44,622 nt of DNA, taken from contig JAJTWZ010000036.1 of assembly GCA_021463145.1 (NCBI GenBank), positions 1 to 44,622 on the forward strand, in the 5' to 3' direction. A model generated the notes under the pieces. It saw only the letters and a list, made by a program, of their open reading frames with translations. It did no database searches and was not told the origin of the DNA. The translations under genes were made by a program, and so were the position numbers. The DNA is from Blastocatellia bacterium (lineage in GTDB: Bacteria > Acidobacteriota > Blastocatellia > UBA7656 > JADIYM01). This document shows, one piece after another, positions 1 to 44,622 of this stretch; the first letter of the stretch is position 1, and every line of letters begins with the position of its first letter.

Positions 1-124
1 CTCCGTCGTTGTCCCAGTCTCCAGCCACCGGCTTCCAGTCCGATCCGCCGGCCCCGAAGATGAACGGAGCCACGTCGGCTCCTCCGGTGTTGTTGTTCCA
101 CGGGGATTCCGCGGATTCCGCGGT
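1..124 (-). CDS. Partial FG-GAP/VCBS-like repeat protein, runs off the left edge
   Basis: One minus-strand frame reads WNNNTGGADVAPFIFGAGG and then DWKPVAGDWDNDG before the window ends. The GDWDNDG pattern and the preceding NNNTGGAD/FIFGAG text resemble the calcium-binding blades of secreted FG-GAP/VCBS repeat proteins, which repeat phrases like 'VAGDWDGDG'. Only about 41 residues are visible, with no start codon, signal peptide or further blade. The frame stays open upstream into the transposase debris at 145-645, so the 5' part of the gene was probably displaced by that element or lost. Whether the protein outside the window is intact cannot be judged. Confidence 0.45.
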
Positions 125-144
125 GACAGGCTTTCCTCGCCATA

Positions 145-645
145 TCAGCTGACGCGGGGCGATACTGTCTCTGGCTGCCACCGGGACGGACGGTCTCGGC
201 CAGTCGCTCGTGCTCCGGGTACGACCGGCGCGAGGTCGCCTTGGCGGCGGACCGCTCCGTCGATGATCGCCACCAGAATCGTCGAATCGTCATCAGGCGC
301 CGGACCCGAACGCCCGGCGTAAATGGCGTCGAAGTCCTTCGCCGCGTCGATGACGGCGTCGTTGACAGTCGCCGAACTCACACCGGTGTCCGTTGTCTGC
401 CCGAGTGCGTCGAAAGCCGCCGCGAACCGCCCGCTCGCCACGCCCTTCGTCAGCCGTCGATGCAGCGGACAGGAGTAGAGTCGCGAGCGAAGCGACCGTT
501 CCCCATCCAGCGGCGCGATCCCGAGCCGCCCCCGCCGGCCGAAGGTCTGACGCTCGATTCGGACCGGCCCGAAAATGCTCAGGTACTGGCGCTCTCGAAC
601 TCCGCGATGGGATTTTCCGCGGGGCTCTTGCCCGTCTCGGCGCCA
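145..645 (-). pseudogene. Decayed ISKra4-family transposase fragment
   Basis: The minus frame is open from the stop at 646-648 down to 145. It reads YLSIFGPVRIERQTFGRRG, then GIAPLDGE, then DAAKDFDAIYAGRSGP and DDSTILVAIIDGAVRR. This order matches the ISKra4-type transposase core: the 'vFGpV.veR..Y' strand, the 'PLDaeL' motif, the 'a.DFd.fYa.R' helix and the 'iLVvs.DGKGv' strand with its first acidic residue. Several expected residues are missing: the strand ends IIDGAV rather than DGKGV, and the rest of the catalytic domain is gone. It has no plausible start codon, and the N-terminal region is not recognisable beyond the stop at 646-648. This is a dead remnant. Family assignment is by remembered motif order, not by alignment. 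Confidence 0.68.
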
Positions 646-711
646 TCACGGCCTGCCGCGAATGGAATTGCGGCAGTTCAAAACTGTCTGCTCGAATCGC
701 AGCGACACTCG

Positions 712-1104
712 CTACCGGTGCTGTTTCTCCGGTTCCGGCACGCGTACTTCGTTTGGAACCCGGTGCGCGCACGACTTGGCATTGAGGCACTCGTCCGCAA
801 TTCTCAACCGTTCGACCGGCACGCCGCCCATGACGTGCGACTCGACAATCTGCTCGACGTCATTGGCCGTGACTCCCCCGTACCAAACGGCTTCTGGATA
901 GACGACCACGGTAGGACCGTGTTCGCACTGATCGAGACAGCCAGCGGCATTTGCGCGGATCGCGCCCTTCAATCCGCGCCGGGCGAGCGCCGCCTTGAAC
1001 ATCGACTGAAGCGCGCGCTTGCCCTCCGGATCGCAACACCCGCGCTGGCTGCCTTCAGGTCTCTGGTTCGTGCAAACGAAGATGTGACGTTCGAACAGCG
1101 GCAT
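712..1104 (-). CDS. Thioredoxin-like [2Fe-2S] ferredoxin
   Basis: A 130-residue protein of the thioredoxin-like [2Fe-2S] ferredoxin family, probably a cytoplasmic electron carrier. Conserved landmarks are HIFVCTN (Cys11), RGCC (Cys23/24), AGCLDQC (Cys56 and Cys60) and VVYPEAVWYGGV, followed by PVERL. The spacing fits a Cys11/Cys24/Cys56/Cys60 cluster. The C-terminal tail after residue 105 has two extra cysteines (106, 112) and runs past the usual family end at PVERL. It starts 4 bases after the Nudix stop codon on the same strand, so the two are probably co-transcribed. The AAGGAG inside the end of the Nudix gene may serve as ribosome-binding site. The redox partner is unknown. Confidence 0.88.
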   Translation of the reverse strand: MPLFERHIFVCTNQRPEGSQRGCCDPEGKRALQSMFKAALARRGLKGAIRANAAGCLDQCEHGPTVVVYPEAVWYGGVTANDVEQIVESHVMGGVPVERLRIADECLNAKSCAHRVPNEVRVPEPEKQHR

Positions 1105-1108
1105 ATCG

Positions 1109-1705
1109 TTACCGCACTCCTTCCGGATCGAGAAGCGTCAGAAAACTCGTCAGGATACGCTCCGTCAGTCCCCAGATTATGTGCCCGCCAAAGTCGTAAG
1201 CCGGAAACGAATGCCGTTCGCCGGGCAAGTCGAGGTGGAATGAGGCGGTTGGGCCAGCCGATGCCAGCGACTCAACCGGCGCCCAGAAATGCGCCGCTAC
1301 CTCGTGGTTCGGCCGCACGATCGATTCCATCGGAGCAAGAGCCACGAACGGCGTGATGTCGATGGCCGGCAGCCGCCGGCTCAAGGGACTCAATCGTGGC
1401 AAGCGTCCGAGCAACGCGCCCGCGTCGAGGTCCAATCCGACTTCTTCGCCGGTCTCGCGAAGGGCCGTTGCCGCAAGCGATCCATCGGACTCGTCCCAGC
1501 GCCCACCTGGGAGTGCGATGTGGCCGGACCAGTGGTCTCGCGGATTTTCCGCTCGCTTGATCAGCAGAATCTCAGGACCTGCATCCCCGTCGCGCATCAC
1601 CAGGGCGACGGCCGCCCGCACTCGATTCTTCGAGATGGGCTCGACGGCATCTACGTCGAGCAGTCGCGCACGGAGTAATTCGCCGATTGTTTCCACTGTG
1701 GGCAT
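1109..1705 (-). CDS. Nudix hydrolase, probable CoA pyrophosphatase (NudL-like)
   Basis: A 198-residue Nudix hydrolase that probably cleaves coenzyme A or its derivatives into phosphopantetheine and 3',5'-ADP. The Nudix box lies near residues 66-91 (LPGGRW...ALRETGEEVGL), with the REtgEE metal-binding glutamates intact. The segment just before it (ILLIKRAENPRDHWSGHIAL) resembles the CoA-specific NudL signature. It is the first gene of a two-gene minus-strand unit with the ferredoxin. A TACACT hexamer lies just upstream of the start, so the mRNA leader could be very short, but I see no convincing -35. It is divergent from lptD. Substrate assignment is by family resemblance only. Confidence 0.85.
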   Translation of the reverse strand: MPTVETIGELLRARLLDVDAVEPISKNRVRAAVALVMRDGDAGPEILLIKRAENPRDHWSGHIALPGGRWDESDGSLAATALRETGEEVGLDLDAGALLGRLPRLSPLSRRLPAIDITPFVALAPMESIVRPNHEVAAHFWAPVESLASAGPTASFHLDLPGERHSFPAYDFGGHIIWGLTERILTSFLTLLDPEGVR

Positions 1706-1836
1706 AAGCAGCGAAGTGTATCACGCCGCCAGCAGCCCTTGTTTTGGCTCGGCAGCCAGCGGCCCGTCCCCTGGAGACCGATTCCAGGTACTGATGCGCG
1801 CACAGGGGGCTTCCTGTAGACTGCCGCCACGTCGCC

Positions 1837-4584
1837 ATGTTCGTGACTATGTTCAAGTTCCCGTGCGCGCTTGCGTTCCTCGCGTGTGCGCTCGTTTTGC
1901 CCGCGACCGCCGCTTTGGCACAGGAACAGTCCCGGCCGGCGCCACGCGTGTCGCCGATGGCTCCGGCAATGCCGCCGCAACGACAATCGCCTGCCTTACC
2001 CGGCGTCGCACCCGGCGAGGGCAAGCCCGTCGAGTCAGCCGGCGCCGCACCTGCTCCCCAGTCTGTTTCGAAGCCGGCCGAGACTTCGGCAGAGACGTCG
2101 AGCCCACGCGACCGCGGCGAACAGGATGCCGCCCGCTCGTCCGATGAGGTACGCATCGAAGCCACGAATCAGGAAAAGGTCGGCAACCTGTTCGTCTACA
2201 CCGGATACGTCGACGCGACCTATCAGAACATCCGGCTCCAGGCGGACAGGGTCGAGTTCAACGAGGCCACGAACGACGCCGTTGCCGAAGGCAACGTGAT
2301 CTTCGATCAGGGAGCGACCCAACGCGTAACGGCCCGCCGCGCCGAGTTGAACATCGCCACGAAGCGCGGGACGTTTTACGACGCCACCGGCTTTACCGAC
2401 CGTACCGCAACCGGGGAGTACCTCTTTTACACGGCATCGCGCATCGACAAGGTCGGGCCCGACGAGTACGTCCTTCACGACGCCGATGTCACGGCGTGCG
2501 AAGACTCGATTCCGAAATGGTCTCTCAAGGCGGATCAGGCGAAGCTGAAGATCAACGACCGGGTACGCCTGCGCAACGCCGTGTTCGACGTGAAGGGAAA
2601 GCCTGTGTTTTTCCTCCCGTATGCGTCGATTCCACTCGACCGGCGCGAGCGCCAGTCGGGCTTTCTGCTTCCCCGCTTCGGAAACTCGAGCAACAAGGGC
2701 TTTACATACAGTCAGGCGTACTACCAGACTCTAGGCAGGAGCGCCGATGCCACGTTCCGCGGTGACGTGTTCACGGCTCGCGGACTGGGATTCGGATTCG
2801 AGTTCCGCGCCCGCACGGACGAGCGGTCGGGCATCCGGCTCGGCACTTACATCGTCAAGGACCGCCTCTTCGGCGAAGAGGGGAAAGACCAGGGCGGCAG
2901 CGCTTTTTTTGCGGAAGGCGTGCAGTACCTTCCCCACGGCTGGCTCGCCGTCACCGACGTTCGCGTCACCTCCAACCTCGAGTTCCGGCGGACGTTTTCA
3001 GACACCTTCGAAGAGATCATCAATCCGCAGGAGCGATCGACGGCATATCTGAACAACAACTTCGGCCGTTTCAGCGTGAACCTGCTCGCCGAAAGCGATT
3101 CGACGAACATCCGCGAACAGAACTTCGATCGTCCGGCGCGACGCTCCGATTTCAACATCAACATCCGGCATCTGCCTTCGGTTTCGGTCACCGGCTACGA
3201 GCGGCCGCTATGGAAGGACTGGCCCGTGTACTTCTCGTTCGACGCGGCCGCCGAGGGGCTCCGCCGCACGGAACGCGTCGGCGACACGAAGGTCTTCGAG
3301 ACCCCGAACGTCGTGCAGCGGCTCGACCTGATGCCGCGCTTCACGTTCCCGGTGCCGTACGATCTGGCGGGATGGTCCATCACTCCATCGGTCGGCCTGC
3401 GGACGACGTTTTATTCGAACAGCCTGAATCCAAGCGGAATCCGCTTCACGCCCGAGCTCTTCACCCTGAATCCCAACGACCCGCGGTTGCCGGTGATACA
3501 GAACCGCGGCCGCGCGTCGAAACGGTCGATTCTGTTTTTCGACGTGTCGACTGCGTCGCTCGTGCTAGGAAACAATGTGTCGCGAAACTACGTGGATTTC
3601 TCGGTTGAGGTACGCCCTCCGGTACTCGGAGCCGTTTACCGAAAGGATGACGGGACGCCGCGGTTCAAGCACGTTATCGAGCCGTACGTCGTCTATAGAC
3701 GGATCGCCGGCGTCAGCAACTACGAGCGTATCCCGCTTTTCGACGAACGCGATGCGGTTGCGAACACGAACGAAGTGGAGTACGGAATCACGAACCGTTT
3801 CTTCGTGCGCCGCAGGGAGCGCGGTACTGGCAACCGGGAAGGCGGCGCGTCAGAGGGCCAGTCGCACGAATTGCTCTCGGTGACGGTAAGGCAGAAGTAC
3901 TTCATCGATCCGACGTTCGGCGGCGTGTTCAGTCAGCGGCGGCGCAACCAGTTCTATCCGATCAACACATTCTCCGGCTTCAGCTACGGCGGAATCGAGC
4001 GGCGCTTCTCGCCAATCAACGTAGTCGCCCGTGTGCGGCCGCTGTCGGCTCTGTTCGCGGACCTCCGCTTCGACTATGACGTGCAGCGCAACGGCATCAA
4101 GGATGTCGCGCTGACGGCCGGTGCTCGCGGAAAGCTGTGGTCGATCAACGAAACATACTACTTCGCGCGGCGCTTCCGCGCCTTGCAGGGGCGCGTCGAG
4201 CCAGGCACGTACGCGGGCAACCAGTGGATCACGGCGGTCGACATCGGAAGCCTGACGCGTGGGTTGCACGGCGGAACGCGGCTCAACATCGACTTCACGG
4301 ACCGTAGGGACGAGAGCAACATCGGCAGCCCGGTGTCAGGGCAGCGATTGCTGAATACGCGAAGCTATCTCGGATACGCGTGGGATTGCTGCGGAGTGCA
4401 GCTGAACGTCGCCACTTTCAACCTTCCGTCTGGTGTGCGGCGCGAAACGCAGTTCTACGTCACGTTCACGCTTGCGGGCCTTGGATCCATCGGCAACGAG
4501 AACATCGGACAACCGGCGCAGACCCGGCGGCTGAACCGTGGTGCGGGAAAGCGCCAGCAACTCGATCTACCGGACGATCAGTAG
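1837..4584 (+). CDS. lptD: LPS-assembly protein LptD
   Basis: A 915-residue outer-membrane beta-barrel that inserts lipopolysaccharide into the outer leaflet. A signal peptide covers about residues 1-29 (cleavage after ALAQ; Met5 is an alternative start), followed by a Pro/Ala-rich linker. The periplasmic OstA/LptA-like jellyroll spans about 105-245 (VRIEATNQ, NIRLQADRVEFNEATNDAVAEG, TARRAELNI). The barrel begins near VFFLPYASIPLDRRERQSGFL and ends at the C-terminal third. Cys221 and the adjacent pair Cys851-Cys852 (WDCCG) match the cysteines that form the inter-domain disulfides in LptD proteins; the first E. coli cysteine has no counterpart. No strong ribosome-binding site is seen. It converges with the SurA-like gene. 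LptE is not in this window. Confidence 0.95.
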   Translation: MFVTMFKFPCALAFLACALVLPATAALAQEQSRPAPRVSPMAPAMPPQRQSPALPGVAPGEGKPVESAGAAPAPQSVSKPAETSAETSSPRDRGEQDAARSSDEVRIEATNQEKVGNLFVYTGYVDATYQNIRLQADRVEFNEATNDAVAEGNVIFDQGATQRVTARRAELNIATKRGTFYDATGFTDRTATGEYLFYTASRIDKVGPDEYVLHDADVTACEDSIPKWSLKADQAKLKINDRVRLRNAVFDVKGKPVFFLPYASIPLDRRERQSGFLLPRFGNSSNKGFTYSQAYYQTLGRSADATFRGDVFTARGLGFGFEFRARTDERSGIRLGTYIVKDRLFGEEGKDQGGSAFFAEGVQYLPHGWLAVTDVRVTSNLEFRRTFSDTFEEIINPQERSTAYLNNNFGRFSVNLLAESDSTNIREQNFDRPARRSDFNINIRHLPSVSVTGYERPLWKDWPVYFSFDAAAEGLRRTERVGDTKVFETPNVVQRLDLMPRFTFPVPYDLAGWSITPSVGLRTTFYSNSLNPSGIRFTPELFTLNPNDPRLPVIQNRGRASKRSILFFDVSTASLVLGNNVSRNYVDFSVEVRPPVLGAVYRKDDGTPRFKHVIEPYVVYRRIAGVSNYERIPLFDERDAVANTNEVEYGITNRFFVRRRERGTGNREGGASEGQSHELLSVTVRQKYFIDPTFGGVFSQRRRNQFYPINTFSGFSYGGIERRFSPINVVARVRPLSALFADLRFDYDVQRNGIKDVALTAGARGKLWSINETYYFARRFRALQGRVEPGTYAGNQWITAVDIGSLTRGLHGGTRLNIDFTDRRDESNIGSPVSGQRLLNTRSYLGYAWDCCGVQLNVATFNLPSGVRRETQFYVTFTLAGLGSIGNENIGQPAQTRRLNRGAGKRQQLDLPDDQ

Positions 4585-4661
4585 GGTCCGGGAAGATTGA
4601 AGCCGTCGACAGGAACCGGCCGGCGATCCTGCGCGCCTCGTGACTGCCGGAAGGAATCCCG

Positions 4662-5357
4662 TCAATCACGTCCGCCCTCCCCGTCGCTTCCGAACACGAC
4701 CACCCGCGCACGGTCGCGCGCCTGCTCCAGGTACTCGTCGATCGAACCGTTGATCTTCTCTTCGATCAGCGCCTGCTCGATCTCGCGACGCTTCGCGGCC
4801 AGCGCTTCGTCCACGGCGCCGGGGCTCTGATCGGGCAGGCCGGGCTTCACATCCGACTCGAAGAACCGCACGATCTCCGGCTCGGTCACGACAACGAACG
4901 ACCGGAACCGGAAGTCCACGAACTTCAGAATCTGCCTGCGCTGCCGGAGGATTTCCGTCAATCGCGGCCCGGTAAGTCCCACCACACGCATCCGCCGCTC
5001 GAAGCGTGTCGGATCGTCAGCGCTGTTGAAATCGGCCGCAAGCTCGTCACGCGCCTCGGACAACTCTTCGTCGGTGACCGCAGTTGCCGGCAACTTCGCG
5101 GCCTCCTGCAACAGCAGGCGCTGGTCAACGAGCGTGCGTAGCATCAACCGCTGAATCGCCGGATCCCAGAACTCAGCCGGCGCGACCGAAGGATCTAGCG
5201 CTAGATTCCAGAGCACTTCGCTCTGCAATATGAGCTCGCCGTCGACCTCCGCGACCGTGCCGTCGAACACTCCCTTCTGAGCGGCAACCGGACACGCAAG
5301 TACAGCAAGAAGCGATACGACCAGGCCGATCCGATGGCACACACGAGCGATCGTCAT
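4662..5357 (-). CDS. SurA N-terminal-like periplasmic chaperone without a PPIase domain
   Basis: A 231-residue exported protein. The signal peptide is about residues 1-26 (LVVSLLAVLACPVAAQ). The next part, FDGTVAEVDGELILQSEVL through LVDQRLLLQEA, is the SurA_N pattern ('i.A.VN..vIt.sel', then a conserved helix with lvd..L..qeA). Helical sequence follows to the end with no parvulin motif, so it should bind unfolded outer-membrane proteins but lack prolyl isomerase activity. AGGAGAG lies 4 bases before the ATG. It is the last gene of the minus-strand cluster and begins 9 bases after the tamA-like stop, which fits a role in outer-membrane protein biogenesis. Family level is fairly sure; exact function is inferred. 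Confidence 0.8.
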   Translation of the reverse strand: MTIARVCHRIGLVVSLLAVLACPVAAQKGVFDGTVAEVDGELILQSEVLWNLALDPSVAPAEFWDPAIQRLMLRTLVDQRLLLQEAAKLPATAVTDEELSEARDELAADFNSADDPTRFERRMRVVGLTGPRLTEILRQRRQILKFVDFRFRSFVVVTEPEIVRFFESDVKPGLPDQSPGAVDEALAAKRREIEQALIEEKINGSIDEYLEQARDRARVVVFGSDGEGGRD

Positions 5358-5366
5358 CCGACTCTC

Positions 5367-8240
5367 CTAGAACGCAAGTCCGAAGCTTACGTGAATCGCG
5401 TACGGCTTCACGTTGCTCGGCCCCTTGACCAGATAGCCCGCATCCACGCGGATCGGGCCGACCGGAGTCTCGAAGCGCAGTCCGGCTCCGAGGGTCTGAG
5501 TGATGCGGGAAAAACGGACCTTCTCCCAGTTTCGGAACACGTTGCCGGTGTCCGAGAACACCTGCCCGCCGATCCGGCGCGTGATTGGAAACCGCAGCTC
5601 GTTGTTGACGACGATCAGCACGTTGCCGCCAACCGGCTGATTCGTGACCGGATCGCGAGGCCCGGCCTGTTCGAAGCCGAACCCGCGCAGCGTTCTGGCC
5701 CCGCCAGAGAAGAAACGCTCGCTGATCGGAATGTCTGAGCTTTCCCCGTAAGGCCGCGCCGAGCCCAGTTTTGCTGCGAACGCATAAGTCAGTCGCGGCA
5801 CCTTCGGCAGCTTGTCGTAGCGCTGGTACTCCGCAAAGAACCGGATGAAGCGCGAATTGCCTCCCAGCGCCGCGGACGCAATCTGCGCATCGACCGACAT
5901 GAACTGGCCGTCGTCGGGATCGAAAACGCTGTTGCGCGAATCGCGATAGTACGTGGCCGAGAGCTTGCCGAGCCGCACGGGCCGGTCCTCTCTCTCCAGG
6001 TCGCTCGGATTGAGATCCAGGTCGAAGACACGGACCTGCTCGAAGTTGTAGCGAAAGAAAAATCCTTGCTTGAAATCCAGCGTATCCTTCAGCTTCTTCT
6101 GCACCTGAAGCAGTGTGGAGAAGCGGAGCAGGCTGAACGCATCCTTGATTTCGCGCTCGAATCTCACCGAGCCAAGCAACGGCATCCCAGCGTCGAACGG
6201 ATTCGGATTCGTGTACGAGACCTGCGCGAGCTGCAGCCGCTTGCTCGCGCGCAACCGGACGGCGCCGGTGTTCAGCCGCCCGAAGAGATTAACGTTCGAA
6301 ATCTCGAGGATGCCGCGGGCGCCGTCATCCGAATCGAACCCTCCGCCATAGACGAGCAGCCACGGGTTCGACTCGACGAGGTCTACGTAGACGGTCCTCA
6401 ACTCCGCGAATCCGTCGGGCGCGGTGCCGGTACGTTCCGAGCGGATGAGCACCTCGCGAAACGCACCGCTGTCGTAGAGGTTCTTCTCGGTGAGCCGCAA
6501 CTTGTCGAGCCGCATCACCTCGCCTTCCTTGAACTCGAGATACTTGCGAACGGACGCTTCGCGAGTGCGCACGTTGCCGGCGATTACGACCTGACTGACG
6601 AACGCGCGATTCCCTTCCTCGATTCCGTACACGACCCGAACTCGGTCACCGTCCAGGTCTACGATTCGAGCTACGACTTCTGAACTAATGAAGCCTTCTT
6701 CGGAGTATTTCCGGGTGATCCGGTTTGCGTCGGCCTGCAGCCTTCCCGCGTCGAGAAACTCGCCAGGTGCGAGCCTGGGCGACGCGAGCAATTCGTCGCG
6801 GCTGTAGACCTGATTTCCCTCCAGGCCAATCTCGGCGACCGTGCTGCGCGGACCCTCTTCGACGACGAAAGTGATCACGAGGTCGTCCGAGTCGACTGCA
6901 ACGCCGAGGCGCCGCTCGACTACGGCGACCTTTCTGTAGCCGATCGCGCGCATACGATCCGCGATCAGCTCTCCGTCGCGCTGGATGATATCCCGCGACG
7001 TCACGCCACGAGACAGGATGACGAAACCCGACGTTCTGGACTGAAGATCCTCGGCAAGGTCTTCGTATGTGAGCGCCGTGGTTCCCTCGATCTCGATGTT
7101 CGTGACCTTGTAGCGGCGCCCCCGGTCGACCGTGTAAACGACTCGCCGCAGCCCATTGGCAGATGCCGGTTCGAGCCGATGCGAGATTCGCGCGAAGAAA
7201 TAGCCGTCACGTTGCAGCGCGTCCGCAAGGCGCCGATCGCCTTCGGAGAGCTGGAATTCGTCAAGCCCACCCTCAGTGTAAATCGGAAGCAGCTTCCGGA
7301 GTGCCGACGGTTTGAACTCCGCGCCTTCGACCAGCACCTCGACCTGAGGCCCGGTGTCGATCGCAATCCGCACGGCCACGGTTCCGTCTGCCGGATTGCG
7401 GACATACTCTGGCCTGCCGATGTCGGGCGCAAGGTAGCCCGCTCGAAGGTACGCATCGCGAACGGCGCCAAGATCGGCTTCAAGGTCGCCAATCGTGAAC
7501 GGCTTGCCAGGCGCGAGTCTCAACCCCGCCATGACGTCCGGCGGGGTGGGCCCGGTGTTCGCGATCGTGAACGACGATACCCGAGCCTGCTCGCCCGGAC
7601 GGACGGCATAGATGACCTCGGCGCGTGTGCCAGTGGCGTCGCCAACCGTTCTCCACGTCGCCGTTGCGTCGAAGTAGCCGCGATCGAGATAGTACCGGAC
7701 GATCTCGTCGGCTCCTGTCGCAAGCACTGGCTCGCTGAGCCGATGGCCAACGTCGACGGCCGTCAACCTTCCGCGAAGGTCCTCCGCTGGCAGCGCCTCG
7801 ATGCCCTCGAACCCGATTCTCGAGATCCTTATTAGCGGCGTGATGCGAAACGCCACCGCTACCGTATCCGCCGACGCCCCTTCGGCCGACACGTCGACGT
7901 GCACCTGCGACGCCATTCCGAGCTCTATGAGACGGCGGATCGCATCGTGCACTTCATCGGCCGACAGCGCCATCCCCGGTCGCACGAAGCGTTCCACGAT
8001 CTGGCGGGCGTCGGCGGACTCCGAGGCGGTACCCTTTCCAAACTCGACCTCGACCCGCGCCACCTTCTTGTCGTAGGCGAAAGAGAGATCCGTCGCCGCA
8101 GCGCCGGTCTGTGCCCGAGCCGTCGCGCCGATCAATGCGATGAAGGCCGCGACGGCCGCAATCGACACAACCCGCCACAGCCGGCGTCCGCGCAATGCGT
8201 GAGGCCGCAAAGCGGCGGCCGCCGATCGGGGATCCGCCAT
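5367..8240 (-). CDS. tamA: TamA-type Omp85 outer-membrane protein with about seven POTRA domains
   Basis: A 957-residue Omp85 family protein. A signal segment spans about residues 20-44. POTRA-like units follow, beginning near residues 45, 133, 213, 290, 370, 455 and 540. Each has a 'v..i.i.G' strand, two helices with a GY/GYF turn, and a closing 'v.v.f.v..G' strand. A 16-strand-type barrel takes up the rest, with the GGARTLRGFGFEQ loop (the VRGF-type motif) and a terminal phenylalanine. Its place directly after tamB argues for the TamA role. E. coli TamA has three POTRAs and 577 residues, so this version is much larger. Stop and start overlap with tamB as TGATG, implying translational coupling. 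A second Omp85, the clear BamA, lies at 34202. Confidence 0.85.
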   Translation of the reverse strand: MADPRSAAAALRPHALRGRRLWRVVSIAAVAAFIALIGATARAQTGAAATDLSFAYDKKVARVEVEFGKGTASESADARQIVERFVRPGMALSADEVHDAIRRLIELGMASQVHVDVSAEGASADTVAVAFRITPLIRISRIGFEGIEALPAEDLRGRLTAVDVGHRLSEPVLATGADEIVRYYLDRGYFDATATWRTVGDATGTRAEVIYAVRPGEQARVSSFTIANTGPTPPDVMAGLRLAPGKPFTIGDLEADLGAVRDAYLRAGYLAPDIGRPEYVRNPADGTVAVRIAIDTGPQVEVLVEGAEFKPSALRKLLPIYTEGGLDEFQLSEGDRRLADALQRDGYFFARISHRLEPASANGLRRVVYTVDRGRRYKVTNIEIEGTTALTYEDLAEDLQSRTSGFVILSRGVTSRDIIQRDGELIADRMRAIGYRKVAVVERRLGVAVDSDDLVITFVVEEGPRSTVAEIGLEGNQVYSRDELLASPRLAPGEFLDAGRLQADANRITRKYSEEGFISSEVVARIVDLDGDRVRVVYGIEEGNRAFVSQVVIAGNVRTREASVRKYLEFKEGEVMRLDKLRLTEKNLYDSGAFREVLIRSERTGTAPDGFAELRTVYVDLVESNPWLLVYGGGFDSDDGARGILEISNVNLFGRLNTGAVRLRASKRLQLAQVSYTNPNPFDAGMPLLGSVRFEREIKDAFSLLRFSTLLQVQKKLKDTLDFKQGFFFRYNFEQVRVFDLDLNPSDLEREDRPVRLGKLSATYYRDSRNSVFDPDDGQFMSVDAQIASAALGGNSRFIRFFAEYQRYDKLPKVPRLTYAFAAKLGSARPYGESSDIPISERFFSGGARTLRGFGFEQAGPRDPVTNQPVGGNVLIVVNNELRFPITRRIGGQVFSDTGNVFRNWEKVRFSRITQTLGAGLRFETPVGPIRVDAGYLVKGPSNVKPYAIHVSFGLAF

Positions 8241-11200
8241 CAGAAGCGCTTCCTGACGCGGAAATCGAGACCGAACGCGCCTTCCTCGTCACGTGTGGCG
8301 ACGAGCGAGAATCGGTCGCTGATGCGGTACTCGAGTTGAATGACCTGCTCCTGCGACGACGACAGATTCGTCGAGTAGAGGATCGTCAGATTCTTGTTCA
8401 CGCGTCGCCCGACGGTGAGTCGCGCCGACGGATCTGACCGGCCAAGCACGGGGTCGATCTGGAACCGGTTGATGCCGAACAGCTTGCTTGTGCGACTCTC
8501 GACCGACTTGGAAAGCGCCGCCGAAACGAGGCTGCTCGCCACATTCACTCCCGATTGAGCGACCGTGCTGGTCGTTACCTCGTCGCTGCCAAGTTCGCCG
8601 GTGAGGACAAGCGAGGCGATCTGAGTCTCCGGAAGAGGCGGCTCGCTGCGAAGCACCGGGAACGGCTTGTCGGGCGTTCCCGTCAGGCCGATCGAAACGC
8701 GGTAGCCCTTGATCTCGGCTTCCGCCAGCAGATCGATGGTGATGTCGCCGCCAAGCCGGCCCGGAAAGCGGACTACACCGCGGCTGACCTGGTACTCGGT
8801 GTCGCGGAAGTTGAGCACTCCACGAGAAACCGTCGAACGGCCGTCGATGACGGGATCGTCTATCGGTCCGGTAACAACCAATGATGCGCTGGCGACGACA
8901 TCCGCGAGACTGTTGCGGATCACGAGCGAGTCGTGCGCTTCGACGGTGAGGTCGAGGCGGATCGGGTTCGTCGACGCACGAGCGGGCCGGTTGCCGAACG
9001 TCGTGCCCGAGCCACGCGAGTCGAGGTCCAGGAAATCGCGCAACTCGATGTCGCGCGTGAACTCGGTTCGCCGCAGCATCACGTTGCCGCTCAGCACCAT
9101 CAGCCGCATGTTCCCCTGCAGCGTCAGGTCGCCGTCCACTACCGAACGCACGTCCTGAGGGTAGGTCATCCGGACCTGCGAAGCCTCGATGCCGATCCGC
9201 CAGCGATCCGGTCGCAGACCGTCGAAGAGCACGCCGCCGTCGACGTCGACGCGCCCGCCGTTCGCTCGCGCCGTGAAGCGGTCGATCAGCGCCTGGTTCG
9301 ACGTGAAGAGCAGCCGGCCTTCGCCTTCCTGGATGGCGACCGGCACGTTCACGATCCGGAGGCTCGCGTTGCGCACGTCGGCGAAGCCGCTGAAACGGGG
9401 CTCGGCGAGCGTGCCGGCGAGGGTCGCCTGCAGCGTTGCCACGCCGTCGGCGTAGGCCTGCCGGCTGAAGGACGAAACCAATGCGAGGCTGACGTCTCCG
9501 GACAGCGTGAGGTTGGAAACGGCCCCTTCGTCGAGCGCCAGGTCACCGGAGAGTGAAAGCGCAGTGCCCTCCCCGGTGAATGCGGCCTTCTCGAAATGGA
9601 CGACGCTTCCTGCCAGATTGAAGACGATGTCACCCTGATTCGATAGCACGTAGCGCTTGCCGGCATCCTCGGTCTCGACCGCAAGTTCGAGAACCGAGAG
9701 CGATCCGTTCACCGCGAGCCGGTCGCGGACGCCCTTCTTCGCGAAGAACAGGTCGTCGAGAAACCCGGTGATGACAACGTTGCCCGTGAGCCGGCTCGAG
9801 ACGCCCTCCGGCGGACTCGCCGACAATCGGATAGCGTTGAAGTTCTCGAGTCCGGTCGCAACTCGAAACGGTATGTCGGCTTCGTTGAGCTGTATCGTTC
9901 CAGCTATCGAGCGACGTTCGCCGCGCACGTCGGCCGACGCGGTCACAATTGTCGCGCCTCGATCGGTCGCAATCTCGATTCGGGGATCGCCCAAGGTCTC
10001 GCCGTTCACGGAGACACTCGATCCCCTTATGTCGCCGGTGAGCTCGCGCACGCGGTTCTCGCTGCCCACGTATTCGCCGCGGATCGAGACCCGGCCGTTC
10101 GCAATGCCGGAAAGATTCACGACAGGCGCCTTGCCTTCGGGAGCCGTTGCGGCTTCCAGAAGCTTCAGGTCGAGATCGTTCACGTCGAAATCGAAGTCGT
10201 AGGACTTCGTTGCGCGGACGTACCGGCCCGTGCCCCCAAGCTCGCCGCGCGCCGACGCAATGCGAAGTGCGGTGACGAGTACTTCCGTATCGCCGAGTTC
10301 AGCTGCGAATCGGAAATCGCGCAGCGGTTCACCCCCTAGCTTCGCATCGTCGACGCCGATGTCGACGGCGCCTCGCGCTGCATCCGCGATGTCTTTTGCC
10401 TCGGTCCCGACGGGAAGGCGGATATCGACCTTTCCACTTAGCAAGCCGCCGAATCTCTCGACGGATTCCGGCGCCCCGAATCGACGAAGCGCGGAGACAG
10501 GAAACTTCGAGATTGTCGCAACGAGGTGCTGAGACCGGGAAGGGGCCGAAGGCAGCGATAAATCGAATCCAATCTCTCCGCCGTCGAGTCGCACGAGTCT
10601 CGCGCCGTCGAGCTCTATGCCCGAGCCGTCACGCTTGAACGAAGAAGTAAACGTTCCGATCTCGACGGCGGCTCCGGCCGCCACGTCCCCGATCCGCACA
10701 TCGCCCACCGCCACCTTTCCCTCGACACTCGGACTCGTCAGGACACCCGTCACCTGGCCGTCGAAGACAAGAGCTCCACCGATGTGAATCTGATAGGGAC
10801 GGAGCGTCTCGCCCACCGGTGGATTGGCCGCCGACACGAGCGCAAGCAGGTCGGATCCTGCCGGAGCATTTGCAGACAGGCTGATGTTCGCTTGTCTGTC
10901 CCATCCGATCGATCCGGAGGCGGAGATGGTCGATTCGCCGCTCCGAAACTCGGCGGTGTCGATGACGAACCGGCCGGGGGTCGCGGTCAGCGCGACCTCG
11001 CCGTCAACCGGGATTGGTCCCTGATCGCCATCCACGAAGCCATCCACGATCGCGTTGACCTTTCCGGTCGCCGTCTGGACTCGCGTACCGTTCCAGGAGA
11101 GAGAGATCGTTCCGCTCGTCCTTCCTCGCAACCGCGGCGCATCGGCCGACGCGGCGTCGAGAGCCTTGTCGCAGTCTATGTTCGTGAAACGCGCCGACAG

Positions 11201-12550
11201 CGAAGACGAACCGGACTCGACGAGTCGAGCACGCGCCGAACCGGTAACCGACCCGCCGTACACCGCCGCAGTGAAGGCCGGCACGTCGAGCGTTCCATCC
11301 TCGACCGCTACAGTTGCCCGAATGCTTCCAGTTCGAACCGTTCGCACCACAAGCGTGTCGAGTCCGACTGTGCCCTCCACGCGTCCGCCATCGATCGACG
11401 CAGTACCGGAAAACGTCGCGCCAGAACCGGCAACGTCCGCTCCGCCAAACGATCCCGCCGAGAAGGCCCCGGTCGCAACCCCACCGGCGCCCCGTCCGTC
11501 GACGCGTCCCGTGAAGCGAAGGCTCGATACGTCGTAGCCCGCAACCGTGAGGCGGCTCGCCTGGGCGATTCCGGCTCCCCAGGCGTAGGTCTGTCCGTCG
11601 CCTTCGACGGGGCCGGTGACCTTCAACCCGGCGACCCGTGCGCCGCTGACCAAAAGGTCATCGCCCGCGAGCTCGCCCTCGAATCGATATCTGACGCCGG
11701 ATCCCACGAGGCGTCCGTTGAGCGATGCGCCACCGGCAAGACCCGCTGCGGGGTCGACGATCTCTCCAATCTTTCCCACCGCAACCGTCGAGCCGACGGT
11801 TAAGTCGTAAGACATATCCGTCCAACTCGAGACCGTCCCGGCAAGCTTCACCACGCCAAGTGGCGTCGTGACTTCGACGTTCTCGACAGCGGCGCCGGAC
11901 TTCGACACGTCGGCGCTCAACTGCAGTCCGATCTCGGGAACCTGGCGATCGTTCACCGTCACTCTGCTGCCGGAGAAGCTCGCTTCGACGCGGCGTGTAT
12001 CGGGCGCGCCAGCCTTCGGCGCGACGCTCAGAACGAGGTTCGAGACCGAGCCGTCGACCCTGTTTCGCCTGTCCCCGTAAGCAATCTCGCCGTCACGCAC
12101 GGTGAAAACCGTCGCCTGCATGTTTGCCGGACCGTCGGATGTGTTCGCATCCGATTCCGGCAGCCGGATCGCTTCGAGATTCGAGCGGCCGTTCTCGTCG
12201 AAAGTCACGTTGACGACGGGATGGCGGATTTCAACGGTCTTCAGCTCCACCGTTCGCGACCAGAAACTTGCAATGTCGAACGTGACGTCGATCTGGTCGG
12301 CGGCCGCGAGCGGCGCGGCGTCGGACCCCGGATAAAGGACGAGACCTTCCAGGCGAACGGCGCCGGGACTTAGCGAGAGCTCGGTGTTGCGGATCTCGGC
12401 GCGGATGTTCATCTCCGCGAGCGCCGCGACGATACGCGACTTCAGCATCCGGGCGGCCCCGCCGGTCTGGTACCACACGACGAGCGCGATTGCCGACACC
12501 GCCACCAGGGCGACGGTCGCCACAATCACGATGCGAACCCGTTTCTTCAC
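8240..12550 (-). CDS. tamB: TamB, inner-membrane-anchored translocation/assembly module (DUF490)
   Basis: A 1436-residue protein with one N-terminal membrane anchor (about residues 6-27, VRIVIVATVALVAVSAIALV). After it comes a long, repetitive beta-rich periplasmic region with an AsmA-like start (LEGLVLYPGSDAAPLAAADQIDVTFD). The C-terminal DUF490/TamB domain includes VSRGVLNFRDTEYQVSRGVV and ends in RFSLVATRDEEGAFGLDFRV. TamB forms a periplasm-spanning groove with TamA and is implicated in phospholipid transport and in insertion of some outer-membrane proteins. The GTG start has a purine-rich AGGGGGAC directly before it. It lies between ribB and tamA on the same strand. The length is close to that of E. 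coli TamB (1259) with a moderate extension. Confidence 0.92.
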   Translation of the reverse strand: MKKRVRIVIVATVALVAVSAIALVVWYQTGGAARMLKSRIVAALAEMNIRAEIRNTELSLSPGAVRLEGLVLYPGSDAAPLAAADQIDVTFDIASFWSRTVELKTVEIRHPVVNVTFDENGRSNLEAIRLPESDANTSDGPANMQATVFTVRDGEIAYGDRRNRVDGSVSNLVLSVAPKAGAPDTRRVEASFSGSRVTVNDRQVPEIGLQLSADVSKSGAAVENVEVTTPLGVVKLAGTVSSWTDMSYDLTVGSTVAVGKIGEIVDPAAGLAGGASLNGRLVGSGVRYRFEGELAGDDLLVSGARVAGLKVTGPVEGDGQTYAWGAGIAQASRLTVAGYDVSSLRFTGRVDGRGAGGVATGAFSAGSFGGADVAGSGATFSGTASIDGGRVEGTVGLDTLVVRTVRTGSIRATVAVEDGTLDVPAFTAAVYGGSVTGSARARLVESGSSSLSARFTNIDCDKALDAASADAPRLRGRTSGTISLSWNGTRVQTATGKVNAIVDGFVDGDQGPIPVDGEVALTATPGRFVIDTAEFRSGESTISASGSIGWDRQANISLSANAPAGSDLLALVSAANPPVGETLRPYQIHIGGALVFDGQVTGVLTSPSVEGKVAVGDVRIGDVAAGAAVEIGTFTSSFKRDGSGIELDGARLVRLDGGEIGFDLSLPSAPSRSQHLVATISKFPVSALRRFGAPESVERFGGLLSGKVDIRLPVGTEAKDIADAARGAVDIGVDDAKLGGEPLRDFRFAAELGDTEVLVTALRIASARGELGGTGRYVRATKSYDFDFDVNDLDLKLLEAATAPEGKAPVVNLSGIANGRVSIRGEYVGSENRVRELTGDIRGSSVSVNGETLGDPRIEIATDRGATIVTASADVRGERRSIAGTIQLNEADIPFRVATGLENFNAIRLSASPPEGVSSRLTGNVVITGFLDDLFFAKKGVRDRLAVNGSLSVLELAVETEDAGKRYVLSNQGDIVFNLAGSVVHFEKAAFTGEGTALSLSGDLALDEGAVSNLTLSGDVSLALVSSFSRQAYADGVATLQATLAGTLAEPRFSGFADVRNASLRIVNVPVAIQEGEGRLLFTSNQALIDRFTARANGGRVDVDGGVLFDGLRPDRWRIGIEASQVRMTYPQDVRSVVDGDLTLQGNMRLMVLSGNVMLRRTEFTRDIELRDFLDLDSRGSGTTFGNRPARASTNPIRLDLTVEAHDSLVIRNSLADVVASASLVVTGPIDDPVIDGRSTVSRGVLNFRDTEYQVSRGVVRFPGRLGGDITIDLLAEAEIKGYRVSIGLTGTPDKPFPVLRSEPPLPETQIASLVLTGELGSDEVTTSTVAQSGVNVASSLVSAALSKSVESRTSKLFGINRFQIDPVLGRSDPSARLTVGRRVNKNLTILYSTNLSSSQEQVIQLEYRISDRFSLVATRDEEGAFGLDFRVRKRF

Positions 12551-12607
12551 GTCCCCCTGCTCGAGTTGCCGGTCTTGTGCCGGCCCGTGTGATTGCTGCG
12601 CGGCAGG

Positions 12608-13777
12608 TCAGGCCCGCGTCAGTTGCTGCTTGAGTGCAACGGCGTCCGTCGTTTCGCGACGGACGATCGGCTCGAAGCCGACCACCTCGATATCGAATCC
12701 TTCGACCCCCGCGAGCTTGCGGGGATGGTTCGAGAGGATCCGGATCTGACGGAGTCCAAGGGCGTGGAGGATCTGCGCGCCGATACCGTACTCGCGCACG
12801 TCGCCGTGCACCTCGGGTGGATGCGTTCCGTCGGTGGCCGGATCGAATGCGGCGTAGCCCTTGAGGTGGTGCACGAGCTCCTGACTTCGCTCGCGCAGAT
12901 TGAGGTAGAGCACCACGCCGCTCCCCTCTTCGGAAATCATCTCTAGCGAGCGGAAGAGCTGCCACCCGGCTCGATCGTAGAGGCTGCCGAACACGTCGCC
13001 GAGCAGGCATTGCGCGTGCACACGAACGAGCGTCGGATCCGGACGGATCGGCCCCCTGTGCATCGCAAGATGCACGTCGCCGTTGATCGTGTTCTCGAAC
13101 GCTACGCCGTGGAACGTACCATACGGAGTCGGCACGTCCGCTTCGGCAACGCGACGCACCAGCACTTCGGTCTGCATGCGGTAAGCGATGAGGTCCGCAA
13201 CCGAAATGATCCTCAGTCCATTGGCGTCTGCAAAATCCCGCAACTGCGGCAGACGCGCCATCGTGCCGTCGTCGTTCATGATCTCGCAGATGACGGCGGC
13301 CGGCGTGAGGCCGGCAATGCGGGCGAGGTCGACGGATGCTTCCGTCTGCCCTGGCCGCACGAGTACACCGCCGCTGCGGGATCTCAAAGGGAAGACGTGT
13401 CCGGGTCGAGCGAGATCCGAAGGCCGAGTCTTTGGATCGACGGCGGTAAGGATCGTTGTCGCACGGTCCGAAGCCGAAATTCCTGTCGTGACACCGCGCT
13501 TGGCTTCGATCGTTATGCAGAACGCCGTGCCGTAGCCAGATGTATTGTCGCGATCGGGAACCTGCAGGGGGATCTGCAGTTCCTCGAGACGCTGCTCTGT
13601 CAGCGGCATGCAGATCAGTCCGCGCGCCTCGCGGGCCATGAAGTTTATGATCTCGGGTGTGATCATCTCCGCGGCGCAGACGAGATCGCCCTCGTTCTCG
13701 CGATCTTCGTCGTCGACGACGATGACCATACGGCCGTTGCGGATGTCGTCGATCGCGTCTTCGATTCTTGCAAGCAT
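12608..13777 (-). CDS. ribB: DHBP synthase RibB with a degenerate GTP cyclohydrolase II domain (RibBX-like)
   Basis: A 389-residue two-domain protein. Residues 1-205 are 3,4-dihydroxy-2-butanone-4-phosphate synthase with [10 protein letters not shown] (22-31) and GHVFPLR (127-133) intact; it makes the four-carbon unit of riboflavin from ribulose 5-phosphate. Residues 206-371 have the GTP cyclohydrolase II fold, but its key motifs are gone. The zinc motif, usually SLRCDCG, is SLYDRAG here (265-271), leaving only Cys257. The usual QEGRGIGL motif is replaced by [10 protein letters not shown] (292-301). The domain therefore should not open GTP's ring. Such fused inactive domains are known as RibBX. 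The gene follows ribE by 67 bases. A true RibA must be elsewhere in the genome. Confidence 0.92.
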
Positions 13778-13844
13778 TCAGGTTATCCGTACTTCCGACT
13801 ACAACTGCGTCCGGCCGCACGCCCCGACGGGCGACTGCCTCGAG

Positions 13845-14492
13845 TCAGTATCCCATGTCTTCGAGCGCTTCGACGCTCAAAGCCGAACCGGCCGTTGCCG
13901 GAACGCGCGTGCCGAGCAATCGTTCGACGTACTTGGCGATGACGTCGGTCTCGAGGTTCACAAGTGCGCCAACCTGCATTGCGCCAAGCGTCGTGTGCTC
14001 GAGCGTCATGGGAATCACGGCGATCTCGAACCATTCCTCGCCCAGGCCCGCAACTGTCAGGCTGATGCCGCTCACTGCAATCGAGCCCTTGTGGATGATG
14101 TATCGCGCGAGCTCAGGTGGATACGCGAAGCGCATCGTCACCGAATCGCCCTCGGGGCGGCGCTCGGCCAGCGAACCGACACCCTCGACGTGCCCCTGCA
14201 CGAGGTGACCGCCAAGCCGGCCGCCCAGCGCCATCGCTCGCTCGAGGTTCACCGGCTGTCCGGGCCGCATTCTGCCCACGGATGTCAGCCGCAGCGTCTC
14301 AGCCGAGCAGTCTGCTTCGAACCCGGTCGGCGTCAGCTTGGTTATAGTCAGGCAGCAGCCATCGGTCGAAATCGAGTCGCCGATGCGAGCGTCGTCGAGC
14401 ACACGCTTTGCGGAGACACGCAGGACAGCTCCGCCGCCAACCATCGTGAGGCTCTCGACCGCACCGATTTCTTCAACAATGCCAGTAAACAT
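13845..14492 (-). CDS. ribE: Riboflavin synthase, alpha subunit
   Basis: A 215-residue cytoplasmic enzyme that dismutates two 6,7-dimethyl-8-ribityllumazine molecules into riboflavin. The diagnostic N-terminus MFTGIVEEIGAVESL is present. The two lumazine-binding repeats each carry their motif: DGCCLTIT and GHLVQGHVEGVG in the first, SGISLTVAGL in the second. Length is normal for the family. It sits 32 bases downstream of cmk and 67 bases upstream of ribB on the same strand. The gene for lumazine synthase (ribH) is not next to it, and no FMN riboswitch-like sequence lies in front of this cluster. Confidence 0.95.
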   Translation of the reverse strand: MFTGIVEEIGAVESLTMVGGGAVLRVSAKRVLDDARIGDSISTDGCCLTITKLTPTGFEADCSAETLRLTSVGRMRPGQPVNLERAMALGGRLGGHLVQGHVEGVGSLAERRPEGDSVTMRFAYPPELARYIIHKGSIAVSGISLTVAGLGEEWFEIAVIPMTLEHTTLGAMQVGALVNLETDVIAKYVERLLGTRVPATAGSALSVEALEDMGY

Positions 14493-14524
14493 TGGCGTTT
14501 CCTGCCGATTCGGGACGCCGGAGT

Positions 14525-15196
14525 CTACAGCCGCGAAAGAGCCAGTTCAAGCAGCCGGTCCACCAGGTCTTCGCGTGACATGCTCGTCGTGTCGATCACG
14601 ACCGCATCCCCGGCAGCGCGCAGCGGGGCGGCATCGCGCGATTTGTCGCGCAGGTCGCGGTCTTCGATTGCCTCGAATGTGGCGTCGAGCGTGACGCCGG
14701 AGCCTCGGGCCTGGTTCTCCTCGAAACGGCGGCGCGCGCGTTCGCGTGAATCGGCCTGAAGGAACACCTTGAGGTCGGCGTTCGGAAAGACGTGCGTACC
14801 TATGTCGCGTCCATCCATGACCACGCCGCCATCGCGGCCAACGGCCTGCTGCTGAGCGACCATCGCCGCGCGAACACCCGGCACGGCGGACACCTTCGAA
14901 GCCGCCGCGTCAATCTGGGATGTCCGTAACAGCGATGTGACATCGCGGCCGTCCAGCGTCGTGATCGGGGCGTGCGGATCGCCCCCGACGCGGACTTCGA
15001 CGTTACCGGCCAACTCGGTGAGGGCTTCGGCGTCATCCAACGCGATCGACCTCTCCACGGCGGCAAGTGCAACCGCCCGATACATCGCGCCCGAATCGAT
15101 GTAGGTGTACCCGAGCCGGGCTGCGAGAGCCTTGCCGGCAGTGCTCTTTCCGGCTGCCGTCGGTCCGTCTATGGCGATGATCAGTCCACTGCGCAA
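14525..15196 (-). CDS. cmk: Cytidylate kinase
   Basis: A 223-residue nucleoside monophosphate kinase converting CMP/dCMP to the diphosphates. It shows IAIDGPTAAGKSTAGKALA (P-loop), YIDSGAMYRAVAL, VVMDGRDIGTHVFPNADLKV and the arginine-rich lid ERARRRF. I chose a TTG start at 15196, which gives LRSGLIIAIDG and the usual family length. The frame continues upstream to an ATG at 15526, but the extra 110 residues are Pro/Arg-rich and unlike any Cmk N-terminus. No clear ribosome-binding site precedes the TTG, so the start is the least certain part. It is the first gene of the minus-strand cluster ending at 4662. Confidence 0.92.
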   Translation of the reverse strand: MRSGLIIAIDGPTAAGKSTAGKALAARLGYTYIDSGAMYRAVALAAVERSIALDDAEALTELAGNVEVRVGGDPHAPITTLDGRDVTSLLRTSQIDAAASKVSAVPGVRAAMVAQQQAVGRDGGVVMDGRDIGTHVFPNADLKVFLQADSRERARRRFEENQARGSGVTLDATFEAIEDRDLRDKSRDAAPLRAAGDAVVIDTTSMSREDLVDRLLELALSRL

Positions 15197-15543
15197 ATCG
15201 CGCGGAGGATAGCACAGCGGCCGGTCCGGACAGGGAGCGTCCGGAAGCCGGCGGTCGACCTGTCCGGGCAAAGGACCTGGCTGGTAGATCGTTGGACTGC
15301 ACTGATGGCTGCAAGGGTGCCGGCGCGTACGGCCGGCCCGTCGCTCCAGTTCCGGGTACGACTCCCCCGCGCCGCGGGCGGGCGCGACGGCGATACTTCG
15401 TACGGACGTGCCGAACAAGAGCGGAAGGATCTCCGTACTCCTGTATCCACCAGAAACCTTCCGGCCCCTTGTAACGGCCTGCGTCTCGGTGTCAGACTCG
15501 GCGGCTCGGACGAACAGGCGTTGCACTCGATGGAGGAATTCCC
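15197..15543. other. Intergenic region between divergent cmk and the exporter operon
   Basis: These 347 bases must contain the start regions of both divergent transcripts. I find no gene of recognisable family on either strand; the open minus-strand frame is an upstream extension of cmk. The only clear signal is the GGAGG at 15532-15536 that serves the GTG of the first permease. No confident -35/-10 pair, operator or riboswitch is seen. Confidence 0.5.
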
Positions 15544-16683
15544 GTGAGATTCCTGAACCTCATCTTCAAGAACATCCTTCGAAACAAGCGGCGCACGCTG
15601 CTCACCGTCTCGAGCCTTGCGGTCTCACTTTTTCTGATTATCACACTTGCAACCGTGATGCGTGAGCTCAGGCGTGGCAGCGAGAGTGCCAGCCCGTTGC
15701 GCCTCGTCGCGCGCCACGGCGTTTCGTTGATGTTCGATCTCCCCGAATCCTACCTCGCCAAAGTCGAGAAAGTGCCCGGCGTCGACCTCGTCACTCCATA
15801 CTGCTGGTACGGCGGCATCTATATCGAGGAAAAGAATTTCTTCGCGCAGTTCGCCGTCGACCAGAAACTACTCAGACGCTACCAGCCTGAAATGAAGATG
15901 ACAGACCCCGAGTGGGATGCCTTCATTGCCGACCGGCAGGGCGCTATCGTCGGCCACAAGCTGTCCGAGATCTACGGCTTCAAGCCCGGACAGCGCATTA
16001 CGCTGAGAAGTCCAATCTACAACAACGAGCTCGAGTTCATCGTTCACGGCATCTACTCCGGCGGCGAAGAGAAGACGATGTTCTTCCACTACGACTACTT
16101 CAACGAATCGGCGCCCGACTTTGCGAAGGATCGCGTAGGCACGATCGGAATCGTGGCCAAGTCCGTCGACGACGTGCCCAGGATCTCGCAGGCCGTCGAT
16201 GCGATGTTCCTCAATACCGAGGCGCCGACCAAGACCGAAACGGAACGCGAGTTCGCGCAGAGCTTCGAAGCGATGATGGGCGGCGTAAAGCAGTTCCTGT
16301 ACGGCATCATCGGAGCGATCACTTTCTCGCTCCTTCTCGTAATGGCGAGCTCGATGGCCATGACCGTTCGTGAGCGAACCGCCGAAGTCGGGACGCTCAA
16401 GGCGCTCGGCTTCCAACGCGGCACCATTGCGTGGCTCTTTGTCGGCGAGGCTCTGCTACTCGCTACGGCCGGCGCATCACTGGGCGTTGGCGGAGCGGCG
16501 CTGATCTACAACGCCGTCGACTTCAGCCTTTACGTTCCGTTCTTCTCTCAGTTTGCGCCCGCGCCGGAAGCCCTCGCCGCGGTTTTCGCCGGTGCGATCG
16601 CCGTTGGCATCGCCAGCGTTGCCTATTCGGCGTGGCGCGTCTCGAACCTCACGATCGCCGAGGCGCTTCGGAGGGTCGAGTAA
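15544..16683 (+). CDS. FtsX-like ABC transporter permease (MacB/DevC-like), first of two
   Basis: A 379-residue inner-membrane permease. The N-terminal basic stretch and first helix read LKNILRNKRRTLLTVSSLAV-like, then a periplasmic MacB-type core domain runs from about residue 45 to 240. Three C-terminal helices lie in the FtsX domain (FSLLLVMASSMAMTVRERTAEVGTLKALGF). The GTG start has GGAGG at 15532-15536, 7 bases upstream. Its stop overlaps the ATG of the second permease (TAATG). With its three downstream partners it forms a tripartite-exporter inner-membrane complex; the substrate cannot be read from sequence. Confidence 0.88.
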   Translation: MRFLNLIFKNILRNKRRTLLTVSSLAVSLFLIITLATVMRELRRGSESASPLRLVARHGVSLMFDLPESYLAKVEKVPGVDLVTPYCWYGGIYIEEKNFFAQFAVDQKLLRRYQPEMKMTDPEWDAFIADRQGAIVGHKLSEIYGFKPGQRITLRSPIYNNELEFIVHGIYSGGEEKTMFFHYDYFNESAPDFAKDRVGTIGIVAKSVDDVPRISQAVDAMFLNTEAPTKTETEREFAQSFEAMMGGVKQFLYGIIGAITFSLLLVMASSMAMTVRERTAEVGTLKALGFQRGTIAWLFVGEALLLATAGASLGVGGAALIYNAVDFSLYVPFFSQFAPAPEALAAVFAGAIAVGIASVAYSAWRVSNLTIAEALRRVE

Positions 16684-17846
16684 TGGCGCTGCCGATCAAG
16701 TACAACATCCGAAACGTCCTCGTCCGAAAGGGCACGACTCTCGCCACTGCAACGAGCATCGGCATCACCGTTGCCGTCTTCCTGATGGTGATGGCCCTGG
16801 CCCGCGGCATCGACCTCACGCTCCAGTCGAGCGGTGAGCCCCTCAACCTGATCGTCCTGCGCGAAGGCGCCACTGCCGAACTGGTAAGCGATATCGATCA
16901 GGCCAAATTCGACACGGTCAAGTTTCTCGACGGGGTCGCAACGGCGAACGGCGAACCTCTTGCAGCAGCAGAAGCGATCACGCTTCTCTATCGGCCACGC
17001 AAGGGACAGTCGCAGGGTGCGAACGTGACTATTCGCGGAACCGGCCCGCAGTCGACCGCGCTCAGATCCGGATTCAGGATCGACCGGGGACGCGCGTTTC
17101 AGCCGGGCCTCGCGGAAGCGATCGTTTCGCAACGCATTGCAGACAGGTTCCAGGCGCTGGACGTCGGCGACAGGTTCAAGATTCAGAACTCCGAGTTCAC
17201 CATCGTCGGCGTCTTCGATGCCGGTGGTAAAGCCTTCGAGTCCGAGATCTGGGTCGACATCAATGCGCTGAAGAACGCTACGAACCGCCCGACCTACTCG
17301 TCGGTTCTGCTTCGGGTGAGCGATGCCGCGGCCTTGAGCACGGTCGCCGCGAGAATTGCGGAAGACCAGCGTCTTCAACTGAAAGCGACGCCGGAAGTGA
17401 AGTGGTACGAAGACCAGGGTGGCGCGACTTCCGGCACCATCAAGGGACTGGGCGTCTTCATTGCGGCCATCATGGCCGTCGGCGCCGGCTTCGCCGGAAT
17501 GAACACGATGTACGCTGCCGTTGCAAACCGCACGAAGGAGATCGGAACGCTCCGCGTTCTCGGATTCGGCCGGCTGAGCATCCTCCTGTCGTTCGTTCTG
17601 GAATCGGTCACCATCGCCGTGATCGGAGCCGCGATCGGAATCGTGCTGGCCTTGCCACTCAACTTCGTGTCGACGGGTACGAACAACTTCACCACGTTCA
17701 GCGAGATTGCCTTCAACTTCCGCGTCACGTGGGACCTGATGGTCGCGGCACTGCTGTTCGGAGCGGGCATCGGTCTGTTCGGCTCGCTGTTACCATCCAT
17801 TCGCGCGTCACGGTTTGCAATCGTCGACGCGCTTAGAGAAAACTGA
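16683..17846 (+). CDS. FtsX-like ABC transporter permease (MacB/DevC-like), second of two
   Basis: A 387-residue permease starting MALPIKYNIRNVLVRKG at the ATG that overlaps the stop of the preceding permease. It has one N-terminal helix (ATSIGITVAVFLMVMALA), a MacB-like periplasmic domain up to about residue 255, and three C-terminal helices that include the FtsX signature (NRTKEIGTLRVLGFGRLSIL). The frame is open well upstream of 16683, but that part overlaps the first permease and is not coding. The pair presumably forms a heterodimer, unlike the homodimeric MacB, and works with the ATPase at 19280. Confidence 0.88.
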   Translation: MALPIKYNIRNVLVRKGTTLATATSIGITVAVFLMVMALARGIDLTLQSSGEPLNLIVLREGATAELVSDIDQAKFDTVKFLDGVATANGEPLAAAEAITLLYRPRKGQSQGANVTIRGTGPQSTALRSGFRIDRGRAFQPGLAEAIVSQRIADRFQALDVGDRFKIQNSEFTIVGVFDAGGKAFESEIWVDINALKNATNRPTYSSVLLRVSDAAALSTVAARIAEDQRLQLKATPEVKWYEDQGGATSGTIKGLGVFIAAIMAVGAGFAGMNTMYAAVANRTKEIGTLRVLGFGRLSILLSFVLESVTIAVIGAAIGIVLALPLNFVSTGTNNFTTFSEIAFNFRVTWDLMVAALLFGAGIGLFGSLLPSIRASRFAIVDALREN

Positions 17847-17859
17847 TTCGCCGCAACTG

Positions 17860-17886
17860 CGGCCTGCCGGCCCACTCCGCAGGCCG
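17860..17886 (+). promoter_or_regulatory. Hairpin between permease and adaptor genes
   Basis: CGGCCTGC at 17860-17867 pairs with GCAGGCCG at 17879-17886 around an 11-base loop, followed by TTTG. It lies 14 bases after the permease stop and ends 16 bases before the likely adaptor ATG. It could be a weak attenuator or a stabilising intercistronic stem that sets the ratio of adaptor to permease. Function is inferred from position only. Confidence 0.4.
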
Positions 17887-17902
17887 TTTGACGACCAGAC
17901 CG

Positions 17903-19264
17903 ATGACAGATTCGAACGAGTCACTCGACGAACGGCTGAAGAGCCTTCGGATCGACCGCACCGGCCAGCCGGCCTCGAAGCGAGGCGTGCCAAAGCTGGC
18001 GCTGCTTGCCTTCTCGATCGTCGTCGTACTCATCGCCGGCGGCGCGCTCTGGTTCATGTCCGGTCCGAAGCCGGTGGACGTTGCCGAAGCGAAGCGCGAC
18101 ACGGGCGGCGGCGCGGCGGCTGGCGAGACGGTACTGACTGCAAGCGGATACGTCATCGCGGCGCACCGGATTGCGGTCGGCTCGAAGGTGCTCGGCCGCG
18201 TGGCGTGGATCGGGGTCGACAAGGGCGACATCGTTCAGCAAGGACAGGTGCTCGTCAGGCTCGAAGACTCCGAGTTCAAGGCACAGGTCGCTCAGGCGCG
18301 CGGCAGTCTCGCGTCTGCTCAGGCGCGCCTGGACGAGCTCCGCGCAGGTTCGCGGCCACAGGACAAGCAGATGCGTCGCGCCGCGGTCGCGGAGGCTGAG
18401 GCGACGCTCCGAGAGGCCGAGTTGGAACTGGAACGCGTCGACAGGCTCTTCAAGGCTGGAGTGGCGGCGCGAGCCGAGCTCGACCGGGCGGTTGCGCGCC
18501 GCGACGTGGCGCGAGCCCAGCTCGACAATGCCCGGCAGTCCAGTTCCCTGACCGACGTCGGACCACGTGCAGAGCAGATCCGAGCCGCCGAAGCCGAGGT
18601 CGCGCAGTTGCGCGCCGCACTGGATTTTGCCGAAACGCAGATATCGAACACGGTCATCGCTGCGCCAAGCTCCGGAACGATCCTCCAGCGAATCGTCGAA
18701 GTTGGAGAGATGGTGAGCCCGCAGGCATTCGGCGATTCCGGCACGCGGACTGCGGTCGTCTCGCTTGCCGACCTCAACGACCTACAGATCGAGCTCGACA
18801 TCAGTCAGGCGGATTTCGCGAAGTTGAAGATGGGACAGAAGGCCGAGATCGTCCCCGAGGCTTATCCCGAACTTCGCTATACGGGCTTCATCCAGGAAAT
18901 TGCCCCGGAAGCCAACCGCGCAAAGGCGACCGTACAGGTCAAGGTAAAGGTCGACTCTCCCAACGAGCAGCTTCGGCCCGAGATGAACGCCCGCGTCAAC
19001 TTCCTTGCGGCCGACAAAGCGCTCGACGCCCCGCCTGTTGCACCGCGGGTGCTGGTGCCAGCCGCCGCAATCGTGCGTCGCGGAGACGCGGACTGCGTGT
19101 TCGTCGTAAAAGGCGACCGGGTCGAAATGCGAACGATTCGCCGTGGCGACGCAAGCGGCGCGAGCGTCGTGGTCCTGGACGGTCTGTCGGGGGGAGAACA
19201 GGTGGTGACGACGGGCGTCGAGTCGCTCGTGGACGGGGACCGCATCCGCATCAACGGCCGTTAG
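17903..19264 (+). CDS. HlyD/MacA-type periplasmic adaptor (membrane fusion protein)
   Basis: A 453-residue adaptor that bridges the inner-membrane permeases toward the outer membrane. It has a cytoplasmic N-terminus of about 35 residues and one membrane helix (LALLAFSIVVVLIAGGALWF). The first half-lipoyl/barrel strand (VLTASGYVIAAHRIAVGSKV) is followed by a long helical hairpin rich in Ala/Arg/Glu (about 125-250). The second half-lipoyl piece is IAAPSSGTILQRIVEVGEMV, and beta-barrel and membrane-proximal domains end the protein. I chose ATG 17903 (MTDSNESLDE); a TTG at 17888 in the same frame is possible and neither has a good ribosome-binding site. No outer-membrane TolC partner is nearby. 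Confidence 0.88.
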   Translation: MTDSNESLDERLKSLRIDRTGQPASKRGVPKLALLAFSIVVVLIAGGALWFMSGPKPVDVAEAKRDTGGGAAAGETVLTASGYVIAAHRIAVGSKVLGRVAWIGVDKGDIVQQGQVLVRLEDSEFKAQVAQARGSLASAQARLDELRAGSRPQDKQMRRAAVAEAEATLREAELELERVDRLFKAGVAARAELDRAVARRDVARAQLDNARQSSSLTDVGPRAEQIRAAEAEVAQLRAALDFAETQISNTVIAAPSSGTILQRIVEVGEMVSPQAFGDSGTRTAVVSLADLNDLQIELDISQADFAKLKMGQKAEIVPEAYPELRYTGFIQEIAPEANRAKATVQVKVKVDSPNEQLRPEMNARVNFLAADKALDAPPVAPRVLVPAAAIVRRGDADCVFVVKGDRVEMRTIRRGDASGASVVVLDGLSGGEQVVTTGVESLVDGDRIRINGR

Positions 19265-19279
19265 AAGGAGTGAAACTGC

Positions 19280-19972
19280 ATGGCTGACCTGGTTGGCAAG
19301 ATCCGCGGCGTGACGAAGCTCTACACTCGCGACGGATTCGACGTGCTTGCGCTCGACAACGTGGACCTCGACATCCCGGCGGGCGACTTCGTCGCGCTCA
19401 TGGGCCCATCGGGCTCCGGCAAGTCCACTTTGCTCAACCTGCTCGCTGGCATCGACCGCCCGACTTCAGGGGACGTGTCGGTAATGGGCACGCCCCTTGG
19501 GACATTGTCGGAGAGCCAACTCGCTTCGTGGCGGAACCGGCACGTCGGATACATCTTCCAGTCCTTCAACCTCATTCCGGTTCTGACCGCCTACGAGAAC
19601 GTCGAGCTTCCGCTGCTACTCACGAACCTCGGCAAGTCCGACCGGAAGCGAAGCGTCGAAACGGCGCTCGACCTCGTCGGACTGGCCGATCGAATGGACC
19701 ACCGTCCGCGTCAACTTTCGGGTGGACAGGAGCAGCGGGTCGCGATTGCAAGAGCGATCGTGGTCGATCCGGACGTCATCCTCGCGGACGAACCGACGGG
19801 TAACCTCGACGCGCGTTCGGGCGAAGAAGTGATGTCGATCCTGACGACGCTCAACGAGAAGCTCACGAAGACGATCGTGATGGTGACTCACGATCCGCAC
19901 GCCGCCGGCTTTGCGAAACGCCAACTCCACCTCGAGAAAGGCGTCCTCGTCGAGAGCGTCGGGAAAGGCTGA
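19280..19972 (+). CDS. ABC transporter ATPase of the exporter operon (MacB/LolD-like)
   Basis: A 230-residue ATPase of the LolD/MacB subfamily. Walker [10 protein letters not shown] is at 42-50, the signature [15 protein letters not shown] starts at 146, Walker B VILADEP is near 167 and the switch histidine is in VTHD. A strong GAAGGAG lies just before the ATG. It closes the permease-permease-adaptor-ATPase operon, an arrangement seen in DevBCA- and MacAB-like exporters. It is a paralogue of the lolD gene at 30596; the shared organisation with an adaptor argues that this copy exports a compound or lipid rather than releasing lipoproteins. Confidence 0.92.
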
Positions 19973-19973
19973 A

Positions 19974-20046
19974 GAGCTGACAGGATTACAGGATTCACAG
20001 GATTCGAATCCTGATAATCCTGATAATCCTGTAATCCTGTCAGCTC
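19974..20046. repeat. Long palindrome of AATCCTG/CAGGATT units between convergent genes
   Basis: The outer arms are perfect complements over 22 bases: 19974-19995 pairs with 20025-20046. The left arm contains three CAGGATT units and the right arm four AATCCTG units, meeting at a central TTCGAA. It starts one base after the stop of the exporter ATPase and covers the stop codon of the convergent gene at 20040. A transcript from either side would fold into a very stable stem, so it can act as a bidirectional terminator. The repeated 7-mer structure looks like a mobile intergenic repeat rather than a simple terminator. Confidence 0.8.
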
Positions 20047-20375
20047 TCCATTGCGAAGCCGCGGACGTCGTCGATCCTGACGAAAAGCCTGTCGTAGGAT
20101 CCGGTCGGCAGGTGATTCGAGTAGTGCTCGACCGAACAACCCTCGATCTCGAGAACATCCGGCTCTATCGTGACCCGGCTCGTGTTCTCGAGTCGCGCGT
20201 CGGCGGCGCGATTCGTCTCTCCGAACGCCGCCGCCGACACCCGTCCGCGAACGACGCCAAACGACGTGTAGAGCACGACCGTCGCCTGGCGTGACGGATC
20301 GATATCGACCGCGGAGCGAATTGTCGTAAACAACGCATCGCTCAGCCGGACGCGAGTGACGGTACGGTTCTCCAT
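20040..20375 (-). CDS. Small conserved-looking protein of unknown function
   Basis: A 111-residue soluble protein starting MENRTVTRVRLSD, with no signal peptide or membrane helix. It looks mostly beta-stranded: ATVVLYTSFGVVRGRVS, then ENTSRVTIEPDVLEIEG, then YDRLFVRIDDVRGFAME. I do not recognise the family. It starts 12 bases after the stop of the amidase gene on the same strand and is likely its operon partner. Its stop codon lies inside the AATCCTG palindrome. The even distribution of acidic and basic residues and its tight spacing support a real gene. Confidence 0.6.
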   Translation of the reverse strand: MENRTVTRVRLSDALFTTIRSAVDIDPSRQATVVLYTSFGVVRGRVSAAAFGETNRAADARLENTSRVTIEPDVLEIEGCSVEHYSNHLPTGSYDRLFVRIDDVRGFAMES

Positions 20376-20387
20376 AAGGGGCCTGCC

Positions 20388-22196
20388 TCAGGAACTGCCG
20401 ACTGTTCGGACATAACTGCGAACGCCGGCGGTCAGCGAGCTTGCAATGCGTTGCCGGAATGCCGGGGTCCGCAGCCTGTTCTCGTCATCCGGATTGGACA
20501 CGAACGACACCTCGACTAGCACACTAGGCATTCGCGCTCCGCGCAAAACAGCGAACGAAGCGTGCTTGATGCCGCGATCACGGGCGGCTTTCGGGTTCTT
20601 GGCGCTGATGCCGCGCACAAGGCTCCCCTGTACGTGGCCGGCAAGCGCCCGCGACGACGCTCCGAACCCGACCGAAGCGTAAACCTGCGACGCGCGCTTC
20701 GCCTTCGGAGTCTCGGAGCCATCGGCGGCCGCATCGTCGGACTTTGCTGCGTTCGGATCCAGAACGAAAGTCTCGACACCGGAGACTTCCTTCGACTGAC
20801 TGGCATTCGCATGCACCGAAATGAAGAGGTCCGCGTTACGCGCATTGGCGATCGCGGTGCGCTCCTCGAGCGACACGAAGCGGTCGCCGTCCCTCGTCAG
20901 TATGATCTCGACGCCAGGAAGCTCGGCCCTCAGCGACGCGCGCAACCGCCGCGCGATGTCCAGACACACGTCCTTCTCGGAAAGCCCGCCGGGTCCGACC
21001 GTGCCAGTGTCGTGTCCACCGTGGCCTGGGTCGATCACGATGCAATGAACGGGGCGAGGACCGGAAGCTATGGCATCGGGGATCGCATCGGGCCCGATCG
21101 GTGCTGGCGGAGCCACGATATCCGGAGCGGACGGCGTGCCTGGCGCGAGTTTCGTCACGTCAACGCCGCCGGGCAGTCCGCCAGGCGATCTCGGATCGAA
21201 CGCCGGCCGCCCGCCAGGAACTCCGTGAACGCGTGGCGAGACGCCGCGCAGATCGATGATCAACCGGTTGGGGTCCTCGAGAAGAAACGCGGCCGAGCTC
21301 TCGAGCGTCGAGACATCGAGGGTGATCGCGACTCCGTCACCCAGTTGCTCGACGCGCATCTGTTTCAGCAGGCTGCCACGGACCGTTGCCAGGCGACGGC
21401 CGAGCAGCGACTCGGAAAGTTCGACGCCGGGCAAACGGTAGACGACGCGGACGCCGTCGCGTTGCTCCCGATAGTTCACCGGCCGGCTCAGGTCCACGAC
21501 AATCCGTGCGTAATCCGCTCCTGCGAAGGATCGGATGTTCACGACGCGCACGGCCTCCGGTCCAGCCGCGTCCGTAGTGCGCGCGACGTCGGCGCCGAGC
21601 GCGACAACCGTTCCGATGATGTCGGTGCCGGCAGTTCCGCCAGCTCCAAACGACGGATCGAGCCGCGCGAGGTTCGCCTCCGCCTCGCGGCCAGACACCG
21701 ACTGAGGAAATCGCCGGGCGAGATCCCGGTACGCTGCCGTGGCGCCGTCGACGTCCTGCAGTTCGTACTCGTAGGTCTCGGCGATCGAGACCAGCGCTTC
21801 GCCGAGGAACGGGCTGTCCGGCCTGTCGATGACGAGTTGCCGATAGATGTCTATAGCCTGCTCGAAATAGCGGGCGTCGCCGGTCCTTAGCGCCATCTCG
21901 CGTGTCAGGTCGGCCATTCGCATGCGCGCCCGGTCACGCAGGTCTGCGCTGCCCTCGAGCTCCGTGACCTGCCTGTAGAGGTCGATTGCCCGCGGATACT
22001 CACTGGGCGAGCGCTCCTCGAATGGCCGCTCCTTGATGCGGGCCTCGGCCACCTCGCCTTCGGCGAAAATCTGTTCCGTCAGCGACAGCTCTCGAGCCTC
22101 GACGCGCCCGGCGTGAAGCGCCGGTTCCACGCTGGTCCAGAACCCGACCGCAACCGCGATCAATACGGCCGGAATTGCCTTTTTCGAGAGCCTCAA
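20388..22196 (-). CDS. N-acetylmuramoyl-L-alanine amidase with AMIN and TPR-like domains
   Basis: A 602-residue periplasmic amidase that cuts the peptide from muramic acid in peptidoglycan. The signal/anchor covers about residues 1-35. A TPR-like helical region spans about 45-175 (YPRAIDLYRQV, FEQAIDIYRQLV). An AMIN domain, the septal peptidoglycan-targeting module, lies at about 190-310 (NIRSFAGADYARIVVDLSRP). The Amidase_3 domain begins near 375 (CIVIDPGHGGHDTG), with zinc ligands in DPGHGG, LSEKD and FISVHANAS and the catalytic Glu in VLVEVSFVSN. The start is a TTG at 22196 with AGGAG 7 bases upstream. The TPR segment in front of AMIN is unusual for the E. coli AmiC type. It lies downstream of a lytic transglycosylase. 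Confidence 0.92.
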   Translation of the reverse strand: MRLSKKAIPAVLIAVAVGFWTSVEPALHAGRVEARELSLTEQIFAEGEVAEARIKERPFEERSPSEYPRAIDLYRQVTELEGSADLRDRARMRMADLTREMALRTGDARYFEQAIDIYRQLVIDRPDSPFLGEALVSIAETYEYELQDVDGATAAYRDLARRFPQSVSGREAEANLARLDPSFGAGGTAGTDIIGTVVALGADVARTTDAAGPEAVRVVNIRSFAGADYARIVVDLSRPVNYREQRDGVRVVYRLPGVELSESLLGRRLATVRGSLLKQMRVEQLGDGVAITLDVSTLESSAAFLLEDPNRLIIDLRGVSPRVHGVPGGRPAFDPRSPGGLPGGVDVTKLAPGTPSAPDIVAPPAPIGPDAIPDAIASGPRPVHCIVIDPGHGGHDTGTVGPGGLSEKDVCLDIARRLRASLRAELPGVEIILTRDGDRFVSLEERTAIANARNADLFISVHANASQSKEVSGVETFVLDPNAAKSDDAAADGSETPKAKRASQVYASVGFGASSRALAGHVQGSLVRGISAKNPKAARDRGIKHASFAVLRGARMPSVLVEVSFVSNPDDENRLRTPAFRQRIASSLTAGVRSYVRTVGSS

Positions 22197-22280
22197 GTGT
22201 CGACTCCTGTCAGGGGCGGCCGTCGAATCTTCTCGGAGCGCCGCGGGCGGTAGGCCTTAGCCGGTCCCGCGGAATCGAAG

Positions 22281-23144
22281 TCAGTAGATATTGGAGAGGC
22301 TGTCGGTACCGCGGTCGTCGGACGAGGCCACCGCCGCAAGCCGAATTTCGGCTCGCTCCTTCTCGGTAATCAACGATTTGCCGTACACGACCTGGTAGCG
22401 GCGCTTCGTCCTGCCGTAGTAACGCGACGAGATGACCTTCACATAGTTCTGCGTCTCGCGGATCTGAGGCACTCGATAGCCGTCGCGAATCACCCGATAC
22501 TCGCCGGCGTTGTATCCAGCCAGCGCGAGCTCGACGTTGCCATTGAACAGATCCAGGAGAAAGCGAAGATACCGGGTTCCGGCATCGATGTTCTGCTTCG
22601 GATCGAAAATGTCGGTCACCCCGAATCGGCGCGCCGTGCCGGGCATCAACTGCATGTAACCGCTGGCACCCTTCGGCGAAACTGCATTTCGCTTGAAACT
22701 CGATTCCTGCTGCATGACCGCGAATACGAGCTTGGGGTCGACACCGTGCTTCGTCGAAGACTCGACGATGTAACGATCGATTTCGGGAAGCCCGGTAGAC
22801 TGCCCGCCAAGAGTCGGATCCCAACCGCCGCCGACCATCGAGTTCGTCATCGTTTCGGCGAATGCACGAGGATCGATGCCGCCACGCATCGTCGGCGTCG
22901 CCTGCTCGGGTTCCGGCGCGGGAAGTTCACCGACGGCGTTCATCGTCGGGACTTCCTCGAATACCTGCCCTTCGACAACGGCCTCCACGGCCACCTGGTC
23001 GGTTGCAGGAGGTGCGTCGGAGGAATCCATCGCTCCCGTGCCGGCCGTTCCGGTTCCGTTCACTGGGGTCTGTGCGGACGCCGACGAGGCCGCGATCAGA
23101 CAGCAACCAGCAACCAACAGGAAGAATGCGAGCGAACGAATCAA
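22281..23144 (-). CDS. Lytic transglycosylase (SLT domain)
   Basis: A 287-residue exported murein transglycosylase. The SLT domain is in the C-terminal half: YIVESSTKHGVDPKLVFAV, then MQQESSFKRNAVSPKGASG with the catalytic Glu, then YMQLMPGTARRFGV, NIDAGTRYLRFLLDLFNG and ALAGYNAGE. The frame is open to an ATG at 23243. The TTG at 23144 is a better start, because GGAGG precedes it by 4 bases and it begins the signal peptide (LIRSLAFFLLVAGCCLIAA). A sigma-70-type promoter at 23254-23283 leaves a leader of about 100 bases for the TTG, but almost none for the ATG. It is followed by the amidase after about 85 bases. Confidence 0.9.
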   Translation of the reverse strand: MIRSLAFFLLVAGCCLIAASSASAQTPVNGTGTAGTGAMDSSDAPPATDQVAVEAVVEGQVFEEVPTMNAVGELPAPEPEQATPTMRGGIDPRAFAETMTNSMVGGGWDPTLGGQSTGLPEIDRYIVESSTKHGVDPKLVFAVMQQESSFKRNAVSPKGASGYMQLMPGTARRFGVTDIFDPKQNIDAGTRYLRFLLDLFNGNVELALAGYNAGEYRVIRDGYRVPQIRETQNYVKVISSRYYGRTKRRYQVVYGKSLITEKERAEIRLAAVASSDDRGTDSLSNIY

Positions 23145-23253
23145 GCCGCCTCCAGTCAATCTACCCAACTGCTCCAGATTACTCTCGAATCCGACAAGGA
23201 AGTCGGAAGGACATGCCGTACCGCTCTTTCGAAAGCACAGCAAACCGGATTGC

Positions 23254-23283
23254 AGTGTAAAAAAGCCCGTTACCCCTTGTCAA
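23254..23283 (-). promoter_or_regulatory. Sigma-70-type promoter for the transglycosylase gene
   Basis: On the minus strand TTGACA (23283-23278) and TACACT (23259-23254) are separated by 18 bases. The -35 is a perfect consensus match and the -10 matches four of six. It points toward the transglycosylase and amidase, with transcription expected to begin near 23247. Found by eye; not tested. Confidence 0.6.
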
Positions 23284-23658
23284 TCATGGGTTTCGCCGGT
23301 GACGGAGTGAGGTGGACGGCAGGCGGAGAGCATGGTGACCCTGGCCATCGTCATCTCTCGGTGGGCCTGGGCAGGCCATTTCGTGAACGGGCGTAAGCCA
23401 CGCGGTGCGATGCTCGATCGGCTCGGGGTCGGAAGACTATTGGAGCCGCATTCTGTGGAGAACAGCAGCAATGGCGTGTGCTGACGTCTGCACTCCGCCC
23501 GTTTCATCCCAGAGGGTACGCCGCAAGCGTGCGGGGAACTATCGTGTTGGACCGCTTCGCGGTTCCACCTGAAGCGTCGGAGCGGTCGCACATCCACCCG
23601 ATCACACACTGCCCGGTGGGCCGTCGAACGCGACCTGGAACACGCGATCCGGAAGCCG
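23284..23658. other. Intergenic region without a recognised gene
   Basis: About 375 bases between the transglycosylase promoter and the end of bshC. Open frames of up to about 109 residues exist, but none has family motifs, a ribosome-binding site or a plausible composition. Near 23600-23665 one plus frame reads ARWAVERDLEHAIRK, which looks protein-like but ends in a stop soon after. It may be decayed coding sequence. No tRNA or known RNA motif is seen. Confidence 0.4.
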
Positions 23659-25353
23659 TCAACGCCGCGCTAGCAGGACGTCGCCAGGAATCCCGCCCAG
23701 TTCGATGACCTGATGATCAGGGCACTCCGGGTCGAGCGCGGCGGCCAAATCCTCGACCAGGCCGTAACCCGTCAAAACAAGAAACGTGAAGACATTCAAC
23801 TCGCGCTCCTGCATCGCTCCGTTCGGGCGAAGAAATGCCTCCGCAGACTCGAGCCGCCGCTGCAAAGTCTCGTCGCGCCCTGCCGCCGACTCGACGAATC
23901 GGCCCCGCAGCTTGTTCAGTTGATAGAGCATCTTCTGCCGGCTCACGTCCAGCGATGCAGCGAGGTTGGGATCCGATTTCTCGAGCGCCGCCCGCAATCG
24001 GTCGAGATCGCGCGACAGGTCCGTCTCCGTGTCGTCGAAGATCGCTGACGTCGATCCGCCGATCGATCTCTCGACGACTGCGCGCAGCAGGGCTTCGCGG
24101 TCGCCCACGAGTTGCTCGAGGGTGAGTCCGTACTTCTCGAGGGTCTTGGCACTGTCGCGATCGACGATCGTCGCGCTCGCGCGAGGCACGATGACCGGCA
24201 TCGGGCGGTCGAGCAGTTGGTATACCGGCGCGATCTGGGCGAAGTACGCGACTTCAGCCGGCCCACCGACATAGCCTACCGTCGGCAGAAGCGAGTCCTG
24301 GACGACAGGCCGCAGCGTGACGTTCGGGCTGAGCCGTTCGGGCTCGTTGCGGGCGAACTCGAGCAATTCCTCGTTGGAGTAGGAAGCGTCGCCGGCCTTT
24401 GTCACGAAACGGCCTTCGCGGCGTACCATCGCCTTCCGCCGGCCATCTTCGAGCACGAAAAGCGGCACCATTTCAGGCGATGTGAAGATCTGCGCGTGGT
24501 ATCCGGCCGCTACCAGCGCTTCGCTTCGACGAACGAGTGCGCCGGCAATCTCAGGCGTGCGCTCCATTGCCTTCACATATGTTGGCGATGCCAGAGATTT
24601 CATCTCCTTTCGCAATGGATCGAGAAGAATGACGCCGAACGGGGCGAACAGCCGAGCCAGCAGCCTGGCGAAACCGTCGGCGAATCCGGCACCCACCCCG
24701 AAAAACGAGGCAAGATCGGCCCGCAGCGAGTCCGAATGGATCGTCGCCGGGAGCTTCGCGAACAGTTCATCGACTGCCCGCACCACGTCGGCGCTGAGCG
24801 AGATGTGCCCGACCGGACGATCGGCGTCGTCACCACCGGCCTCGAGACGCACTGTGCCGACGCCCGCGCCTCGCGCCGCCACGCTCGTGTGGCTCACCTC
24901 TTCGAAATCGTGATCTTCACTGGCGACCCAGAAAACCGGCACAGCCGGAGTCCCGCGGTCTCGCAGGCGCGATGCGAGCTCGATGGCAGTGAGCGCCTTG
25001 TAGACCGTAAAGAGAGGGCCGCCGAAGAGCCCGGCCTGCTGCCCCGTAACTACAGCGACCGTGTCCGGCCGCCGAAGCAGCTCGATGTGCTCGAACGTCT
25101 TTTCAGACGATCCAAACAGACGGTTCTGCCTCGCCAGAGCGTCCGCAACCGCTTCGCGATTCTCCGCGCGCCCCGCAACTGCAGGAGCGATCCGCTCTAG
25201 CGACGCGACGCCTTCCCACCTGTGTTCGTAAAAGGCCTCCAGCCGCTGCGGTGCGTACGCGTAGTCCGACTGGAGCTTCGTAGTCTTCGGGAGAGCTGTG
25301 ACCGGCACGGTGCGCGTGACCTGTACCGGCGACGAGACGCGGGTGTTCGTCAT
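23659..25353 (-). CDS. bshC: Bacillithiol biosynthesis cysteine-adding enzyme BshC
   Basis: A 564-residue cytoplasmic enzyme thought to ligate cysteine to glucosaminyl-malate, the last step of bacillithiol synthesis. Family landmarks are VVTGQQAGLFGGPLFTVYKA (near residue 100), VFWVASEDHDFEEV (near 145), PTVGYVGGPAEVAYFAQ, and a long coiled-coil-like helix in the last third (RQKMLYQLNKLRGRFVES). Length is typical (about 540). It overlaps the upstream aldolase gene by the four bases ATGA, so the two should be translationally coupled. bshA and bshB are not in this window. Confidence 0.93.
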   Translation of the reverse strand: MTNTRVSSPVQVTRTVPVTALPKTTKLQSDYAYAPQRLEAFYEHRWEGVASLERIAPAVAGRAENREAVADALARQNRLFGSSEKTFEHIELLRRPDTVAVVTGQQAGLFGGPLFTVYKALTAIELASRLRDRGTPAVPVFWVASEDHDFEEVSHTSVAARGAGVGTVRLEAGGDDADRPVGHISLSADVVRAVDELFAKLPATIHSDSLRADLASFFGVGAGFADGFARLLARLFAPFGVILLDPLRKEMKSLASPTYVKAMERTPEIAGALVRRSEALVAAGYHAQIFTSPEMVPLFVLEDGRRKAMVRREGRFVTKAGDASYSNEELLEFARNEPERLSPNVTLRPVVQDSLLPTVGYVGGPAEVAYFAQIAPVYQLLDRPMPVIVPRASATIVDRDSAKTLEKYGLTLEQLVGDREALLRAVVERSIGGSTSAIFDDTETDLSRDLDRLRAALEKSDPNLAASLDVSRQKMLYQLNKLRGRFVESAAGRDETLQRRLESAEAFLRPNGAMQERELNVFTFLVLTGYGLVEDLAAALDPECPDHQVIELGGIPGDVLLARR

Positions 25354-26252
25354 TGATTCCTCGACGCGGAGAGCAGCAGCCCAGCATCCACCAGCGCGGA
25401 CTCGATCTGCCGCACCGCCGATGGATCGAAAGCCAGGGGGGCTCGACAGACGCCGCCGCGGAAGCCCCTGACGGTCATTGCGGCCTTGAGTCCGCCAAGA
25501 CCGTGCGGCGAGAGCTTGTCCGACAGCTTCATGAGCAGACTAGCGGCCCTGCGAGCGGTGTCGACGTCGCCAGCCGAAAATGCCCGATGCGCAGCGACCG
25601 CAACGTCCGGCGCAACGGCAGCAATCGCCAGAATGCAGCCGCGAACACCAGCGGCAAGTGCCGGGAGCACGCTCCGCCCGTTCCCGCTGAATATCCGGAA
25701 GCTCTCGTTCGAGCGCTCCACCCGCTCGAAGAGCATTGCGATGTCGCCCGAACTGTCCTTGATGCCGAATATGCGCGGATGCCGCCCGAGCTCGGCCCCG
25801 AGCTCGGCCGAAATCTGCAAGCCGGTCAGGGCCGGCATTGCATAAAGGATGATGGGGATCGGCGAAACGTCGGCAACTTCTCGATAGTGCCGGCCGAGCG
25901 TGTCGGGCGTCATCTGGTTCTTGTAGTAATGCGGGGTGAGAACGACCGCAAGGTCGGCGCCGAGGTCCGATGCCCTCGCGGTCGCATTGATAGTCGCCGC
26001 CGTCGTCGAACGGCCCGTCCCCACCAGCAGCCGGCGGCCGGACGGTACCGCGGCGCGCGCTACGGCGATTACGGCATCGGACTCCGCGTCGTCGAGATGG
26101 ATCGCTTCGCCCGTCGTGCCAAGGGCGAGAATCCCGTCTACCCCCATCTCGATCCACTTGTCGATGTTGTGCCGAAATGCGTCCGGATCGAACGCTCCGC
26201 TCGCCAGAAAGGGCGTCGGCGCCGCCACTAACACCATCCGATCGGAACTCAC
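25350..26252 (-). CDS. DapA-superfamily aldolase, closest in pattern to 4-hydroxy-2-oxoglutarate aldolase (HOGA1)
   Basis: A 300-residue TIM-barrel class I aldolase/lyase. It has the GTTGE loop (45-49), the Schiff-base lysine in FGIKDSSGD (Lys165) and the catalytic tyrosine in LYAMPALTG (Tyr137). Segments such as VVLTPHYYKNQM, VADVSPIPIILYAMPA and GGVCRAPL resemble animal HOGA1 more than dihydrodipicolinate synthase. HOGA1 splits 4-hydroxy-2-oxoglutarate into pyruvate and glyoxylate. I moved the start from the GTG at 26261 to the GTG at 26252, because AGGAGG lies 8 bases before the latter and touches the former. It overlaps bshC by ATGA. True substrate is uncertain. Confidence 0.85.
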   Translation of the reverse strand: MSSDRMVLVAAPTPFLASGAFDPDAFRHNIDKWIEMGVDGILALGTTGEAIHLDDAESDAVIAVARAAVPSGRRLLVGTGRSTTAATINATARASDLGADLAVVLTPHYYKNQMTPDTLGRHYREVADVSPIPIILYAMPALTGLQISAELGAELGRHPRIFGIKDSSGDIAMLFERVERSNESFRIFSGNGRSVLPALAAGVRGCILAIAAVAPDVAVAAHRAFSAGDVDTARRAASLLMKLSDKLSPHGLGGLKAAMTVRGFRGGVCRAPLAFDPSAVRQIESALVDAGLLLSASRNQ

Positions 26253-26375
26253 CGGTGCCACCTCCTCAGTCGCGCCCGCATTGCTACGGAGCGCACGGAC
26301 TAAAGTTCAGCCGAACACCGGTCGCGTTCTGGCTGCACCAACAACCGCAGTGATCGAAGCAACCGGCCCTTCGGG

Positions 26376-28517
26376 TTACTTCCGGAAAACCGAGTCCGGA
26401 ATCGGAACGTTCGTTTTCACGTCCCGGGTCGTCAGCACCAGGTTGCCGTTGCCGACGTTCGAGATTGTCACCTTGAACGGAATCATCAGACCGCCGACCG
26501 GCCTGTAATCGGCAAACGTGGAAGTCGACGGGGTTCCCGAGTTCGTCGTGTCGTCCCATTCGATCGAATCGCGGCGAAGCTGCAGGAAAGTCGTCGTCGA
26601 GTAGTAGTCGGTTACGACGTTGCCGCTCGGCATCGTCTTCACGACGACGTAGCAGTCTTCGTCGCCCACCTTCTGGATTCGCGCGACCACCACCTTCGTG
26701 AAAAGCGATTTCCATTCGAGCGGCTCGTAGAAATTCGACTCGACCTTGGTATCCTCGAGCTTCTTGCCCGAAAGCGTCGACTCGGGCGCGAAGCTGATCA
26801 GTTCGCCACCCGCCGTGCCATCGAAGTAGCTCCGAATGGTGGCGATCGTGCGGCCGAACGCCACGATCTTCAGATCCGAAGCCGCCATTGCAGGCGCTTT
26901 CTGCCAGACGGTTCCGACACCAGTCAGGCCCTGACTCTCGAGGTCGACGTCGATAGTTGCTTCCATCGACGTGCGCGAACGGATCGCGGCTTCGCCACCC
27001 AACGCCGCGACGTGCTTCGCCTGGAGCTCTTCAACCGTAATGCCGACGGGCTTTTCGGCGATGCGAGTGAAGTCGAAGTTCCCCTGCGGCTGCTTAATGG
27101 CGAATCCGGTCACGGCGCTCGTCGAGTCGCGCTTGAACGTTATCTCGAAGGACGGGGGCAGGTTTGCAAGCGAGTAGACATCCTTGGAAATCGGAACCAG
27201 GGCGTACGGAGGCTGCCCCGGCACTACGAGCGAGATCTTTCCGTCGACCTTCTCGACCGTAACGCGGCCATTGCCGCCAGGACCGGCGAACGACCCCATC
27301 AGGTCCTCGCTCACTGGTCCGGCTGGCGTCACAGCGGGGGCGGCCGGATCCGCCGGCCCGGCCGCGACTTCTCCGGGCTTTCCAGTGAATGCCGACCAGA
27401 CCTTCTCCATCGCGAACGCTCCGAGAGGCGACGACGTCACGTTCGTCAGGAGCACGAAGCCGAGCCTCTGGTCCGGCATGAACGCCACCTGAGCGTTGAA
27501 TCCGTCGATGTTACCTCCGTGCTCGACGACCTTGTGGCCGTGCCAGTCGTGGAGGAACCAGCCCAGGCCGTATGCCGATGTTCCGCCTATCTTGATCTGC
27601 GGCGTCGTGAGCTGCTCGAATCCCTTCTCCGATACTAGCCTCTTGCCGTTGTAGACGCCGCCTCCGAGCATCAGGCGCAGCCACTCGGCCATCTCCCTGG
27701 CGCTGGAGTAGATTCCGCCCGCGGCCGCCATGGCCTCGATGTCGCGCACGGGAAGGTTCTTGAGCACCTTAGTCGTGTGGTTGTAACTGTAGCCCGAAGC
27801 GTGGTCCTTCGATTCCTGCATAGCCTTCGCAGTCCACACGGAACGCGTCATCGCGAGCGGCCGAAGGATGCGAGAGGTGACGAACGACTCGAACCGAGTG
27901 TTCTCCGCGCGGGCGACGATCTGCCCGGCGGCAAGGAACATGACGTTCTGATACTGGAACTTCTCGCCCAGCTTTGCCGTCGGCTTGGCCCGCGCGGCTA
28001 CCTCGATGATCTCGTCGCGCGTGAGCTTGCCGGTGATCCAGGGAAGATCCGTCCTGTTGAGCCCGGAGCGATGCGAGAGCAGGTCACGTATCGTGATCTT
28101 CGCGTCGGCCTCGGCGTCCTGCAGCTTGAAGAAGGGAAGGTATTTACGGGGTGCGTCATCGAGCGACAGCTTCCCGTCGTCGGCAGACATTACGACCGAC
28201 ATTGCGGTGAATGCTTTCGTCGACGATCCGATCGCGTACAGCGTGTAAGGCGTCGCGGCGAGATTCTTATCTACGTTCCGGAGCCCGAAGCCCTTCATGT
28301 AAATGATCCGATCGTCCTTTACGATCGCGATCGATGCGCCGGGGATCCCGAGTTCTTTCCGTTTCGCATCGATGGCTTCCTCGACCGCAGCCAGTTCCGT
28401 CTTGTAGGACGGGAGGACTTCTCCCGCCTTTGCCTCCGTCTGGGCGCGAACCGGGATTGGACCAGCAGCCGGCGCCACCAGAAGCACCAGGAGGAGCGGC
28501 AAGAGCACACGTTTCAT
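26376..28517 (-). CDS. Exported serine beta-lactamase-fold hydrolase with C-terminal LolA-like domain
   Basis: A 713-residue secreted protein. A signal peptide (residues 1-25, ending VRAQ) is followed by a class C beta-lactamase/penicillin-binding fold at about 35-390, with S98-S-T-K101, Y189-Q-N191 and H333-G-G335. A beta-rich segment at about 410-490 resembles the DUF3471 domain that often follows such folds. The last 220 residues (AKHVAALGGEAAIRSRTSME to the end, with VGGLMIPFKV) look like the outer-membrane lipoprotein-sorting/LolA-like domains common in Acidobacteria. The start is the ATG at 28517, giving a clean signal peptide with GGAG 10 bases upstream; the frame upstream to 28679 is not protein-like. 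It is probably an esterase, peptidase or D-aminopeptidase rather than a resistance enzyme. Confidence 0.88.
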   Translation of the reverse strand: MKRVLLPLLLVLLVAPAAGPIPVRAQTEAKAGEVLPSYKTELAAVEEAIDAKRKELGIPGASIAIVKDDRIIYMKGFGLRNVDKNLAATPYTLYAIGSSTKAFTAMSVVMSADDGKLSLDDAPRKYLPFFKLQDAEADAKITIRDLLSHRSGLNRTDLPWITGKLTRDEIIEVAARAKPTAKLGEKFQYQNVMFLAAGQIVARAENTRFESFVTSRILRPLAMTRSVWTAKAMQESKDHASGYSYNHTTKVLKNLPVRDIEAMAAAGGIYSSAREMAEWLRLMLGGGVYNGKRLVSEKGFEQLTTPQIKIGGTSAYGLGWFLHDWHGHKVVEHGGNIDGFNAQVAFMPDQRLGFVLLTNVTSSPLGAFAMEKVWSAFTGKPGEVAAGPADPAAPAVTPAGPVSEDLMGSFAGPGGNGRVTVEKVDGKISLVVPGQPPYALVPISKDVYSLANLPPSFEITFKRDSTSAVTGFAIKQPQGNFDFTRIAEKPVGITVEELQAKHVAALGGEAAIRSRTSMEATIDVDLESQGLTGVGTVWQKAPAMAASDLKIVAFGRTIATIRSYFDGTAGGELISFAPESTLSGKKLEDTKVESNFYEPLEWKSLFTKVVVARIQKVGDEDCYVVVKTMPSGNVVTDYYSTTTFLQLRRDSIEWDDTTNSGTPSTSTFADYRPVGGLMIPFKVTISNVGNGNLVLTTRDVKTNVPIPDSVFRK

Positions 28518-28791
28518 CGAGATAGTCTCCGGATTTGGAATGGGAAGCCCGATCGGATACGAGGATATGCGCCCGGAGGGTTCCCTGAAAGCCCTGGCCG
28601 GCCGTCGCCGGACCGTTGACCGGGGCGGCCACGCCTGTCCGGTCTCCCGTCGCCCGTAATCCCCGGTTCCATTTTTCACAATGCAAGACTATCGCAAGAT
28701 TCGTGCTCCGGAATCTGGTGTATAACCCAGACTTCGTTCAATTGGCTCTCGAGCCGGACGAAAGAACCTACATAGCCTTGCAGGAGTATCA

Positions 28792-29274
28792 GTGAAGCCA
28801 TTCGCACTTTTTTCTGTCGCCCTCGCGGTTCTTGGCCTCGGCGCCCCGGCCGCCGCATTCGCTCGCGCGAGTGAAACGGCTGTAACGCCTTCCGTGGAGG
28901 TTTCCGCGCCAATTGTCGATGTCTTCGAGGAGGGCGACTGCCGTCTGCGGCTCGTCGCGCTACCGTCGGCCGACCTCGAAACAACGCAGGTTACGCTCGT
29001 CTACGAGGACCGCTCCTCCCGCACCATCCGCGCCGTCACGGTCAACCCCGAGGTTGCGGCGTCGACGGCCGACGAGCGATTCAATGCGTTCCTCGCCGCC
29101 ATGGACGAGGATTTCAAGTCTTACGTGCGCGCGACTCTCGCGGACCGGTTGCTGCACCTCGCATCCGACGCCTCCGTCGCGGATCGTGCCGCGGCCGCAG
29201 TTTTCTTCGGTTCGCCGGCGCTCCGGACTGCTTCGGTTCGCCGGGTGAGCGCGATCGAGTCTTCCGCCGAGTAG
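28792..29274 (+). CDS. Small exported protein of unknown function
   Basis: A 160-residue protein with a clear signal peptide (KPFALFSVALAVLGLGAPAA, cleavage near AFARA). The mature part is acidic and probably beta then alpha (CRLRLVALPSADLETTQVTL, DERFNAFLAAMDEDFKSYVR). It has a single cysteine after the signal and no recognised domain. The GTG start has AGGAG 7 bases upstream. It is monocistronic by appearance, being followed by a strong terminator at 29305-29340. It is divergent from the beta-lactamase-fold gene. I do not recognise the family. Confidence 0.7.
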   Translation: MKPFALFSVALAVLGLGAPAAAFARASETAVTPSVEVSAPIVDVFEEGDCRLRLVALPSADLETTQVTLVYEDRSSRTIRAVTVNPEVAASTADERFNAFLAAMDEDFKSYVRATLADRLLHLASDASVADRAAAAVFFGSPALRTASVRRVSAIESSAE

Positions 29275-29304
29275 TCCATCGCCCGAGACGGCCGGCTCCC
29301 GATC

Positions 29305-29340
29305 GAGCGCCAGGAATCTGTTATTCTTGGCGCTCTTTCT
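29305..29340 (+). terminator. Rho-independent terminator after the exported protein gene
   Basis: GAGCGCCAGGAAT (29305-29317) pairs with ATTCTTGGCGCTC (29323-29335). This is a 13-bp stem with one G-U pair and a CTGTT loop, followed by TTTCT. It lies 30 bases after the stop of the small exported protein and 19 bases before lolC, so it either ends the first transcript or attenuates read-through into lolCD. Confidence 0.82.
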
Positions 29341-29358
29341 GCGTCTCACGGGATTTAA

Positions 29359-30603
29359 ATGCCGTTCGAACTGCTCGTTGCGATCCGCTACCTTAGATCG
29401 CGGCGAAAACAGGTGGTCCTCTCCGTCATTACCGCCATCGCGGTAGGCGCCGTCGCGGTCGGTGTTGCTGCACTCATCCTCGTGATGGCGCTCATGACCG
29501 GATTTCGCGAGGACATGCAGTCGAAGATCCTCGCAGGCACTGCGCACCTCAACCTCGTGCGCCGCGACGGCCTGCCCATCCGCGATTACCGATCCGTCGT
29601 AGCCGAGCTCTCCAAAGTCCCCCACGTCACCAGCGCGACGCCGACTCTCTATCAGACCGTGCTGTTGCAGGGAACGGGTGGCGCCACCGGTGCGGTCCTG
29701 AAGGGCGCCGAGGTCGACGACCCCAATCACACGAGCGAAGTCGTCCGCATGATGTCGGAAGGAGACGTCTCGGCACTCGATTCGACGGTGGACGGCCCCG
29801 GAGGCGAACCGATCGACTCCGTCGTCCTCGGCAAGGACCTCGCGGACGAGATCGGCGTAAAGGTCGGAGATACGGCGACGGCTCTGATTCCGGGCGCCGA
29901 CGTGGTCGGCAACCGCATCGTCCCGCGGGCTAAGGATCTCCGCGTCGTCGGGATCTTCTCGTCTGGACTCTACGACTACGACTCTCGGTGGGCTTACGTA
30001 TCGCTCGACGCAGCCCGCCGGATTACCGGCGACAGCGAAGTCGTCCAGATCGTGCAGATGCAGGTCGACGACATTCACGCTGTAAAAGCTATCGCCGCAG
30101 ACGTGCTCGCGCGAACCGGCGACGCGTACACGACGAAGGACTGGCAGGAACTCAACGAACCCCTCTACGCCGCGCTTTCCCTGGAGCGGCTGGGCTTCCT
30201 CGTCGTCCTCGTCGTCGTCGTGACAATTGCGTCCCTCAACATAATCACGCTCCTGACGCTGATGGTCATGGAGAAGACCGTCGACATCGGCATCCTCAAG
30301 ACGATGGGCGCGACCGATGGGGCTATCATGCGGATCTTCGTGTTCCAGGGTGTGGCCATTGGCGCGGTCGGCGCCGCACTCGGCATCCTGATCGGAGCCG
30401 GACTCGTCTGGTACTTCAATGCCTACGAGGTCATCAGGCTGCCCGCCGACGTCTATTCGATCAGCCACGTGACCTTCCGGCTGCGGGTGGTCGACGTGCT
30501 GACGGTCGGAATCTCGACCGTCGTCATCAGTCTCGTCTCGACGATATACCCCGCCCGGTCGGCGGCGCGTCTCGACCCGGTGGAGGCGCTCCGCCATGCC
30601 TGA
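29359..30603 (+). CDS. lolC: Lipoprotein-releasing ABC transporter permease LolC/LolE-like
   Basis: A 414-residue inner-membrane permease that frees lipoproteins for delivery to the outer membrane. It starts MPFELLVAIRYLRSRRKQ, the typical LolC/E opening. There is a first helix at about 22-48, the GFREDMQSKILAGTAHLNL motif, a periplasmic MacB-like domain to about 270, and three C-terminal helices with MEKTVDIGILKTMGATDGAI. Only one permease gene is present, so the complex may be a homodimer with LolD, as in many non-enteric bacteria. It overlaps lolD by 8 bases. No strong ribosome-binding site is seen before the ATG. Confidence 0.92.
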   Translation: MPFELLVAIRYLRSRRKQVVLSVITAIAVGAVAVGVAALILVMALMTGFREDMQSKILAGTAHLNLVRRDGLPIRDYRSVVAELSKVPHVTSATPTLYQTVLLQGTGGATGAVLKGAEVDDPNHTSEVVRMMSEGDVSALDSTVDGPGGEPIDSVVLGKDLADEIGVKVGDTATALIPGADVVGNRIVPRAKDLRVVGIFSSGLYDYDSRWAYVSLDAARRITGDSEVVQIVQMQVDDIHAVKAIAADVLARTGDAYTTKDWQELNEPLYAALSLERLGFLVVLVVVVTIASLNIITLLTLMVMEKTVDIGILKTMGATDGAIMRIFVFQGVAIGAVGAALGILIGAGLVWYFNAYEVIRLPADVYSISHVTFRLRVVDVLTVGISTVVISLVSTIYPARSAARLDPVEALRHA

Positions 30604-31288
30604 GGCCGTCAACATTCCGCTTGTCCGCGCCTCGGGAATCGCGAAGACATACGGTTCGGGAGAGCGCGCCGTCCGCGTCTTCGAGAACCTCGATCTCGAA
30701 GTGATGTCCGGCGAACGCATTGCGATCGTGGGCCCGTCCGGTTCCGGTAAGTCGTCGCTTCTCCACATTCTGGGCGCACTGGATCGTCCGACGTCGGGCC
30801 GTATCGAGATCGACGGCGACGACGTTGCCGCGCTTTCCGACGCCGAGCGCGCGAGGTTTCGCAACCGCACGGTCGGTTTCGTCTACCAGTTCCATCGATT
30901 GCTGCCCGAATTCACCGCGCTCGAGAACGCGATGATGCCGCTTCTCGTCGCTGGCCAGAAGGCCCGCGTTGCCCGTCCGCGCGCCCTGGAACTGCTCGAA
31001 CGCGTCGGCCTCGAGAAGCGCGTCGACCACCGGCCAGGCGAACTCTCCGGCGGCGAAGCCCAACGCGTGGCGCTTGCACGCGCGCTCGTCCAGCGCCCTC
31101 GAGTACTTCTCGCCGACGAGCCGACCGGCAACCTCGACCATCGAACCGGGGATTCGATTCACGCCATGCTACACTCCGTCCATGAGAGCGAAGCTCTGAC
31201 CTCGATCATCGTCACGCACAACGAACGGCTCGCTGCCCTCTGCGACAGGGTTCTGCTTCTCGACGACGGCCGCCTCGTTGCTTCGTGA
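30596..31288 (+). CDS. lolD: Lipoprotein-releasing ABC transporter ATPase LolD
   Basis: A 230-residue ATPase partner of LolC. Walker [10 protein letters not shown] is at 46-54, the LolD-type stretch FVYQFHRLLPEFTALENAMMP follows, then signature LSGGEAQRVALARAL, Walker [13 protein letters not shown] and the switch His in VTHNE. The Q-loop and 'HRLLPEFTALENVMMP'-like text distinguish LolD from the MacB ATPase at 19280. Its ATG overlaps the end of lolC by 8 bases. clpC begins 39 bases downstream. Confidence 0.94.
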   Translation: MPEAVNIPLVRASGIAKTYGSGERAVRVFENLDLEVMSGERIAIVGPSGSGKSSLLHILGALDRPTSGRIEIDGDDVAALSDAERARFRNRTVGFVYQFHRLLPEFTALENAMMPLLVAGQKARVARPRALELLERVGLEKRVDHRPGELSGGEAQRVALARALVQRPRVLLADEPTGNLDHRTGDSIHAMLHSVHESEALTSIIVTHNERLAALCDRVLLLDDGRLVAS

Positions 31289-31327
31289 CGGTGGAACTGG
31301 ATCGATCACGCGAACACTGAGGGCTGG

Positions 31328-33742
31328 ATGTTCGAGCGCTACACGGAAAAGGCACGGCGGGTCATCTTCTTCGCACGATACGAAGCGAGCCAGTTCGGCG
31401 CGTCGGCCATCGAAGCGGAGCACATCCTGCTCGGCCTGTTGCGCGAGGACAAGGGCCTCACGAATCGCTTCTTCCCCCGTCCTCAGGGCTCGATCGAGTC
31501 GATCCGAAAGGAGATCGAAGGCCGAACCGTCGTTCGCGAGAAAATCTCTACCTCGGTCGACCTCCCTCTTTCCGCGGTCGCAAAGCGAGTCCTCAGCTAT
31601 GCCCAGGAGGAGTCCGAACGGCTGCAGCATCGCTATATCGGTACCGAGCACCTCCTGCTCGGCCTCCTTCGCGAGGAAAAATCCCTCGCCGCCGAGATTC
31701 TCTACGAACGGGGCCTGCGCCTGAACCAGATTCGCGACGAGCTCGGCCGGTCTACGGCTACCGAACGTCAGGCAATTCAGAAGAAGGAAACGCCACATCT
31801 CACCGAGTTCAGCCGCGACCTGACGGAAGCGGCATCGCAGAATCAGCTCGACCCGCTCATCGGACGCGAGCACGAGATCGAACGCCTCGTGCAGATCCTT
31901 TGCCGGCGGACCAAGAACAACCCGGTTCTCATCGGCGAGCCCGGCGTCGGAAAGACCGCCATAGTCGAGGGTCTCGCCCAGCGCATAGTCAACGACGCGG
32001 TGCCGACCTTCCTGGCCGGCAAGCGGATTCTCGCGCTGGATCTGTCGCTCGTTGTCGCCGGAACGAAGTACCGCGGCCAGTTCGAAGAGCGGCTGAAGAC
32101 CATCATGCGCGAGCTCGTCGAGAACCCGCAGTTCATCGTCTTCATCGACGAGCTCCACACCCTGGTGGGCGCCGGATCCGCCGAGGGCTCGCTCGACGCG
32201 GCAAATATCCTCAAGCCCGCGCTTTCGCGCGGCGAGCTTCAATGCATCGGGGCGACGACGCCCGCCGAATTCAGGAAGACGATCGAAAAGGACCGCTCAC
32301 TCGAGCGCCGTTTCCAGGCCATCAAGGTTCCGCCCCCGAACGAGGATGAAGCGATCCTCATCATCGAAGGCATCAAGGAACGCTACGAGGCCTTCCACGG
32401 AGTCACGTACACGCAGGACGCCGTCGAAGCCGCCGTGTACCACTCGAGCCGTTACATTCCCGACCGCTTCCTGCCGGACAAGGCAATCGACATCATCGAC
32501 GAGGCTGGAGCGCGCGTGAAGCTGCGCGAGGCCGCCACGCCGACCGAACTGGACGAGATTCAGCGGCGGCTCGACATCCTGGCCGGAAGACGCGAGCAGG
32601 CGCTCGCCGACCACAACTCGGACCGCGCGCAGGGTTTCATCAAGGAAGAGGAAAGGCTGCGGATCCGGAAGGACACGCTCTATCAGCAGACTCTGGTCGA
32701 AGTCGGCAAGGACGACATCGAGGAGGTCGTCGCGCGCTGGACCGGCATCCCGATGAGCTCGCTCAAGGAGGAAGAACTGGAGAAGTTGCTCCGGATCGAG
32801 CAGGAGCTCCATACGAAGGTCATCAGCCAGGATCGCGCCATCTCGGCGCTCGCCCGTGCGATTCGCCGCTCGCGGGCCGGGCTCAAGAACCCGAACCGGC
32901 CTGTCGGCAGCTTCCTGTTCCTTGGACCGACCGGCGTCGGCAAGACGGAAGTCGCTCGCTGTCTCGCGGAGTTCCTGTTCGGGAGCGAACGGTCGCTGGT
33001 CCGCTTCGATATGTCCGAATTCATGGAGAAACACGCGGTTTCCAAGCTGATCGGCTCGCCACCAGGCTACGTCGGGCACGAGGAAGGCGGCCAGCTTACG
33101 GAGCGCATCAAGCGCAACCCGTATTCGGTGCTCCTCCTCGACGAGATCGAGAAGGCCCACCCGGATATCTTCAACATCCTGCTGCAGGTCTTCGAGGATG
33201 GACAGCTATCGGATTCGCTCGGCAACACGATAGATTTCAAGAACGCGATCATCGTGATGACGTCGAACATCGGGGCGCGATTCATCCAGAAACGCGGTCA
33301 TCTGGGCTTCCAGGCCTCCGAGAAGTTCGCGGTCGACAAGATGGAAGAGTCGGTAATGGCGTCGGTAAAGCAGACGTTCAATCCGGAGTTCATCAACCGC
33401 CTGGACGAGATCATCGTTTTCGAACCGCTCTCCGAGACCGACCTGCTCAACGTCGTTTCCCTGCTCGTCGAGCAGATCAACAAGACCATCGAGCGCAGAA
33501 GGATCCGGATTCAGCTCACGGACGACGCAAAGCGCTGGATCGTCGACAAAACGTGTGTGGACCGCAGTTACGGCGCGCGACCGCTCCGCCGGGCCCTCCA
33601 GCGCTATGTCGAGGATCCGCTGTCGGAGGCGCTCATCCAGGGACAGTTCAGCGATACGGACCGGGTCGAGGTCTACCTGGAAGGAGACCGGCTCCAGCAC
33701 CGGCCACTCGGCGTTCCCGAAGACGACGCACTGCTCGTCTGA
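31328..33742 (+). CDS. clpC: AAA+ unfoldase ClpC (Clp protease ATP-binding subunit)
   Basis: An 804-residue cytoplasmic unfoldase that feeds proteins to ClpP. It has two N-terminal Clp repeats (1-145: [35 protein letters not shown]) and a first ATPase with Walker A GEPGVGKT (203-210). A short middle domain with a UVR-like helix pair (about 410-460) is typical of ClpC rather than ClpB. The second ATPase has Walker A GPTGVGKT (533-540), and a HLGF loop that docks on ClpP lies in the large subunit region. It starts 39 bases after lolD and probably shares its transcript. ClpP and the McsB/CtsR regulators of Bacillus-type clpC operons are absent here. Confidence 0.94.
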
Positions 33743-34078
33743 AGCTCCCGCGCCCTCGAGTGAGGCGTGAAGCGTCGCGTTCATTCGAGGCGTACCGTTG
33801 CGGATTTCACCCGCAGCGCTCCCGCGCCGATCTGCTCGGTGCGCGCCGTTGCCAATTGTGTCTCCATAATGGGGCGGCATTCGGCTTCGAAGTCACGAGC
33901 GGAGCTATCGCATAACGGTCGAAAGCAGCGCCATCGCGATGCAGGTGAAAGCGGCGCTTCGCGCAAGGACGCGAAGCGATCGCCGTTGTCCGGAGGGCGC
34001 GATTCGTGTGCCTGCGAGGTGAGGAATCGCAACCGCATCCGTGGCTCGAAGTTCATGATAAATGAGCGGTTGCGGTCC
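33743..34078. other. Non-coding region between clpC and the bamA promoter
   Basis: No gene is recognised in these 336 bases; the frame that continues into bamA is Arg/Ser-rich and unlike a signal peptide. A perfect 9-bp stem (CGCTTCGCG at 33955-33963 with CGCGAAGCG at 33970-33978, loop CAAGGA) lies in the middle without a T-run. CTCGAGTGA near 33754 can pair with TCATTCGAG near 33779 and could help end the clpC transcript. Otherwise nothing is seen. Confidence 0.45.
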
Positions 34079-34108
34079 TTGGCGACGCTTCGAGCGCTTT
34101 GGTATACT
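34079..34108 (+). promoter_or_regulatory. Sigma-70-type promoter for the bamA operon
   Basis: TTGGCG (34079-34084) and TATACT (34103-34108) are spaced by 18 bases. The -10 differs from TATAAT at one position and the -35 from TTGACA at two. Transcription would begin near 34115, giving a leader of about 85 bases before bamA. The region just before it contains the only AT-rich patch of this intergenic space. Confidence 0.6.
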
Positions 34109-34201
34109 CCGCAGTCTTTGTGCGGACGCGGCATTCGGCCCGGGCTGTTTTTCACGCGCGTCTTCAGAACATTTCCTCTGCAGGGAGTTGTGGATCCTCA
34201 T

Positions 34202-37168
34202 ATGAAACAGCGTGTCCTGGCGGCCGGCCTCGCCTTCGCCGTTGCCTTCGCCGCTCTCGTACCGTTGTCGATCGCCGGTCCGTTCTCTGCGACCGCGTAC
34301 GCGGCACAGGATCCGGACGCCTCCAAGCTCGTCGAGCGAGTCGAGTTCGTGGGAAACCGCCGCATTCCCGACGACTCGATGCGCATCTGGGTCCAGACGC
34401 GCGAAGGCGACCCATACAGCGCCGAACAGATCAGGCGAGACCTCCGCACAGTTCTGGCGCAGGGATATTTCGAAGACGCCAAAGTATTCACGGAGGAAGG
34501 ACCAAGGGGCGGACTCGTGGTCATTTTCGAAGTCCAGGAGTACCCGGTAATCCTCGACATCGACTATCCGGGGCTGAAGTCTGTGTCGGAATCGACCGTA
34601 CTCGAAGAGTGGCGCAAGAAGTCGGTCGGCCTTTCGAAGGAATCCCAGTTCGATCCGATCAAGGCCACTCGGGCCGCGGCGGTCATTCGTGAATTGCTCG
34701 CCGCCAAGGGCCGGCCCGACGCGAAAGTCGTCGCCGAGACGGAAGCCATTTCGCCAACCGCGGTCACGCTTCACTTCCGCACCGAAGAAGGCGAACGAGT
34801 GCGCATCGCCCATATCGAATTCGAGGGAAACACGGCGTTTTCGAGCGGCGACCTGCGCAGCCAGATGAAACTCGTCAAGGAGGCGGGCCTCATCTCGGGC
34901 CTTACCTCGAAAGACATCTACGACAAGGAGAAGCTCAAGTACGACCTCGATCGCGTCCGCTTCTTCTATTACAGCAAGGGTTACATGAACGCGCGGCTTG
35001 GCGAGCCCCGCATCGAGGAGGCCGGCGAGACCGGCTCTGGCGTTCCCTTCTTCGGTGGTAAGGACCGGGGGCTTCGCGTAGTCGTCCCGGTCGAGGAAGG
35101 AAGGATCTACCGAACCGGAGACATCACCATCGAAGGCGAGACCGTCTATCCCGAAGAGGTCATCAAGGCGGTCATCGGGCTCGTTCCCGGTGAAGTGGTC
35201 GCGTACGACAAGGTCCAGAAAGGCGTTTTCGAAGATCTGAAGAAGCTCTACGGCGAGCGCGGTTACATCAACTTCGAGCCGAACTTCCTGCCCACCCTGA
35301 AGGACGATCCGAACGACCCGAACTACGGAATTGCCGATTGGAGCTTCGAGCTCAACGAGGGAAAGAGCTTCGCGATCCGCCGTATCGAGTTCAAGGGCAA
35401 CACCTACACACGAGACAAGGTATTGCGCCGTGAGGTTCTGCTCAACGAGGGCGATCCGTACAACCAGCGGTACTTCGACCTTTCGATTCTTCGTTTGAAC
35501 CAGCTTGGGTATTTCAACGAGATCAAGGACACGGACGCCGACATACGGACGAACCAGCGCGACAACACGGTCGACATAGACCTGCGCGTTCAGGAGAAGG
35601 GCCGCCAGCAGATCCAGTTCTCCGGTGGCGCCTCCGGTGTCGGCGGGTCGTTCATAGGGCTTCAGTACTCCACGAACAATCTGCTCGGCTACGGCGAATC
35701 CCTCTCTCTGGATGTCCAGGCCGGAAATCGCACCAGACAGTTCTCTATCGGCTTCCAGGAGCCGTACCTGCTCGACCGCCCGATCTCGCTCGGCGCGCAG
35801 TTCTTCCTCCAGAGTTATCAGTACTTCGGGGGCGGGACCACGTTATCGCGAACCGGCTTCATTCCGGGCCAGTCGAACTCGTTTACGACGTTCGGTGGCG
35901 ATGGCTCCGAGTTGTTCACTCAGAAGACGATTGGAGGCTCGGTGAGTGTTTCGACTCCGCTCACCTACTTCTTCAAACGATCGACCTTCGCTCGATTCTC
36001 GCGCCTGGGGCTTTCATACAGCTATCGAAGGAGCGAGATCGAAGATCCGCCCGCCAATACGGACGAGGATCCGACCAACGACATTCTGGTGACTTTCCGG
36101 CAGCCGGGTATCGATCAGTCGACACTCACGCCGACCTTTACCTACAACTCGCTGAATGCCTCGCTGGATCCCACTCGCGGTCAGGCGCTTACACTTGCTC
36201 TGTCGCTTTCAGGAGGATTCCTCGGCGGCGACGTCAACACGATTCAGCCGACTCTCGAGTACAAGTTCTTCTACCCGTTCCACTTCATTCGGAAGGACAA
36301 GGAGCACCCGGACGTCTTCGGAATGCGTGTTCTTGCGGGGCACGTCAGATCCTTTGGCGAGCCGCTCGATACGAATTCGCTGTCGTTCGTTGGCGGAACA
36401 CCGATTTACACCCGGTATTTCCTCGGTGGCGAAGACACGATCCGAGGCTACAACGTCCGGTCGCTTTCGCCCGTGACGCGGGTAGAGAGGTTCGTGACCA
36501 CGCGCGACATCGAAGCGTTCAACGCGAGCAACGGCGATGTCCTGCGTGTTGCGAAACCGGAGAACAGCAACCGCCGCACTATCACACCCGGCGTCATCAA
36601 CAGATTCACGTTCGATAACGAGAACCTCTCGCAGGCCGGGGATCAGTTTACCCCGTTCGGAGCCGACTCCCAGCTTCTCCTGAACCTGGAATACCGGGTC
36701 CCGATCGTCGGGCCTGTTTCGGCCGCGGCGTTCGTCGATATCGGAGCGGCTTTCAACCTCGTCGAATACGAGGATCAACTGACTCAGACCGAGTTTTTGC
36801 CGTCGAACCTGACGCCATTCGGCATCACCCTGAACCCGCGCGGCCAGCTCGCCACGCCGGACGAAATCCGTGATGCGATTACGCCTGAGACGCCCCCGGG
36901 CCAATTGCCCGCGGGCTTCCGGACCGCGGTGCTGCGGGGAAATCGGCAGGACTCTACGGTCTACGTGCTTTCCGAGGACCTCGACAGCCAGTTGACCAAC
37001 TATCGCTACTCCGTTGGAGCGGAGTTGCGCGTGCAGGTGCCCGTCGTTAACGTTCCTTTCCGGCTGATATACGCCTATAACCCGAACGCGCGTACGACAA
37101 TCGTCCCGGGTCAGGTGTTCATCGAGGAAAGGTCGACGTTCCTTTTCAGTATTGGCAGGACATTCTAG
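34202..37168 (+). CDS. bamA: Outer-membrane protein assembly factor BamA
   Basis: A 988-residue Omp85 protein, the core of the machine that folds barrels into the outer membrane. A signal peptide (1-37, ending ATAYA) is followed by five POTRA domains. They begin at about residues 42 (VERVEFVGNRRIPDD), 120, 200 (RIAHIEFEGNTAFSS), 305 (YRTGDITIEGETVYP) and 393 (AIRRIEFKGNTYTRD). The barrel runs from about 475 to the end, with the GGEDTIRGYNV loop (VRGF-type) and a terminal Phe. The ATG at 34202 was chosen; a GTG at 34190 in frame is possible. The open frame extends much further upstream but lacks protein character and contains the promoter. It is followed by two skp genes. Confidence 0.95.
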   Translation: MKQRVLAAGLAFAVAFAALVPLSIAGPFSATAYAAQDPDASKLVERVEFVGNRRIPDDSMRIWVQTREGDPYSAEQIRRDLRTVLAQGYFEDAKVFTEEGPRGGLVVIFEVQEYPVILDIDYPGLKSVSESTVLEEWRKKSVGLSKESQFDPIKATRAAAVIRELLAAKGRPDAKVVAETEAISPTAVTLHFRTEEGERVRIAHIEFEGNTAFSSGDLRSQMKLVKEAGLISGLTSKDIYDKEKLKYDLDRVRFFYYSKGYMNARLGEPRIEEAGETGSGVPFFGGKDRGLRVVVPVEEGRIYRTGDITIEGETVYPEEVIKAVIGLVPGEVVAYDKVQKGVFEDLKKLYGERGYINFEPNFLPTLKDDPNDPNYGIADWSFELNEGKSFAIRRIEFKGNTYTRDKVLRREVLLNEGDPYNQRYFDLSILRLNQLGYFNEIKDTDADIRTNQRDNTVDIDLRVQEKGRQQIQFSGGASGVGGSFIGLQYSTNNLLGYGESLSLDVQAGNRTRQFSIGFQEPYLLDRPISLGAQFFLQSYQYFGGGTTLSRTGFIPGQSNSFTTFGGDGSELFTQKTIGGSVSVSTPLTYFFKRSTFARFSRLGLSYSYRRSEIEDPPANTDEDPTNDILVTFRQPGIDQSTLTPTFTYNSLNASLDPTRGQALTLALSLSGGFLGGDVNTIQPTLEYKFFYPFHFIRKDKEHPDVFGMRVLAGHVRSFGEPLDTNSLSFVGGTPIYTRYFLGGEDTIRGYNVRSLSPVTRVERFVTTRDIEAFNASNGDVLRVAKPENSNRRTITPGVINRFTFDNENLSQAGDQFTPFGADSQLLLNLEYRVPIVGPVSAAAFVDIGAAFNLVEYEDQLTQTEFLPSNLTPFGITLNPRGQLATPDEIRDAITPETPPGQLPAGFRTAVLRGNRQDSTVYVLSEDLDSQLTNYRYSVGAELRVQVPVVNVPFRLIYAYNPNARTTIVPGQVFIEERSTFLFSIGRTF

Positions 37169-37190
37169 ACAGCATCGCAAGGAGTATCAG

Positions 37191-37838
37191 ATGAAGATTC
37201 AATTCTGGCTCGCCACAGCAGCACTCGTGGCAGCCCTTCCCGCCGCAGCCGTGGCGCAGGGTCCAGCTGCGCCTGCCACGCCCCGGACGGCACCGGGAGC
37301 AGGCGCCGCAGGCGGACCCGCCGATGGCAAGATTGCCGTGATCGACACGAGCGTTTTCATCGAGAAGATCCAGGAACTTCGTACGCGCGCCGATTCGGTC
37401 AACAAGAAGTACGAGCCGCGCTACAAGGAAATGCAGGCGATGCAGGCCCAGATGAAGCAACTCGACGGCGACATCAGAAGCCAGGCCGGCGTCGCGGCGC
37501 CCGACAAGATCCGGACGATGCAGGATCAACTTCAGACACTGCAGACGAACTACAAGCGACGAGGCGAAGACCTGCAGGGCGAGTACAACAAGGAACTGAA
37601 CACCACTCTCGAGCCGATTCAGGCAAAGCTCACCGAGTTCGTCAAAGGCTACGCCACGAAGCGCAACATCGTGCTGATTCTGGATCTGCCGAATTCGGCC
37701 CAGGCCGGCACGATCGCCTTTCTGAATCCGGCGATAGACGTGACGGACGAGTTCATCGCCGAGTACAACAAGGCGTATCCCGTTCCCGGCTTCACGGCCG
37801 CGCCTGTTACCCCGGCGCGTCCGGGCGGAGGCCGCTAG
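37191..37838 (+). CDS. skp: Skp/OmpH-family periplasmic chaperone, first copy
   Basis: A 215-residue exported chaperone that holds unfolded outer-membrane proteins. The signal peptide spans residues 1-22 (ending AVAQ), then a Pro/Ala/Gly linker. The Skp fold follows: a KIAVIDTSVFIEKIQEL strand-helix, a long charged coiled coil at about 70-150, and the return segment RNIVLILDLPNSAQAGTIAF ending in DVTDEFIAEYNKAYP. AAGGAG precedes the ATG by 8 bases. It starts 22 bases after bamA and stops one base before the second copy. The insertion NSAQAG in the return strand and the Pro-rich tail set it apart from its neighbour. Confidence 0.9.
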   Translation: MKIQFWLATAALVAALPAAAVAQGPAAPATPRTAPGAGAAGGPADGKIAVIDTSVFIEKIQELRTRADSVNKKYEPRYKEMQAMQAQMKQLDGDIRSQAGVAAPDKIRTMQDQLQTLQTNYKRRGEDLQGEYNKELNTTLEPIQAKLTEFVKGYATKRNIVLILDLPNSAQAGTIAFLNPAIDVTDEFIAEYNKAYPVPGFTAAPVTPARPGGGR

Positions 37839-37839
37839 A

Positions 37840-38397
37840 ATGCGCCCGGCCATGGCTCGCCTCTCCCGCGTGGCCGCTTCGTGCGGCCTTCTCGCCCTCG
37901 CGGCTTCGGCTGTATTTGCCCAGCAACCGGCGAACGTCCCCCGCGGACGGATCGCCATCATCAACGTGGCCAGGTTCCAGAACGACATTGCGGAACTGAA
38001 GCGACGGATCACCGAAATAAATACGCGCTTCGAACCGCGCACGAAGGAACTGCTCGCGATCCGCGACACGATGCAGGGAATCGAAACCCAGGTGCAGCAG
38101 GGAACAGTCGCTCCAGGACAGGCCGGAGCACTACAGGAGCGCTACGACGGCCTGAAGCGCGAATACGAGCGCAAGGTCGAAGATATGAAGGTCGAGGCTC
38201 AGAAGGCCTATTCGGCGTCGGCCACTCCAATCGAGGAAAAAGTCAGGGTGGCCCTGGAGAAATATGCCAACGAGAAGGGTATCGTCCTCGTGATGGAGAC
38301 GGGCGGAAGCAAGAAGATCGGATCGATCATCTATATCGCGCCTGGCGTGGACATTACGGACGACTTCATCGCGATCTACAACAAGGCGAATCCATAA
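37840..38397 (+). CDS. skp: Skp/OmpH-family periplasmic chaperone, second copy
   Basis: A 185-residue paralogue of the preceding gene. The signal peptide is at about 1-27 (LLALAASAVFAQQ). The mature part has the same plan: GRIAIINVARFQNDIAELKR, a coiled coil at about 60-130, then KGIVLVMETGGSKKIGSII and the shared ending VDITDDFIAIYNKANP. The endings VDVTDEFIAEYNKA and VDITDDFIAIYNKA show a tandem duplication that has since diverged. It begins one base after the first copy's stop. Skp is a trimer in E. coli, so a mixed trimer is possible but unproven. Confidence 0.9.
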   Translation: MRPAMARLSRVAASCGLLALAASAVFAQQPANVPRGRIAIINVARFQNDIAELKRRITEINTRFEPRTKELLAIRDTMQGIETQVQQGTVAPGQAGALQERYDGLKREYERKVEDMKVEAQKAYSASATPIEEKVRVALEKYANEKGIVLVMETGGSKKIGSIIYIAPGVDITDDFIAIYNKANP

Positions 38398-38429
38398 GGC
38401 CCGCCTCCATTTGCCGCTTGAATCCCAAG

Positions 38430-38462
38430 GCGCCGCCGCGTGACCCGCTCACGCGGCGGCGC
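38430..38462 (+). promoter_or_regulatory. Perfect 14-bp hairpin between skp and fabZ
   Basis: GCGCCGCCGCGTGA (38430-38443) pairs perfectly with TCACGCGGCGGCGC (38449-38462) around CCCGC. Only TTGCGG follows, so it lacks a proper T-run. It could be a weak terminator, an RNase barrier that separates the bamA-skp and fabZ-lpxA-lpxI parts of the transcript, or both. It ends 27 bases before the fabZ start. Confidence 0.65.
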
Positions 38463-38489
38463 TTGCGGATATGAGAAGGACTCCCCCCG

Positions 38490-39002
38490 ATGGCACCATT
38501 GCTCAACATCAACGACATCCGGCACATCCTGCCGCACCGCTATCCGTTCCTTCTCGTGGATCGAGTCGACGAGTTCGAACCCGGAAAGCGTCTCGTGGCA
38601 CGCAAGAACGTGACGTCGAACGAGCCCTTCTTCACCGGGCACTTTCCGATGGTGCCGGTCATGCCAGGCGTCCTGATAATCGAAGCGCTTGCCCAGACGG
38701 CCGGCCTGCTCGTGGCCTACAACCGGCCGGTCGAGCCGGACGAGTACCTTCTGTTTGCGGGAATCGACAACGTCCGGTTCCGTCTGCCGGTAGTGCCCGG
38801 AGACGTGCTTACACTAACGGTGGAGGCGAAACGGATTCGCCGGCAGTCGGCGCACCTGCACGGGACCGCCATGGTCGACGGCCAACTGGCGGCCGAGGCC
38901 GACCTGCTCGCCATCCTGTCCGTCATCCCGTCGACCGGCGAGGCGGCGAAAAGGTGGCGCGCCGGACTCACCGTAGACCGGCCGGCCGAGTCGGAGGGTT
39001 GA
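38490..39002 (+). CDS. fabZ: (3R)-hydroxyacyl-ACP dehydratase FabZ
   Basis: A 170-residue cytoplasmic dehydratase of fatty acid synthesis, acting on 3-hydroxyacyl-ACP, the same pool that LpxA draws on. The start MAPLLNINDIRHILPHRYPF is typical, with catalytic His51 in FFTGHFP and Glu65 in MPGVLIIEALAQ. GAAGGA precedes the ATG. The C-terminus after LAILSV is about 25 residues longer than the minimal enzyme. Its end is only a few bases before the lpxA start, so the two should be co-translated. Confidence 0.95.
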   Translation: MAPLLNINDIRHILPHRYPFLLVDRVDEFEPGKRLVARKNVTSNEPFFTGHFPMVPVMPGVLIIEALAQTAGLLVAYNRPVEPDEYLLFAGIDNVRFRLPVVPGDVLTLTVEAKRIRRQSAHLHGTAMVDGQLAAEADLLAILSVIPSTGEAAKRWRAGLTVDRPAESEG

Positions 39003-39007
39003 GCCGC

Positions 39008-39799
39008 GTGAGCACGCGCAAGATCCATTCGACCGCGATCGTAAGCGAGAGCGCGGTTCTCGGTGACGGGGTTGAGATTGGCCCTTATACCGTAATCGGC
39101 GACGACGTTCGGATCGGTGACCGGTCGCGCGTGATGGCCCACACGGTTATCGAGGGACCCACTACGATCGGCGTCGACAACGTGATCTATCCGTTCGTCT
39201 CGCTTGGCCAGGGCCCCCAGGATCTGAAGTACGCGGGCGAAACCACTCAACTCGTAGTTGGCGACCGCAACAGCATCCGCGAGTACTCGAACTTCCATAG
39301 AGGCACGGTCGGCGGCGGCGGGGTGACCAGAGTCGGAAACGACAACCTCTTCATGGTGGCGACCCACATCGCGCACGACTGTTCGGTTGGCAATCACATC
39401 ATCATGGCAAACCAGGCCACTCTGGCCGGACACGTCACCGTCGAGGACTTTACCACCGTAGGCGCGGCTTCATCCGTTCATCAGTTCACCCGAGTCGGGA
39501 AACACGCCTTCGTCGGCGGGCATTCCGTAATCGTGAAGGATCCGCTGCCGTTCTCGCGATGCCAGGGAAATCACGCGAAGTGCTACGGCGAGAATGCGAT
39601 AGGCCTTCGACGCAAAGGCTTCGGCGATGACACGATCCGAAACTTGCATAGAGCTTTCAGGCTGTTGCTCTCTTCCGGACTCAACACCGCCCAGGCGGTC
39701 GATGCCATCCAGGCCGACGCGGCGCTGTTGGCCGACGAGAATGTCGCCTACATCGTCGAGTTCATCGAGACATCGGAACGTGGCGTCATCAAGAAGTGA
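39008..39799 (+). CDS. lpxA: UDP-N-acetylglucosamine acyltransferase LpxA
   Basis: A 263-residue left-handed beta-helix enzyme performing the first step of lipid A synthesis: transfer of a 3-hydroxyacyl chain from ACP to UDP-GlcNAc. Hexapeptide repeats run from IHSTAIVSESAVLGDGVEIG to about residue 190, with catalytic His123 in THIAHDCSVGNH. The C-terminal helical domain is VDAIQADAALLADENVAYIV. I chose the GTG at 39008 (MSTRKIHSTAIV) because GGAGG lies 10 bases upstream and the length matches the family; a TTG at 38999 overlaps fabZ. lpxD and lpxB, often in this operon, are not here. Confidence 0.95.
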   Translation: MSTRKIHSTAIVSESAVLGDGVEIGPYTVIGDDVRIGDRSRVMAHTVIEGPTTIGVDNVIYPFVSLGQGPQDLKYAGETTQLVVGDRNSIREYSNFHRGTVGGGGVTRVGNDNLFMVATHIAHDCSVGNHIIMANQATLAGHVTVEDFTTVGAASSVHQFTRVGKHAFVGGHSVIVKDPLPFSRCQGNHAKCYGENAIGLRRKGFGDDTIRNLHRAFRLLLSSGLNTAQAVDAIQADAALLADENVAYIVEFIETSERGVIKK

Positions 39800-39847
39800 C
39801 GCCGTCGCCTTTGCGGCGCTGCGCCGTCGGGCGAAACTCCACTTCAG

Positions 39848-40669
39848 ATGAAGTACGCGCTAATCGCCGGCAACGGCCGCTTCCCTTTCCTGGTGCTCGA
39901 AGGAGCCAGACGGAATGGCGTCGACCTCGACGTAGTGGCCATCAAGGAAGAGACGGATCCGGCGATAGAACGCGAGGCCGCGACCGTCGAATGGGTCGGT
40001 GTCGGGCAACTCGGCAAGTTGTTGAACTTCCTCAAGAAGCGGGGAGTAACGCACGCGATCATGGCCGGCCAGGTCAAGCACGTGCAGATCTTCAGGATCT
40101 CGTCCCTGCCGGACGTCCGAATGGCACGGATGCTCGCCCGGCTGGTGGTTCGAAACACCGACAGCCTCATCGGCGCGGTCGCCGACGAACTCGCGAGCGT
40201 GGGCGTGACCCTCGTGGACTCGACGCTTTTCCTGCAGCACGCTCTGCCGGCGCCGGGTGTGCTCACTAGACGCTCTCCCTCGCCGAAGGAAAAAGAAGAC
40301 ATCGCGTACGGGCTCGACGTAGCGCGCGAGATCGCGCGGCTCGACCTGGGCCAGACGATCGTCGTCAAAGACGCGGCGGTGGTCGCCGTGGAAGCGATGG
40401 AGGGCACCGACGCGACGATTCGCCGCGCGGGCGAGCTCGCGCGAAAGCCTCCGTTGACGGTAGTGAAGGTCGCGAAACCGAATCAGGACATGCGCTTCGA
40501 CGTCCCGGTTATCGGGCCGTCGACGATCGAGACGATGAAGGCGGCAAAAGCGAGCGCATTGTCGATAACGGCGGGGAAGACCGTCATGATCGACCGCGAC
40601 GAACTGCTCGCCATCGCCGACGCCGCAAAGATTGCGATCGTCGCAAGCTCACTCCCGGAGCAGTCCTAG
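39848..40669 (+). CDS. lpxI: UDP-2,3-diacylglucosamine pyrophosphatase LpxI
   Basis: A 273-residue enzyme that hydrolyses UDP-2,3-diacylglucosamine to lipid X and UMP, replacing the unrelated LpxH. The start KYALIAGNGRFPFLVLEGAR is the family N-terminal domain. The linker and C-terminal domain include HAIMAGQVKHVQIF, DIAYGLDVAREIARLDLGQT, VVKDAAVVAVEAMEGTDATI with the catalytic-region acidic residues, and KPNQDMRFDVPVIGPSTIE. It is 48 bases after lpxA. The usual downstream lpxB is absent. No clear ribosome-binding site is visible before the ATG. Confidence 0.94.
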   Translation: MKYALIAGNGRFPFLVLEGARRNGVDLDVVAIKEETDPAIEREAATVEWVGVGQLGKLLNFLKKRGVTHAIMAGQVKHVQIFRISSLPDVRMARMLARLVVRNTDSLIGAVADELASVGVTLVDSTLFLQHALPAPGVLTRRSPSPKEKEDIAYGLDVAREIARLDLGQTIVVKDAAVVAVEAMEGTDATIRRAGELARKPPLTVVKVAKPNQDMRFDVPVIGPSTIETMKAAKASALSITAGKTVMIDRDELLAIADAAKIAIVASSLPEQS

Positions 40670-40935
40670 TACCGCGCGGAATCGGGCGCGCGGCGTGGAC
40701 CTCGAGAACCTGAGCGCAGGCAGTTCGGATGCGAGAAACGCCCGCCCCCCGGAGCTGACATAGCCCTTTGTTTCCTGTCACTTGGGGTCAGCTTTACCTG
40801 GAATGGCAACCCGTTTCCGCCTTCCTGACGTCAGACCACCGGACGCACCTGCATACGCGAGCACGTGCGCGCGGACCAGCGGGGTCCGAACTGCCGGACG
40901 AAAACAGTTCCGGCACAGCCCGAGGAGGGGCACAA

Positions 40936-41850
40936 ATGTTAGAACTGAAGGACATTCCGCGGCACATTGCCGCGTTGTCGATGGTAGCAGCACTTGCAGG
41001 CGCCTCGAGCGCATTCGCGCTCCCGAAGGACGACGGCGCCCAGAACGTCAGGAGCGTAACCGTAACCGCGATGCCGAAGGACGGCAACGCCAGGCTTACG
41101 CCTCTGGACGCCTCCGAATTTGCCGTGTACCGCGGTGACGCTCGCCAGCAGATCGTCGAGGTCAAGGGCCCGGCCGAGGCGCCGGTCAACGTCGCGGTTC
41201 TCATCCAGGACGGCCTCAGCGTCGAAGTTGGAAACGAGATCCAGACAATAAAGAACTTCGTTGAATCCCTGCCGGAGGGCTCGTCCGTCATGGTCGGGTA
41301 CCTCCGGAACACGGGGCTCCAGGTCCGTCAGCCGTTCACCACGGATCGCAAAGCCGCGATCGATGCGTTGCGCATTCCGATCAGCAACCTTAGCGTGGGC
41401 TCGTCTCCGTTCACCGGCCTCGAAGACGCCCTCGAGCGGTTCGACGGCGTGGCGGGCCGTAATCAGGTCGTGCTGGTTTCCAACGGCCTGGACCTCAATC
41501 GCGGGGTCCAGTCGGCGTCGCCGGCCAGCAATCTAGACCTCGAGCGCGCCATTTCGGCTGCCAGGAAGCGTGGCATCCCCGTCTGGTCGATTTACGCGAA
41601 TTCGCCAGGCCGGCTCGGAAACTCGTCGCTCGCCATCACCTATGGCCAGGGTTCGCTCAACCGTCTCGCGGAAGAGACGGGTGGCAAGGCGTTCTTCTCG
41701 GGCCGGGGGTTCGCGACGTTCAACCACGCGCTCGACTCGATCGCGAAGTCGATGGGTGAACAGTACGTGATCACATACCGCGGCGAGGGGAAAGGCAAGC
41801 TCGAAGTCACCACGGAGTCGTCGAACGTCGAGCTCAGATACGCGGAGTAA
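40936..41850 (+). CDS. Exported VWFA-domain protein
   Basis: A 304-residue secreted protein starting at the ATG at 40936, which has GAGGGG about 6 bases upstream; a signal peptide ends near SSAFA. A short beta region (PLDASEFAVYRGDARQQIVE) is followed by a von Willebrand factor A domain at about residues 85-290: VAVLIQDGLSVEVGNEI, SSVMVGYLRN, NQVVLVSNGLD, GIPVWSIYA and LAEETGGKAFF. The layout matches the VWFA-related proteins that are numerous in Acidobacteria. The first MIDAS loop reads DGLSV rather than DxSxS, so metal binding may be altered. The frame upstream of the ATG is not protein-like. A terminator follows. Confidence 0.85.
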   Translation: MLELKDIPRHIAALSMVAALAGASSAFALPKDDGAQNVRSVTVTAMPKDGNARLTPLDASEFAVYRGDARQQIVEVKGPAEAPVNVAVLIQDGLSVEVGNEIQTIKNFVESLPEGSSVMVGYLRNTGLQVRQPFTTDRKAAIDALRIPISNLSVGSSPFTGLEDALERFDGVAGRNQVVLVSNGLDLNRGVQSASPASNLDLERAISAARKRGIPVWSIYANSPGRLGNSSLAITYGQGSLNRLAEETGGKAFFSGRGFATFNHALDSIAKSMGEQYVITYRGEGKGKLEVTTESSNVELRYAE

Positions 41851-41879
41851 ACTCGGCGCACGAGCGTGCCGATAAGGGA

Positions 41880-41909
41880 GGGAGCGGGCGCCGAAGTCCG
41901 CTCCCTTCT
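41880..41909 (+). terminator. Rho-independent terminator after the VWFA gene
   Basis: GGGAGCGGGC (41880-41889) pairs with GTCCGCTCCC (41896-41905) with one G-U pair around GCCGAA, then TTCTGTCGTTT. It lies 30 bases after the VWFA stop and before the next gene, so the following TPR-DUF4388 gene probably has its own promoter. Confidence 0.75.
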
Positions 41910-41971
41910 GTCGTTTGGTGCGCATCGGCCGTGCTACACTGCGGCCGCAACCGAGTTAGGAGAGCTTGACG

Positions 41972-42700
41972 ATGCAGGACCAGGGGCCACACGGAATCGA
42001 CGTCGAGGGCGCGATCATCGACGCCGACCTGCTGGTCAAGTATCGGCTGGTCAACCGGGCCATCGAGACGCTTCAGGACGCAATCAAGTCCGCTCCGCGC
42101 CATATTCCCCTTCGCGAGAAGCTCCGGGAGATCTACATCGACGCCAACCGGTCGAGCGACGCCGCTCAGCTCTGCATGGACCTCTCCACGCTATATATCG
42201 CCGCCGACAAGCTCGAGCTCGCCAACGAACGGTTGCTCGAGGCAAAACGGCTCGACCCTCGAGTATCGATAACGGCGCGGCTGAACCAGCTCGAAAGCGG
42301 CAAGCCTTCCGTGTCATTGCCCGCCGGACGTGGCGGTCCGGCCAAATCGATCACCGGCGACCTGGCCGACATCAGCATCTTCGACATCGTGCAGATCCTC
42401 GAAAATTCGAAGATGTCGGGCGTGCTGACGATCCGGTCGGGTGCGAGGTCGGGCAGTGTCTACTTCAACGATGGAAAGGTCGTTGACGCGACGTTCGGTC
42501 AGAAGATCGGGCTGGAGGGTTTCGGCGAACTGATCGAGGCAACCGATGGCCAGTTCGAATTCGAGAAGACACAGACCCGATACCAGGCCAGGATCGACGC
42601 TGGATCGAACACGTCGCTAATCCTCGACGTGTTGCGGGACAAGGACGAAACGCGTCACGATGCGGCGGTCTCGGCTGACGAACTCCTGCTCGGGGAGTAG
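41972..42700 (+). CDS. TPR-like protein with a DUF4388 (PATAN-type) domain
   Basis: A 242-residue cytoplasmic protein. Residues 15-110 are TPR-like helices (LVKYRLVNRAIETLQDAIKS, LANERLLEAKRLDPR). After a Gly/Pro linker, residues 125-235 form a DUF4388 domain: ITGDLADISIFDIVQILENS, KMSGVLTIRSGARSGSVYFN, DGKVVDATFG and GFGELIEATDGQFEFEK. Such domains occur in gliding/motility and signalling proteins (PATAN family), often as partners of response regulators. I chose the ATG at 41972 with TTAGGAGAG 7-9 bases upstream over the TTG at 41966. No motility or two-component gene is adjacent, so its role is unknown. Confidence 0.82.
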   Translation: MQDQGPHGIDVEGAIIDADLLVKYRLVNRAIETLQDAIKSAPRHIPLREKLREIYIDANRSSDAAQLCMDLSTLYIAADKLELANERLLEAKRLDPRVSITARLNQLESGKPSVSLPAGRGGPAKSITGDLADISIFDIVQILENSKMSGVLTIRSGARSGSVYFNDGKVVDATFGQKIGLEGFGELIEATDGQFEFEKTQTRYQARIDAGSNTSLILDVLRDKDETRHDAAVSADELLLGE

Positions 42701-42720
42701 GCATTCCGGGAGCGAGCGCC

Positions 42721-43347
42721 GTGGACGACGAGCGGTATCCGATCCCGGCAGCCGATCACCGATCGGAGAGTGTCGTCCAGCGAAGCAGGTTCATCGCTAC
42801 CGTTGGCGAGGCGGCAACGGTCGAGGAAGCGGCCCGGTTCGTCAGGCGGATTTCGGCTGAGTTTGCCGACGCAACGCACAATTGCTGGGCGTACGCGATC
42901 GGCCGTCCGGGAAGCACGGACCGCGTCGGTATGAGCGACGACGGCGAGCCGCATGGAACTGCAGGGCGGCCAATGTTGACCGTGCTCCTCCATTCGGGGC
43001 TTGGAGACGTCGCAGCGGTGGTCACGCGCTATTTCGGAGGCACGAAGCTCGGCACCGGGGGACTGGTGCGGGCGTACTCGGGCGCGCTCCAGCTGGCTCT
43101 CGAACAAACACGCCGCGCCGAACGCGTCGACCTTGCGGATATCGTTGCCGTATTCGCGTATCCGCACCTGACCCAGATTCGATTGTTGCTTGCGGAATGC
43201 GAGGCCGAAGAGACGGCACAGGAGTTCGGATCCGATGTCACGCTTGCCATTCGCTTGCCTCGGAGCCGCGTTGAATCGTTGAGAGGCGCAATTGCGGATG
43301 TCACCAGAGGGATGGCAGTGGTGGATGTCGCCGGACGTGAGCGATGA
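42721..43347 (+). CDS. yigZ: YigZ/IMPACT-family protein
   Basis: A 208-residue protein of the YigZ/IMPACT (UPF0029) family. Conserved segments are SRFIATVGEAATVEEA, ATHNCWAYAIG, SDDGEPHGTAGRPML, VTRYFGGTKLGTGGLVRAYS, and a C-terminal ferredoxin-like domain (YPHLTQIRLLLAECEAEE). The eukaryotic relative IMPACT regulates the kinase GCN2; the bacterial function is not settled. The GTG start is 20 bases after the DUF4388 gene and may be co-transcribed with it. Length matches the E. coli protein (204). Confidence 0.92.
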   Translation: MDDERYPIPAADHRSESVVQRSRFIATVGEAATVEEAARFVRRISAEFADATHNCWAYAIGRPGSTDRVGMSDDGEPHGTAGRPMLTVLLHSGLGDVAAVVTRYFGGTKLGTGGLVRAYSGALQLALEQTRRAERVDLADIVAVFAYPHLTQIRLLLAECEAEETAQEFGSDVTLAIRLPRSRVESLRGAIADVTRGMAVVDVAGRER

Positions 43348-43402
43348 GTCACGGTCCGGACGCCGCTTGACAGTTTCGAACCTAGCGATGGAGCATCGCC
43401 CT

Positions 43403-43999
43403 ATGAAGCGATTTGCCGTTCACGCCTGTGTCATTCTCGTCCTCGTTTCCATGTCTCTTTCCGCCCTGGCCTCGCCGCCGCCGGCGTCCACACGCGCTCG
43501 CTCGTGGGAACTCGGCGGAAAGCTGAGCCTTGCGGCGATCGCGCTCGCGAGCCCGGCGCTGCCTTCGACCGTCCAGAAGGTATTTGCCGGCGCGCGCGAT
43601 ATTGGCTCCGGACTTGGCGTGGATGTTCCGGCGCTGCCCGAACGGGAACTCGACCGGTCGCAAACACAGGGCCTGGTAATGAAGTACCTGCTCGCCGACG
43701 CGGGCGCTCCCATTGCCGGAAAGCTCGGCTCGACTTACGGTGGCGATCACGCCGCGCTCTTCGAAGTGGCGGTGAAGTCTACGTTGCTATTGCTCTTCTA
43801 TTCGCCCGGTGCCCCGGAGGGCGCCGAAGTCGTCACCGTGATCCGGAAACGCGCCGTCGATGCGCGATTGCCGGAAAGCCTCTGGCAGCCCTTGGTTGCG
43901 AAAATCGAGGCGAAGGCCTCTTATGACGACGTCAAGGCGGCAGTCACGGACCTGCACAACGCAGTACGGAAGCACCTGTCCGAAGAGCCGCCTCAGTAG
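43403..43999 (+). CDS. Exported protein of unknown function
   Basis: A 198-residue protein with a clean signal peptide (KRFAVHACVILVLVSMSLSA, cleavage after ALA). The mature part looks helical and contains a possible hydrophobic helix (AALFEVAVKSTLLLLFYSPG) and a C-terminal helix pair (KAAVTDLHNAVRKHLSEEP). No domain is recognised. The ATG at 43403 has GGAG 9 bases upstream; an ATG at 43388 would add five residues. It starts 55 bases after yigZ, with a TTGACA at 43367 that has no matching -10. It is the last ordinary gene before the repeat and intron region. Confidence 0.7.
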   Translation: MKRFAVHACVILVLVSMSLSALASPPPASTRARSWELGGKLSLAAIALASPALPSTVQKVFAGARDIGSGLGVDVPALPERELDRSQTQGLVMKYLLADAGAPIAGKLGSTYGGDHAALFEVAVKSTLLLLFYSPGAPEGAEVVTVIRKRAVDARLPESLWQPLVAKIEAKASYDDVKAAVTDLHNAVRKHLSEEPPQ

Positions 44000-44568
44000 C
44001 GCCGAAACATTCCTCGCTGACGTGCCGAACGATTGCCCGCCGTAGCGCCCGATGCCGGTCTGCTCCCGATCGTGAGCGGCCGGCGCAAGAGTGCGTCGTG
44101 GACTTCGATCGGCGTCATTCCTGGTGAACGAAACGCACGCCAGTCGCGGGTAATGGTCATCGCATCCGATTCGACGGGGGAAATTCGTTTGGTTCCTAAC
44201 AGTTCCCCACGCGCCTGCGGCGCGCCCCCTCGGACGAAACGCGCAGCGTTTCGGGTCCGCTGGCCATTCTTAAGCGCCGTAGCATTTCGGGTCCGCTGGC
44301 CATTCTGAAGCGCCGGGGCGTTTCGGGTCCGCTGGCCATTCTGAAGCGCTGTAGCGTTTCGGGTCCGCTGGCCATTCTTAAGCGCCGTAGCGTTTCGGGT
44401 CCGCTGGCCATTCTTAAGCGCCGCAGCGTTTCGAGTCCGCGGGCCATTCTGAAGCGCCGTAGCGTTTCGGGTCCGCGGGCCATTCTGAAGCGCCGTAGCG
44501 TTTCGGGTCCGCGGGCCATTCTTAAGCGCCGTAGGCGCGAAAGAGCCAATAGGGGTAGGGAGCGCCAC
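43993..44568 (-). CDS. Open frame across the repeat array encoding 12-residue repeats (doubtful gene)
   Basis: One minus frame stays open for 191 codons. It reads eight copies of a 12-residue unit of the form ALKNGPRTRNAT (K/Q, P/Q and T/A/P variants), then a non-repetitive tail ending RSARQRGMFRRY. Its only ATG (44568) lies inside intron domain VI, so if it is coding it would be the 3' part of a gene whose 5' exon lies beyond the intron. Because 36 is divisible by three, any frame open in one unit is open in all, so length is weak evidence. By eye, four of the eight distinct unit differences are silent in this frame, more than in the alternative minus frame. Confidence 0.2.
   Translation of the reverse strand: MALPTPIGSFAPTALKNGPRTRNATALQNGPRTRNATALQNGPRTRNAAALKNGQRTRNATALKNGQRTRNATALQNGQRTRNAPALQNGQRTRNATALKNGQRTRNAARFVRGGAPQARGELLGTKRISPVESDAMTITRDWRAFRSPGMTPIEVHDALLRRPLTIGSRPASGATAGNRSARQRGMFRRY
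44000..44242. other. Spacer between the exported protein gene and the repeat array
   Basis: No gene or RNA is recognised on either strand apart from the doubtful minus frame. Just before the array, CGAAACGC and GCGTTTCG (44235-44242 and 44246-44253) flank GCA. This forms a perfect 8-bp hairpin that uses the first array unit as one arm. Confidence 0.4.
44243..44530. repeat. Tandem array: eight 36-bp direct repeats
   Basis: Eight contiguous 36-base units (8 x 36 = 288), each built around GCGTTTCGGGTCCG and GGCCATTCTTAAGCGCC on the plus strand. The two central units (44351-44386 and 44387-44422) are identical. Units from 44423 rightward have CCGCGGGCC where the left ones have CCGCTGGCC, and TTAAG alternates with TGAAG. 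There are no spacers, so this is not CRISPR. The array ends 19 bases before the 3' end of the group II intron. Confidence 0.95.
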
Positions 44569-44622
44569 GGGGCGCCCCCTCCCTCCGAACCGGACTGGCG
44601 GATCTCCCGCATCCGGCTCTCC
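44549..44622 (-). ncRNA. 3' end of a group II intron (domains V and VI), intron body beyond right edge
   Basis: On the minus strand 44619-44587 forms a 33-base domain V. GAGCCGGA pairs with UCCGGUUC (with the conserved G-U), the AGC triad sits at positions 2-4, a two-base CA bulge follows, and the upper GCGG/CCGC stem is capped by GAGA(U). Next, 44583-44552 forms domain VI: GGGAGGGGGCGCC pairs with GGCGCUCCC-U-A-CCC, leaving one bulged A (44556). That A is the eighth base from the proposed 3' end CCCCUAU at 44549, the canonical branch-point distance. The ribozyme 5' part and any reverse transcriptase lie past the window. Confidence 0.85.

What the first reader, a model, noticed from the sequence alone, without database searches (positions are those of the whole stretch)
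44243..44530. Eight-copy 36-bp tandem array abutting the intron's 3' splice site
A 36-bp minisatellite with graded variants and two identical central units lies 19 bases from the intron end. If the intron splices, the array is in the 3' exon, and one frame encodes a basic 12-residue repeat (ALKNGPRTRNAT-like) continuing to a stop at 43993. The intron may have targeted the array, may interrupt a repeat protein, or the array may have grown after insertion. I know of no described element of this form.
Basis: partly seen in the sequence, partly recalled or inferred. Interest (0 to 1): 0.66.

Follow-up and report, generated by a model that had tools for sequence, protein, structure and literature searches.

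The report
Intron nested in BOX-like palindromic repeat
The eight-copy 36-base array is the variable middle part of a short non-coding repeat scattered some 40 times through this Acidobacteriota genome, and the neighbouring group II intron did not target the array but a hairpin beside it, where such introns repeatedly insert.

Summary
The array is real: 8.1 copies of 36 bp, 93% matches, window 44245-44534, starting 14 bases after the 3' end of a group II intron (domain 5/6 at 44549-44621, minus strand).

The 36-mer is not tied to introns. It occurs in about 42 arrays of 1-11 units in this genome, nearly all with a fixed plan: a palindromic left module (two types), n x 36 bp, a constant right module. 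This is the plan of pneumococcal BOX elements (A-Bn-C). Only 2 arrays carry an intron. The intron's other side, found on two other contigs, is the element's left hairpin, CCCACGGC-TTAC-GCCGTGGG-CTC|intron. Two further copies of the same intron have no array behind them. The target is therefore the hairpin.

Units show no codon-position signal and are more alike within arrays than between. The intron family is group IIC-like: 10 of 10 available 5' exons end in a hairpin 1-5 nt before the splice site.

Verdict: new variant of known kinds. The more interesting result is repeated group IIC insertion into the tag of REP-type palindromes.

The parts
44549..44622 (-). 3' end of a group II intron (domains 5 and 6), cut off by the contig end; last intron base is 44549
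   Evidence: RF00029, 50.8 bits; boundary set by comparison with intron-free copies
44526..44548 (-). 3' exon TGGCTC and second hairpin (GCGCC-TAC-GGCGC) of the type A left module; its right arm is the start of the first 36-mer
   Evidence: the two-hairpin module folds better than all 200 shuffles, z -3.85
44245..44534 (-). Array of eight 36-bp units, variable-number middle module of the dispersed element
   Evidence: TRF; 42 arrays genome-wide
44193..44242 (-). Right module with hairpin GCGCC-GCA-GGCGC, ending GTGGGGAACTG
   Evidence: same module starts 7 bases behind the last unit core in 38 of 48 listed places; match 44193-44282
43993..44568 (-).
   Evidence: no Pfam match; no codon-position signal; start codon lies in intron domain 6

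Best explanation
The array is the internal, variable-number part of a dispersed non-coding composite repeat. The element has, from left to right: a palindromic module (type A, two hairpins with a GTAG/AGAG-type tag; or type B, the palindromes that flank this genome's Y1 transposase genes), then 1-11 units of 36 bp, then a constant right module with one hairpin. Most likely the palindromic modules spread as REP-type sequences by a Y1 (HUH) transposase (inferred), and the 36-bp units gain and lose copies in place by slippage or unequal recombination (local similarity shown, mechanism inferred). A group IIC-like retrointron then inserted behind the first hairpin of the type A module, splitting GCCGTGGG-CTC|TGG (shown from both sides, on different contigs). 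The array is close to the splice site only because type A modules often have an array on their right.
For: Dispersed element with fixed plan. Only 2 of about 42 arrays have the intron; two of four intron copies of this type have no array. 5' exons on C4 and C42 end in the left hairpin plus CTC or CTT; joined exons equal the empty copies, 45 of 47 type A hairpins seen being empty. Hairpin directly before the splice site in 10 of 10 5' exons of the intron family. Protein of a complete relative nearest to group IIC enzymes. No coding signal. Units more alike within arrays, 0 of 1000 permutations. Y1 genes bracketed by type B palindromes, and by a type A-like module in G272.
Against: The 5' end and the 3' end of one and the same intron copy could not be linked in this assembly. 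The intron body and its protein are missing from the genome's contigs. Mobilisation of the modules by the Y1 proteins is not shown. The 36-mer array itself does not fold better than shuffles, so it is not a REP chain and its own role is unknown. Array sizes may be distorted by assembly.
Confidence: 0.85

Rival explanations
1. The type A hairpins are ordinary transcription terminators that happen to be repeated, and the intron is an ordinary terminator-inserting group IIC intron; Y1 transposases have nothing to do with the repeats.
For: Group IIC introns are known to insert behind terminators (PMC4424553). Other members of this intron family have unrelated hairpins as 5' exons.
Against: The target hairpin is a near-identical dispersed sequence (47 copies in the fetched regions) followed by a tag CTCT or CTAC, not by a run of T. 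A module of this kind brackets a Y1 gene in G272.
Confidence: 0.2
2. The array is coding: a 12-residue basic repeat protein interrupted by the intron.
For: The frame is open for 191 codons.
Against: Even codon-position differences and no excess of synonymous change; no Pfam match; a period of 36 keeps a frame open automatically; the 5' exon is a hairpin of a dispersed element.
Confidence: 0.02
3. The intron or its retromobility created or expands the arrays.
For: The window's array, next to an intron, is the second longest found.
Against: The longest (C101, 11 units) has an intact intron-free left module; the other array with an intron (C170) has one unit; most arrays have no intron.
Confidence: 0.04

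Closest known systems
BOX elements of Streptococcus pneumoniae and S. suis (PMC3049150)
   Same: Composite short interspersed repeat with end modules and a tandem, variable-number middle module; alternative end modules around the same middle unit (S. suis); middle unit contributes little to folding.
   Different: Unit is 36 bp and no sequence relation was tested; the left modules here are REP-type palindromes; an intron is nested in one module.
GTAG-tagged REPs, REP clusters and their Y1 transposases, RAYT/TIRYT (PMC3733652, PMC2817692)
   Same: Dispersed 20-nt hairpins with a GTAG or similar tag, in inverted pairs; palindromes bracket Y1 genes here and in a relative; Acidobacteria Y1 genes with terminal repeats are described.
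   Different: About as many type A copies carry the tag variant AGAG (CTCT) as GTAG (CTAC); they are linked to a 36-bp array and a right module; mobilisation not shown.
Group IIC (class C) introns inserting at terminators and attC sites (PMC4424553)
   Same: 5' exon is a stem-loop directly before the splice site; protein nearest to group IIC reverse transcriptases; short protein of about 407 aa in L166, ending soon after the maturase region.
   Different: Here the target is a dispersed REP-type palindrome, split within its tag. A thin precedent exists: 2 of 9 group II introns of P. putida KT2440 are listed as associated with REPs (table in PMC1525189).

Membership tests
BOX-type composite repeat | Two constant end modules around a tandem array of variable copy number, dispersed in one genome | tested here: met
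   42 arrays of 1-11 units, right module at a fixed distance, two left modules
BOX-type composite repeat | Sequence homology to pneumococcal boxA, boxB, boxC | not tested
   Resemblance is one of plan only; membership is not claimed
REP (GTAG superfamily) | Dispersed short hairpin with GTAG at its foot | tested here: inconclusive
   Of 47 type A hairpins, 17 have CTAC (GTAG) and 20 have CTCT (AGAG) on the tag side
REP with Y1 transposase (RAYT/TIRYT) | Y1 gene bracketed by the same palindromes in inverted orientation | tested here: met
   Type B: both Y1 genes, inverted arms 44-48 nt, 98% complementary. Type A: only in a relative, G272, arms 88 nt, 75% complementary
REP with Y1 transposase (RAYT/TIRYT) | Transposase binds or cuts the palindrome | not testable with these tools
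   Needs biochemistry
Group IIC intron | Stem-loop in the 5' exon immediately before the splice site | tested here: met
   10 of 10 five-prime exons; stems of 5-8 bp, 1-5 nt away; random positions reach 6 bp in about 2-6%
Group IIC intron | Class C intron-encoded protein without endonuclease domain | tested here: inconclusive
   L166 protein scores 219/210 bits with group IIC enzymes and 135 with LtrA, but no tree was built, and the window's own intron protein is not in the assembly
Group IIC intron | Ribozyme secondary structure of type IIC, EBS1/EBS3 pairings | not tested
   Only D5/D6 present in the window; Rfam D1-D4 models gave no match above threshold in five complete relatives

The most novel reading that the evidence does not exclude
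A widespread lineage of group IIC-like introns, seen in metagenome-assembled genomes of Acidobacteriota, Planctomycetes, Gemmatimonadetes and others, uses REP palindromes mobilised by Y1 transposases as a regular landing site and splits the REP tag (CTA|C, complement of GTAG). Two unrelated elements that act on single-stranded hairpins would then share one recognition site, a fourth target class beside homing sites, terminators and attC.
Probability: 0.35. Interest if true: 0.62.

Novelty: new variant of a known kind. Interest (0 to 1): 0.4.

Why it matters
It explains the array without a hidden protein. It gives a further case of the BOX plan, here apparently built on REP-type palindromes. 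It also makes a testable link between group IIC introns and REP palindromes: both are handled as single-stranded hairpins, and here they meet at the same few bases. The repeats also explain why many contigs of this and similar genomes break where they do.

Tried and rejected
Array as a chain of REP hairpins: folding no better than shuffles on either strand. 36-mer elsewhere: no exact-pattern match in the GTDB species genomes or in viral contigs; no array in 161 other genomes of the class. The only strong group II reverse transcriptase gene in the genome (C73) belongs to an intron with a different domain 5; C76 is a weaker match. A first search for the 5' splice site used a pattern with one base too many and found only chance hits; corrected. 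A family search limited to the family found only this genome. An NCBIfam call with wrong coordinates failed and was not repeated.

Full report
Observation. The array is real and far above chance: TRF score 489, 8.1 x 36 bp, 93% matches, 44245-44534. A group II intron 3' end lies at 44549-44621 on the minus strand, so the gap is 14 bases. The window is the complete contig C104 of a 173-contig, 5.28-Mb genome and stops inside the intron. A contig of G113, listed as same class, has the same length and intron as Blastocatellia record JACCVY010000062.1, so the host is probably a Blastocatellia (Acidobacteriota).

The 36-mer is dispersed. The 380-bp end of the window matches 46 places in the genome and a 139-bp intron-free version matches 108. 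Reading these regions shows one plan: left module, n units, right module. The right module begins 7 bases behind the last unit core in 38 of 48 listed places, some of the rest being chance single hits or contig ends; 42 arrays pass a similarity filter. n ranges from 1 to 11; the window's 8 is the second largest. Two left modules occur. Type A has hairpins CCCACGGC-TTAC-GCCGTGGG and GCGCC-TAC-GGCGC; type B has GACCGCTCCGCGGTC and CGCGCGACCCACGG. Outside this genome the 36-mer was not found: no exact-pattern hit in the GTDB species genomes or in viral contigs, and none in 161 other genomes of the class apart from a 30-base match to the hairpin part in G137. The type A hairpin module, in contrast, has relatives across the phylum.

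Not coding. In 73 units, differences from the consensus fall 40/52/41 on the three codon positions. The open frame follows from the period being a multiple of three, and its start codon lies in intron domain 6.

Local evolution. Units of one array are more alike (0.939) than units of different arrays (0.900; 0 of 1000 permutations). For example, A at position 21 occurs in five consecutive window units and 8 times in all. This fits slippage or unequal recombination in place and does not need the intron.

The intron and its target. Six D5/D6 copies exist, all at contig ends. Four are of the window's type; their 3' exons read TGGCTCTTTCGCGCC (C104, C170), TGGTGCTTTCGCGCC (C86) and TGGTGCATTCGCCCC (C130). 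Only C104 and C170 continue into 36-mers. The 5' side was found at the ends of C4 and C42: CCCACGGCTTACGCCGTGGG-CTC|GTGCGCGCACGAG and the same hairpin with CTT|GTGCGCG, followed in C4 by a start like that of the complete relatives (GAGAGGTGAAAGTCCTC). Joining 5' and 3' exons gives the sequence of the empty copies, GCCGTGGGCTCTGGTGCTTTCGCGCC; 45 of 47 type A hairpins in the fetched regions are empty. Which 5' end belongs to which 3' end cannot be decided here. A second intron type (C9, C55, and the 5' end on C160) sits in another dispersed palindrome, CGCCGCACTC|CAAGGCGC.

The intron family. A D5/D6 pattern hits 70 stretches in genomes of many phyla, mostly at contig ends. Complete introns encode a reverse transcriptase and start GTGCG. 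In 10 of 10 five-prime exons a stem of 5-8 bp ends 1-5 nt before the splice site; random positions reach 6 bp or more in about 2-6%. The weakest case, L169, has only 5 bp (reached by 7.9% of random positions). The L166 protein is nearest to group IIC reverse transcriptases, 219 and 210 bits against 135 for LtrA. L166, from a Thermoanaerobaculia genome, sits in a two-hairpin module of the same kind, CCTGGGGC-TGAC-GCCCCAGG-CTA|CTCAGATTTCGCCCC-TTC-GGGGC. Stem-loop targeting is a hallmark of group IIC introns, whose reviewed targets are terminators and attC sites (PMC4424553).

REP link. Both Y1_Tnp genes of this genome are bracketed by type B palindromes in inverted orientation (best arms 44 and 48 nt, 98% complementary). 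In front of the C119 gene a right module and the end of a 36-mer are fused to these palindromes. In G272 a type A-like module with GTAG tag brackets a Y1 gene. GTAG-tagged REPs, and Y1 genes with terminal repeats in Acidobacteria, are described (PMC3733652). On the strand of the intron the tag reads CTAC or CTCT, and the intron cuts it after the third base. Mobilisation by these enzymes is inferred, not shown.

Known relatives. The A-Bn-C plan equals that of BOX elements, including alternative end modules and a middle unit with little pairing (PMC3049150). Group II introns in REPs have a thin precedent, 2 of 9 copies in P. putida KT2440 (PMC1525189). Searches for a described group IIC-REP specificity found none in the held library, which lacks most subscription papers.

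Verdict. Observation confirmed. The array is a module of a non-coding BOX-like repeat, and its closeness to the intron is explained by a hairpin target next to it. New variant of known kinds; interest 0.4.

Noticed in passing
window 23497-23541: A lone copy of the right module (CCCGTTTCATCCCAGAGGGTACGCCGCAAGCGTGCGGGGAAC) without 36-mers, followed by a GACCGCTTCGCGGT palindrome like type B.
   Followed up: partly
L067 (G000:C73), 1-1600: A different group II intron with an intact reverse transcriptase frame (458 aa open frame), beside a gene on the other strand whose translation looks like an IS transposase.
   Followed up: no
L229 (G000:C160), 1-350; L071/L072 (C129); L010 (C55): A second dispersed palindrome family (GCGGCGCTTCACGCCGCACTCCAAGGCGC) that hosts a second group II intron type in the same way.
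   Followed up: partly
L146 (G149:C106) 1400-1700: A relative in the same class has the two-hairpin REP module itself repeated in tandem with a period of about 67-68 bp and no 36-mer.
   Followed up: no
L165, L180, L184, L189, L190, L216 (JACOSC genome): Many intron copies in one groundwater Acidobacteria genome share the 3' exon AAYTCAATCAGCC..GGCTGAGTAGTT, a hairpin too, so this host also seems to offer one repeated target.
   Followed up: no
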